Positions 1 through 42,377 of a stretch of DNA of 42,377 nucleotides are shown here, piece after piece. The notes under the pieces were generated by a model that worked only from the letters and a program-made list of their open reading frames with translations, searched no databases and had not been told where the DNA came from. Made by a program: the position numbers and the translations under genes. How positions within the stretch are numbered: position 1 is the stretch's first letter; the number at the start of each line of letters is the position of its first letter. The stretch is from Flavobacteriales bacterium (GTDB lineage: Bacteria; Bacteroidota; Bacteroidia; Flavobacteriales_D; Sanyastnellaceae), in contig CANFLZ010000019.1 of assembly GCA_947448135.1 (NCBI GenBank), positions 1-42,377 of the forward strand, read 5' to 3'.

Positions 1-2883
1 ACGGTTGTGATGACAGCCAATAACACTTGTCAATCAACACCAACGGCAAATGGAAATAGCATTACAACAACGGTATTGAATAATGTTACACCAGCGGTAG
101 CGGTTACATCAAGCGACGCAGACAATAGTATTTGTTCAGGAACCAGCGTGACTTTCACGGTTACCCCAACCAACGGAGGAACAACGCCAACTTATCAATG
201 GAAGCTCAATGGTGCCAATGTTGGAACCAACTCAGTTACCTACACCAACGCTGCCTTGACAACAGGGGCTGTTGTGACAGTGGTAATGGCAGCCAACAAT
301 GCCTGCCAATCGACACCAACTGCTACCTCAACAGGAATTACAACAACAGTGAATCCTTCTGTAACGCCTGCGGTTGCCATCGCTAGTTCAGATGCGGACA
401 ATTCAATTTGTGCTGGAACCAGCGTTACTTTTACCGCTACTCCAACCAATGGAGGAACCACTCCAACTTACCAATGGTTGTTGAATGGTGCAAACGTTGG
501 TACAGGAGGAACAACCTTTACCAGTTCAGCTTTGACAACAGGCGCTGTAGTAACGGTTGTTATGACAGCCAACAACACTTGTCAAACAACACCAACGGCA
601 ACATCGAATGCAATTACAACAACGGTATCAACCAATGCAGCACCTGCTGTTGCAGTCACTTCAAGCGATGCCGATAACAGTATCTGTTCAGGAACTTCAG
701 TTACTTTCACCGCTACTCCCACCAATGGAGGTTCAACTCCTGCTTATCAATGGAAGTTGAATGGTGGAAATGTTGGAACCAACTCATCAACCTACACCAA
801 TGCTGCCTTGACAACCGGTGCTGTTGTAACGGTTGTTATGACGGCCAACAATACCTGTCAATCAACACCAACGGCTAATGGAAATAGCATCACAACAACC
901 GTATTGAACAGCGTTACACCATCTGTTGCGATTACATCGAGCGATGCAGACAACAATATCTGTTCAGGAACTTCAGTTACATTCACCGCTACTCCAACCA
1001 ATGGAGGAACAACGCCTACTTATCAATGGAAGCTCAATGGTACCAATGTTGGAACCAACTCATCAACCTACACCAACGCAGCCTTGACAACAGGCGCTAT
1101 TGTAACGGTTGTAATGACCGCCAACAACACCTGTCAATCAACTCCAACGGCTAACGGAAATAACATTACTACAGTTGTGACAACCCCATCTACTTGGTAT
1201 TTGGATGCAGATGCAGATGGTTATTATGTTTCGACGCAAACAGCATGTGTCAATCCAGGAGCGGGTTATACCAGCACTGCCGGAATTCAAGGAGATTGCA
1301 ATGATAACGCTGCTGCGATCAATGCAGGAGCAACTGATATTTGCGGCAACGGTATTGATGAAGACTGTTCGGGTTCAGATTGTTTGATTGTTTTGGGATG
1401 TATCGATTCTACAGCTTGTAATTTTGATCCATTGGCCAATTCAGACAATGGCAGTTGTATTTTACCACAATTGGAATTGTGTAATGGATTAGATGATAAT
1501 TGCAATGGCCAGATTGATGAAGGTTTGACCTTGGGTTCGGTGAATGCAGTTTCCGTTACTACATCCATGTATCCAACATGTTCTGGAAACGCATTGAAAT
1601 CAGCCAACCTGAACAATGGAACCAATTCTGCGATTATCGATGGTACGGGTATGGACTTGTGGTATAGCTTAAATGCGGAATACAACACGCTTAGAACAAG
1701 TTTGTCGGCGGCCTTCGGAGATAACGAAATAAGATTGTATCGTTATACCAATGGTTGTTTTGATTTGATTGATACAGAGCATGAGGTTTATACCACAACT
1801 TCACTTGCTACAGGAAATCAAATATTAATAACCGATAATTTGATTCCCGGCCAAACCTATTATGTTGCCGTGCACAACGTGAGTGGTAACATGAACAGCA
1901 GCGCCAAGGTTTGCTTTAACCACTTTGTTGGAACGACATGCGACCATTACTATGGAATCAACGGAACAGGAGTATATGCGAATGTTTGCAGTCAGTTCAA
2001 AGCACAGTTTAAAGGAAATGCGACCAATTATATTTTTGATGTATTGAGCGCGACACAGAACAATACAGACTTGAACATCACTCCTTGGAATTACACTACA
2101 CCTTCATCAAGCTCCATCATTACACGTTTGGGAACTTTGTTGCCGGCCAATATGACGGCTTCTCCAAAAGTGTATAGCCTACAAATTCCTGTCGTTTATG
2201 CTGTGTCAGATGCAGCAGGCAATTACACCAGCATTACAGCTGATGCAACAACATCTTGCACTGTTACATTGAATGCTGAAACAGCAATTGAATTGCGTAC
2301 TTCAGACCGTTGTCCTGTGACCAAGACTGTTAGCGCTTCTATTGGAGTGAATCGTACCATCTGTGGCGCATTGCGCTATGAGTGGGAGTTCACACAACAA
2401 TTACCAACCGTGCAATCATCAGTAACAGTTTTGGGCGGATTGAATAGCTCAGTATTGTTCCTGAACAACGTCCCTGGAATGGGAACAGGTAAGACTTACA
2501 ATGTCCGTGTTCGTCCGATTCACGCCAACGGAGAGATCGGCAATTGGGGAACAGCTCAATGCTTGAAGACAGGAACATCGGGAATGATATTGGATCCAAA
2601 TTCAGCATTAACCAATTCACTGATTAACCAATCTGCTGATTCACCCATCACTCTATATCCCAACCCAACTTCTGGCGATCACTTTACTTTAACAGCAAAT
2701 GGATCTATTGAAGAAAATGAAGTGTTGCAGTTCATGGTAACAGACATCACGGGAAAATTGGTGATGAAAAATCAAATCGTGTGGAGTGGAAGTCAGGTAG
2801 AAATACCTTGTGGTGATCTAGCGGATGGCGTTTACATGGTGATGGTAGGTGATCAACGCATTCGAATGGTGGTGAGCAAATAA
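1..2883 (+). CDS. Secreted repeat protein with MopE-like motifs and T9SS type A sorting domain (5' end outside window)
   Basis: The frame is open from base 1, so the gene starts upstream of the window. The visible part (about 960 residues) begins with Ig/PKD-like repeats of 92 residues rich in Thr, Asn and Ala. Each repeat carries the pattern SSDADNSIC, TFT.TPTNGG, YQW.LNG and a second Cys (NNTCQ). Next comes a MopE-like acidic Cys motif (WYLDADADGYY, GDCNDN, ICGNGIDEDC), then CIDSTACNFDPLA, and a second CNGLDDNCNGQIDEG motif. A roughly 380-residue middle region follows. The last ~75 residues (LYPNPTSGD to the end) form a Por secretion-system type A C-terminal domain, known to direct export through the type IX system and surface anchoring. 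An adhesin or surface-layer role is inferred. The acidic motifs probably bind calcium. Confidence 0.85.
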   Translation, partial: TVVMTANNTCQSTPTANGNSITTTVLNNVTPAVAVTSSDADNSICSGTSVTFTVTPTNGGTTPTYQWKLNGANVGTNSVTYTNAALTTGAVVTVVMAANNACQSTPTATSTGITTTVNPSVTPAVAIASSDADNSICAGTSVTFTATPTNGGTTPTYQWLLNGANVGTGGTTFTSSALTTGAVVTVVMTANNTCQTTPTATSNAITTTVSTNAAPAVAVTSSDADNSICSGTSVTFTATPTNGGSTPAYQWKLNGGNVGTNSSTYTNAALTTGAVVTVVMTANNTCQSTPTANGNSITTTVLNSVTPSVAITSSDADNNICSGTSVTFTATPTNGGTTPTYQWKLNGTNVGTNSSTYTNAALTTGAIVTVVMTANNTCQSTPTANGNNITTVVTTPSTWYLDADADGYYVSTQTACVNPGAGYTSTAGIQGDCNDNAAAINAGATDICGNGIDEDCSGSDCLIVLGCIDSTACNFDPLANSDNGSCILPQLELCNGLDDNCNGQIDEGLTLGSVNAVSVTTSMYPTCSGNALKSANLNNGTNSAIIDGTGMDLWYSLNAEYNTLRTSLSAAFGDNEIRLYRYTNGCFDLIDTEHEVYTTTSLATGNQILITDNLIPGQTYYVAVHNVSGNMNSSAKVCFNHFVGTTCDHYYGINGTGVYANVCSQFKAQFKGNATNYIFDVLSATQNNTDLNITPWNYTTPSSSSIITRLGTLLPANMTASPKVYSLQIPVVYAVSDAAGNYTSITADATTSCTVTLNAETAIELRTSDRCPVTKTVSASIGVNRTICGALRYEWEFTQQLPTVQSSVTVLGGLNSSVLFLNNVPGMGTGKTYNVRVRPIHANGEIGNWGTAQCLKTGTSGMILDPNSALTNSLINQSADSPITLYPNPTSGDHFTLTANGSIEENEVLQFMVTDITGKLVMKNQIVWSGSQVEIPCGDLADGVYMVMVGDQRIRMVVSK
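85..1188 (+). repeat. Four tandem in-frame 276-bp repeats (92 aa each)
   Basis: Units start at 85, 361, 637 and 913, exactly 276 bp apart, and the tail of an earlier unit occupies 1-84. Each encodes (V/A)(T/A)P(A/S)VA followed by SSDADN and a conserved Cys pair. The units are highly similar at DNA level. More copies probably lie upstream of the window. Confidence 0.9.
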
Positions 2884-2900
2884 GATAAACGGAATACAAA

Positions 2901-2925
2901 AAGAGGCGCTTAGGCGCCTTTTTTT
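2901..2925. terminator. Bidirectional intrinsic terminator
   Basis: A 6-bp stem, AGGCGC (2904-2909) with GCGCCT (2914-2919), has a TTAG loop. It extends through A-T pairs into a T run on the plus strand and an equivalent T run on the minus strand. It serves both the T9SS protein gene (+) and the esterase gene (-), whose stop codon lies inside the T run. Confidence 0.85.
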
Positions 2926-3856
2926 ATGGGTTCATTAAAAAGGTCATCGCCTTTTCAAAATGATGTGACCACGATTTTTCACTGTGATCAAATCCTGGAT
3001 AAAATAAAGAGAGATAATTGCTGGTTGGAAATTCTTTTGCCACTTGCATATCTATCGCTGATTGGTAGGGAAAGTAATACTGATCCAAACTTTCATTTCC
3101 ATGATCAAAGTAAAAGGAATGAGACATTGGATAATGGCTCAAGAAGTATGCTTTAAATGCTGAAAAAATAATTCGGTTCGGGTCGTCCTCAGGCCAAATT
3201 CCAGGCCAGTGTGTAGAAAAGCAAGCGGCACCGCCAAATACATTCGGATACTCCTCAACAGCATACCAGGAGATCAATCCTCCCATACTGGCGCCAGCTG
3301 TAAAAGTTCCTTTGGCCTCTTTTTGTGTGTTGTAATGAAGATCAACAAATGGTTTTAATTCTTCAACAATAAATTTCAAATAGTTATCAGAATAGGGAGC
3401 GCATTTGAACAACGGAGATTCTGAGTCTTTGCGCAATGCGATAAGCAGGGAGTCTCTGAATTGGGAGTTTATTTTTTCAAACGGTTTTTGAGGAAAGTAT
3501 TCGGCGTGTCGCTTTTCGCCATTGTTCCAAATTGCCACCACGATACATGGTGGGATGGCATGTATATCCATGAGATGTTGTAGATGATCCGCCGCTTCCC
3601 AAGATTGATGATTCCACGTAATCGAAGAGTCAAAAACATTTTGTCCATCGTGCATATAGAGCACGTTGTATGAAATGTTATTGGTTTTTGAATAGTCTTC
3701 CGGGGTCCAAATGGCCACCGATCGGGCATCGATTAAATGCGATTGGAAATTGGATATATAATCAATATTTCCTTTTTTTACTGTTGGTTGTTGTGCCAAA
3801 GAAAAAAAGGATCCGCTGACATAGAGACACACCGATAAAAGAAAACGAGGAGTCAT
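2924..3856 (-). CDS. Secreted esterase of the alpha/beta-hydrolase (esterase D / Fes-like) family
   Basis: 310 residues with an N-terminal signal peptide (hydrophobic residues ~4-21, then AQQ). The family signatures are visible: LYMHDGQNVFD (~65-75), where the oxyanion region usually lies, the nucleophile elbow GASMGG (~187-192) with the Ser, and a late GFDHSEKSW that supplies the likely catalytic His. Family members hydrolyse esters, for example of siderophores or acetylated sugars. The substrate here cannot be told. The start overlaps the end of purN by 4 bp (ATGA), so the two genes are probably cotranscribed. The link to purine synthesis looks positional rather than functional. Confidence 0.8.
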   Translation of the reverse strand: MTPRFLLSVCLYVSGSFFSLAQQPTVKKGNIDYISNFQSHLIDARSVAIWTPEDYSKTNNISYNVLYMHDGQNVFDSSITWNHQSWEAADHLQHLMDIHAIPPCIVVAIWNNGEKRHAEYFPQKPFEKINSQFRDSLLIALRKDSESPLFKCAPYSDNYLKFIVEELKPFVDLHYNTQKEAKGTFTAGASMGGLISWYAVEEYPNVFGGAACFSTHWPGIWPEDDPNRIIFSAFKAYFLSHYPMSHSFYFDHGNESLDQYYFPYQSAIDMQVAKEFPTSNYLSLFYPGFDHSEKSWSHHFEKAMTFLMNP

Positions 3857-4428
3857 AATAGAATGGTAGATTCTACAATGTGAGGAAAATGCGCTATTTC
3901 CAATGCGCGAACTTTCTTTTCGATTCCTTCAGGACCATCATTTTCATCGATTGAACACTTGGCTTGAAAAATAATATTTCCTTCGTCATAATGTTCATTG
4001 ACAAAATGGATGGTGATTCCGGATTCTTTTTCGTTGGCAGCATTTACGGCTTCATGCACGAAGTGACCATACATCCCTTTACCACCGTATTTTGGGAGTA
4101 GTGCGGGATGAATATTGATGATTTTGTTAGGGAATTCCGCGCACAATTCAGCAGGAATTTTCCAGAGATAACCAGCCAAAACAATCCAATCAATTTTGCG
4201 CTCACGAAGTTCGCTAATCAGAGTAGAGCAATTGGCTTGGTCTTCTTTGGTGATGATTCTGGTAGGAATTTTAGCGTCAGTCGCGTGCTGAAGAATCAGC
4301 GCTTGGGGTTTATTGGATAGCACCCAGCTGACTTCCACATTGGCATGATGAGCAAAATGTTGAATTAAATTTTTGGCGTTAGAGCCTGTACCAGAGCCGA
4401 AAATAGCGACCCGTATTTTTGGGGACAT
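3853..4428 (-). CDS. purN: Phosphoribosylglycinamide formyltransferase (GART)
   Basis: 191 residues, the usual length. It transfers a formyl group from 10-formyl-tetrahydrofolate to GAR in step 3 of de novo purine synthesis, in the cytoplasm. The glycine-rich phosphate loop FGSGTGSN is at residues 10-17. The catalytic Asn105 and His107 sit in INIHPALLPKYGG, and Asp148 is in HYDEGNIIF, matching the known Asn-His-Asp trio of E. coli PurN. It lies 1 bp after the FIST gene stop and overlaps the downstream esterase by 4 bp, so it is the middle gene of a three-gene operon. Confidence 0.95.
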   Translation of the reverse strand: MSPKIRVAIFGSGTGSNAKNLIQHFAHHANVEVSWVLSNKPQALILQHATDAKIPTRIITKEDQANCSTLISELRERKIDWIVLAGYLWKIPAELCAEFPNKIINIHPALLPKYGGKGMYGHFVHEAVNAANEKESGITIHFVNEHYDEGNIIFQAKCSIDENDGPEGIEKKVRALEIAHFPHIVESTILL

Positions 4429-4429
4429 T

Positions 4430-5551
4430 TTAAATTTCTTTGAAAGTGGTAATGGTCATGGTTTGATTGTGCAATGCGCAGGTAACCGACTCTTTTAATG
4501 GTGATATTTCACCATTGGAATAAAAGCCGCAATAAGTTGTTTGATCACCAATTCTTTCGATAACGGCATCCAATTCTTCTTCTGTTCTTTGTCCTAAAAC
4601 GATGCGTCGTCCAACACAAGAAATTAAAATAGCCAATTCAGGACTTTCAATTTTATCATTTTGAGCAGCCGCCATTTCAGCACCTTCAATCAAATGATCA
4701 AAATTGGCCATCATAAATTGCACTTTGGCTTGCGTTGGAATATTGCCGGCAAATGTCATAGAGCCGGTGGCTTCATCGATACTGAGAATCGTTCGGACCA
4801 ACATGGATCCATCATCTCCAATGATACACAATGGGAAAAGCAAGGCTGCTCCTGGAAGTTCATCTGCACGCTCGCCGAGATAACGTTTGTACAGTTCCAA
4901 TGCATTGATATTGTCCAATGTGAACAAGACATTTTTTTCTGAAGAAGTCACGGTTCTTACAGGTCCAAATTCAGTCCATCCACCTTGTGAGCCGTGGGAA
5001 ATTTGAATTGAATCTCCATAGAATCCTACAGCCGCAATAACTCCGGGTTGCGCTACTTCGTTGACCCCTACAAAAGTTTGGGTAAATCTTCCTGAGTCCC
5101 CAGCCAAACCGCCAGTAACAAGAACATTTTTTTCAGTATTTTGATTCACCCCTTGGATTAAATAATCTCCATTAGTGATTGTACCTTCAGACAAAATAAA
5201 AATACTCTTCAAATCATCCGCCTTCATAGCATCTGCTAAGTCTTGCCCACAGGAAAAACTATCATCTGTATGTCTTATCGTTTGGCGATGAACTTTAATT
5301 TTTGTTTTTTCTAAAAACAAGGCTGTGCACACAGCACTATGATCTAAGATTTGGTCCCCCGCAATCTCACCGGCCGTGCTACAGAAAACAATATCTGCCG
5401 CAGGATAAGCGGATTTTAAATCTGAAAATAGGTCACTTTGATTTTTTAAATCGATACCAATGAAACACAACACCAATTGAGCGGATGCCAATGATGGGGT
5501 TTTAGAATTCCAGTGTGTTTCTGCGGACCAAATACATTGTTCTGTTTTCAT
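4430..5551 (-). CDS. FIST domain protein (FIST_N and FIST_C)
   Basis: 373 residues made only of the FIST sensory module: FIST_N over about residues 25-220 (FCSTAGEI, VTGGLAGDSGRF) and FIST_C over about 220-365 (ALELYKRYLG, ISCVGRR, CGFYSNGEISP). FIST domains are thought to bind small ligands such as amino acids and are usually coupled to kinases or cyclases. Here no output domain is attached, so it may act through a partner. There is no signal peptide. It leads the operon with purN. A promoter box TATCTTCG ends 4 nt before the ATG, predicting a leaderless message. Confidence 0.85.
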   Translation of the reverse strand: MKTEQCIWSAETHWNSKTPSLASAQLVLCFIGIDLKNQSDLFSDLKSAYPAADIVFCSTAGEIAGDQILDHSAVCTALFLEKTKIKVHRQTIRHTDDSFSCGQDLADAMKADDLKSIFILSEGTITNGDYLIQGVNQNTEKNVLVTGGLAGDSGRFTQTFVGVNEVAQPGVIAAVGFYGDSIQISHGSQGGWTEFGPVRTVTSSEKNVLFTLDNINALELYKRYLGERADELPGAALLFPLCIIGDDGSMLVRTILSIDEATGSMTFAGNIPTQAKVQFMMANFDHLIEGAEMAAAQNDKIESPELAILISCVGRRIVLGQRTEEELDAVIERIGDQTTYCGFYSNGEISPLKESVTCALHNQTMTITTFKEI

Positions 5552-5555
5552 CTAC

Positions 5556-5588
5556 CGAAGATAAGCCAATTGACTTATTCCCATCAAA
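5556..5588 (-). promoter_or_regulatory. Promoter of the FIST-purN-esterase operon
   Basis: On the minus strand the -33 element TTTG (5585-5588) is followed after 21 bp by the -7 element TATCTTCG (5556-5563). This matches the Bacteroidota consensus TTTG-N19-21-TAnnTTTG with one change (TTCG). The box ends 4 nt before the ATG at 5551. Confidence 0.6.
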
Positions 5589-5591
5589 TCT

Positions 5592-5622
5592 TTTGTTGGA
5601 ATGTACGCATCGGTTACCTTTG
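5592..5622 (+). promoter_or_regulatory. gldA operon promoter
   Basis: TTTG (5592-5595), then exactly 19 bp, then TACCTTTG (5615-5622), a perfect Bacteroidota sigma-ABfr-type promoter. It is divergent from the FIST promoter. Because it lies downstream of the in-frame ATG at 5601, the real gldA start must be 5640, with a leader of about 13 nt. Confidence 0.75.
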
Positions 5623-5639
5623 TTCTACTACCTAGTAAT

Positions 5640-6548
5640 ATGTCGATAATAGTAAAAAATGTTTGTAAGCAATATGGTTCCCAATGGGCGTTGGATGATG
5701 TGTCGTTCGAAATTCCCAAAGGCCAAATTGTGGGTTTCTTAGGTCCAAATGGAGCGGGGAAAAGTACGATGATGAAAATCATCACTTCATTTATCCCTGC
5801 CACCAAGGGTGTTGTGGAAGTCAATGGATTTGATGTGACGACCAAAAGCATGGAAGCCCGAAGAATTATCGGCTATTTGCCTGAGCACAACCCTTTGTAT
5901 TTGGAAATGTATGTTCGGGAATATTTGACCTTCATGGCGGGCATTTACAAGATGGACCAAGTGAAAAGCAGGGTAGAAAACATGATTGAGCGCGTTGGTT
6001 TAGGAATTGAAGCGCACAAAAAAATTGGGACACTCTCCAAAGGATATCGTCAGCGTGTAGGCTTGGCTCAAGCCTTGATTCACGACCCGCAAGTCTTGAT
6101 TTTGGATGAACCAACCAGCGGATTAGACCCGAATCAGCTGATCGAAATTCGATCGTTGATACAAGACATGGGGAAAGAAAAAACAGTGATGTTCTCTACC
6201 CATATCATGCAAGAAGTTGAAGCGATTTGCTCTCGTGCCATCATCATCAATAAAGGGAAGTTAATTACAGATCAATCCACTTCAGAATTGAAGAAATGGG
6301 GTTCTGGTTCTATCGTATTGGTCGAAGTTGGCGATGAAATATCCAGTGGTTTCTGGAAGTCAATTGACGGTGTTATCGCTGTAAAAATGCTCGCACCAAA
6401 ACAATGGGAGATCACATCAGACGGTCTTCGAGATATTCGTCGTGATATTTCTGACAAGCTAAGCAAAGCCGGATTGGTGCTGCTCGCTATGTCAACCAAA
6501 GAAAATCGTTTGGAAGATATTTTCAAGGATTTAACCCAAAAGAAATAA
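5640..6548 (+). CDS. gldA: ABC transporter ATPase, gliding-motility GldA type
   Basis: 302 residues from the ATG at 5640. An upstream ATG at 5601 lies within the promoter and is rejected. Walker A is GPNGAGKST (35-43), the ABC signature LSKGYRQRVGLAQAL (132-146), Walker B VLILDEP (152-158), and the switch His is in STHIMQE. The C-terminal third matches the DUF4162-like tail of GldA/CcmA-type ATPases. GldA forms a transporter with GldF and GldG in Flavobacterium and is linked to gliding, but no gldF or gldG is in this window. A generic CcmA-like exporter ATPase is the alternative. It overlaps the next gene by 1 bp (TAATG). Confidence 0.75.
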   Translation: MSIIVKNVCKQYGSQWALDDVSFEIPKGQIVGFLGPNGAGKSTMMKIITSFIPATKGVVEVNGFDVTTKSMEARRIIGYLPEHNPLYLEMYVREYLTFMAGIYKMDQVKSRVENMIERVGLGIEAHKKIGTLSKGYRQRVGLAQALIHDPQVLILDEPTSGLDPNQLIEIRSLIQDMGKEKTVMFSTHIMQEVEAICSRAIIINKGKLITDQSTSELKKWGSGSIVLVEVGDEISSGFWKSIDGVIAVKMLAPKQWEITSDGLRDIRRDISDKLSKAGLVLLAMSTKENRLEDIFKDLTQKK

Positions 6549-6814
6549 TGTCAAGTTCCATTTATACAAATGTCGAACACGTTGTCCTATATGCCACGCT
6601 GGGTAGCGTGATTCGCACCATTCTTTGGATCATTTTTATCTCTTATTTGTTGCGAATTATCGCCCGCATGAGTGTTCAATACGCCATGAATAAAACGAAA
6701 GAGGAAGTCGAGCGTCAGATGAGACAAAGTCAAGGACCAAGAGAAACGCCCAAAAAAACAAGCAAAGAACCAATAGGTGAATACGTTGACTATATAGAAA
6801 TCAAAGATGAATAA
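6548..6814 (+). CDS. DUF4834 small membrane protein
   Basis: 88 residues: one membrane segment (~16-40, VIRTILWIIFISYLLRIIA), a charged helix (MNKTKEEVERQMRQ), and the conserved tail GEYVDYIEIKD. This is the layout of the Bacteroidota family DUF4834, whose function is unknown. The gene overlaps gldA by 1 bp and the YfhO gene by 8 bp, so it is translated from the same message. Confidence 0.75.
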   Translation: MSSSIYTNVEHVVLYATLGSVIRTILWIIFISYLLRIIARMSVQYAMNKTKEEVERQMRQSQGPRETPKKTSKEPIGEYVDYIEIKDE

Positions 6815-9503
6815 TATGAAGAATATCTTTTTAAAAGCCCTTCCACATGCAATTGCTATTTTGTTATTTATAGCGATTTCCGTGGCGTACTTTTCTCCTG
6901 TTATGAATGGTTATTCCTTAAAGCAAGGTGATATCGAGAACTGGAAAGGAATGTCAAAGGAGATTGTTGATTATCGCTTATTGCACAATGGTGAAGATCC
7001 ATTGTGGACGGACGCCATGTTTGGAGGAATGCCTGCCTATCAAGTCTCTACCATGCACCCTTCCAATATATTCAAGTATTGCATCGTTGCATTTCGTCTG
7101 GGATTGCCAGGCCCGATTGGGATTTTGTTTTCTGTATTAATGGGCGGTTATCTCATGGGTTTATTCTTAAGAATTCGTCCTTGGGTTTCTATATTGTTGG
7201 GATTGGCAATAGGATTATCTACCGTGAATATTCTCTATTTGGGAGCGGGACACACGGCAAAAGTGGTCGCCATTGGATTTATCGCGCCCATGATGGGGGC
7301 AATGATTTACGCCATGCGCTCACGCTCTTTATTGGGATGGGCAGCTTTTGCTTTCTTTTTGGGATGTCAAATAACATGCAATCACTTACAGATGACCTAT
7401 TATGCCGGTATTTTATTGGCGGTCATTTTTGTGTTCGAATGGGCCAAGCAGTGGATGTCGGGCTCTATGAAAACAGCGATAATGACACTTGCATTTGCCT
7501 TAGTGGCTGCTGTTGTTGCCTTGTTGCCCAACGCCAGTAATTTGATGACCACCTATGAATACAGTCAATACACGACGCGCGGAAAAAGTGATTTGACCAT
7601 CAGTAGTAAAAAAGAACAACGAGAAGAGAAAGACCAACAAGGGTTGTCTGAAGATTATATTTTGGATTACAACTACAACAAAGGGGAGCGTTGGAGTATT
7701 TGGTTTCCCAATGCAAACGGTGGAGCCAATGGCTATTTTAAAATGAGTGCACCTGAGGCAGTGAAAGGCGTTAAGCGCGATATCAAACCCATCGTTGAAA
7801 TGATGGACCCATACTGGGGCGGTCAAAGCAGTAGCGGTGGAGCTTTTTATTTTGGATGGGTGGCTTTTGTTTTGGCTGTTTTTGCTCTCTTCTTTGTACA
7901 GGATATTTTGAGATGGCCACTTTTGATCATTTCAATTCTCTCCTTGGCATTGGCCGTAAATGAAATGACGCCAATCAATGATTTTTTTATTCATCATTTT
8001 CCGATGTACAAAAAGTTCAGAGATTCAAAAATGATCTTGATGTTATTGCCCATTGCTTGGACGGCTTTAGCGGGACTCATGTTGGAAAAATGGATCGATA
8101 CGGAATGGGTATGGCAATCCATCAAGAAGAAATGGATGTTGATCTCTGGGGCAATGCTGGTAGTAGTTTTAATGATGATGGCTCAGCCTGGATTGGTAGG
8201 AAATTTTGAAGGAAGCAATTTATCAGAAACCATTACCAATCGATTGGTGCAGTTTCAGGTAATTAAAAATCCAGCTCAAATTACCCAACAGGAATTGGGC
8301 TTGGTTGATCAAGTTTCTGAGGAGGTAATCAAAGCCAGACAAGTGATGTTCTCTGCTGATGTTCAACGTGGATTGCTTTTGTTACTATTGATCTTGGGTG
8401 TTTTCTTTGTTGGGATAAAATACAACAAAACGAAATGGCCTGCGCTTGTTTTGCTGGCGTTGATTCTCCTGGGAGATCAATGGTCTGTTTGTCATCGTTA
8501 TTTGAATAGTGATAAGGATAAAGGAAAATACTTGCGCTATGTGAAGTCGGATGAATTGGTTGTTCCGGCGGCCCCTACTGCAGCTGATTTGATGATTCTT
8601 GAGAAAGAATCGAAGTTGGTTAACACGGCAGAATTCTCTTCCAAAAAGGATGATATTTTATCCAAAATGAACGAAGAACCGGAATGGAAAAAATTCAAGA
8701 ATAGCGAAATAAAAGCACAGATTGCCAGCTTTGCCGCTTTGAATTTGTCCAGCCATTATCGTGTGTTGACATTGCAAAATCCATTCAGTAACGCAGATGT
8801 CAGCTATTTGCACAAGAGTATAGGTGGATATCATGGCGCCAAGCTCAAGCGTTACCAAGAGTTGATCGAATTTTGTATTCAGCCAGAAATGGAAAGAATG
8901 GTTGATTCATTGCGTAAAGTAGGGATGAACTACAACTTTAATTCTACTCCTGTTTTGAATATGTTGAACACCAAGTACATCACTTACAGTGCTGAAAATC
9001 CGCCATTGGAGAACCGTAACGCATGTGGTGCAGCTTGGTTTGTAGATAAGGTAACTCCAGTAAAGAATGCCAACGAAGAAATTTTGGCGTTGCATACTAT
9101 GGATACCCGAAACGAGGCTGTTGTCAATGAGTCTTTTGCCAAGTCTTTTGGAACCTCTGGAAAAGATAGTTTGGACACCGTTCACCTATTGCAATACAGT
9201 CCCAATGAATTGACTTATGAGTCAAAATCGAAGAATGCGGGCGCTATTGTATTTTCAGAAATTTATTATCCCAAAGGATGGGTGTGCACTGTGGATGGTC
9301 AGCCTGTTGAGACTGCGCAAGTGAATTTTGTTTTGCGCGGAATACAAGTTCCTGCAGGTAAGCATGAGATTGTTTGGCGCTTTGAACCAGCGGTTTGGAA
9401 AACAAGTACACAACTCTCGGGACTTGGATCGGGCTTGATGATTCTAATGCTCTTGGGCGGCGTTTTTGTTGAGCGCAAGAATCGAATGAAAGTTGCCAAA
9501 TAA
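6807..9503 (+). CDS. YfhO family polytopic membrane protein
   Basis: 898 residues with many membrane segments in the first ~550 (starting at ~12-30), a soluble region (~560-850) and a last membrane segment near 870-890. The N-terminal YFSPVMNGYSLKQGDIENWKG and DPLWTDAMFGGMPAYQ are typical of the YfhO family. Bacterial YfhO proteins resemble GT-C glycosyltransferases and are tied to glycosylation of cell-wall polymers or lipids. The exact substrate is not known. Start choice is ATG 6807 or ATG 6816 (MNNMKN). The last 60 bp overlap the convergent gene at 9444-10148. Confidence 0.85.
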   Translation: MNNMKNIFLKALPHAIAILLFIAISVAYFSPVMNGYSLKQGDIENWKGMSKEIVDYRLLHNGEDPLWTDAMFGGMPAYQVSTMHPSNIFKYCIVAFRLGLPGPIGILFSVLMGGYLMGLFLRIRPWVSILLGLAIGLSTVNILYLGAGHTAKVVAIGFIAPMMGAMIYAMRSRSLLGWAAFAFFLGCQITCNHLQMTYYAGILLAVIFVFEWAKQWMSGSMKTAIMTLAFALVAAVVALLPNASNLMTTYEYSQYTTRGKSDLTISSKKEQREEKDQQGLSEDYILDYNYNKGERWSIWFPNANGGANGYFKMSAPEAVKGVKRDIKPIVEMMDPYWGGQSSSGGAFYFGWVAFVLAVFALFFVQDILRWPLLIISILSLALAVNEMTPINDFFIHHFPMYKKFRDSKMILMLLPIAWTALAGLMLEKWIDTEWVWQSIKKKWMLISGAMLVVVLMMMAQPGLVGNFEGSNLSETITNRLVQFQVIKNPAQITQQELGLVDQVSEEVIKARQVMFSADVQRGLLLLLLILGVFFVGIKYNKTKWPALVLLALILLGDQWSVCHRYLNSDKDKGKYLRYVKSDELVVPAAPTAADLMILEKESKLVNTAEFSSKKDDILSKMNEEPEWKKFKNSEIKAQIASFAALNLSSHYRVLTLQNPFSNADVSYLHKSIGGYHGAKLKRYQELIEFCIQPEMERMVDSLRKVGMNYNFNSTPVLNMLNTKYITYSAENPPLENRNACGAAWFVDKVTPVKNANEEILALHTMDTRNEAVVNESFAKSFGTSGKDSLDTVHLLQYSPNELTYESKSKNAGAIVFSEIYYPKGWVCTVDGQPVETAQVNFVLRGIQVPAGKHEIVWRFEPAVWKTSTQLSGLGSGLMILMLLGGVFVERKNRMKVAK

Positions 9504-10148
9504 GAGGAGAGGGTAAACTACGGAAGGAATAAGAGAGAAGGGAAAATGCTGATAGGCAAAATTGGGATTGGCGTAGCTCCATTGTTGATGAGAAAAAGGA
9601 ATCGCTCCATAGCCAAAAATAATTTCAGCTATGCTGACCAAAATAAGAATGACGTGAAATGAGAAATGGGCAGATTTGCCCATTTTTTTTTGGACGAATA
9701 CATACACAATCGCCATTACTCCCAATATGATTTCGGGTTGTAGAATCGGAGAATGAAACAGCAGAGGCATTTGTTTTTCTTGGTTCACTGCAATCAGCAA
9801 CCAGCCCAATGGGAGCCGCGCCAATTGCAGCCATGCGAGCATATGGATATTGAGGCTATACACCCATCTTTTGCCTCTGGGCGTGAAATACAACAGACAA
9901 GCAAAGGCCAATGCAAAAATCCAGGGAAACACAAAGTGCACCCAACCCGAATTTCGGTTCATGTACCATCTGTTGAGCGATAATACACTTTGAAAAAGAG
10001 ACCAAAGTACCCACATTAGAATGGCCATGTGGGCTTTATTTCTGGTTCTTTCTGAATGGCTTTTTGTAACACCTGGAATGAGTAGGCCAATCGCTATAAA
10101 GACAGTGACAATTCCCAGAATCGTCAGCCAAGTGGGGAGTGCTAACAT
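9444..10148 (-). CDS. Membrane protein of unknown function, about seven membrane segments
   Basis: 234 residues, mostly hydrophobic helices: ~7-26, 42-62, 71-87, 94-116, 134-152, 160-180 and 205-225. Short positive loops such as TPRGKRW and VQKKMGKS lie between them. I do not recognise the family. Aromatic residues are abundant and no catalytic motif stands out. The start ATG 10148 is about 43 nt downstream of a minus-strand TACCTTTG box. The 3' end runs 60 bp into the antisense end of the YfhO gene and both stop codons are intact. Confidence 0.6.
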   Translation of the reverse strand: MLALPTWLTILGIVTVFIAIGLLIPGVTKSHSERTRNKAHMAILMWVLWSLFQSVLSLNRWYMNRNSGWVHFVFPWIFALAFACLLYFTPRGKRWVYSLNIHMLAWLQLARLPLGWLLIAVNQEKQMPLLFHSPILQPEIILGVMAIVYVFVQKKMGKSAHFSFHVILILVSIAEIIFGYGAIPFSHQQWSYANPNFAYQHFPFSLIPSVVYPLLLFGNFHSILALNKNAAQEH

Positions 10149-10191
10149 GCTTAACTAAATTTATTGAATACCTGTAATTAAATTTCTGCGC

Positions 10192-10199
10192 CAAAGGTA
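10192..10199 (-). promoter_or_regulatory. -7 box for the gene at 9444-10148
   Basis: TACCTTTG on the minus strand, a perfect TAnnTTTG. No clear TTTG is seen 19-21 bp upstream. It stands back to back with a plus-strand box at 10209-10216, only 9 bp away. Confidence 0.45.
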
Positions 10200-10208
10200 T
10201 TCCCTTAT

Positions 10209-10216
10209 TAGCTTTG
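10209..10216 (+). promoter_or_regulatory. -7 box for the gene at 10222
   Basis: TAGCTTTG, a perfect TAnnTTTG, ends 5 nt before ATG 10222, predicting a leaderless or nearly leaderless message. The -33 element is weak (TTTCTG near 10183). Confidence 0.5.
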
Positions 10217-10221
10217 TTGCG

Positions 10222-11472
10222 ATGATGTTTGCCATTCCATCGAAGGAGGAAAAAAAAGGATGTTCATGGGTCGAATGGCTCTGCTGCAAGACCAGAGCTG
10301 AAGTAGCTTGGGTGCAGGACTGGAAAAATATCCCTCAAGAATTTTACCCTTTTTTAGAAAGTGTTTTTTTACAAGAGAAATACATTCTGGCCATTCAGCA
10401 AGAATATGATTGCTCTGTTGTATTGTTTCGATACGATCAAAAACCCGCTGGTGTAGCTGTTTTTTTCAAGTCAACTTTCTACACGAAAGATTGGCGAGGT
10501 GGCGAGGAATGGGGAAAAATTGCACGGTGGTTGGCCCGAAAGTGGGAAGTGGCTAGTCAAGAACAAAATGTTTTGGTTTGCGGTAACCCCTTTGTTTCTG
10601 GGCCACATGGATTTCAGTTTGATAACCAATTGACAGCAGAAGTAAAGGCAGATTTGTTGTGCCAAGCGATGGATCAAGCGGTAAATGAATTGCGCAAGCA
10701 AGGTGAGAACATTGCCATTTGTTTGATCAAAGACTTTACATGTTACAATAAAGACTTGGTGGCGCATTTGAAAAAATGTGGATTTGGCGCTGTGGGTGCG
10801 GATCCGATCATGGTATTGCCGATTTTATCCCATTGGAATTCTTTTGAAGATTACACCGAAGGGTTGATTTCCAAATTCAGATCAAAAGCGTTAACTGCCT
10901 ATAAAAAGTCATCCGAGGTTCAGGCCAAATCACTTTCTGATGGCGAGATGCAGAATTCTGTGGATCAGTGGTATCCGCTTTATGAGCAAGTGTATCTGCA
11001 ATCGGACAATCGATGGACACCATTGTCGGCATCTACATTGATTCGGATGAAAGAGACTTTAGGGACTGCGATGATTTTCACTGGATATTATTGGAACGAA
11101 AAAATGGTCGGTTTTTCCGTGGCTATTTTGGATGATTCCATGGAGGCACACTTGGTAGGGATGGATTATCATGTGAGCAAAGAGCTCTATTTGTATTCCC
11201 GCATGTTGTATGATTTTGTTCAATTGGGAATTAAAAATAAGTCAACCGAGATTGTTTTTGGCCGAACGGCCGTTGAGATAAAATCCGCATTGGGCGCAGT
11301 GCCCGTTGAACTCGGAAACGTTATGCGTCACTCTAGATCGATTCCTAATTTATTTGTTCGTTGGATCACTCATTCATTGGAATATGAAACGGATTCTATC
11401 CGAAACCCCTGGAAGCAACAGGAAGAATTGCTCATTTCGGAACGAATAGAAAAATGGAAGCGTCATGAATGA
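10222..11472 (+). CDS. GNAT/FemAB-like N-acyltransferase
   Basis: 416 residues, no signal peptide. The size and the layout of two related halves (about 30-200 and 210-390) suggest a double-GNAT FemAB-like fold of the 'predicted N-acyltransferase' kind. Typical strands are VVLFRYDQKPAGVAVFF (~66-82) in the first half and GYYWNEKMVGFSVAILDD with ELYLYSRMLYDFVQLG in the second. Such enzymes transfer aminoacyl or acyl groups. The substrate is unknown. The 3' end overlaps the MFS transporter gene by 8 bp, so synthesis and transport of one product is possible. An alternative start is the second ATG (10225). Confidence 0.6.
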   Translation: MMFAIPSKEEKKGCSWVEWLCCKTRAEVAWVQDWKNIPQEFYPFLESVFLQEKYILAIQQEYDCSVVLFRYDQKPAGVAVFFKSTFYTKDWRGGEEWGKIARWLARKWEVASQEQNVLVCGNPFVSGPHGFQFDNQLTAEVKADLLCQAMDQAVNELRKQGENIAICLIKDFTCYNKDLVAHLKKCGFGAVGADPIMVLPILSHWNSFEDYTEGLISKFRSKALTAYKKSSEVQAKSLSDGEMQNSVDQWYPLYEQVYLQSDNRWTPLSASTLIRMKETLGTAMIFTGYYWNEKMVGFSVAILDDSMEAHLVGMDYHVSKELYLYSRMLYDFVQLGIKNKSTEIVFGRTAVEIKSALGAVPVELGNVMRHSRSIPNLFVRWITHSLEYETDSIRNPWKQQEELLISERIEKWKRHE

Positions 11473-12691
11473 GAAAAGAATTTTGTGGGCATTGGCTGCA
11501 GTGCAGTTCACCAACATCGTTGACTTCATGATCATGATGCCCATGGGAGACATTTTAAAAAAGGAGTTGATGATTGGCCCAGGAGCCTACGGCTTATTGG
11601 TTTCCTCGTATGGATTGGCAGCAGGATTGTCTTCTTTTCTTGGTGTTTTTTATCTCGACAGCATGGATCGAAAAAAGGCCTTGTTGATGGCTTATTTTGG
11701 ATTTATTCTAGGCACCTTGTCTTCGGCGGTTGTTCCCAATACGGCCGATATTGGATTGAATTACTATCTCTTTATCGGCACCCGCGTCCTGACTGGAATT
11801 ACGGGAGGTTTGTTGGGTGGACTGGTGATGTCCATTGTAGGAGATTTGATTCCTCTGGAACGACGCGGGAGAGCAATGGGGATAATTACTATGGCCTTTT
11901 CATTAGCGGCTATTTTAGGCGTTCCAATCGCATTGATTTTGGTGGATTTATTTGACAACAATTGGCATGTTCCATTTTTTGCGGTGAGTGGATTGAGTGT
12001 TTTGTTTTGGTTGATGGTTTGGCGATTTTTACCTTCCATCAATGCCCATTTGAATAAGGGCCACACCTTTCACCCAATGGATACCATTCGCGGAGTGTTG
12101 GTATCAAAGGCGCAAAGAAGTGCGCTGCTGTTTACTGTGATGTTGGTATTGGGACAGTTTACCGTAATCAGTTTCCTGACGCCATTTTACATTAATAACG
12201 TGGGGTTGGCACAAAATCAAATCAAGTATATCTATATAGCAGGAGGAGCCGCGACGGTTATTTCAGGCATTTCCATTGGCAAGGCAGTGGACCGTTGGGG
12301 AAGGTTTCGAATATTTACGCTTTTTGCAATATTGTCCTGTGTGACCATGTTGATCAACACCAACCTGCCAGTAGTTGGGTTGGGTTGGGTAATGTTTTTG
12401 GCGATGTTTTATTTTACTTTCATTTCTGGAAGAATGATTCCGGCCAACACCATTGTTTCAGCGGTGGTGAACCCAAAGCAAAGAGCAGGTTTTATGAGTT
12501 TAAACAGTTCAGCACAAAGCTTGGCCTCGGGTACTAGTGCGATAATCGCGGGAGCGGTCATATCACAAGCCAATGAGCATGCGCCTTTGGAGCATTACGA
12601 CTGGGTTGGATACATTGCCATTGGATTTACACTTGTTTCCATGCTCATTGTTAGAAGAATTAAAAAATTATCTGCAACCCAGGTGGTTTAG
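11465..12691 (+). CDS. MFS transporter, AraJ-like drug/metabolite efflux type
   Basis: 408 residues with 12 predicted membrane segments. The N-terminus has IVDFMIMMPMGDIL, typical of DHA1-type exporters. The loop 2-3 motif appears as DSMDRKKALL and its second-half counterpart as GKAVDRWGRFRIF. GVPIALILVDLFDNNWHVPF is the antiporter-type motif in segment 5. It probably exports small molecules by proton antiport. Translation is coupled to the upstream acyltransferase (8-bp overlap), which makes that enzyme's product a candidate substrate. That is inference. Confidence 0.85.
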   Translation: MNEKRILWALAAVQFTNIVDFMIMMPMGDILKKELMIGPGAYGLLVSSYGLAAGLSSFLGVFYLDSMDRKKALLMAYFGFILGTLSSAVVPNTADIGLNYYLFIGTRVLTGITGGLLGGLVMSIVGDLIPLERRGRAMGIITMAFSLAAILGVPIALILVDLFDNNWHVPFFAVSGLSVLFWLMVWRFLPSINAHLNKGHTFHPMDTIRGVLVSKAQRSALLFTVMLVLGQFTVISFLTPFYINNVGLAQNQIKYIYIAGGAATVISGISIGKAVDRWGRFRIFTLFAILSCVTMLINTNLPVVGLGWVMFLAMFYFTFISGRMIPANTIVSAVVNPKQRAGFMSLNSSAQSLASGTSAIIAGAVISQANEHAPLEHYDWVGYIAIGFTLVSMLIVRRIKKLSATQVV

Positions 12692-12696
12692 GTTTT

Positions 12697-12704
12697 TATT
12701 TTCG
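12697..12704 (+). promoter_or_regulatory. -7 box for the gene at 12709
   Basis: TATTTTCG (TAnnTTYG) ends 4 nt before ATG 12709, the same spacing as for FIST, fbp and metG. Only a weak -33 (TCTG, 12671-12674). Confidence 0.35.
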
Positions 12705-12708
12705 TGCC

Positions 12709-12942
12709 ATGCGACTAGTCAATCAAATACCACATCCACATTTGCGAATAGTTATTCATGAATACAATGGCAAATATTGGGTAGAGTTTGAGGGTGGTCG
12801 ATGCAAGCAGAATTTTAAATTTGATAAAGAACAATACGCATTGCCTGCGATTGAGCAATGGGTTCAAAATGAAATTCCTTTTGTCATGGATCGAATGAAT
12901 GCGATGCATGAAAATTTAAGGAGACTTACACCAGAATTATGA
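12709..12942 (+). CDS. Small conserved-looking hypothetical protein, 77 aa
   Basis: Soluble, no signal peptide. It reads as a beta-hairpin (HLRIVIHEYNGKYWVEFEGGR) followed by a helix (YALPAIEQWVQNEIPFVMDRMNAMHENLRRL). I do not recognise the family. Support for a real gene: its stop overlaps the next start by ATGA, it fills the space in a dense operon, and a -7 box sits 4 nt before its ATG. Confidence 0.55.
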   Translation: MRLVNQIPHPHLRIVIHEYNGKYWVEFEGGRCKQNFKFDKEQYALPAIEQWVQNEIPFVMDRMNAMHENLRRLTPEL

Positions 12943-13565
12943 AAAAAAACATAGTCATCATTTCAGTCTTAGCCCTTCAATTTATTTTGATTGGTTATTT
13001 GCTTTGGAAAACCAACGAGCCAACGGGTAAACCGGATTTGGAAAATGTTCCTGTTGCTTCTGCCTTTGTGGATACCGCTCATGTCAAGGCAGCTGTTGTG
13101 GCTTATATCAACGGAGACAGCATCAACTCGCAATATCAATTTATCAAGGACAAAGAGTCACAGTTGGAGAGCACTTTAAAGGGAGCGGATGCACAATTCC
13201 AAAAGGAATATGCCAAGCGAGAGAAAGAAGCGCAAGATTTGATTCAATATGCCAACAGCAAGCAATTGCCCGAAGATGAAGCCCGCACAGTTCAAGAGCG
13301 ATTGGCGCAGTTGGAAGGAGAGATACAGCAATTGGATACAAAGATGTCCAATGATATTTCTGTGAAGAAAGAAGCCATGATGAAAGAGTTGAACAAGCGC
13401 GTGGAAAAATACTTGGCCAAGTTTGCCAAGGACAAGAAAATAGATTTTGTATTGAATTACCAAGAGGGTATTCCAATTGTTTTGCATGGCAATGCAGCAT
13501 TCAATGTCACTGCAGAAGTTTTAGCGGGATTGAATGCCGAGTATGCTGCCGAAAAAGGGAAGTAA
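12939..13565 (+). CDS. OmpH/Skp-family periplasmic chaperone-like protein
   Basis: 208 residues. An uncleaved anchor or signal segment (residues 5-22) precedes a periplasmic part. AVVAYINGDSINSQYQF opens the Skp fold, a long charged coiled coil follows (~65-150, KEYAKREKEAQDLIQ, KEAMMKELNKRVEKYLAKFAK), and the domain closes with KIDFVLNYQEG. Skp/OmpH proteins hold outer-membrane proteins during transit. Bacteroidota carry several such genes and this one is outside the usual bamA cluster. It overlaps the upstream gene by 4 bp and the next gene starts 1 bp after its stop. Confidence 0.8.
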   Translation: MKKNIVIISVLALQFILIGYLLWKTNEPTGKPDLENVPVASAFVDTAHVKAAVVAYINGDSINSQYQFIKDKESQLESTLKGADAQFQKEYAKREKEAQDLIQYANSKQLPEDEARTVQERLAQLEGEIQQLDTKMSNDISVKKEAMMKELNKRVEKYLAKFAKDKKIDFVLNYQEGIPIVLHGNAAFNVTAEVLAGLNAEYAAEKGK

Positions 13566-13566
13566 G

Positions 13567-14115
13567 ATGTTATTGGCACAGCAGAAATATATAAACGGAG
13601 CAGCGGAGTATTTGCTGTTCATGTGGCAGATGGAAGATTTGTTGCGTGCCGTTCATTTTGATTTAGAAGCACTGAATGGATTTATCACTACCTATGCGAG
13701 CAGCGAGCAAGAGCATCAGCAGGAGAAGCAGTGGTATGAGCAAATGATTCGCAACATGCGTTCGGAGCGAATAGAGCAGCGTGGTCATTTGTCAGAGTTA
13801 GAAGAGTTGATGGTAGAATTGACCTATCTGCATCAGACCTTGTTAAAAGTGACCAAGCAAACCGATTATATTGCTTTGTATGAGGCGGCCAAGCCCAATA
13901 TGGAGGCGTATTCTTCTAAGGGGAAGGGATTTGGAACCAATGAAGTGGAGATGTGTTTGCAAGCCTTATATGGATTGTTGGTTTTGCGTCTCAAGCGAGA
14001 GACCATTTCGGAGGAGACCCAGCGAGCGATGGATAGTTTTTCAGCCCTTATGGCCGCCTTGAGTAAGGCATATTTTCAAATGAAACAAGGCGACCAACAA
14101 GCCGCCTTGAATTAA
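13567..14115 (+). CDS. DUF4924 family protein
   Basis: 182 residues from ATG 13567, 1 bp after the OmpH-like stop; the longer frame from 13534 would overlap it. The N-terminus AQQKYINGAAEYLLFMWQMEDLLRA is the signature of DUF4924, an all-helical Bacteroidota family of unknown function. Helices continue throughout, with no membrane segment. It is the last gene of the operon, followed by a hairpin at 14127-14151. Confidence 0.75.
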   Translation: MLLAQQKYINGAAEYLLFMWQMEDLLRAVHFDLEALNGFITTYASSEQEHQQEKQWYEQMIRNMRSERIEQRGHLSELEELMVELTYLHQTLLKVTKQTDYIALYEAAKPNMEAYSSKGKGFGTNEVEMCLQALYGLLVLRLKRETISEETQRAMDSFSALMAALSKAYFQMKQGDQQAALN

Positions 14116-14126
14116 CAACAACAACA

Positions 14127-14151
14127 TTATCCGACATCCCTGTCAGGATAA
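14127..14151. other. Intergenic hairpin between convergent genes
   Basis: Stem TTATCC-GACA with TGTC-(A)-GGATAA, loop TCCC, one bulged A. There is no T run on either strand, so it is not a standard intrinsic terminator, although it sits where both convergent genes should end. Confidence 0.4.
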
Positions 14152-14157
14152 GCATCT

Positions 14158-14628
14158 TTATGAAAGAAGACTTTGTGTCAAAAGGAATTGCATTTGCTGA
14201 TTCTGACGATTCAATAATTCCAAATTTTGCTCATTTTCGAATTCTTGGTGGAAGCGCTCAGCAGCGTCAGCCACATGGTTGTTAAGTGCAGACAAGTTCA
14301 CAGGAACAGATATTACTCTAAAAGGGCGGCTATCATTTAAAAGAGATTCCCAATTCAAGTCGTTAGCGTTTTGAGCAACAAAAACAGCTTTTACTTGAGG
14401 GAATTGCATTTGAACAGATTGAAGGAATTCAGCACCAGAAGTGTTATCAAGGTATTGATCTACTACAAGCACTTGCACTTGTTCAGGAAGAAGAAGATCA
14501 AAAGCTTCAACAGCATTATTGGTAGTAAGAACTTCGAAGTTTTCGTTCAAAGTGTTTTTTACATCCGCTGCGAAAGAATTGTTTTGAGAAACTACCAAAA
14601 CTTTTGTTTGCGTGTTGTTTGATTTCAT
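14158..14628 (-). CDS. Degenerate receiver-like protein
   Basis: 156 residues from ATG 14628. An upstream in-frame ATG at 14742 adds 38 residues that overlap the leader and look non-coding. The fold reads as CheY-like: KVLVVSQNN, then VQVLVVDQYLD with Asp57 at the phosphorylation site, AVFVAQNA, and FRVISVPV. The acidic pair after strand 1 is Ser-Gln, the Thr/Ser switch position is Ala, and the conserved Lys before Pro is Ser. The C-terminus (EFENEQNLELLNRQNQQMQ) is a short Gln/Asn-rich coiled coil. It is probably a phosphorylation-independent pseudo-receiver. The leader contains a CAA repeat. Confidence 0.65.
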   Translation of the reverse strand: MKSNNTQTKVLVVSQNNSFAADVKNTLNENFEVLTTNNAVEAFDLLLPEQVQVLVVDQYLDNTSGAEFLQSVQMQFPQVKAVFVAQNANDLNWESLLNDSRPFRVISVPVNLSALNNHVADAAERFHQEFENEQNLELLNRQNQQMQFLLTQSLLS

Positions 14629-14761
14629 GACTTTGTGTTTGTTGTTGTTGTTGAGAGGTTTAACGAGAGGAGGAGAATAAAGGTTACGAAAAATGTTGAA
14701 AAAGTTTTTAAGTAGCTGAAAATCAGCGATAAAAAAGTTCATATTTATTAAAAAGAGAAAT

Positions 14762-14790
14762 AAAAAGGAGAGGATGGCGCCTCTCCTTTT
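14762..14790 (-). terminator. Intrinsic terminator of the XRE regulator gene
   Basis: Perfect 11-bp stem (14763-14773 with 14780-14790), 6-nt loop, followed on the minus strand by a T run. It lies between the XRE gene and the receiver-like gene, so the latter needs its own promoter. Confidence 0.85.
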
Positions 14791-14813
14791 GGGTAAGAAT
14801 AGGAAAAGGAAGA

Positions 14814-15200
14814 TTAAATAGGGTTAGTAAGGTTGTTGTTGATATTGGGAATAAGTTTTTGAATAATTTGAATAGAGTCGATATTGGATTGTTTGAGAAA
14901 CTGAAGGATTTGGGCATGTTGATCAAGCAGTAAGTTGATTTGATCATCGTGCGGTTTGAGGGAAGTTGTATTTTTTCGTTTTGGGTTATCGTATGGGGAT
15001 TCGTTTTCGTGCACCATGAGGACATTCATATGAACGTCGTAGATTTTGGATAGTTTTTTAAAGTCCTGGAGTCGAGCTTTTCTGAAACCGTTTTCGAGTC
15101 GGGAGTATTCGGGTTGTGAAATGCCCAGTTGATCGGCGACGTATTCTTGTTTAAGATCGTGCAGCATTCTAAACTCTCTGATTTTAGGGTAGCGAATCAT
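14814..15200 (-). CDS. XRE-family helix-turn-helix regulator
   Basis: 128 residues. The Cro/C1-type HTH covers about residues 5-60: IREFRMLHDLKQEYVADQLGISQPEYSRLENGFRKARLQDFKKLSKIY. The recognition helix is in ISQPEYSRLENG. The C-terminal half (HDDQINLLLDQHAQILQFLKQSNIDSIQIIQKLI) is a likely dimerising helix. Targets are unknown. The leader is A-rich and contains AACAACAAAACAAAAAACA just before the ATG. The gene is followed by its own strong terminator and lies just downstream of the PAS-like gene terminator, so it is monocistronic. Confidence 0.85.
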   Translation of the reverse strand: MIRYPKIREFRMLHDLKQEYVADQLGISQPEYSRLENGFRKARLQDFKKLSKIYDVHMNVLMVHENESPYDNPKRKNTTSLKPHDDQINLLLDQHAQILQFLKQSNIDSIQIIQKLIPNINNNLTNPI

Positions 15201-15255
15201 TGTTTTTTGTTTTGTTGTTAAAAATTGATTTTAGTTTGGTGCTACAAACGTGGGC

Positions 15256-15282
15256 AAAAAAAAACCGGCGAGTGCCGGTTTT
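15256..15282 (-). terminator. Intrinsic terminator of the PAS-like gene
   Basis: Perfect 9-bp stem AAAACCGGC (15261-15269) with GCCGGTTTT (15274-15282), loop GAGT. On the minus strand it runs into nine Ts. Confidence 0.85.
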
Positions 15283-15305
15283 CGAAATTTTCGAATCAAT
15301 ATGTT

Positions 15306-16412
15306 TTATGCAGAAATATCTGAAAGTGAATATAGAATTGATTCTACTTGAGGGGGGATTGGAATTATACCCATTTTTTTCGCATAATTGATAGCTTCAT
15401 AATCTCCAATAATTTCATCATTTAGTTCAGGACACCATGGTTTACAAACTAAAGAAAGTTTCGGCTTAATCGATTTATTTAGGTAGTCACCAATTTTATA
15501 TTCATCCAAATTAGAATTAATCTTGGCGTACTTGAGAATTTTTTCATTCATTGAAAAAGCAACGGACTTATTTCTGTCATTTTTGCTTCTTTCATTTAGA
15601 ATCAGGAGATATTTTACAGGAAAATCAATCAAAATACAGTTAATCAGATAGGCTAAATCATTCATAAAAAGAGATTGTTTGAATGAGGTTACGTAATGCG
15701 GCCTAACATAGTCAAAAAATGAAGGGTCAAACATTGTCCAAGTATCGAAGTGATATTTAGGGATACCTTCTTTTGTAGAGTCTAAAGGACTAATGTGAAG
15801 CTGAGATTTTTTTGAAATAGCAAGGCTGCCCAAATTTTTGATTTCTTCGATTTTTGAGCCTTCTGTGTTAATTCTAAATTTTATTATTTGATAGTCATGA
15901 TTACTTTGAAAAGTGAAGCCGGGAATTGAAAACAGTAAGTAAGAAATACCAGCCCATCTAATGAAATGCTGTAAATCTTCTTTAAAGATCAACGAATCAC
16001 CATCAGCACCTATTAATTTGTTTAGTTGAAAATTATCAGGAGAAATACCCAAGGATTGTTCTATTGAAGGGCTAATCCAAATGAATTTATTTTCTTCAAT
16101 ATTAAAGATTGATTGAAATTCATTTTTACTACAATAAAAATCATGCATTGAATCAACAAGCTGTGGAAGTGATTTATCCACTTCATAATTGGCCATTGCT
16201 CGAATCATCATTTGAAGCGACACAGACGCTGACTTGTTATTAATATCTGTTTTAATTAAATCGATTTTTTCAATGAATTGACTTAAATACTTTGCTACGG
16301 GCAGGCAAAGCGAAGGGTTTTTTGCAATTTCAATTTCAAGAAATTTAGACAAAGTTGATTTCCAATTGGTGAAGGCAACTTTTTGAATTTTGTTCGACTG
16401 GTTGTTTTCCAT
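15306..16412 (-). CDS. PAS-like protein without the usual HTH output, 368 aa
   Basis: The central part (about 95-190: SIFNIEENKFIWISPSIEQSLGISP, then EDLQHFIRWAGISYLLFSIPG and YQIIKFRINTEG) matches the PAS fold that precedes a LuxR-type HTH in many Bacteroidota regulators. The N-terminal ~90 residues are helical. The C-terminal ~170 residues contain no recognisable HTH and end in YAKKMGIIPIPPQVESILYSLSDIS. It is AT-rich like the divergent ThiF gene, with an 85-bp shared intergenic region, so the two may be functionally linked. A ligand-binding sensor or anti-regulator role is inferred. Confidence 0.55.
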   Translation of the reverse strand: MENNQSNKIQKVAFTNWKSTLSKFLEIEIAKNPSLCLPVAKYLSQFIEKIDLIKTDINNKSASVSLQMMIRAMANYEVDKSLPQLVDSMHDFYCSKNEFQSIFNIEENKFIWISPSIEQSLGISPDNFQLNKLIGADGDSLIFKEDLQHFIRWAGISYLLFSIPGFTFQSNHDYQIIKFRINTEGSKIEEIKNLGSLAISKKSQLHISPLDSTKEGIPKYHFDTWTMFDPSFFDYVRPHYVTSFKQSLFMNDLAYLINCILIDFPVKYLLILNERSKNDRNKSVAFSMNEKILKYAKINSNLDEYKIGDYLNKSIKPKLSLVCKPWCPELNDEIIGDYEAINYAKKMGIIPIPPQVESILYSLSDISA

Positions 16413-16485
16413 CTGTTTTTAATTAATGAACTTTTCTATGTTCAAAGGGATTTAAAAATGGACTATAAAAAGCCCAAATCATTTT

Positions 16486-16493
16486 GATCTTTG
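16486..16493 (+). promoter_or_regulatory. Possible -7 box of the ThiF operon
   Basis: GATCTTTG differs from TAnnTTTG by one base and ends exactly 4 nt before ATG 16498. No -33 element is evident. Confidence 0.25.
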
Positions 16494-16497
16494 AATT

Positions 16498-17544
16498 ATG
16501 AGTCCAATATCAGAAAATATTTTGTATTTTGAAACACCAAAGGACAAAGAAATACTAAAAAATTTCATTGATTTGAATGGGTGTGCGATTGTGGATTTAA
16601 TGCCATCAATGATAAATGAGTTGGTTTTAAATAAATTCCCGGGCATTTCTCTTGACGATACAAAGTTCAATTTTCTGAGAAATGAATTGATAGATGAGAA
16701 ATCGTCTCGAAGAGGGGGGGTATATGTTTATTACCCATGGAAAAACACTGCCTACAGAATTTTGGATGAAGAAGACTTCATTTTTTTGCGGACTCGAAGG
16801 AACTTTCCAAAAATTTTAATAGAGGAGCAAGAGTTTCTGAAAGAAAGAACGATTGGTATTATAGGCCTTTCAGTCGGCTATTCAGTGTTAATGTCTTTAG
16901 CGATAGAAAGAGTTGCCGGTCATTTTAAAATAGCAGATTTCGATAAAATAGAACTCACAAACTTAAATAGAATTTTTCAGCCAATTGGAAATATAGGTCT
17001 CAACAAGGCAGTAGCAGCGAGAAGGTCAATTCTAGAATTAGACCCCTATTTAAAAGTGGATATTTTTGAAGAAGGAATATCAAAGGAAAATATCGAAAAG
17101 TTTCTTATCGGGGATACAAAATTGGATTTGTTGATTGATGAATGTGATTCAGGAAGCGTAAAGTATTATTCAAGATTTTATGCTCGCAAGAATGCAATTC
17201 CTGTAATTATGGAAACTAGTGATAGAGGAGTTGTGGATATTGAACGATTTGATTTGGATCAGCAATACCCTCTATTGCATGGTAGATTCGATGAATTTGA
17301 TATTTCAAATACGGATGAGATGTCAAGAGAAATTTTATTGGCAGCTATAGATTTTTCAAAAGTTTCAGAAAGAGGGAAGCTATCAATGTCAATGATTGGT
17401 AAAGAGATTCGAACATGGCCTCAGCTCGGATCGGACGTGCTGAGTGGCGGGGGTACAGTTTCTATTGCCGCAAGGAAAGTACTCTTGAAACAAGAAATCA
17501 AAAGTCAAAGAAAATATATAGACATTGAGTCAAGGTTCGATTGA
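16498..17544 (+). CDS. ThiF/E1-like adenylyltransferase, Rv1355c type, without nitroreductase domain
   Basis: 348 residues. The Rossmann nucleotide loop is GIIGLSVGYSV (120-130). ADFDKIELTNLNR (146-158) is the E1 motif with the acidic pair and the Arg, LNKA holds Lys170, and DECDS is at 214-218. Conserved downstream stretches (ETSDRGVVDIERFDLD, LLHGR, WPQLGSDVLSGGG) resemble the mycobacterial Rv1355c family rather than MoeB or ThiF. There is no CxxC zinc site and only two Cys. Rv1355c-type proteins usually continue into a nitroreductase domain, which is absent. It presumably adenylates or activates a carboxyl substrate. The 3' end overlaps the acyltransferase frame by 20 bp. Confidence 0.7.
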   Translation: MSPISENILYFETPKDKEILKNFIDLNGCAIVDLMPSMINELVLNKFPGISLDDTKFNFLRNELIDEKSSRRGGVYVYYPWKNTAYRILDEEDFIFLRTRRNFPKILIEEQEFLKERTIGIIGLSVGYSVLMSLAIERVAGHFKIADFDKIELTNLNRIFQPIGNIGLNKAVAARRSILELDPYLKVDIFEEGISKENIEKFLIGDTKLDLLIDECDSGSVKYYSRFYARKNAIPVIMETSDRGVVDIERFDLDQQYPLLHGRFDEFDISNTDEMSREILLAAIDFSKVSERGKLSMSMIGKEIRTWPQLGSDVLSGGGTVSIAARKVLLKQEIKSQRKYIDIESRFD

Positions 17545-18265
17545 TATATCAGGTTTTTTAGCTGAGCAAAGGGAGGATGTAAATAGTATCCGAATACGTG
17601 CATTTCGGGCATCAAAAGACATGATTTCTTGTTTAAGATTTCAAGAAGGACATCTAGACGTTTTGCGCTCTTTTGGGTTCAAAGTTTCTAGTACTCAAGA
17701 AGATTGGATGCTTTCGGATAATGTATATGTCATTTTAGTTGAATCTCAAGACTCTTCAAAAGTATATGGAGGCGCCCGAATTGAAATATGTAATTCCGGG
17801 AGACAAGTTCCTATTCAAATAGCGTTGGCCGATTTAGCTCCTGAAATAAATGAATTTGTTTTTCAACAACGAGAAAGGAAGCTGGCTGAACTATGTGGCT
17901 TGTGGAATTCAGTTGCTGTGGCGGGATTAGGAATTGGAAGCGTCTATAGTATTCGAGCTGCAATTGCTCTTGCTTGTATTCTTAATTTGGAAAGTATGAT
18001 TGCGCTTTGTTCAGTTCATTCCTTTAAAATGGCTTCGAAATTTGGATTTGGATTGCTTAATTCAATTGGGGATTCAGGAATTGTCTATTATGAGGGGGCC
18101 AGACAAAATGCGCATATAACATTTCAGGAAAATCTTAAAGAACTGAAAGGTGTAGATCAATTAGAGATAGAAAAAATTCAAGGATTAGTGCGTAATCCAA
18201 TGCAAGTTGTATGGGAAGAAAGAAACGGGTCAAAAATGCAGATTAATTATGAGCTTGAAATTTAA
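17525..18265 (+). CDS. GNAT / autoinducer-synthase-like acyltransferase
   Basis: About 246 residues if started at TTG 17525, which overlaps the ThiF gene by 20 bp. The first in-frame ATG (17621) would cut 32 residues from the fold. YGGARIEI (81-88) is a central strand. AELCGLWNSVAVAGLGIGSVYSIRAAIALA (121-150) is the acyl-CoA-binding beta4-alpha3 unit with the GxGxGS pyrophosphate loop. CSVHSFKMASKFGFG (162-176) is the late helix-strand element. The layout is like FeeM/LuxI-type N-acyl synthases. The substrate is unknown. It is directly between the ThiF-like enzyme and a membrane histidine kinase, which suggests signal synthesis (inference). Confidence 0.6.
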   Translation: MSQGSIDISGFLAEQREDVNSIRIRAFRASKDMISCLRFQEGHLDVLRSFGFKVSSTQEDWMLSDNVYVILVESQDSSKVYGGARIEICNSGRQVPIQIALADLAPEINEFVFQQRERKLAELCGLWNSVAVAGLGIGSVYSIRAAIALACILNLESMIALCSVHSFKMASKFGFGLLNSIGDSGIVYYEGARQNAHITFQENLKELKGVDQLEIEKIQGLVRNPMQVVWEERNGSKMQINYELEI

Positions 18266-20345
18266 AAATTGGATATTGCTGTCCATTTTGGTTTTTTTAC
18301 CAATCTTCAAATGTTTTTCACAAGGCATTAAAATATTTTATTCAAGAACATCAGCCAACAATCAGAAGGCATTAACTCTAGATTCAATTAATGGCAATGT
18401 ATTAAGTCTTGGTATAGGAGGAACTCCATGTATAGGAAAAGTTGAGATTTCGAAACTGGATTTAAGTGTTGGCATATTTACTGTTTTCATTGATAATTCA
18501 TTGTTAGATGAGGTAGAGATTTATAAGGACTCTAGTTTTCAAAAATTAATTTATCGGGGAGGTCAATCATATCCGACACGATTTGATAATACAGGGTTTA
18601 GTTTTCAGTTGCCCAACATTGATGGGACATCTAAATTTTATTTTAAAATTAAAAGTGATGAGCAACTTATACTACCAATTCAGATTCATTATGACTATCT
18701 TGATTTTATTAAGCAAGAGATACAAAAGAGATCATTTTACTTTTTCTATTTAGGAGTAATGCTTGTTATGATTTTGTATAACATTTTTATTTTTATTACT
18801 GTTAGAGATAAAACTTATCTGAAATACGTGGCTTATGTAGGTTCAGTCTTATTAACCCAACTCGTTATAAGTGGATATGCTGATAAATATTTCTGGTTTA
18901 ATAACGGAGATTTGGGTCGCGTTATGTCAAGTTTTATCCCAATATTAAGTGGATTAACTACAGTATGGTTTTCAGTTGATTTTATAAGAACTAAGGAATA
19001 CTCTCCCAAGTTAAATAAGCTCTTAAATATATTTATAGGGCTTTATTTAATTTCCTTAATATTTATCTTTAGCAAGTATGCATATATCGGTCAATTGATA
19101 ATTAATTTTAATGCTTCTTGCGCACTTATTTTAATTCCCGCTTCTTTAAACGCTATTAAAAGTGGTTATAAGCCAGCTAAATTTTATCTTTTTGCTTGGT
19201 CTTTCTTTTTAGTAGGAGTCACTTTATATGCTCTAAGAAATTTAGGATTTTTACCATTCAATTCTTTGACAAATTACGCATTACCTGTTGGCTCAGCAAT
19301 TGAGGCAATCCTCCTCTCTCTTGCCCTCGCGGATCGTATCAATATTCTTAAAAGAGAAAAAGAGGCGTCGCAGGCGCAGGCGATTTTGATGATGGAGGAA
19401 AATCAAAGATTGATTCACCAACAAAACAATATGCTGGAAAATGAAGTGCAAACCAGAACGTCTGAACTTCAAGAATCAAATGCCAATCTGGAAAAAACAG
19501 TGCACAACCTGCAACTGACCCAAAAACAATTGGTGGAATCCGAAAAGCTGGCTTCATTGGGCCAAATGACAGCTGGAATCGCCCATGAAATCAATAACCC
19601 GGTCAACTTCGTCCGTTCAAATGTCCAGCCGCTCAAAAGAGATGTGGATGAACTACTCGAGGTAATCAATGAACTCAAAGAAAATGTAGCGCCTGATCAA
19701 CTGCCCCAAAAGTGGCAAAAAATGCTGGACAAATACAAAGAACTGGACATCGATTACCTGCAACAAGAAATTCATCAGCTGCTCCAAGGAATTGATGAAG
19801 GCTCCAAAAGAACTGCCGAAATTGTCCGTTCTCTCCGCGTCTTCTCAAGAATGGACCGAGATGTCCTGGTTATGGCGGATATCAATGAGTGCATCCAGTC
19901 CACCCTCATGGTGATGAAAAACATTACTTCTAAAGAATCAACGGTGATCACTGAACTTGACGAAAAATTGCCTCAAGTACTTTGCTTCCCCGGCAAATTA
20001 AATCAAGTGCTGATGAACCTTATTTCTAACGCTGTTCATGCTACCAAAATGGACAACCGATTGGCAGCGGATCGCAAAGTATGGGTGAAAACATTGAGCG
20101 ATGGTGACCATATTCAAATTACCATTCAAGACAATGGATCGGGAATGAAGGATGAAGTGAGAAAGAAAATATTTGATCCATTTTTCACCACAAAACAAGT
20201 GGGTGAAGGAACAGGATTGGGCCTTTCCATTGTCTTGGGTATCGTCCATGAACATGGTGGTGAAATAATTGTTGAAAGCGAGTGGGGGAAGGGCTCTTCA
20301 TTTATCATTACCTTGCCCAAGTCTCCTAAAATTATCAACGCATGA
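18249..20345 (+). CDS. 7TMR-DISM sensor histidine kinase
   Basis: 698 residues from ATG 18249 (TTG 18207 would lengthen the overlap). Signal peptide ~1-25, extracellular DISMED2-like beta domain ~30-150, seven membrane segments ~162-362, coiled coil ~365-430. The HisKA H-box is AGIAHEINNP with His446, the N-box is LMNLISNAVHA (588-598), G1 is DNGSG (628-632) and G2 is GEGTGLGLS (652-660). It should autophosphorylate on sensing an extracellular ligand, plausibly a small molecule or carbohydrate. It overlaps the acyltransferase gene by 17 bp and the receiver gene by 4 bp. Base composition jumps near 19320, between the membrane and kinase parts. Confidence 0.85.
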   Translation: MSLKFKNWILLSILVFLPIFKCFSQGIKIFYSRTSANNQKALTLDSINGNVLSLGIGGTPCIGKVEISKLDLSVGIFTVFIDNSLLDEVEIYKDSSFQKLIYRGGQSYPTRFDNTGFSFQLPNIDGTSKFYFKIKSDEQLILPIQIHYDYLDFIKQEIQKRSFYFFYLGVMLVMILYNIFIFITVRDKTYLKYVAYVGSVLLTQLVISGYADKYFWFNNGDLGRVMSSFIPILSGLTTVWFSVDFIRTKEYSPKLNKLLNIFIGLYLISLIFIFSKYAYIGQLIINFNASCALILIPASLNAIKSGYKPAKFYLFAWSFFLVGVTLYALRNLGFLPFNSLTNYALPVGSAIEAILLSLALADRINILKREKEASQAQAILMMEENQRLIHQQNNMLENEVQTRTSELQESNANLEKTVHNLQLTQKQLVESEKLASLGQMTAGIAHEINNPVNFVRSNVQPLKRDVDELLEVINELKENVAPDQLPQKWQKMLDKYKELDIDYLQQEIHQLLQGIDEGSKRTAEIVRSLRVFSRMDRDVLVMADINECIQSTLMVMKNITSKESTVITELDEKLPQVLCFPGKLNQVLMNLISNAVHATKMDNRLAADRKVWVKTLSDGDHIQITIQDNGSGMKDEVRKKIFDPFFTTKQVGEGTGLGLSIVLGIVHEHGGEIIVESEWGKGSSFIITLPKSPKIINA

Positions 20346-21028
20346 GCGAAAAAATAAAAATTCTCTACCTCGATGACGAGGAGAATAATTTAATTGCTTT
20401 CAAGGCATTGTTCCGTCGTGAATATGACGTTTTTACAACCACGTCTGCACGGGAAGCAGTGGCTTACTTGAATGAAAATGAGGTGCCGGTTATTTTATCG
20501 GATCAGAAAATGCCGGATATCTCGGGTGTAGAATTTTTTGAAATGATTTTACCAGATTTTCCAAGATCGGTTCGAATTCTGGTTACCGGATATGCTGATA
20601 TTGAAGCGGTAGTGAATGCCATCAACAAAGGTGAAATTTATCGATATGTCTCCAAACCCTGGGATGAGCACGATCTGAGAATTTGTATTAAAAATGCGAT
20701 CGAAAAATATCAAACGAGTTCTCAATCATCTTCGCTCCTTCCGGCTATTTGGAGCTTGATCGACGCAGACTCTTCATTGAAAACAATGTTGTCTAAACCT
20801 TCTTTGGCTTCGCTAGCAGTGATCTCCGTTTTCCTTTATGACGCTGAAAAAAGAGCTACGCTTTCTCAAAAAGATTTGCAGGCGCTGTTGAGAATCTTTG
20901 ATTGTAATATGGATACTTGGAATCGAAATGACATCGCTCAATTTGCTATCAAGTATTTGGAAAATCAAGGCAAGAATCCCGATATGCTGGAGGAGAAACC
21001 TGATCTGAGAATCCACTTCGACTTCTAA
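20342..21028 (+). CDS. Response regulator with unknown C-terminal domain
   Basis: 228 residues. The receiver is complete: Asp11/Asp12, phospho-acceptor Asp54 in LSDQKMP, Thr82 and Lys105-Pro106 (RYVSKPWDE), of the HupR/RpfG-like subtype. Residues ~125-228 form a helical region with no HTH, HD-GYP, GGDEF or LytTR motif that I can identify. It starts in an ATGA overlap with the kinase gene, so it is the cognate partner and receives phosphate from His446. The output is unknown, possibly protein-protein. Composition is like the bulk chromosome. A strong terminator follows the stop. Confidence 0.8.
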   Translation: MSEKIKILYLDDEENNLIAFKALFRREYDVFTTTSAREAVAYLNENEVPVILSDQKMPDISGVEFFEMILPDFPRSVRILVTGYADIEAVVNAINKGEIYRYVSKPWDEHDLRICIKNAIEKYQTSSQSSSLLPAIWSLIDADSSLKTMLSKPSLASLAVISVFLYDAEKRATLSQKDLQALLRIFDCNMDTWNRNDIAQFAIKYLENQGKNPDMLEEKPDLRIHFDF

Positions 21029-21029
21029 T

Positions 21030-21062
21030 AAAAAAGGCTCCAAAATTTTGGAGCCTTTTAAT
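21030..21062. terminator. Bidirectional intrinsic terminator
   Basis: Perfect 14+14 palindrome, AAAAGGCTCCAAAA (21032-21045) with TTTTGGAGCCTTTT (21046-21059), flanked by A and T runs. It ends the ThiF-kinase-receiver operon (+) and the Cys/Lys/Glu-rich gene (-). Confidence 0.9.
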
Positions 21063-21078
21063 TTTTCGTTCGAAAGAA

Positions 21079-21441
21079 TTATGGTTTGTGTTCTTCTTTC
21101 TCTTCTTTCTTTCCTTCTTTGCAGCAAGATTTTCCCTCTTTCTTTCCTTCTTTACAACATGCTTTTCCTTCCTCTTTCTTTTCTCCAGAACAAGATTTTC
21201 CTTCTTCTTTTTTACCTTCTTTACAACAAGCTTTTCCTTCTTCTTTCTTTTGGTCTTTAGAACAACATGACTTTCCACCTTCGGATTTAGAACAAGAAGC
21301 TTTTTCATTGCTGCAAGAAGATTTCTCTTTTACAACATGTTCTTTCTTTTCTGTATTGTTATCTGTTGCATTGTTGGTTTGAGCAGAAACCATTCCGGCT
21401 GCAAAAATCATAAAAGCAAAAATTGCGATGAACTTTTTCAT
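21079..21441 (-). CDS. Secreted Cys/Lys/Glu-rich repeat protein
   Basis: 120 residues from ATG 21441. The ATG at 21462 lies inside the -7 box, so it is rejected. Signal peptide ~1-20 (MKKFIAIFAF...VSAQ). The mature part is low complexity and built from repeats of the type EGKACCKEGKKE, EGKSCSGEKKE and EGKSCCKEGKK. It has 11 Cys, many as Cys-Cys pairs, and otherwise mostly Lys, Glu, Gly and Ser. I do not recognise a named family. Metal binding in the periplasm or outside is plausible from the CC pairs but is inference. All long frames on the other strand here are low-complexity shadows. Confidence 0.75.
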   Translation of the reverse strand: MKKFIAIFAFMIFAAGMVSAQTNNATDNNTEKKEHVVKEKSSCSNEKASCSKSEGGKSCCSKDQKKEEGKACCKEGKKEEGKSCSGEKKEEGKACCKEGKKEGKSCCKEGKKEEKEEHKP

Positions 21442-21459
21442 AATCATAATGTATTTGAA

Positions 21460-21467
21460 CAAATATA
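21460..21467 (-). promoter_or_regulatory. -7 box of the Cys/Lys/Glu-rich gene
   Basis: TATATTTG on the minus strand, a perfect TAnnTTTG, predicts a leader of about 14 nt to ATG 21441. Confidence 0.5.
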
Positions 21468-21480
21468 AGCGGAAAACTGC

Positions 21481-21497
21481 GTGTTAAAAAATAACAC
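21481..21497. promoter_or_regulatory. Inverted repeat, possible operator
   Basis: GTGTTA-AAAAA-TAACAC, perfect 6-bp arms, in the divergent region between the -7 box at 21460-21467 and the TonB-like start at 21503. It could be a repressor site for one or both genes. No regulator is indicated. Confidence 0.35.
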
Positions 21498-21502
21498 AGG
21501 TC

Positions 21503-22249
21503 ATGTATCTTTATGATGTGAAAACTACCTTGGATTACATATTGGAATCAAAACCTGCCGGCGGATGGAAATGGGCGATGCAGGCGATGTTGATTGCAGT
21601 GACAATTCAGGTTTTTACCACAGCAATTATTTTCTTTACCACTTCCAATGGTTACGAATCTCAGGAGATTCAAGAGAAGGAGGTCCTACAAGAGATTCCA
21701 CTACAATTTGACGAGTCAACGGAATCGGGGAATGGACAAGAAAAGGATGGCCCGATGCGTAATGTGATGTCCCAGTCTGGCAGTGAAATGGGGCAAGAGA
21801 TTCGTGATAATATGGGAAGATCCAATGAGTTGACACCTCAAGAATATGCCCGTCAAGAATTTGATGCGTTAAAAGACAAACACAAGAATGACGCAAAGCC
21901 AGAGGTGAAGAATTATGATACCGCTCCGAAGAAAGACAATCCCGATCCAAGCAACTCTTCCAATCAATCTTATAGCGGAGCTGTTACAGTAGAGTGGATG
22001 TTGGCTGGCCGGTCTGTCAGCTTTGGACCCAAGCCAACGTATCGTTGTCGCCAAGCGGGAGTAGTTAAGGTGAATGTTGTAGTGAACGAGAAAGGAGAAG
22101 TAAAATCTGCTTCGATTGATCCCAGTTCATCTGCAATCGATTGCTTGATGGAAGAGAGTTTGGCTCATGCCAAGAAGTGGAAATTCAATGCCGACTTGGG
22201 CAAGGCAAATCAAACTGGAAAAATAGTTTTTCGATTCGCGGCGCAATAA
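21503..22249 (+). CDS. TonB-like energy-transducer family protein
   Basis: 248 residues: short cytoplasmic N-terminus, one membrane segment (~26-46), a long polar Glu/Asn/Gln-rich periplasmic linker (~50-165), and a C-terminal TonB-like domain (~178-248: RQAGVVKVNVVVNEKGEVKSASIDPSSS...KKWKFNA...GKIVFRF). TonB proteins pass proton-motive energy from ExbBD to outer-membrane receptors. The linker is not Pro-rich as in classical TonB, so a TonB-fold protein of other use is possible. No exbB or exbD is adjacent. The start is ATG 21503. Confidence 0.75.
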   Translation: MYLYDVKTTLDYILESKPAGGWKWAMQAMLIAVTIQVFTTAIIFFTTSNGYESQEIQEKEVLQEIPLQFDESTESGNGQEKDGPMRNVMSQSGSEMGQEIRDNMGRSNELTPQEYARQEFDALKDKHKNDAKPEVKNYDTAPKKDNPDPSNSSNQSYSGAVTVEWMLAGRSVSFGPKPTYRCRQAGVVKVNVVVNEKGEVKSASIDPSSSAIDCLMEESLAHAKKWKFNADLGKANQTGKIVFRFAAQ

Positions 22250-22268
22250 TTATTCGCGCATTTTTTTT
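22241..22268 (+). terminator. Intrinsic terminator built over two stop codons
   Basis: Stem GCGCAATAA with TTATT(C)GCGC (one bulged C), followed by eight Ts at 22261-22268. The loop contains the TonB-like stop (22247-22249) and the rfaE2 stop (22250-22252). The T run encodes the Lys-Lys of the rfaE2 C-terminus on the other strand. Confidence 0.6.
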
Positions 22269-22723
22269 ACGATACTCGTAGTAGAATAGCCTTGAACAAA
22301 GGGAATCACATAGGCATGACCTCCCCATTTTTTAACCTCTTGTGAACCTACTATGTATTGCGGATCCCTTCTATCAGTGACATGTGCGTTGTAATCTCCA
22401 CCTTTGACGATGATGTTGGGGCGAATGAACATGATCAAATCCAAGGGAGTGTCTTCATCAAAAATAATGACTTCATCTACACTTCTCAGGGCTTCTAAAA
22501 CGCGCTTCCTTGATTCTTCGTTGTTGATGGGACGCTCGGGACCTTTATTCAATCTTTTAACTGAAGAATCCGCATTCAATCCAACTACCAAAACATCACC
22601 AAGAGCGCGCGCCTCTTCAAGATACGTGACGTGACCGACATGCAGAATATCGAAAACACCGTTGGTGAAGACGATTGTTTTTTCTTCTGCTTTCCATTGC
22701 TCGATTTTAGGATGTCTTAGCAT
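22250..22723 (-). CDS. rfaE2: D-glycero-beta-D-manno-heptose 1-phosphate adenylyltransferase
   Basis: 157 residues from ATG 22723. It makes ADP-heptose from heptose-1-phosphate and ATP for LPS core synthesis. The cytidylyltransferase-fold signature TNGVFDILHVGH is at 20-31 with the HxGH pair (His28, His31), and the late motif is YSTTSIVKKM. The kinase half (RfaE1) is not fused, as is common outside Proteobacteria. An upstream in-frame ATG (22771) would extend into the flippase-like gene by 48 bp. The chosen start overlaps it by 17 bp. The stop abuts the convergent TonB-like stop. Confidence 0.85.
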   Translation of the reverse strand: MLRHPKIEQWKAEEKTIVFTNGVFDILHVGHVTYLEEARALGDVLVVGLNADSSVKRLNKGPERPINNEESRKRVLEALRSVDEVIIFDEDTPLDLIMFIRPNIIVKGGDYNAHVTDRRDPQYIVGSQEVKKWGGHAYVIPFVQGYSTTSIVKKMRE

Positions 22724-23702
22724 TTGAATTTCTTTTGGTTCTTTGATCCACAATGACAAATCCAATGGCACCTACAATAAACTCCACGATGGTTTTTCCT
22801 ACCCAAGAAATCCAGGCGAAGGTCAATCCCAATGCGCCATCTAAACCCAAGGCAATAAATCCAAATTTGGAAGTCAAGTGATATGCGCCAAGCCCTCCTT
22901 GTGTGGGAACAATCATTCCAAAACTACCGGCCACCATGAAGAACAGGGCATCTGCTAAAGTCAATGAAGAAGTTGCAGGAAGCGCCTTCATCATGAAGAA
23001 GGCCATGAGTAGCCAAGCGCCCCAAATACCCAAGGTAAGCAGGATAAATTTATTTTTTTGTCTCAGTTTTAAAATGCTTTTAATCCCATCAAAAATACCG
23101 TCTGCAAAGTTTTTGATTTTGGCAAAAAATGCAATATGTTGCAATTTCCCCAACAACCACCATCCCAAAATTCCCAACCCTATCAAGGCTATGAGAACAT
23201 AGTAAATCGTATAGCTTTTTTCGGTTGTCGGTTGTCCGGCTTTTGCAGCGGTGATTTGATCCCAAAGTGCATGAATCGCATCTGCTTGTAACCAAGTGGC
23301 CAGCCCAATGACCAACAACAAAGTCAACATGTCCACTATGCGTTCTAAAATAACTGTTCCTACCAACTTGTCGACAGGGATTTCTTCTGCTCGGGATAAC
23401 AAAGCACAGCGAGCCAATTCGCCGCTTCTTGGAATTAAGTCATTCATCATGTAACCAAAAGCTACAGCATGAACGTTGTTGGAATTTCTAGATCGATAGC
23501 CCAGCGGTTCGAGAAGAATATTCCATCGATATCCGCGGATGATCATAGCTACGTAACTAAGTACCATAGACAACACGGCCCAAAACCAATTCAGTTGAGT
23601 AGCGGCATTCCAAATGGTATCAACATCTGCGTCTTTAGAGGCATACCATGCTAATCCCAGCCCAATAGCCAAGAACACGATGTATTTGATAATTTTCATC
23701 AT
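22707..23702 (-). CDS. Flippase-like / lysylphosphatidylglycerol synthase TM-region protein (UPF0104)
   Basis: 331 residues with about eight membrane segments. MIIRGYRWNILLEPLGY, FGYMMNDLIPRSGELARCALL and a late VPTQGGLGAYH are family signatures of the MprF N-terminal / AglD2-like integral membrane domain. Members are proposed lipid flippases. This one has no synthase domain. It starts right after panD and overlaps rfaE2 by 17 bp, and a role in moving a lipid-linked envelope precursor would fit the rfaE2 neighbour (inference). Confidence 0.8.
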   Translation of the reverse strand: MMKIIKYIVFLAIGLGLAWYASKDADVDTIWNAATQLNWFWAVLSMVLSYVAMIIRGYRWNILLEPLGYRSRNSNNVHAVAFGYMMNDLIPRSGELARCALLSRAEEIPVDKLVGTVILERIVDMLTLLLVIGLATWLQADAIHALWDQITAAKAGQPTTEKSYTIYYVLIALIGLGILGWWLLGKLQHIAFFAKIKNFADGIFDGIKSILKLRQKNKFILLTLGIWGAWLLMAFFMMKALPATSSLTLADALFFMVAGSFGMIVPTQGGLGAYHLTSKFGFIALGLDGALGLTFAWISWVGKTIVEFIVGAIGFVIVDQRTKRNSNAKTS

Positions 23703-24053
23703 TTACAACAAGCGATTGGTGGCGGTGTCGGGAAATACAATCCAGGGTTTGAAGGTTTTTGCAGTTTCAAATTCCATGCTTGCATACGAGCAAACAATGA
23801 CAACATCGCCAACAGCAACTTTTCGGGCAGCTGGACCATTTAAGCAAACAACACCAGAATTCTCTGGACCTGTTATGATATAGGTCTCAAAACGCTCTCC
23901 ATTGTTGCAATTGAGGATATGCACTTTTTCACCTTCGATCATATTGGCAGCGGCCATCAAAGCCGGATCCAACGTGATGCTGCCGATATAGTTGAGGTCA
24001 GCTTCCGTTACCGTAACGCGGTGAATTTTAGATTTAAGGACTTGAATGGTCAT
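23703..24053 (-). CDS. panD: Aspartate 1-decarboxylase (pyruvoyl enzyme)
   Basis: 116 residues from ATG 24053. It converts L-aspartate to beta-alanine for pantothenate and CoA. With this start the self-cleavage site YIGSIT has Gly24-Ser25, the positions known in E. coli PanD, where Ser25 becomes the pyruvoyl group. The Lys9 and Tyr22 region ([15 protein letters not shown]) and NGPAARK are conserved. A longer frame to 24104 runs through the -7 box at 24064-24071 and is rejected. First gene of the panD-flippase-rfaE2 operon. Confidence 0.95.
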
Positions 24054-24063
24054 CATTTCGTCG

Positions 24064-24071
24064 CAAAAGTA
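24064..24071 (-). promoter_or_regulatory. panD operon -7 box
   Basis: TACTTTTG on the minus strand, a perfect TAnnTTTG, with a TTTCG-like -33 near 24089. It sits 7-10 nt before the two adjacent ATGs at 24056 and 24053. Confidence 0.55.
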
Positions 24072-24148
24072 CACATAACCCCTCGTTTCGAAAAAAATAT
24101 GCACCTTATGTAATACTTTTTTTTATTTCCAACTCAACAGAGTTTTGG

Positions 24149-24868
24149 ATGATGAAACAAAAATTAATCGTTGGTTTGAAAGCGCTGCTGCATCTGATCT
24201 ATCCGCAACAGTGCTTGTATTGTCAATGGGACTTGTTGCACCAAGAAGAAATTCTGTGTACGCACTGTCGATTGCGGTTGCCCAAAGTGACTTTTTTTCC
24301 GCATCATCCCAGTTTGAAGAACATTTTTTTTGGACGATGCGAATGGCAATTTGGGATTTTGTTTTTGCGTATGGAGAAGTCAGGAATAGTGAAGTCCTTG
24401 CTGCACGATATCAAATATAGAAATCATCCAGAGCTGGGAACATATTTGGGAAAATTATGGGCGATGGATTGCTTGAGAAAAATGGGATCTGTGCCTTGGG
24501 ATTGTATTGTCCCTGTGCCACTTCATCCCAAAAAGCAGCGCAAGCGAGGCTACAACCAATGCACCACAATTGCCAATGGAATGTCTGTGATATTGGGCAT
24601 TCCAGTAATTGAAAATGTTTTAATCCGACAAGAGGCGGGAATGAGCCAAACTTTTCAATCACGATGGGGACGAAATAACAAGACGAGCAATCCATTTGCA
24701 GTTCAAAATGAACAGTTGTTATGCGGGAAGCGGATTTTGGTTTTGGATGATGTGGTGACAACCGGCGCGACGCTCGTCTATTGTTACTCCGCATTGAAAG
24801 AAATTCAAGGTGTACAATTGTCAATTTCAGCAATGGCGATTCCGGTTCACAACCGAATCGTTGTTTAA
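24149..24868 (+). CDS. comF: ComF family phosphoribosyltransferase-like protein
   Basis: 239 residues (or 238 from the second ATG at 24152). N-terminal zinc finger CLYC...CTHC (Cys22, 25, 37, 40), then VPVPLHPKKQRKRGYNQ and the PRPP-binding loop ILVLDDVVTTGAT near the C-terminus. ComF proteins act in DNA uptake for natural competence with DprA and recombination factors. In Bacteroidota the gene is widespread even where competence is untested. Single gene, divergent from panD. Confidence 0.9.
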   Translation: MMKQKLIVGLKALLHLIYPQQCLYCQWDLLHQEEILCTHCRLRLPKVTFFPHHPSLKNIFFGRCEWQFGILFLRMEKSGIVKSLLHDIKYRNHPELGTYLGKLWAMDCLRKMGSVPWDCIVPVPLHPKKQRKRGYNQCTTIANGMSVILGIPVIENVLIRQEAGMSQTFQSRWGRNNKTSNPFAVQNEQLLCGKRILVLDDVVTTGATLVYCYSALKEIQGVQLSISAMAIPVHNRIVV

Positions 24869-24891
24869 GTCGAGAAAATAAGTTATGTTTG
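24861..24891 (+). promoter_or_regulatory. Promoter of the lipoprotein-DUF2490 operon
   Basis: TTG (24861-24863), 20 bp, TATGTTTG (24884-24891), a full Bacteroidota promoter. The -33 element lies in the last codons of comF. It supports the start at 24907 (leader ~11 nt) over the upstream ATG at 24781. Confidence 0.65.
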
Positions 24892-24906
24892 AAGGATACT
24901 AAGGAT

Positions 24907-25317
24907 ATGAAAAAAGTACTTTTGATTTTAACCATCGCCATTGCTGTTTCAGCATGTAAGAAAGAGGCAGGTACAGGCGGATTGGCCAGCATTACAGGTC
25001 ATGTTGCTGTTCAAAAAAGAGCGGTTTTGAGCAATGCCAATACAATCATGGATACCGTTTCAGGATTAGATCGTGAAGTATATCTGGTTTATAGCGATCA
25101 CATTTCTCCAGATGAAAAAGTAGTAACCAATTACAACGGAGATTTTTCATTTACTGGATTAAGACCAGGCGAGTACACGGTTTATGTATACAGCAAGGAC
25201 ACTTTGGGTTCTTCTTCTACCAACCCTGATCACATGGTGATCAAAGAAATTGTAAAAGTGGTATCGCGCAAAGAGTCGGTTGATGCAGGAACATTAATGA
25301 CCTATGACTTACCATAA
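24907..25317 (+). CDS. Lipoprotein with carboxypeptidase-regulatory/prealbumin-like domain
   Basis: 136 residues. Lipobox AVSAC with Cys17. The mature part has ITGHVAVQKR..., VTNYNGDFSFTGLRPGEYTVYVYSKD, the typical beta-sandwich of carboxypeptidase-regulatory or SdrD-B-like domains on Bacteroidota surface proteins. Probably anchored in the outer membrane. The 3' end overlaps the DUF2490 gene by 14 bp, so the two are probably translated from one message and may act together at the surface. Confidence 0.75.
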   Translation: MKKVLLILTIAIAVSACKKEAGTGGLASITGHVAVQKRAVLSNANTIMDTVSGLDREVYLVYSDHISPDEKVVTNYNGDFSFTGLRPGEYTVYVYSKDTLGSSSTNPDHMVIKEIVKVVSRKESVDAGTLMTYDLP

Positions 25318-26551
25318 GCGGGTTTTATTTTTCTTTTTATTCATTCCGTTTTGTCTTTGGTCTCAAGTACAAAATGATGCGGGTCTTTGGTTGTCTTCAA
25401 AAGTCTCTTTTGAGTTGCCAGCAAAGCATACTTTTTATGTAGCGCCAGAAATTAGATTATACGACAACATGCATCAGGTGAGAAGCGCATTTGCTGATGT
25501 AGGTGTTCAGAAGAAAATCTCCAAGCATTGGTCTGCCATAGGTGAGATGAGAATAGGCGCACGCTCGTCTAATGAACTTTGGAATTACCGTCAGCGAATG
25601 AGTTTGGGATTGCAATGGAAAGAGGATTGGGGAAAATGGGAACCGTCCATTTTATTGCGCCAGCAATGGGGACATTCCAATTTTACTTTCGGAGATTGGC
25701 AAGATGTGGATTTGAGTCACAATACCCGTTTGAAAGGCGGTATGCGCTACACAGGGTTGGACAAAATTGATTTGTATACTTCTCACGAGTTGTTTTTTAA
25801 TTCATATACCCGTGCGTATTACAATTGGCGCTGGCAGGGAGGAATTGATTACAATCTAAAGAATCACCAGCACATGAAGTTGGGATATTTGATTCAACGC
25901 GATATTACCAATTTGAAAACAGATTATGTGATAACAGGAGGTTGGTCTTACGATTTTGAAGTTCCCAACTCCAAAGAGAAATCTGCTATACCCAAGAACG
26001 AACAAACGGTTTTGCTCATGAATGGTCGAACGATCAAGGGCGAGGTGATGTTGGATTCAACATTGTTGGTGCGATTGCGGTATACAGGTCGATACGGAAA
26101 AATGCGGGAAGCGGAATTGCACCGTAGTGAAATTTTCAGCATCACAAATGAGGGAGTAGAGACAATCTTGTATGGTCAAGATTCATTGCTAGGATATACC
26201 TACAACATCGATGAGATGCGTGTTTTTTTAATGGGCGAACGCGATGCATATGAGCGCTACCAAGCTAGACATACGTTGATTTCAGGTTTTTTGATTTGTG
26301 GAACTGTTGCCTTTTTGGGGCAGGATGGCTTTGTCTCTGCCATTGTTCCCGCCATGCTTTTTACTTTGGGAAATGTGCCATTCAAGGTGCGCTGCAGGCC
26401 CCATCACATGAGCAATGAGGCGTTGAAGTACAATGATTGGTATGCAGAAGGATTTGGTCCAGTGGCCAAAAGCAAGCGAATCAAGCGGGCATTGCTGAGT
26501 GGTTTTGTCGGAAGTGCTTCGGGAATACTATTGTATTATTGTACAAGATGA
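25304..26551 (+). CDS. DUF2490 beta-barrel domain fused to a membrane-associated C-terminal domain
   Basis: 415 residues. Signal peptide ~1-20. Residues ~22-215 are alternating aromatic beta strands (DAGLWLSSKVSFELP... NYRQRMSLGLQW...) of DUF2490, an outer-membrane-type barrel. After a linker (~220) comes a different part: LLMNGRTIKGEVML...RLRYTGRYGKMREAELHRSEIFSI (~235-290), a small beta domain, then hydrophobic segments (~335-365 and ~400-413). The second part looks like a Bacteroidota domain normally found separately. The two halves have different membrane logic, so the protein may be a fusion. Overlaps the next gene by ATGA. Confidence 0.65.
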   Translation: MTYHKRVLFFFLFIPFCLWSQVQNDAGLWLSSKVSFELPAKHTFYVAPEIRLYDNMHQVRSAFADVGVQKKISKHWSAIGEMRIGARSSNELWNYRQRMSLGLQWKEDWGKWEPSILLRQQWGHSNFTFGDWQDVDLSHNTRLKGGMRYTGLDKIDLYTSHELFFNSYTRAYYNWRWQGGIDYNLKNHQHMKLGYLIQRDITNLKTDYVITGGWSYDFEVPNSKEKSAIPKNEQTVLLMNGRTIKGEVMLDSTLLVRLRYTGRYGKMREAELHRSEIFSITNEGVETILYGQDSLLGYTYNIDEMRVFLMGERDAYERYQARHTLISGFLICGTVAFLGQDGFVSAIVPAMLFTLGNVPFKVRCRPHHMSNEALKYNDWYAEGFGPVAKSKRIKRALLSGFVGSASGILLYYCTR

Positions 26552-27351
26552 AGTTTGCTTTAGAAAAAAATTGGTGGTGGATTTACTCCATCGTGTCGGG
26601 GCTTGCCATGGTATTTTATTTGTTGTCCTGGTCCAATATTGGGGTGTTTTCTCCAGCACCTTCGATTCCGGCTGAGATTATTGTAATGGGCGCTCTTTCA
26701 TCGGCTTTGTTTTATATGATTTTGCGTTGGCCCAAAGATTATCGCAAAAGTCCTTATCGATTTGCTACTTTGTATGGTGCGATATTGTGCGCTGGTGCTT
26801 ACATCGTCAAATGCCAATCTATCTCTTTGTTGGCTTCTAATTTTTGGCCTTGGATCTCTTTGCTTTCAGCGATTGTGGTGGCCATGATGTATGCCCCTGG
26901 CGCTTTGATTCGTCAATTTCATGGTGGAATTCGTAATTTTTATTTGGCCAAGACCATGGCTGTTGCTTGGTGTTGGACGATATGGGCTTTGTTACCGCTC
27001 ATGTTTTTGGGCGTCGCTCATTTGGAAACTTATTTGGGCGTGTCCTTTTTATTTATTTCGGGCATGGTGATCATCACCGATGTCTTGGATGGATCAGACC
27101 GCAATCTTTTTTTGGGGAGAAGGTGGATGTGGATCACCACCATTCTTGCATTGATGATTTTAGCAGAAGTGTTGGTTCAAATTCAATTAAGCGCGAAGAT
27201 TGAACCATTTGGATTGATTCTATCAGCGTCACCGGCACTGCTGATGGCGCAAACACGCTACAAGTTACTGGCCGCTTTTTTGGTCGACTGTGGACTTTTC
27301 TTTTGGTACGTTTTTTTGGCTTGGTCTCATTGGACGAACACTTTGCCTTGA
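26548..27351 (+). CDS. Eight-segment membrane protein, UbiA-prenyltransferase-like
   Basis: 267 residues from ATG 26548 (ATGA overlap), with about eight hydrophobic helices. FHGGIRNFYLAKTMAVAWCWTIWALLPLMF followed by FLFISGMVIITDVLDGSDR recalls the divergent UbiA-like proteins of Bacteroidota, where a DIRD-type acidic motif sits at this place. The canonical NDxxDxxxD motif of true UbiA enzymes is not visible, so prenyltransferase activity is doubtful. The last 87 bp overlap the convergent DUF4296 gene. Confidence 0.5.
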   Translation: MKFALEKNWWWIYSIVSGLAMVFYLLSWSNIGVFSPAPSIPAEIIVMGALSSALFYMILRWPKDYRKSPYRFATLYGAILCAGAYIVKCQSISLLASNFWPWISLLSAIVVAMMYAPGALIRQFHGGIRNFYLAKTMAVAWCWTIWALLPLMFLGVAHLETYLGVSFLFISGMVIITDVLDGSDRNLFLGRRWMWITTILALMILAEVLVQIQLSAKIEPFGLILSASPALLMAQTRYKLLAAFLVDCGLFFWYVFLAWSHWTNTLP

Positions 27352-27675
27352 CATGGGCTCTAGGCGTGCAATGATCAAACTGTCCATGCGCATCAGGCTA
27401 TCGGGGAATTGAGAAAAGTATTGGACGCTTTTTTGAAAATCGTCTTCTGTTACTCCAAAACGCTGGAACACCTCATTGTGGAAGGGCTTCCAACCTGTTT
27501 TCAATGAATCAATCTGTTGATAATGCATGCCGTAGGCCGCCTCCATGATTCTGAGTTCCTGCACAACCAAGGACATTTGCTGAATGTTCAAAGGAGGATG
27601 TTCCAACTTCGGTGCTTCTTGGCATCCCAAAAACGGTAAACCGCAAATGAGTAAAATCAAGACGACATTTTTCAT
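27265..27675 (-). CDS. DUF4296 lipoprotein
   Basis: 136 residues, lipobox LPFLGC with Cys18. The helical core MSLVVQELRIMEAAYGMHYQQ...FHNEVFQRFGVTEDDFQKSVQYFSQFPD matches DUF4296, a Bacteroidota lipoprotein family of unknown function. The C-terminus is basic and Pro/Gln rich. The start overlaps pyrC by 4 bp and the last gene of this minus operon ends inside the convergent UbiA-like gene. Confidence 0.75.
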   Translation of the reverse strand: MKNVVLILLICGLPFLGCQEAPKLEHPPLNIQQMSLVVQELRIMEAAYGMHYQQIDSLKTGWKPFHNEVFQRFGVTEDDFQKSVQYFSQFPDSLMRMDSLIIARLEPMSRQSVRPMRPSQKNVPKEKSTVDQKSGQ

Positions 27676-29012
27676 CGCGCAAATTGTAATTGTTGACCTA
27701 AAATTTGATCGTGAATTTGGTCTTTGTCAAATGCCAAATGGCCATTCACCCAAGTCGAAATAATCTTGCTTTGAAATACATGTCCATGGAATGGCGTCCA
27801 TTGACACAAGTAACGGCTATTCTCATCGGTGGCCATCCAAGGTTGATTTAAATCGACCAATACCAAATCAGCTTTGTAGCCGGGTCGAATAAATCCGCGG
27901 TTGGGAATATTGTATAATGTTGCAACATTGTGACTGGCTTTTTGAACGATTTGTTCCAAAGTGAAAATGCCTTGGTGATACATGTCAAGTAAGGCCACTA
28001 GTACATGTTGCACCAAAGGACCTCCAGAAGGGCACGTAGAATAAGGGTTCCCTTTTTCCAAAAGCGTGTGCGGTGCGTGGTCTGTGGCCAGAACATCAAT
28101 GTGACCGTCAATGACGGCTTGTCGAATGGCCGCTCGGTCTTCTGCTGATTTTACAGCGGGGTTCCATTTGATCCGGCTGTCTAATCGTGCGTAATCTTCA
28201 TCACAAAACCATAGATGATGAACACAAGCTTCCGCTGTGATTCTTTTGTTTTTTAATTCAATATCATTTTGAAAAAGAGCAATCTCTTTGGCGGTGCTAA
28301 TGTGTAAAATGTGCAATTGCGCATCGTGTTTTTTGGCCAATGAAATGGCCTTAGAAGAAGAGGCGTAACAAGCGTCGGCATTGCGAATAACAGGATGAAG
28401 TCCCACTGCAATTCCCTCCGGATGTTGGGCTTGAATGCGCTGAAAATTTTCAGCAATCATTTTATCGTCTTCGCAATGGGTGGCAATTAGTGTTTTGGCA
28501 TTTTTGAAAATGGCATTTAAGCTGTCATCATTGTCTACAAGCATATTGCCGGTGGACGACCCCATGAAAATTTTAATACCACAAACATTCTTGATGTCTA
28601 TGGATTGAATAACGTCTACATTGTCCTGTGTGGCACCGATGTAAAAAGAATAATTGGCCAAAGAAACTTCAGCTCCACGGTGGTATTTCTTCTCCAACTC
28701 ATCCAATGTTACAGTGTTTGGAACCGTGTTGGGCATTTCCATAAAACTCGTAACTCCCCCCGCTACAGCGGCTCTGGACTCTGAGAAAATATTTCCTTTG
28801 TGCGTTAGACCGGGCTCTCTAAAGTGAACTTGATCATCGATCATTCCGGGCATCAAATGCAAATCGCTTCCATCGATAAAATGATCCGCCCAAGATCCAG
28901 GCACAGAAAGCGGTTGCTCGATACTGGAAATAATTTCATTTTCGATACAGATGTCTGCACGAAAAACGTTGCCTTCATTGACAACGTTTACATTTTGAAT
29001 CAATGTTTTCAT
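27672..29012 (-). CDS. pyrC: Dihydroorotase, class I
   Basis: 446 residues. It closes carbamoyl-aspartate to dihydroorotate in pyrimidine synthesis. The metal site motif is DDQVHFREPG (59-68) with His63 and Arg65. Other likely ligands or catalytic residues are Lys147 in GIKIFMG, His179 in ATHCEDD, His237 in LHILHIS and Asp311 in ATDHAPH. The first His of the usual HxH is Gln61, a variant I believe is common in Bacteroidota, so activity is still likely. ATGA overlap with the DUF4296 gene; 5 bp from the GT2 gene upstream. Confidence 0.85.
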   Translation of the reverse strand: MKTLIQNVNVVNEGNVFRADICIENEIISSIEQPLSVPGSWADHFIDGSDLHLMPGMIDDQVHFREPGLTHKGNIFSESRAAVAGGVTSFMEMPNTVPNTVTLDELEKKYHRGAEVSLANYSFYIGATQDNVDVIQSIDIKNVCGIKIFMGSSTGNMLVDNDDSLNAIFKNAKTLIATHCEDDKMIAENFQRIQAQHPEGIAVGLHPVIRNADACYASSSKAISLAKKHDAQLHILHISTAKEIALFQNDIELKNKRITAEACVHHLWFCDEDYARLDSRIKWNPAVKSAEDRAAIRQAVIDGHIDVLATDHAPHTLLEKGNPYSTCPSGGPLVQHVLVALLDMYHQGIFTLEQIVQKASHNVATLYNIPNRGFIRPGYKADLVLVDLNQPWMATDENSRYLCQWTPFHGHVFQSKIISTWVNGHLAFDKDQIHDQILGQQLQFAR

Positions 29013-29017
29013 AGGAA

Positions 29018-29722
29018 CTATCCAATTCTCATTTTCAACACACCAATAAATGCCTCGTTGAAAATGTTTAAACTCATTTTACTTTGTCCTAAGATTCTAT
29101 CCTTGAACAAAATCGGAACTTCGGAAATGCTGAAACCACTTTTTTTGGTTTTGTATTTCATTTCAATTTGAAAGGCGTAACCAATAAATTGAATATTGTT
29201 TAAATCAATCGTTTCAAGAACTTTTCTTTGAAAACAAACAAATCCGGCGGTGGCATCTTTCACTCCAAGTCCCAAGACGACATTGACGTAAACTCCAGCC
29301 CCTTTGCTCATCCAGCGACGATTCCAAGGCCAGTTTTCCACGCCTCCACCTTTGGTATACCGAGATCCAACGCTCATATCAGCACCTTCTTGGCAAGCCT
29401 TTACTAGTCGTGGTAAATCCTGAGGATTGTGTGAAAAATCGCAGTCCATTTCGCAGATATAGTCATATCCTTTTTCGATGGCCCATTTGAATCCGGTGAT
29501 GTAAGCTGTTCCAAGCCCCAATTTTCCGGTTCGTTGAATCAAGTGAATGCGTCCAGGAAATTGCGTGGCGTGGTCTTGTATGATTTGCGCCGTTCCATCG
29601 GGCGAGCCATCATCAACAAATAATAAGTCAAATGAGAGTGGCAATGCCATGACCGTTTTGATCATTTCGGCAACATTTTCTTTTTCGTTGTACGTAGGGA
29701 TGATGACGAGTTGCGGGTTCAC
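29018..29722 (-). CDS. Polyprenol-phosphate mannose synthase-like GT2 glycosyltransferase
   Basis: 234 residues, only the soluble GT-A domain. VIIPTYNEKENV (6-17), LFVDDGSPDGT (34-44) and CEMDCDFSHNP (~90-100, the DxD) are the signatures of dolichyl/polyprenyl-phosphate mannose synthases. It moves a sugar, probably mannose from GDP-mannose, to polyprenyl phosphate, for later use by GT-C enzymes. The YfhO protein in this window is one possible user. No C-terminal membrane helices. Lies between fbp and pyrC, 21 bp after fbp. Confidence 0.85.
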   Translation of the reverse strand: MNPQLVIIPTYNEKENVAEMIKTVMALPLSFDLLFVDDGSPDGTAQIIQDHATQFPGRIHLIQRTGKLGLGTAYITGFKWAIEKGYDYICEMDCDFSHNPQDLPRLVKACQEGADMSVGSRYTKGGGVENWPWNRRWMSKGAGVYVNVVLGLGVKDATAGFVCFQRKVLETIDLNNIQFIGYAFQIEMKYKTKKSGFSISEVPILFKDRILGQSKMSLNIFNEAFIGVLKMRIG

Positions 29723-29743
29723 GGTGGTTGGCGTTTTCTTTAA

Positions 29744-30757
29744 TTAAGCTTCTTGTAGTCCTTGACGAATAAATTTTTCGGCTTGTTCAACCATCGCGGT
29801 TGGCCCTACAATGAAGGGGGTTCTTTGGTGTAAATCTTTTGGTGTGATATCGAGAATACGGATATGTCCATCAGAGGCTTTGCCACCGGCTTGCTCCGCG
29901 ATAAACGCCAACGGATTGCATTCGTATTGAAGACGAAGCTTTCCTTCTTTATTTTTTTCAGTCCCAGGGTAGATATAAATTCCTCCCTTGATTAAATTTC
30001 TATGAAAATCGGCTACCAAAGAGCCGATGTAGCGGGCAGTGTAGGGCAAGTTGTTCTTTTTGTCAATGCTTTTGCACCAAGCGACGTAATCTTGAATTCC
30101 CTTTTCACAAAGACCAATATTTCCTTCGTTGATGCTGTAGATACCGCCTTTTTCTGGGAACTTCATATCAGCGTTTGACAAGCAAAATTCGCCGATACTC
30201 GGCTCTAATGTGAATCCATTGACTCCGTGACCAGTGGTATACACCAACATAGTTGAGGAACCATAGATGACATAACCAGCAGCAACTTGATCACAACCTT
30301 TCTGCAAAAAGTCGTTGACATTGGCCAAATCACCTACCGAGCTTTTGCGTCGGTGTATGGAGAAAATGGTACCAATGCTCACATTGACATCGATGTTGGA
30401 AGATCCGTCCAGGGGATCAAAAAGAATGACATATTTGGCCTTGCGGCAATGTTCCATTTCAAAGGCAAAGTACTTTTCGTTCTCTTCACTTCCAGCGCCA
30501 CAAACTTGACCGCCCCACTTTACTGCATTGAGCAAGGCGTGGTCAGAAAAAACATCCAATTTCATTTGGGTTTCTCCTTGCACGTTGGTCGTACTTTCTG
30601 CACCAAGAATATCTTGCAATCCGGCTTTGTTAACCTTGTGATTGATAATTTTTGCAGCTATACTAATGTCCGCCAAAAGTCTACTCAAATCACCAGATGC
30701 GTAAGGGAAATCCGCTTGACGCTCCATGATGAACTCATTCAATGTGACCATGCTCAT
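29744..30757 (-). CDS. fbp: Fructose-1,6-bisphosphatase class I
   Basis: 337 residues. Hydrolyses fructose 1,6-bisphosphate in gluconeogenesis. Metal-binding signature: GSEEN with Glu91/92 and [10 protein letters not shown] with Asp114, Asp117, Gly118, Ser119-120. Late motifs ([26 protein letters not shown]) fit class I. The start is ATG 30757 or ATG 30751 (MSM). The promoter box TACCTTTG ends 4 nt before ATG 30757, predicting leaderless translation. First gene of the operon fbp-GT2-pyrC-DUF4296. Confidence 0.95.
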
Positions 30758-30761
30758 GCCT

Positions 30762-30794
30762 CAAAGGTAATTCATACCGACAAGGCGCACCAAA
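30762..30794 (-). promoter_or_regulatory. fbp operon promoter
   Basis: On the minus strand TTTG (30791-30794), 21 bp, TACCTTTG (30762-30769). The box ends 4 nt before the ATG. Confidence 0.65.
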
Positions 30795-30821
30795 GGAATG
30801 TGCGTTAAATAAGAAAAATAT

Positions 30822-31592
30822 TTATCTCGGAATGAAAACGAGGTTGGTCAATTCGATAAACTGCGCAACACTGAGTTGCTCAGGTCGTTTTTGTAAAATA
30901 TCCGCATCGATTACTTGCCCATTGAGTAGGGATTTGATGGAATTGCGGAGCGTTTTTCTTCTTTGGTTAAAGGCCAGCTTGACCAATTGTTTGAATTGTA
31001 CTTCGTCACAACCCAAGTGATCAATGTTTTTTCGCTTCATCCGGATCACACCGCTCTTGACCTTGGGCGGGGGATTGAACTCATTTTCGTTGACAGTAAA
31101 TAAATATTCAACGTCGTACCATGCCTGAATCAACACACTCAGAATGCCGTAATCCTTGCTACCAGGGCCATTGGCTACCCGCATGGCTACTTCTTTTTGA
31201 AACATTCCGACCAGTTCAGGAACGTGATCTTTGTATTCCAAAACATGAAATAAAATCTGCGATGAGATGTTGTAGGGGAAATTTCCGATGACTGCAATGG
31301 GCTTGGGGAATTTTGCGGTCAAATCCATTCGAAGAAAATCTTCTGAGTGGATTTTGTTTTTTAATTCAGGATAGTGCAAATGCAGGTAAACCACCGATTG
31401 CTGATCGATTTCCACAACATGTGTATCGTAAGGCAGAGGCAAGAGGTGTCGTGTTAATGCTCCCGTGCCTGGTCCAATTTCTAAAACAGTTTCGTATCCT
31501 CCAAATCCCGTCAAGGCATGCGCGATATCTTGGGCAATTTGAGCGTTGATTAAAAAGTGTTGACCGAGATGTTTTTTAGGTGCTACGTACAT
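30822..31592 (-). CDS. rsmA: 16S rRNA dimethyladenosine transferase
   Basis: 256 residues. Also called KsgA, it dimethylates A1518 and A1519 of 16S rRNA with SAM. Motifs: KKHLGQHFL (6-14), SAM loop VLEIGPGTGALT (36-47), catalytic NFPYNISS (104-111), NPPPKVKSG and the C-terminal FNQRRKTLRNS. Start is ATG 31592, which overlaps the deacetylase gene by 17 bp. Confidence 0.95.
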   Translation of the reverse strand: MYVAPKKHLGQHFLINAQIAQDIAHALTGFGGYETVLEIGPGTGALTRHLLPLPYDTHVVEIDQQSVVYLHLHYPELKNKIHSEDFLRMDLTAKFPKPIAVIGNFPYNISSQILFHVLEYKDHVPELVGMFQKEVAMRVANGPGSKDYGILSVLIQAWYDVEYLFTVNENEFNPPPKVKSGVIRMKRKNIDHLGCDEVQFKQLVKLAFNQRRKTLRNSIKSLLNGQVIDADILQKRPEQLSVAQFIELTNLVFIPR

Positions 31593-32208
31593 GTTGTTCT
31601 TGAATGGATGAAAATTTGAAACCTTGATTTTTTAATCTTTGTAAAATTACGGGTAATGCTTGTAACAATATGGGGCTGGCTTTCATGCTATCGTGGAAAA
31701 CGATGATAGAGCCGGGCCTACTGGCCTTCGACACAATTTCAATGCAGTTTTCGACAGACATCTTGGGATCGAAATCACCACTCAATACATCCCACATGAT
31801 CAGCTTGAAATGTTTCTTTAGCGCTGTTGTTTGCGTTCTGCTGATTTGTCCATAAGGTGGGCGAAAAAGTGAAGATGAAATATGGTTTTTTGCGGTGAGC
31901 ACATCTCTCAAATATTCTGCATAACCGGTCTTCCAGCCATTGCGGTGGGTTTGGGTATGGTTGCCTATGCTATGACCGGCACTGACAATTTTCTCCAGTA
32001 TATGCGGATGATTTTGTGCATTTTTTCCGATGCAAAAAAAGGTGGCTTTGGCATCAAACGAATCAAGAATGTCCAAAATCTTTTCCGTAATGATAGGCGT
32101 TGGACCATCATCAAAAGTCAAGAATACTTCCTGTTCAGTAGTTGGAATGTGCCACACAAAATTGTGAGCAATGGCGCGGATTATTCTTGGTGTTTGATGA
32201 AAATACAT
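31576..32208 (-). CDS. Polysaccharide deacetylase (NodB/CE4)
   Basis: 210 residues. NodB motifs in order: TFDDGP (31-36, catalytic Asp33 and metal Asp34), GHSIGNHTQTH (78-88, metal His84 and His88), RPPYG (116-120) and WDVLSGDFDP. Family members remove acetyl groups from peptidoglycan or chitin-like sugars. There is no clear signal peptide (the N-terminus is IIRAIAHNFVWHIP), so location is uncertain. 3 bp after the T9SS protein gene and overlapping rsmA. Confidence 0.9.
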   Translation of the reverse strand: MYFHQTPRIIRAIAHNFVWHIPTTEQEVFLTFDDGPTPIITEKILDILDSFDAKATFFCIGKNAQNHPHILEKIVSAGHSIGNHTQTHRNGWKTGYAEYLRDVLTAKNHISSSLFRPPYGQISRTQTTALKKHFKLIMWDVLSGDFDPKMSVENCIEIVSKASRPGSIIVFHDSMKASPILLQALPVILQRLKNQGFKFSSIQEQHVRST

Positions 32209-32211
32209 GTG

Positions 32212-34458
32212 CTACGGCGAAAGTACAAATGTTTTCATGGATGGTAATAGATTGCTTTTCACATCTTGTGTTACCAAAACCCAACCGTACAAACCCGGGC
32301 TGCAAAGCCAGCCATCATTGTTTCGGCCATCCCAAATCCATTTTCCTTCTTGAGCAATCCAATGGGAAGGACTGTTGTAAATGGGAATTCCTCTGCTGTC
32401 TACAATGTACCAATGAACAATATTCCCGGGGGATTCGTTTTCAATTTGCACCTGAATAAAATCGTCTTTTCCATCGCCATTGGGACTAAAACAAGGTGGG
32501 TAAATTCCCCATTTCGGAGTTGTACTTTGATTCCACCAGTGCTGTGAGTTGATCATTCCTGGTGTGCCATACCCCATCATCTCGGAGGCTGTCATCCATG
32601 GAGATTGGACAGTTTCAGGGATTACTTTTTCCAAGGATTTCCCCACATAGTCAGTCAATATGGGATGGTGTTGTTCTTCCGAATAGGCGACGATATCCAA
32701 TGTGTCCTGCGCCAAAAGCAGAATAACTTTCCCTGCGCTTTGCGTCCAGTAGGGCATGTTTTCACATTCGTGCAAATGTTGAATGGGGGCGATTGATTTC
32801 GGGAAGGTACGTTGAATGGATGGGATGGATTCGGTGATGGCCAGACAGGAATTTGCGGGCATGAAGTGATGATGGTACTGTATATTTTTAGGGAGATCGC
32901 TTCCATTGGAGAGCCGCAATTGATCCAATGAAAAAGCGTAATCATGGGGATTGAACAACTCGACAAAAGAATTTTCGCCTGTTTGGGGATGAAATAGAAT
33001 TTCTTGTATCCACAGCGAATCAGCTGAGGCATGGGGGATGGTATAGTTCAATTCAATATTCTCCTCAAAAAGATGATTGCAAAAAGCGACATCTTCCATG
33101 ATGATTGTCCCAGTTGTAAGATTTATTGGAGGAACAATCACGGCACTATCGCTGTAACATCGGATGGGCCAATGTTCCGAAAAACTGTCGGTAGTGATGG
33201 TAATGCTATCCATCTGTATGGGAAGCGAGGGCCACAGATAGATGGCACCGGATGGATCGATTCCCCAATCCAAAATTTGCACTTCGTTGGGAGGAATAGG
33301 ATTGTAGTTGGCATTGATAGTCCCAGGAGTTCCTCCTGAATTTGAAGAGGAAGATGCCCAATTGTTTCGATTGCTGCAAGAGAGAAAGGGGTTCACTTGC
33401 TCCAAGGCAATGCCCCCATCCAGCGCGCCGGATTGGCTTTGCCAGTGGTCATGATAATGCACGATATCAATGACGTTGGACATTGCATCCAACAGTGTAA
33501 GGCTATCGCCTGTATTGGTTAAGGCCGAAAAAGAAGGAATTCCAATTACAGGTTGTGACCATTGGAAAATATCGGAAACATCGCAAATAATGCGGTATTG
33601 CTGGGGAAGAATCCATGTGTCTGGAAGTGGATTTTCTGTTGTAGTATTAACCAATATCCAGTTTTTCAAATGAATGGAATCAGTTTCGGAAGGATTGAAG
33701 ATTTCGATGTATTCCACTTCAGGACAACCTTTAGAGGGAGAAGGATCGGCCATGATTTCATTGATAACGATAGAGCGATAGTCATAGGAAGTTGGCGTCC
33801 AAGGGACAAAAGGGACACCAGCATAAAGATTGTCCCAATAAAAATTGGAGGCATTGGAAATGGTGAATTGCGCTTGCAACACCAATCGTTGTGGAATAAA
33901 ATGGGAGATGCTTTGAGAAGAGAAAACAGAAAAGTATTCCGAAGAGTCATTGTCTTGAAAGCCAACTTGAAATAATGAATCCCAGCGAATTCTCAATTGC
34001 CCGTACACCCCATTGGCGATGTTGAATCCACCGCCCAGCCACGTGGGGCTGCTGCTTCCGTCATCCCAAAAAATATCCAATTGATCATTGGATCCCGTAT
34101 TCCCCAGCTGAATCAAAAGTCCTGTTGCACCTGTGCTTTGATTAAATCCACCGCTGTCCGGAATCCCGGATTGAGAGAGTAAAATTCGACCGAAATTGTT
34201 GGCGCTTCCCGCAAAATTCTGTCGCACAAAAAGCGATACCTCCCAAATCGAATCCAACGAAGGCAATTCAAAAATCGCTTGCTGAAAACCAGGCGTCGTT
34301 GCATGTGTTTGCAATTGTCCTTGACCATTGACCATCCAACCGATCCAGTCATTGTTGGGATAGCCATTCAAGGCGTTGGCGGTGTCAAATGTTTCGCTCC
34401 ATTGTGCCTGGGATTTTGCACAGCAAAGCAGTGATAAAATGAAAATCAGTTTCTGCAT
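32212..34458 (-). CDS. Secreted lamin-tail-domain protein with gliding/T9SS type B C-terminus
   Basis: 748 residues from ATG 34458, a start that gives a clean signal peptide (MQKLIFILSLLCCAKSQAQ). A lectin-like beta region follows (~20-215). The first lamin-tail domain starts at SIVINEIMADPSPS (~230-340) and the second at LWIQEILFHPQTG (~482-590). The C-terminus from IYPPCFSPNGDGKDDF (~652) to the end is the gliding-motility CTD that sends proteins through the type IX system. Surface or secreted role is inferred. First gene of the operon with the deacetylase and rsmA. A TAGTTTCG box lies 6 nt before the ATG. Confidence 0.85.
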   Translation of the reverse strand: MQKLIFILSLLCCAKSQAQWSETFDTANALNGYPNNDWIGWMVNGQGQLQTHATTPGFQQAIFELPSLDSIWEVSLFVRQNFAGSANNFGRILLSQSGIPDSGGFNQSTGATGLLIQLGNTGSNDQLDIFWDDGSSSPTWLGGGFNIANGVYGQLRIRWDSLFQVGFQDNDSSEYFSVFSSQSISHFIPQRLVLQAQFTISNASNFYWDNLYAGVPFVPWTPTSYDYRSIVINEIMADPSPSKGCPEVEYIEIFNPSETDSIHLKNWILVNTTTENPLPDTWILPQQYRIICDVSDIFQWSQPVIGIPSFSALTNTGDSLTLLDAMSNVIDIVHYHDHWQSQSGALDGGIALEQVNPFLSCSNRNNWASSSSNSGGTPGTINANYNPIPPNEVQILDWGIDPSGAIYLWPSLPIQMDSITITTDSFSEHWPIRCYSDSAVIVPPINLTTGTIIMEDVAFCNHLFEENIELNYTIPHASADSLWIQEILFHPQTGENSFVELFNPHDYAFSLDQLRLSNGSDLPKNIQYHHHFMPANSCLAITESIPSIQRTFPKSIAPIQHLHECENMPYWTQSAGKVILLLAQDTLDIVAYSEEQHHPILTDYVGKSLEKVIPETVQSPWMTASEMMGYGTPGMINSQHWWNQSTTPKWGIYPPCFSPNGDGKDDFIQVQIENESPGNIVHWYIVDSRGIPIYNSPSHWIAQEGKWIWDGRNNDGWLCSPGLYGWVLVTQDVKSNLLPSMKTFVLSP

Positions 34459-34464
34459 GGGCAG

Positions 34465-34472
34465 CGAAACTA
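34465..34472 (-). promoter_or_regulatory. -7 box of the lamin-tail protein operon
   Basis: TAGTTTCG on the minus strand, 6 nt before ATG 34458; TTTG 22 bp upstream (34495-34498). It lies back to back with the asd promoter, so the two must be regulated from overlapping DNA. Confidence 0.45.
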
Positions 34473-34475
34473 TTT

Positions 34476-34483
34476 TACCTTTG
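34476..34483 (+). promoter_or_regulatory. asd -7 box
   Basis: TACCTTTG, a perfect TAnnTTTG, with TCTG 20 bp upstream (34452-34455) as a weak -33. Leader to ATG 34516 about 28 nt. Confidence 0.55.
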
Positions 34484-34515
34484 AGTGATAAAATCAAAAC
34501 ACATAAGGTGCATAT

Positions 34516-35505
34516 ATGAGAGTAGCAGTTGTGGGCGCAACGGGTTTGGTAGGGACAAAAATGTTGCAGGTATTGGCAGAGAGAAATTTCCCCGTTTCAG
34601 AGTTAATTCCAGTAGCTTCCGAAAAGTCTTTGGGTAAAACGGTTCAATGGCAAGGAAAAGATTGGTCTGTTGTAACGCCAGCAATGGCTGTTGAGATGAA
34701 ACCTGACTTGGCTTTGTTTTCTGCTGGCGGATCGACAAGCTTGGAATGGGCACCCAAATTTGCAGCGGTAGATTGCACCGTGATTGATAACAGCAGCGCT
34801 TGGCGCATGGACCCAACTAAAAAATTGGTTGTTCCAGAAGTCAATGGGCATGTTTTGACTTTGGCAGATAAAATCATCGCCAACCCCAATTGCTCAACCA
34901 TTCAAATGGTAATGTTTTTAAAGCCATTGCATGATCTTTATGCGATCAATAGAGTAGTGGTAAGCACATATCAAAGCGTCACCGGCACCGGAAAAATGGC
35001 GGTTGATCAATTGATGAACGAGCGAAAAGGAGTGCAGGGCGAAATGGCATATCGCTATCCCATCGATTTGAATTTGATTCCACAAATTGATGTTTTCATG
35101 GAAAATGGATACACCAAAGAGGAGATGAAAATGATTTTGGAAACCAAAAAAATCATGGAAGATGATGAGATTCAAGTAACGGCTACCGCTGTTCGCGTTC
35201 CAGTCATGGGAGGACATTCCGAAAGCATTAATGTTAGTTTCAAAAAGGATTTTGATTGGAAAGAAGTGCGTGGAGCCTTGACAGCATTTCCGGGAATTGA
35301 ACTTTTTGACAACCCAGAACATTTTGAATATCCAATGCCTTTGTTGCAAGCTGCGGAGTCTGATGCAGTATGGGTGGGACGATTACGACGAGATGACACC
35401 ATGCCCCATACCATGAATGCGTGGGTAGTGAGTGATAATTTGCGTAAGGGAGCCGCGACGAATGCGGTTCAAATAGCAGAAAGAATTTTAGAATTGAAAT
35501 CATAA
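34516..35505 (+). CDS. asd: Aspartate-semialdehyde dehydrogenase
   Basis: 329 residues. Reduces aspartyl phosphate to aspartate semialdehyde with NADPH for Lys, Thr, Met and diaminopimelate synthesis. NADP loop VGATGLVG (6-13), catalytic Cys126 in NPNCST, His234 in MGGHSE. An upstream ATG is not needed. The EEP gene starts directly after the stop. Confidence 0.95.
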   Translation: MRVAVVGATGLVGTKMLQVLAERNFPVSELIPVASEKSLGKTVQWQGKDWSVVTPAMAVEMKPDLALFSAGGSTSLEWAPKFAAVDCTVIDNSSAWRMDPTKKLVVPEVNGHVLTLADKIIANPNCSTIQMVMFLKPLHDLYAINRVVVSTYQSVTGTGKMAVDQLMNERKGVQGEMAYRYPIDLNLIPQIDVFMENGYTKEEMKMILETKKIMEDDEIQVTATAVRVPVMGGHSESINVSFKKDFDWKEVRGALTAFPGIELFDNPEHFEYPMPLLQAAESDAVWVGRLRRDDTMPHTMNAWVVSDNLRKGAATNAVQIAERILELKS

Positions 35506-36426
35506 ATGAAAGTCCTTTCGCGCTTCTTTTTTTCGATTGTAATTGCGCTGTTCATTTTTGGATGTGGTGGAAGAACACACCATGGATCCAGCGAAAATGC
35601 GACAGACACTTCTTCCATTGAAGCGACGATTGATTCCGTTACCGAAGAAATTGAACCCGACGCGCCTGCAGGGCCGTGCTTGACCATTGTGTCCTGGAAT
35701 ATTGCCAATTTGGGAAAGTCGAAGGATGAGAGTGAGATTGCTTTTATGGCCGATATGGTGGACGAGGGTGATATCGTTGTTATTCAAGAAGTGGTGGCAG
35801 GAAATGGTGGGGCGCAGGCCGTTGCACGTCTCGCCGATGCACTCAACCGACGTGGCGCCAAATGGGATTACGTGGTGAGCAATCCCACTTCAGGAGGGAG
35901 GGGTTCTGAGCGATATGCCTATCTCTGGAAACCCAAAAATGTGAAGCTCAAAGGAAAAGCGTGGTTAGAAAATAATACGGCGGATTATATCGACCGCGAA
36001 CCCTACATGGCGCGATTCCAGTGGGGAAAGGAAACCTTGTTATTGGCCAATTTGCATGCGGTGCCCAAGAATAAATACCCCAATGTCGAAATAGAAAAGC
36101 TCAAGGATTTGCCCAAATGGTACCCTGATGACGCGATTGTGTTAATGGGCGATTGCAATTCTGCCAACTCAGAATACGGCGGGCAGGCGCTGTATAAAAA
36201 TGGTTTTAGAGATGCGCTCAAAGGGCAACGAACTACCTTGAAAATGAAGCCAGACAAGCAAGGCAGAGTGACGGCGAATCCTTATGACCACATTTATTTC
36301 GAAAAGAAAGAGGTACGCATTCACGATAGCGGCGCCTGGGACTTCAGTGGCAATTTTGACGATTTGAAAAGTGCACGTCTCATAAGTGATCACATTCCTG
36401 TTTGGGCGTGCCTTTCTCTGCGGTAA
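35506..36426 (+). CDS. Endonuclease/exonuclease/phosphatase-fold lipoprotein
   Basis: 306 residues. Lipobox IFGC with Cys20, then an acidic linker (to ~55). The EEP fold follows: LTIVSWNIANLG (58-69), VIQEVV (Glu of the metal site), VLMGDCNS (nuclease-type Asp and Asn) and a C-terminal SDHIP with the catalytic Asp-His. The motif set points to DNase I-like hydrolysis of nucleic acid or phospho-ester at the outer membrane or periplasm. The substrate is unknown. It follows asd without a gap and precedes metG by 9 bp. Confidence 0.85.
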   Translation: MKVLSRFFFSIVIALFIFGCGGRTHHGSSENATDTSSIEATIDSVTEEIEPDAPAGPCLTIVSWNIANLGKSKDESEIAFMADMVDEGDIVVIQEVVAGNGGAQAVARLADALNRRGAKWDYVVSNPTSGGRGSERYAYLWKPKNVKLKGKAWLENNTADYIDREPYMARFQWGKETLLLANLHAVPKNKYPNVEIEKLKDLPKWYPDDAIVLMGDCNSANSEYGGQALYKNGFRDALKGQRTTLKMKPDKQGRVTANPYDHIYFEKKEVRIHDSGAWDFSGNFDDLKSARLISDHIPVWACLSLR

Positions 36427-36431
36427 ATTCG
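36401..36431 (+). promoter_or_regulatory. metG promoter
   Basis: TTTG (36401-36404), 19 bp, TAAATTCG (36424-36431). The box ends 4 nt before ATG 36436 and lies inside the 3' end of the EEP gene. Confidence 0.55.
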
Positions 36432-36435
36432 CGGT

Positions 36436-38505
36436 ATGAACGAACCCAAACGTTACCTCATTACAGCCGCTTTGCCTTATGCCAATGGTCCATTGCACAT
36501 CGGGCACATTGCAGGGGCATATTTGCCAGCCGATATTTATGTTCGATATCTCAAGGCCAATGACAAGGATGTCGCTTTTGTCTGTGGATCGGATGAGCAT
36601 GGCGCTGCGATTACTTTGCGCGCTCACAAAGAAGGAAAAACACCCAAAGAAATTGTCGATTACTACCACCAACTGATGCACCAAGCATTTGTGGATTTTG
36701 GAATCGATTTCGATATCTACCACCGCACCTCTTCTCCAGAGCATCACGAGATGTCTCAATCCGTTTTCAAAAAACTTTTGGAAAAAGGGATGTTTGAGGT
36801 AGAAAAGTCTCAGCAGTATTATGACCCAGAAGCCAAACAATTTTTGGCGGATCGATACATTATTGGAACGTGTCCCAAATGCGCCAATGATCGCGCTTAT
36901 GGCGATCAGTGTGAAAAATGTGGTTCGGCTTTGAGCCCATTGGAACTGATCGATCCCAAATCAACTTTAAGCGGAAGCAAGCCTGAATTGCGTGAGACGT
37001 CCCATTGGTATTTGCCGATGGGCAATCATGAAGGATGGATCAAGCCTTTTATCCAAGATGGAACTTTGGAAGGAATCCAACACCACATTACCAAAGAATG
37101 GAAGGCGCATGTTTTGGGTCAATGCATGAGTTGGATTGATGGTGGATTGCAAAGCAGGGCCATGACACGTGATTTAGAATGGGGAGTACCCGTTCCGGTA
37201 GAAGGTGCTGATGGCAAAGTGTTGTATGTGTGGATGGATGCGCCAATCGGTTACATCACCAATACCAAAGTGTGGGCGGATAAAAACGGGAAGAATTGGG
37301 AAGATTATTGGAAAAGTGAGGACGCTCGTTTGATCCATTTTATTGGAAAAGACAACATCGTTTTCCATTGTATCATCTTCCCGATCATTTTAAAAGCCCA
37401 TGGCGATTTTGTATTGCCTTACAACGTTCCAGCCAATGAGTTCATGAACTTAGAGGGGGATAAAATATCCACCTCACGCAACTGGGCAGTATGGTTGCAT
37501 GAATATTTGCAAGAGTTTCCAGGCAAACAAGATGAGATGCGCTATGTGCTTTGCTCCATCATGCCAGAACAAAAAGATAGTGAGTTTACTTGGCAAGATT
37601 TTAAAGATCGCGTCAACAATGAATTGGCCGATATCTTGGGCAACATGGTGAATCGTGTTTTTGTATTGAATAACAAATATTATAACGGGGTTTTGCCGGA
37701 TGTTTCAGGTTACGAATGGGACGAGACAGACAAAGAAGTTGCACAGGGAATTGAGCAATCTTATCGATTGATCGGTGAAAAATTGCAGGCATTTCGTTTT
37801 AGAGAAGCATTGTCAGAAGCCATGCAAATGGCCCGTTGGGGCAATAAATACCTGACAGAAACGGAGCCTTGGAAATTGCAAAAAACCCATCCGGAGCGAA
37901 CCGCATTTATTTTGTTTCAATGCACACAATTGCTCGCCAAATTATCCGTCGCTTTACAGCCCTTCTTGCCCCATACGGCAGAGAAAATCAGAGAAGGATT
38001 GAAGATGGAGAATTTGAAATGGAAACAAGCAGAGACAAAAGTTATACTTCCTGCAGGCCATGTCATTGGCAGTGTTGGAATTTTATTTGAAAAAATTACC
38101 GATGAGCAAGTAGCCATTCAAGTAGCCAAATTGCAACAGGCTAAGGCTTTGAGTCAAGCCGTTGTGGAGCCGCAAAAAGACAACATCACGTTTGAGCAAT
38201 TTCAACAAATGGATTTGCGCATGGTAAAAATATTGGAGGCGGAGAAGGTGGCCAAAACCAAAAAATTGCTCAAGTTAAAAGTAGACACGGGCATGGATCA
38301 CCGCACCGTTGTGAGTGGGATTGCAGAGCATTATGAGCCGGAACAATTGATTGGAAAAACGGTGTTGATGTTGGTGAATTTGGCACCGCGAGAAATCAAA
38401 GGTATTGAGAGTCAAGGAATGATATTGATGGCTGAAAACGTGCACGGTGTTTTATCGGCATTACAGCCTGATAAAGAAGTTCAACCCGGAAATGTAGTTG
38501 CATAA
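36436..38505 (+). CDS. metG: Methionyl-tRNA synthetase
   Basis: 689 residues. Charges tRNA-Met. HIGH motif His21-Ile-Gly-His24, a CPKC...CEKC zinc knot (Cys146, 149, 159, 162), KMSKS variant KISTS (343-347), and a C-terminal tRNA-binding domain (~585-689, FQQMDLRMVKILEAEKV). This long form with the C-terminal domain is standard in Bacteroidota. The last base of its stop is the first base of the LD-carboxypeptidase start. Confidence 0.97.
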   Translation: MNEPKRYLITAALPYANGPLHIGHIAGAYLPADIYVRYLKANDKDVAFVCGSDEHGAAITLRAHKEGKTPKEIVDYYHQLMHQAFVDFGIDFDIYHRTSSPEHHEMSQSVFKKLLEKGMFEVEKSQQYYDPEAKQFLADRYIIGTCPKCANDRAYGDQCEKCGSALSPLELIDPKSTLSGSKPELRETSHWYLPMGNHEGWIKPFIQDGTLEGIQHHITKEWKAHVLGQCMSWIDGGLQSRAMTRDLEWGVPVPVEGADGKVLYVWMDAPIGYITNTKVWADKNGKNWEDYWKSEDARLIHFIGKDNIVFHCIIFPIILKAHGDFVLPYNVPANEFMNLEGDKISTSRNWAVWLHEYLQEFPGKQDEMRYVLCSIMPEQKDSEFTWQDFKDRVNNELADILGNMVNRVFVLNNKYYNGVLPDVSGYEWDETDKEVAQGIEQSYRLIGEKLQAFRFREALSEAMQMARWGNKYLTETEPWKLQKTHPERTAFILFQCTQLLAKLSVALQPFLPHTAEKIREGLKMENLKWKQAETKVILPAGHVIGSVGILFEKITDEQVAIQVAKLQQAKALSQAVVEPQKDNITFEQFQQMDLRMVKILEAEKVAKTKKLLKLKVDTGMDHRTVVSGIAEHYEPEQLIGKTVLMLVNLAPREIKGIESQGMILMAENVHGVLSALQPDKEVQPGNVVA

Positions 38506-39434
38506 TGTTACAACCGCCTTTTCTGGTTTCAGGTGACACCATTGGTATTTGTGCCACTGCGCGGTGGATGACTGCTGAGCAAATGATGCCGGCGATTCAG
38601 GAAATAGAATCTTGGGGATTGAAGGTGGTGGTCATGGATCAGGTATTCTACCAACAGGGGCAGTTGGCAGGAAGTGATTACCAGCGAACCGAAGCGTTGT
38701 TGTCATTGTTAGAACGAAAGGACATACGCGCTATTTTGATTGCCAGAGGTGGATATGGGTCAGTGCGTGTTGTCGATGCTATCCCGGATGATGTGATACG
38801 CCAAAGCAACAAGTGGCTTTGTGGATACAGTGACATCACAGTATTGCACAATCGATGGAATCAGTTGGGGATACCCACCATTCATTCTACCATGCCGATT
38901 TCCTTTTCGTCTTGCACGCCAAGAGCATTGAGTCAATTGAGAGGAGCATTGATGGGTCAATGGGAAACCACGGAATGGCAGGGATTTCAAAAAAATTGGA
39001 CCAGCATAGAAGCGCCAATTGTTGGCGGAAATTTGAGCGTGGTGTATGCACAGTTGGGTTCTGAAACGCAGTTGAAAGCCAATGACAGTATTGTATTTTT
39101 AGAAGACGTTGATGAAATGCTCTATCACGTCGATCGCATGCTACAAGCCCTGAAGCGCGCGGGAGTGATGCAAGGAGCCAAAGGAATTTTGGTGGGTGGA
39201 TTGACACAAATCAAAGACAACACTTTGGAGCATGGGTTTTCTACCGATAATCCTTGGGGAAAAGATGTTCAAACCATTTTTGTGGATTGGGCAGATTCGC
39301 TGGGTTTGCCTATCGCTTTTGATTTTCCTGCTGGACATTGGGAGAAAAATGAAGCCCTGTATTTGCGCCGACCCGTCAGAATTTCAAACCAAAGAAATAA
39401 TGGTGACCATTCCATGCGAATGGAATTGATTTAG
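38505..39434 (+). CDS. LD-carboxypeptidase (peptidase S66, LdcA/MccF-like)
   Basis: 309 residues. Cleaves the L,D bond of tetrapeptides from peptidoglycan recycling, or resists microcin C in the MccF group. The Ser-Glu-His triad can be placed: Ser109 in CGYSD, Glu200 in FLEDVDE, His278 in PAGHW. IARGGYGS and GDTIGICATA are family signatures. No signal peptide, so it is cytoplasmic. One-base overlap with metG. Confidence 0.88.
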   Translation: MLQPPFLVSGDTIGICATARWMTAEQMMPAIQEIESWGLKVVVMDQVFYQQGQLAGSDYQRTEALLSLLERKDIRAILIARGGYGSVRVVDAIPDDVIRQSNKWLCGYSDITVLHNRWNQLGIPTIHSTMPISFSSCTPRALSQLRGALMGQWETTEWQGFQKNWTSIEAPIVGGNLSVVYAQLGSETQLKANDSIVFLEDVDEMLYHVDRMLQALKRAGVMQGAKGILVGGLTQIKDNTLEHGFSTDNPWGKDVQTIFVDWADSLGLPIAFDFPAGHWEKNEALYLRRPVRISNQRNNGDHSMRMELI

Positions 39435-39450
39435 TTTAACAATAATCCAC

Positions 39451-39458
39451 TACCTTTG
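39451..39458 (+). promoter_or_regulatory. -7 box of the IPExxxVDY-pyk operon
   Basis: TACCTTTG, perfect TAnnTTTG, with TTG 22 bp upstream (39426-39428). Leader to ATG 39485 about 22 nt. Confidence 0.5.
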
Positions 39459-39484
39459 TAAGTGTAGGATGTACACTAAGTAAC

Positions 39485-39919
39485 ATGAGTAATATTTTTG
39501 GCAAGGCATACGATACGAACGCAATGGAATTTATTGCGATCAGCACTTCCGAAATGGAAGTTCGTTTGGCTTGGTTGCTCAATAGAAACTTGCACCTGGA
39601 AATGGATCGTGTGGCGGATTTGGAAATGATGCAGCCCAATGGTTCAATTTCTAATCATTGCCGGTTTAAGTTTTACAGTGAGGAGGACAAATTGGAGGTC
39701 AACTTATTTGAGAACAAATCTCCTGGAGGTGTCATGATTCCCGAATGGGCCAAATGGGATTTTATCTTGAAGTTGGATCATGAGCGAGAGCCTCTTATCC
39801 CATTGTGGATTCCCAAATTGAAAGCAATACCAGGAATTGCAGCAGCAATAGATATTGATTTATCCAAAACAAAAACTTTAGAACGCTTGATACAAGCGTG
39901 TTTTCAAACATTTGAATGA
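39485..39919 (+). CDS. IPExxxVDY family protein
   Basis: 144 residues. The Bacteroidota family is named after its motif, here IPEWAKWDF (with Trp-Asp-Phe in place of Val-Asp-Tyr). Function unknown; it is a small cytoplasmic alpha/beta protein. The gene often stands next to pyruvate kinase, as here, where the two overlap by 4 bp (ATGA), so it may affect Pyk or its product (inference). Confidence 0.75.
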   Translation: MSNIFGKAYDTNAMEFIAISTSEMEVRLAWLLNRNLHLEMDRVADLEMMQPNGSISNHCRFKFYSEEDKLEVNLFENKSPGGVMIPEWAKWDFILKLDHEREPLIPLWIPKLKAIPGIAAAIDIDLSKTKTLERLIQACFQTFE

Positions 39920-41340
39920 ACATGAAAAAATCAAAAATAGTAGCCACGATTGGACCTGCATCAGCAGATCGTCAAACACTGAAAGAGATGATCCAAGCGG
40001 GATTGGATGTTGTGCGATTGAATTTCAGTCATGGTGCCCATAGCATACACGAAGAAGTTGTGAATAATGTGCGCTCTATCGATACGGAATTGGGTACGAA
40101 TACGGCATTGTTGGCGGATTTACAAGGCCCTAAGTTGAGGGTGGGTGAAATGGAAAACAACGGTGTTGAACTGATGGTTGGCGCGTCAATAAAAATCACA
40201 ACGGAAAAGCAAATCGGAACTGCTGAGGTGATTTATACCAACTACAAAGAATTTCCAAGCGACGTCAAACCAGGAGAAACCATCCTTTTGGACGATGGAA
40301 AATTGGTGATGGTGATTGAGTCTACTGATGGTAAGAAAGAAGTGATGGCCAAGGTGGTTCAAGGTGGTATTTTATCTTCCAAAAAAGGCTTGAATCTCCC
40401 CAATACCAAGGTTTCCTTGCCATCGTTGTCACAAAAAGATATTGAGGATTTGCATTTTGCCTTGTCCATGGAAGTGGATTGGATTGGACTTTCTTTTGTC
40501 CGCAATGCACACGATGTTGTTGCTTTAAAAGCCATCATTGCTGAAAATGGAAAGCACGCCAAAGTGGTGGCTAAAATCGAAAAGCCAGAAGCGGTTGATC
40601 AAATTGATGAAATCATCGCTGAGACCGATGCGGTAATGGTTGCTCGTGGAGATTTGGGTGTAGAAATTCCTTTGGAGAATGTACCCTTGGTGCAGAAGAT
40701 GATTGTCCGCAAATGCGTTGAGAATTCAAAGCCTGTGATCGTGGCTACACAAATGATGGAGAGCATGATTTCGAGTATGACACCAACTCGCGCGGAGGTA
40801 ACAGACGTTGCCAATGCCGTCATTGATGGAGCGGATGCGGTTATGTTGAGTGGTGAAACTTCGGTAGGTAAATTCCCGGTTGAGGCCATTCGCATGATGA
40901 ATAAAATCATCTGCCAAGCAGAAAAGGATGAAGATGTTTACCACAAGGAAGAGGCTCCTGATGGTACCGATGAGTCGCGTTTTTTAACGGATAGTATCTG
41001 TTTCTCAGCCTGTCGTTTGGCACAAAGAACAAAAGCCAGCGCCATCGTTGCGATGTCGTTTTCAGGTTATACTGGCTATAAAGTTTCCAGCTGGCGTCCT
41101 CACGCCAATGTTTTTGTATTCACCGGAAACAAGCGCATCTTGACCCAAATGAACTTGGTCTGGGGAGTCAAAGCATTTTATTATGACAAGATGGTCAGTA
41201 CCGATCAAACCATCGCCGATATCCGCTATGAGTTGCGCAAAAGAGGCTTTATTCATGATGGCGAATACGTCATCAATATCGCATCAATGCCTATCAACGA
41301 GCAAGGAATGACCAATATGGTCAAAATCACCAAGGTGTAG
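39916..41340 (+). CDS. pyk: Pyruvate kinase
   Basis: 474 residues. Converts PEP and ADP to pyruvate and ATP. Motifs: RLNFSHG (~35), KIEKPEAVDQIDEI (active-site Lys and Glu), MVARGDLGVEIP (metal-binding Glu/Asp), ATQMMESMI and the C-terminal regulatory domain with SFSGYTGYKVS. Complete and standard in size. Confidence 0.97.
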   Translation: MNMKKSKIVATIGPASADRQTLKEMIQAGLDVVRLNFSHGAHSIHEEVVNNVRSIDTELGTNTALLADLQGPKLRVGEMENNGVELMVGASIKITTEKQIGTAEVIYTNYKEFPSDVKPGETILLDDGKLVMVIESTDGKKEVMAKVVQGGILSSKKGLNLPNTKVSLPSLSQKDIEDLHFALSMEVDWIGLSFVRNAHDVVALKAIIAENGKHAKVVAKIEKPEAVDQIDEIIAETDAVMVARGDLGVEIPLENVPLVQKMIVRKCVENSKPVIVATQMMESMISSMTPTRAEVTDVANAVIDGADAVMLSGETSVGKFPVEAIRMMNKIICQAEKDEDVYHKEEAPDGTDESRFLTDSICFSACRLAQRTKASAIVAMSFSGYTGYKVSSWRPHANVFVFTGNKRILTQMNLVWGVKAFYYDKMVSTDQTIADIRYELRKRGFIHDGEYVINIASMPINEQGMTNMVKITKV

Positions 41341-41350
41341 TTTTCCTTGT

Positions 41351-41358
41351 TATCTTCG
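41351..41358 (+). promoter_or_regulatory. Possible ileS -7 box
   Basis: TATCTTCG (TAnnTTYG) between the pyk stop and ATG 41383. No convincing -33. Confidence 0.3.
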
Positions 41359-41382
41359 CAGGCTTATAGAATTTAAGCCAAA

Positions 41383-42377
41383 ATGGGAAACCTATACCGT
41401 GAAGTCAAAGGAATGAGTCTGCCCCTCATTGCGCAAGAGATTGTGCAATTGTGGGAAGAGAAGAATGTGTTCCATCGTAGCGTGGAGGAGAAGGACGCTT
41501 CCAATGCATTTGTATTTTTTGAAGGACCTCCATCGGCCAACGGTATTCCCGGTATTCACCACGTGATGGCGCGTGCCATCAAAGATGTTTTTTGTCGTTA
41601 TCAAACGTTGAAAGGAAAACGTGTTCAACGCAAGGCTGGTTGGGACACCCATGGATTGCCCATCGAATTGGCAGTCGAAAAAACTTTGGGAATCAAGAAA
41701 GAAGATATTGGAACCAAAATTTCGGTTGAAGATTACAACAAAGCTTGTCGCAAAGAGGTAATGAAATACACCGATTTGTGGGAATCTTTGACCCGCGAAA
41801 TGGGATATTGGGTCGATATGAAAGATCCCTATATCACCTACGACAACAAATATATCGAGTCGGTTTGGTGGCTTTTGGGACAACTACACAAAAAGAATTT
41901 ACTATACAAAGGCTTCACCATTCAGCCCTATAGCCCGGCGGCTGGAACCGGTTTGAGTTCTCATGAGTTGAATCAACCTGGCTGCTATAAAGAAGTAAAA
42001 GACGCAACAGCTGTTGCGCAATTCATGGCCAAGGATGATCATTTCCTTGCCGATGTGAGAGAGGGTTTGCCTCTGTACTTTTTGGCATGGACGACAACTC
42101 CATGGACTTTGCCTTCTAACACCGCTTTGGCGGTAGGAGCCAATATCGAATATTGTGTTGTCAAAACAGTCAATCCTTTCACGGCGGAATCTCAAGTTGT
42201 GATTCTGGCACAAAATCTATTGGGAAAATATTTTTCAGAAGCAGGTTTGGAATTGGCGTTTGCTGATTTCAAAGCGGGAGACAAGGTATTGCCTTATCGC
42301 ATCTTGAAGGTGATGAAGGGCGCGGAATTGGCAGGTCAATCCTACCATCAATTGTTGCCTTTTGTTCAACCGGAAGG
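41383..42377 (+). CDS. ileS: Isoleucyl-tRNA synthetase, 5' part (cut by window end)
   Basis: The frame is open from ATG 41383 to the window end, 331 codons visible. The start reads MGNLYREVKGMSLP. GPPSANGIPGIHHVMAR (~49-65) is the HIGH-type motif in the Bacteroidota/eukaryote-like form, followed by AGWDTHGLPIE and PYSPAAGTGLSSHEL, diagnostic for IleRS. The KMSKS region and anticodon domain lie outside. A full protein would be about 1100 residues. Confidence 0.93.
   Translation, partial: MGNLYREVKGMSLPLIAQEIVQLWEEKNVFHRSVEEKDASNAFVFFEGPPSANGIPGIHHVMARAIKDVFCRYQTLKGKRVQRKAGWDTHGLPIELAVEKTLGIKKEDIGTKISVEDYNKACRKEVMKYTDLWESLTREMGYWVDMKDPYITYDNKYIESVWWLLGQLHKKNLLYKGFTIQPYSPAAGTGLSSHELNQPGCYKEVKDATAVAQFMAKDDHFLADVREGLPLYFLAWTTTPWTLPSNTALAVGANIEYCVVKTVNPFTAESQVVILAQNLLGKYFSEAGLELAFADFKAGDKVLPYRILKVMKGAELAGQSYHQLLPFVQPE

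Follow-up and report, generated by a model that had tools for sequence, protein, structure and literature searches.

A Bacteroidota gene cassette encoding a candidate N-acyl amino acid pathway beside a 7TMR-DISM sensor kinase

The window, a 42,377-nucleotide stretch of contig CANFLZ010000019.1 from a Flavobacteriales bacterium, contains a compact set of biosynthetic and sensory genes that raises the question of whether a single locus both produces a small molecule and detects that molecule. Four overlapping genes on the plus strand encode a ThiF-like adenylating cyclase that lacks an oxidase domain (16498–17544), an N-acyltransferase, P0003, of predicted FeeM/LuxI fold (17525–18265), a 7TMR-DISM sensor histidine kinase (18249–20345), and a receiver protein (20342–21028; PF00072, 3e-17). 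An 85-bp intergenic region (16413–16497), presumed to hold promoters, separates this chain from a PAS-like gene, P0001, on the minus strand (15306–16412). The ORF coordinates reproduce the overlaps of 20, 17 and 4 bp and the 85-bp divergent gap given in the initial annotation. Two minus-strand neighbors were absent from that annotation: a divergent gene for a receiver-only protein, P0007 (14158–14628, with the longest ORF reaching 14742; Pfam Response_reg, 8e-8), and an XRE/HTH_3 regulator (14814–15200; HTH_3, 1e-12). The G+C content of the cassette stretch is 0.35 versus 0.42. Recent import of this low-G+C stretch is not favored; in 15 of 20 loci from the window's family, one or both of the same two OmpH-like genes lie nearby, and the cassette site therefore looks old.

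The ThiF-like protein (PF00899, 1e-17) matches NF005901, the Rv1355c family, best among 19 families in an NCBIfam search (7e-102; runner-up, 2e-15). The match reaches 342 bits, below the curated cut-off of 476 bits that marks full-length ThiF-oxidase members, and covers only positions 15–339 of 722, so that the window protein is, judged by this match, the N-terminal half of the Rv1355c/TrzS family. The oxidase half has no match at E 0.001 in the window's own genome (96% complete), and the window has neither a fused nor an adjacent flavin oxidase, a component of the N-acyl oxazolone pathways Oxz, Tyz and Trz. The TrzS-branch ThiF cyclase domain of these pathways is present. All 10 cassette homologues compared share Cys216-Asp217 and other motif residues without variation. 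Siderophore and molybdopterin roles would also be conceivable, the latter going back to older naming of the MoeY/MoeB type. By homology, the protein is a member of the branch of cyclases that form oxazolones from N-acyl amino acids; its relative TrzS, as described in passages of PMC12856293, cyclizes N-acyl tryptophan, and ThiF-superfamily enzymes adenylate carboxylates according to portions of PMC10404671. The carboxyl activation and acylation proposed in the initial annotation are consistent with what these parts of the two papers report for characterized relatives.

The acyltransferase P0003 is unrecognized by Pfam and NCBIfam, and sequence searches of the PDB returned nothing significant for P0003 or P0001. 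Its putative TTG start is the sole in-frame ATG/GTG/TTG upstream of the conserved region. The predicted model (pLDDT 85, pTM 0.84) has the fold of FeeM and the acyl-homoserine-lactone (AHL) synthases: the Foldseek list is headed by BjaI and FeeM, and VIA-align places FeeM first (Z 16.5). Ordinary GNATs tie within 1 Z, and the fold alone thus cannot separate an acyl-chain transferase from an acetyltransferase. The feature in common with LuxI-type AHL synthases is the fold only, as the Pfam autoinducer-synthase family has no match at E 1 to P0003 or to any of the 12 A2 members. A profile scan covering 3343 ORFs gave 109 rows of at least 100 bits, and the first two rows below that value are weak matches to TrzA-like genes that lie beside Rv1355c homologues in Rhodococcus and Nocardia. 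In this comparison, which covered such TrzA-like proteins, P0003 appears to be a distant relative of TrzA-like acyltransferases. A pattern scan of viral contigs gave no P0003 relative that was confirmed by tblastn, and a tblastn search of plasmid records with the acyltransferase of locus L014 gave no match at E 0.01.

The third gene encodes a 7TMR-DISM histidine kinase, with a DISMED2 ectodomain (PF07696, 6e-6), a 7TM region at 18732–19337 (PF07695, 3e-44), HisKA (PF00512, 7e-7) and HATPase (PF02518, 1e-25), all four above cut-off. The annotated start at 18249 is putative, and a TTG at 18207 upstream is a second possible start. The receiver encoded downstream lacks the HisKA-HATPase part found on its homologue in many other loci, such as the REC-HisKA-HATPase protein L014:12632-13720; among the 20 family loci, four have a protein of this short type as their best match. 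In P0007, the receiver half looks degenerate by eye, with the first-strand acidic pair and the late Lys missing, and the C-terminal tail, QMQFLLTQSLLS, is similar to QLEFLLRQKLLS, the tail of many homologues. P0007 scores 64 bits against a profile built from 53 homologues of the named cassette loci. In 67 of 76 class loci, 13 of 20 family loci and 57 of 80 named loci, a receiver-only homologue is encoded close to the acyltransferase, making it a usual, non-universal companion of the cassette. Its standing as a core part is weakened by this recount, and the P0007-like tail pattern is far rarer in the class (29/76) and the family (7/20) than in the named loci (52/80). None of the receivers examined has a DNA-binding domain above cut-off.

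Not all of the neighboring genes belong to the cassette. P0001 has no Pfam or NCBIfam match, and the best Foldseek matches of the PAS-like model A4 (pLDDT 83) are PAS-domain proteins at a weak E of 4e-3, with none at 0.001. Six of the 20 family loci have a P0001 homologue, and it is these six that also have the XRE homologue; blastp found none in the phylum sample, in 11 loci other than the window's own, and 67 class regions held no PAS match above 60 bits. The PAS-like and XRE genes are lineage-specific accessories, and the PAS-like gene, which the initial annotation had counted as a member, is not part of the core.

The remaining arrangement is widely conserved. Of the 395 genomes sampled from the window's class, 76 carry the acyltransferase, and in 74 of these a 7TMR-DISM kinase lies on the same strand within 4.5 kb. 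A kinase sensor likewise accompanies the acyltransferase in all 11 loci that the phylum sample adds to the window's own and in all 20 family loci inspected, which were drawn from 72 genomes. ThiF is present in 72 of the 81 genomes of the window's family. Recurrence of the gene order and co-occurrence with a kinase had both been set beforehand as tests that could refute the annotation, and within Bacteroidota it withstands both: the order recurs in many genomes, and ThiF, acyltransferase and kinase sensor stand together in 62 of 70 ThiF-bearing class genomes (four of the other eight are at contig ends). The pairing of acyltransferase and kinase in 74 of 76 genomes is more than chance, given that the genome from which the window comes (2.5 Mb, 96% complete) shows two 7TMR-DISM domains in all. 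A synthase and a putative receptor are thus encoded together, as in quorum-sensing pairs, and we infer that the kinase is the receptor for the cassette product. The sensor is absent from 4 of 72 well-flanked named loci. Outside Bacteroidota, five records among 13 matches on actinobacterial plasmids, with incomplete gene tables, have no histidine kinase annotated beside ThiF, and the ThiF chemistry thus does not need the kinase. In L136, a "sensor domain-containing protein" is annotated approximately 5 kb from the ThiF gene.

The enzyme that would act on the acylated product is not fixed, since a methyltransferase can stand in the place of ThiF, a correction to the initial annotation. Four kinds of tailoring enzyme are found: ThiF, a ThiF-oxidase fusion, a SAM methyltransferase and an ICMT-like methyltransferase. 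In the 76 class loci, the slot holds ThiF in 22, ThiF-oxidase in 41, an oxidase at a contig edge in 2, a methyltransferase in 7, the ICMT-like enzyme in 1 and none in 3 (2 at contig edges). ThiF thus lies beside the acyltransferase in 63 class loci, with an oxidase in 41 and without one in 22, the window included. If the kinase senses the product, its sensor half is expected to follow the tailoring enzyme. In the sensor-half tree, all seven methyltransferase-linked rows, from four families, form one clade (SH-aLRT 99), as do the five rows kept in a reduced tree (98/98). This clade is rejected by the acyltransferase tree (AU p 1.8e-17) and by the tree of the transmitter halves of these kinases (AU p 4.5e-9); the sensor tree in turn rejects two within-family groupings backed by the transmitter tree (p 0.0023 and 1.8e-5). 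The transmitter groups with ThiF-type relatives from its own family in three methyltransferase loci, and the acyltransferase does likewise in two of these. The kinases of these loci are mosaics, with the exchange boundary between sensor and transmitter inside the kinase gene in L172 and L189 (AU test) and probably also in L186. The co-variation of the sensor half with the methyltransferase variant is what a make-and-sense circuit predicts. The pattern between ThiF and ThiF-oxidase is weaker. In the named set, this state changes 6 times on the sensor tree versus 10 on the acyltransferase and 12 on the transmitter tree, and in loci of the order ThiF-acyltransferase-kinase alone the counts of 9, 10 and 12 are not decisive. 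Partial distance correlations give no uniform picture: sensor with ThiF is 0.26 in the named set, where transmitter with ThiF is higher (0.39); in the class set sensor with ThiF is 0.14, a value reached in 61 of 999 permutations, and after thinning 0.12, reached in 131 of 999.

These observations lead us to lean, with modest confidence, toward a cassette that makes a small molecule and senses that same molecule; its product, sensing and output we infer as follows. The acyltransferase would N-acylate an amino acid with a fatty acyl group, and the tailoring enzyme would then modify the N-acyl amino acid. In the window, ThiF would adenylate the carboxyl and close the ring, and since no oxidase is present, the simplest product would be a saturated oxazolone. 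In other strains, an oxidase would desaturate the product or a methyltransferase would replace ThiF. The less polar product could reach the envelope, bind the kinase ectodomain or 7TM region, and change the flow of phosphate to the receiver proteins. Strains might switch signal type by swapping the tailoring enzyme along with the sensor half. Whether this amounts to a modular, chemotype-switching family of cell-to-cell signaling in Bacteroidota, built on an N-acyl amino acid core with the signal type set by ring closure, desaturation or methylation, and on a 7TMR-DISM kinase with a sensor half that is swapped along with the tailoring enzyme, is a more tentative proposition, with the chances close to balanced.

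In one alternative, which we consider rather unlikely, the kinase is an ordinary operon regulator that responds to stress or another external cue, and the acylated compound serves as an effector rather than the signal, for example an antibiotic, an antioxidant or an envelope lipid. Some enzyme genes have no annotated kinase next to them, and the parts of PMC12856293 that bear on this point report the induction of oxazolones by sub-inhibitory antibiotics in several proteobacteria and call the physiological role of these compounds a major unresolved question. However, if the cue had nothing to do with the product, the methyltransferase-type sensor half would not be expected to track the tailoring enzyme whereas the transmitter half does not, and the missing DNA-binding domains of the receivers also fit poorly with such a regulator. 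It is improbable, in our view, that adjacency on the DNA alone explains the joint movement of tailoring enzyme and sensor half, as a recombination block of one operon of whatever purpose and without matched specificity. The trees would look the same if a single DNA block had been transferred, because the methyltransferase gene abuts the sensor half, standing immediately before the kinase in 7 of 7 methyltransferase loci, and the effect is not decisive in the order that separates ThiF from the kinase. The exchanges nevertheless end within the kinase gene, and in the named set the sensor has the fewest changes between ThiF and ThiF-oxidase. A product that is an N-acyl-homoserine lactone or similar, with ThiF closing the lactone through the carboxyl of N-acyl-homoserine in a LuxI-free route, would accord with the AHL-synthase fold of the acyltransferase and with the adenylation of carboxylates by the ThiF superfamily (PMC10404671, in part). 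We regard it as highly improbable: the N-acyl oxazolones described so far derive from aromatic amino acids, according to passages of PMC12856293, and the methyltransferase variant needs no lactone.

If product sensing is correct, the cassette, common to many Bacteroidota, appears to be a so far undescribed means of mutual sensing through a small fatty-acyl molecule and its own membrane receptor. It would add a small-molecule signaling system, and a major extracellular one, to a phylum that, to our knowledge, is generally held to lack LuxI/LuxR. It would also give a ligand class to some 7TMR-DISM kinases, a function to oxazolones and related lipids, and an instance of pherotype-like exchange for a lipid signal. 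Roughly one in five of the sampled class genomes (74/395) has oxazolone-related chemistry adjoining a putative membrane receptor kinase, and a signaling role is directly testable in harmless bacteria, among them Chitinophaga, Pedobacter and Mucilaginibacter. Among the papers listed in full-text literature searches, none appears to describe the cassette.

Several known systems share individual features with it. In the vibrio quorum-sensing pairs LuxM/LuxN and CqsA/CqsS, a small-molecule synthase is encoded beside its own membrane histidine kinase, as in the cassette, but the synthase families and sensor domains are different and no interchangeable tailoring enzyme is known. The N-acyl oxazolone systems TrzAS and TyzACB, both of Mycobacterium tuberculosis, and OxzAB of Pseudoalteromonas rubra are similar in having a TrzS-branch ThiF beside a FeeM-like N-acyltransferase, and in TrzS the oxidase is fused to ThiF, as in 41 of the 80 named cassette loci. 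The window form differs from these systems in that it lacks the oxidase and has a 7TMR-DISM kinase and receiver in the locus, and the cassette in that a methyltransferase may serve as the tailoring enzyme; the words "histidine kinase" are absent from the main text of PMC12856293, which described the TrzAS pathway, and from that of PMC10404671. The clusters for N-acyl tyrosines (stieleriacines, thalassotalic and kyonggic acids), in the sections of PMC12479983 that describe them, combine an N-acyl amino acid synthase with ThiF and a nitroreductase, like the cassette enzymes, and sometimes with a methyltransferase, one of them UbiE-like; the word "kinase" is absent from the main text of that paper. 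ComQXPA of Bacillus, as portrayed in parts of PMC4008528, differs in its peptide signal, Gram-positive hosts and another kinase sensor, yet its overlapping genes and its pherotypes, with a highly variable N-terminal sensor half of the kinase versus a conserved cytoplasmic half, are alike, and it is this pherotype exchange that the methyltransferase-linked exchange of sensor halves resembles.

Inspection of the open reading frames bears out the coordinates of the initial annotation for the cassette (15306-21028), the overlaps of 20, 17 and 4 bp between its genes, and the 85-bp gap to the divergent gene. The ThiF protein gives a match of 7e-102 to the Rv1355c family (NF005901) that covers only the N-terminal half of the family model. 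It corresponds to the cyclase half and lacks the oxidase, and a search of the window's own genome for the oxidase half of NF005901 found nothing. The ThiF protein is 38-43% identical to the ThiF proteins of nine other cassettes. All 10 aligned homologues share the Asp within the ECDS stretch, which would correspond by motif to the Asp found to be important in TrzS. The acyltransferase (P0003) has no family match. The list of PDB matches to its structure model (pLDDT 85, pTM 0.84) is headed by BjaI, an AHL synthase, and FeeM, which makes N-acyl amino acids and reaches a TM-score by target of up to 0.78; in a second structural comparison, ordinary GNATs were level with FeeM. The kinase gene encodes a 7TMR-DISM histidine kinase with all its parts and is followed by a gene for a receiver protein; two 7TMR-DISM domains occur in the window's own genome. 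At 21079-21462 (minus strand), a 127-residue ORF appears to start with a signal peptide, after which come Cys/Lys/Glu repeats (CCKEGKKEEGK-like).

The gene order that the initial annotation proposed to look for recurs in other Bacteroidota. In a phylum-wide sample, the acyltransferase is found in 12 of 296 genomes and ThiF in 11, all within those 12; near the acyltransferase of the 11 loci other than the window's own, a kinase and receiver are present in 11 and ThiF in 10. Among 395 genomes of the window's class, 76 contain the acyltransferase, 70 ThiF and 67 both. The enzyme homologues mostly have a sensor kinase as neighbour: a kinase sensor lies within 4.5 kb of the acyltransferase on the same strand in 74 of 76 class loci, the other two being L185, whose contig stops inside the acyltransferase, and L224, and ThiF adjoins the acyltransferase in 63 class loci, 62 of which contain the sensor. 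The 7 remaining ThiF genomes comprise three contig-edge cases with ThiF on a separate contig (L167, L204, L215), three without an acyltransferase match (L225, L226 and the contig-edge L227), and G560, in which ThiF lies elsewhere. In locus L182 of G560, the acyltransferase is directly next to the sensor; a tailoring enzyme lies neither between the two nor on either side, and the genome's ThiF is on another contig. Within the window's family, 72 of 81 genomes have ThiF, as do 42 of the 46 more complete ones. Of these 72 genomes, 20 loci from 15 genera were analysed, and all 20 contain ThiF, acyltransferase and sensor, with the receiver in 19 (L157 is cut off). When named genomes were scanned with the ThiF profile, at least 564 stretches were confirmed and the best 80 kept, which biases this set towards the kinase-linked query. 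Of these best 80, 72 have sufficient flanking sequence; among them, the acyltransferase is present in 71, the sensor in 68, the receiver-kinase in 67 and the oxidase in 35, and the genera represented include Chitinophaga, Pedobacter, Mucilaginibacter, Daejeonella, Dyadobacter and Algoriphagus. A complete cassette (L122) was also observed in a metagenome bin labelled Azovibrio restrictus, on a contig that is probably misbinned Bacteroidota. The ThiF and acyltransferase matches of L128 (8001-9900) are each in two pieces, perhaps through frameshifts, beside an intact sensor, and the cassette of L173 contains two tandem acyltransferase genes (6338-7767, plus strand).

The acyltransferase and kinase pair is the most constant element of the cassette. 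A same-strand receiver gene follows in 65 of 76 class loci, 19 of 20 family loci and 68 of the best 80 of at least 564 named stretches; some loci without it are cut off, and others, such as L163, L192 and L195, are not. It encodes a REC-HisKA-HATPase protein in L014 and a shorter one in the window's lineage. In addition, 67 of 76 class loci, 13 of 20 family loci and 57 of the named set (best 80 of at least 564) have a receiver-only protein nearby, which is often encoded divergently. By our own pattern for it, a C-terminal tail, QLEFLLRQKLLS, is common to these proteins in 52 named loci (best 80 of at least 564), 29 class loci and 7 family loci. The divergent regulator of the window (14158-14628, minus strand) has a receiver part that looks degenerate and a C-terminal tail like that of its homologues. 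Either the acyltransferase or ThiF may come first. The tailoring slot of the 76 class loci holds ThiF without oxidase in 22 and together with an oxidase in 41, an oxidase at a contig edge in a further 2, a class I SAM methyltransferase in 7 and an ICMT-like methyltransferase in 1; no tailoring enzyme was found in 3 of the 76, two of them at contig edges. The methyltransferases, which match UbiE-type models among other methyltransferase models, sit between acyltransferase and kinase, as does the ICMT-like methyltransferase that takes the place of ThiF in L016 (7706-8344, minus strand). As for the accessory genes, the best fold matches of the product labelled PAS-like are indeed PAS-domain proteins, at an E-value of 4e-3 that supports the label weakly. 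Homologues of the PAS-like and XRE genes occur together in 6 of 20 family loci, and none of the PAS-like gene was found in the 11 other phylum loci. The window also contains a pair of overlapping genes at 12939-14115 (plus strand), of which the first resembles OmpH/Skp on visual inspection. In 15 of 20 family loci, one or both members of this pair lie close to the cassette, and the locus therefore looks old in this family.

If the kinase senses the cassette product, its sensor half should track the tailoring enzyme, and the transmitter half and acyltransferase need not. Tailoring types were assigned from gene content before the trees were made. The 7 sensors linked to a methyltransferase, which come from four families, fall into a single clade of the 74-row sensor tree (SH-aLRT 99); the ICMT-type row lies outside it. 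The acyltransferase tree (76 rows) has four changes of type, at least three forced by strong branches; with 62 rows (the window, L208, L221 and L224 excluded and one family thinned to 4), it has five, and a single methyltransferase clade is rejected (AU p 1.8e-17). A quick tree of 71 transmitter halves has five changes for 6 rows. A 51-row set used in common for the three trees, with 11 loci excluded, mostly long branches and including the methyltransferase row L207, and one family thinned to 4, retains 5 of the 7 methyltransferase rows, L183 having no transmitter on its contig. For this set, the methyltransferase rows form one clade in the sensor tree (98/98; 97% of 200 bootstrap trees), which the ICMT-type row again does not join, the acyltransferase tree has four changes, and the transmitter tree also has four, with a single clade rejected (AU p 4.5e-9).

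Three methyltransferase loci illustrate this pattern. In the transmitter tree, L172 adjoins the ThiF-type L175 of its own family (100/98), L189 groups with three ThiF-type relatives of its own family (100/98), and L186 adjoins L193 (80/85). The sensor tree rejects L172 with L175 (p 0.0023) and L189 with its own family (p 1.8e-5). In the 76-row acyltransferase tree, L172 clusters with L175 and L185, and L186 does so with L193, each within its own family; L189 groups with another family. Pairwise identities agree with the trees: L172 and L175 share 50% in the acyltransferase, 34% in the sensor and 61% in the transmitter, and L172 and L189, of two families and both of methyltransferase type, share 34, 40 and 51%, respectively. 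In L172, then, the tailoring gene and the sensor half changed together, and the acyltransferase and transmitter on either side were kept; the same joint change probably occurred in L186, and L189 kept only its transmitter. The remaining four methyltransferase rows belong to two families with no ThiF-type member in the class sample.

Because the methyltransferase gene directly abuts the sensor half, the two may simply have moved as one DNA block. The comparison of ThiF with ThiF-oxidase gives a weaker pattern than the methyltransferase types. In 69 named loci (from the best 80 of at least 564, the other 11 being without some part), the sensor has 6 changes, the acyltransferase 10, the transmitter 12 and ThiF 2; in 51 class rows, the sensor has 7, and transmitter and acyltransferase 9-10 each. 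For 75 pooled rows with the acyltransferase between ThiF and kinase (some rows left out or thinned), there are 9, 10 and 12 changes for sensor, acyltransferase and transmitter, of which strong branches force 3, 6 and 7. Partial rank correlations of distances in the named set (best 80 of at least 564) are 0.26 for sensor and ThiF (0 of 999 permutations as high), 0.00 for the sensor and its own transmitter, and 0.39 for transmitter and ThiF. In the class set, the values are 0.25 for sensor and acyltransferase (0 of 999), 0.14 for sensor and ThiF (61 of 999) and 0.13 for sensor and transmitter (20 of 999), and with one family thinned, 0.18 (17 of 999), 0.12 (131 of 999) and 0.09 (149 of 999). The odds of the proposed make-and-sense reading are slightly lowered by the acyltransferase of L189, which is not that of its own family, and by the incomplete constancy of the divergent receiver.

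According to PMC12856293, Rv1355c is TrzS, a ThiF cyclase with a fused flavin oxidase, which forms N-acyl tryptazolones with the N-acyltransferase TrzA, cyclisation preceding desaturation; TyzACB works in the same manner, and OxzAB is described as similar (PMC10404671). When 3343 ORFs were scanned with a profile of the acyltransferase family, 109 scored at least 100 bits, and directly below them were genes of Rhodococcus (15.3 bits) and Nocardia (6.6 bits), ahead of the next ORF at 5.8; both adjoin Rv1355c homologues, the position from which they are termed TrzA-like. With an hhalign comparison (E 6.6e-5, probability 64), a distant kinship of the two families is moderately supported. On a Rhodococcus qingshengii plasmid (L135, 2808-6956), the TrzA-like gene and Rv1355c homologue adjoin a GGDEF gene, and trzAS of M. 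tuberculosis is likewise flanked by c-di-GMP genes, as stated in PMC12856293. On a Streptomyces plasmid (L138, 5128-8042, plus strand), the gene for a ThiF of this branch precedes one for a beta-ketoacyl-ACP synthase 3. In open-access full-text literature (subscription papers and preprints being outside the scope), no description of the cassette was found by title or abstract opening among the matches listed, nor, among them, of its combination of parts, its spread and the matched sensor exchange. Pairs of a synthase and a kinase are already known, as in LuxM/LuxN and CqsA/CqsS. In its enzymology, the cassette represents a variant of a known pathway.
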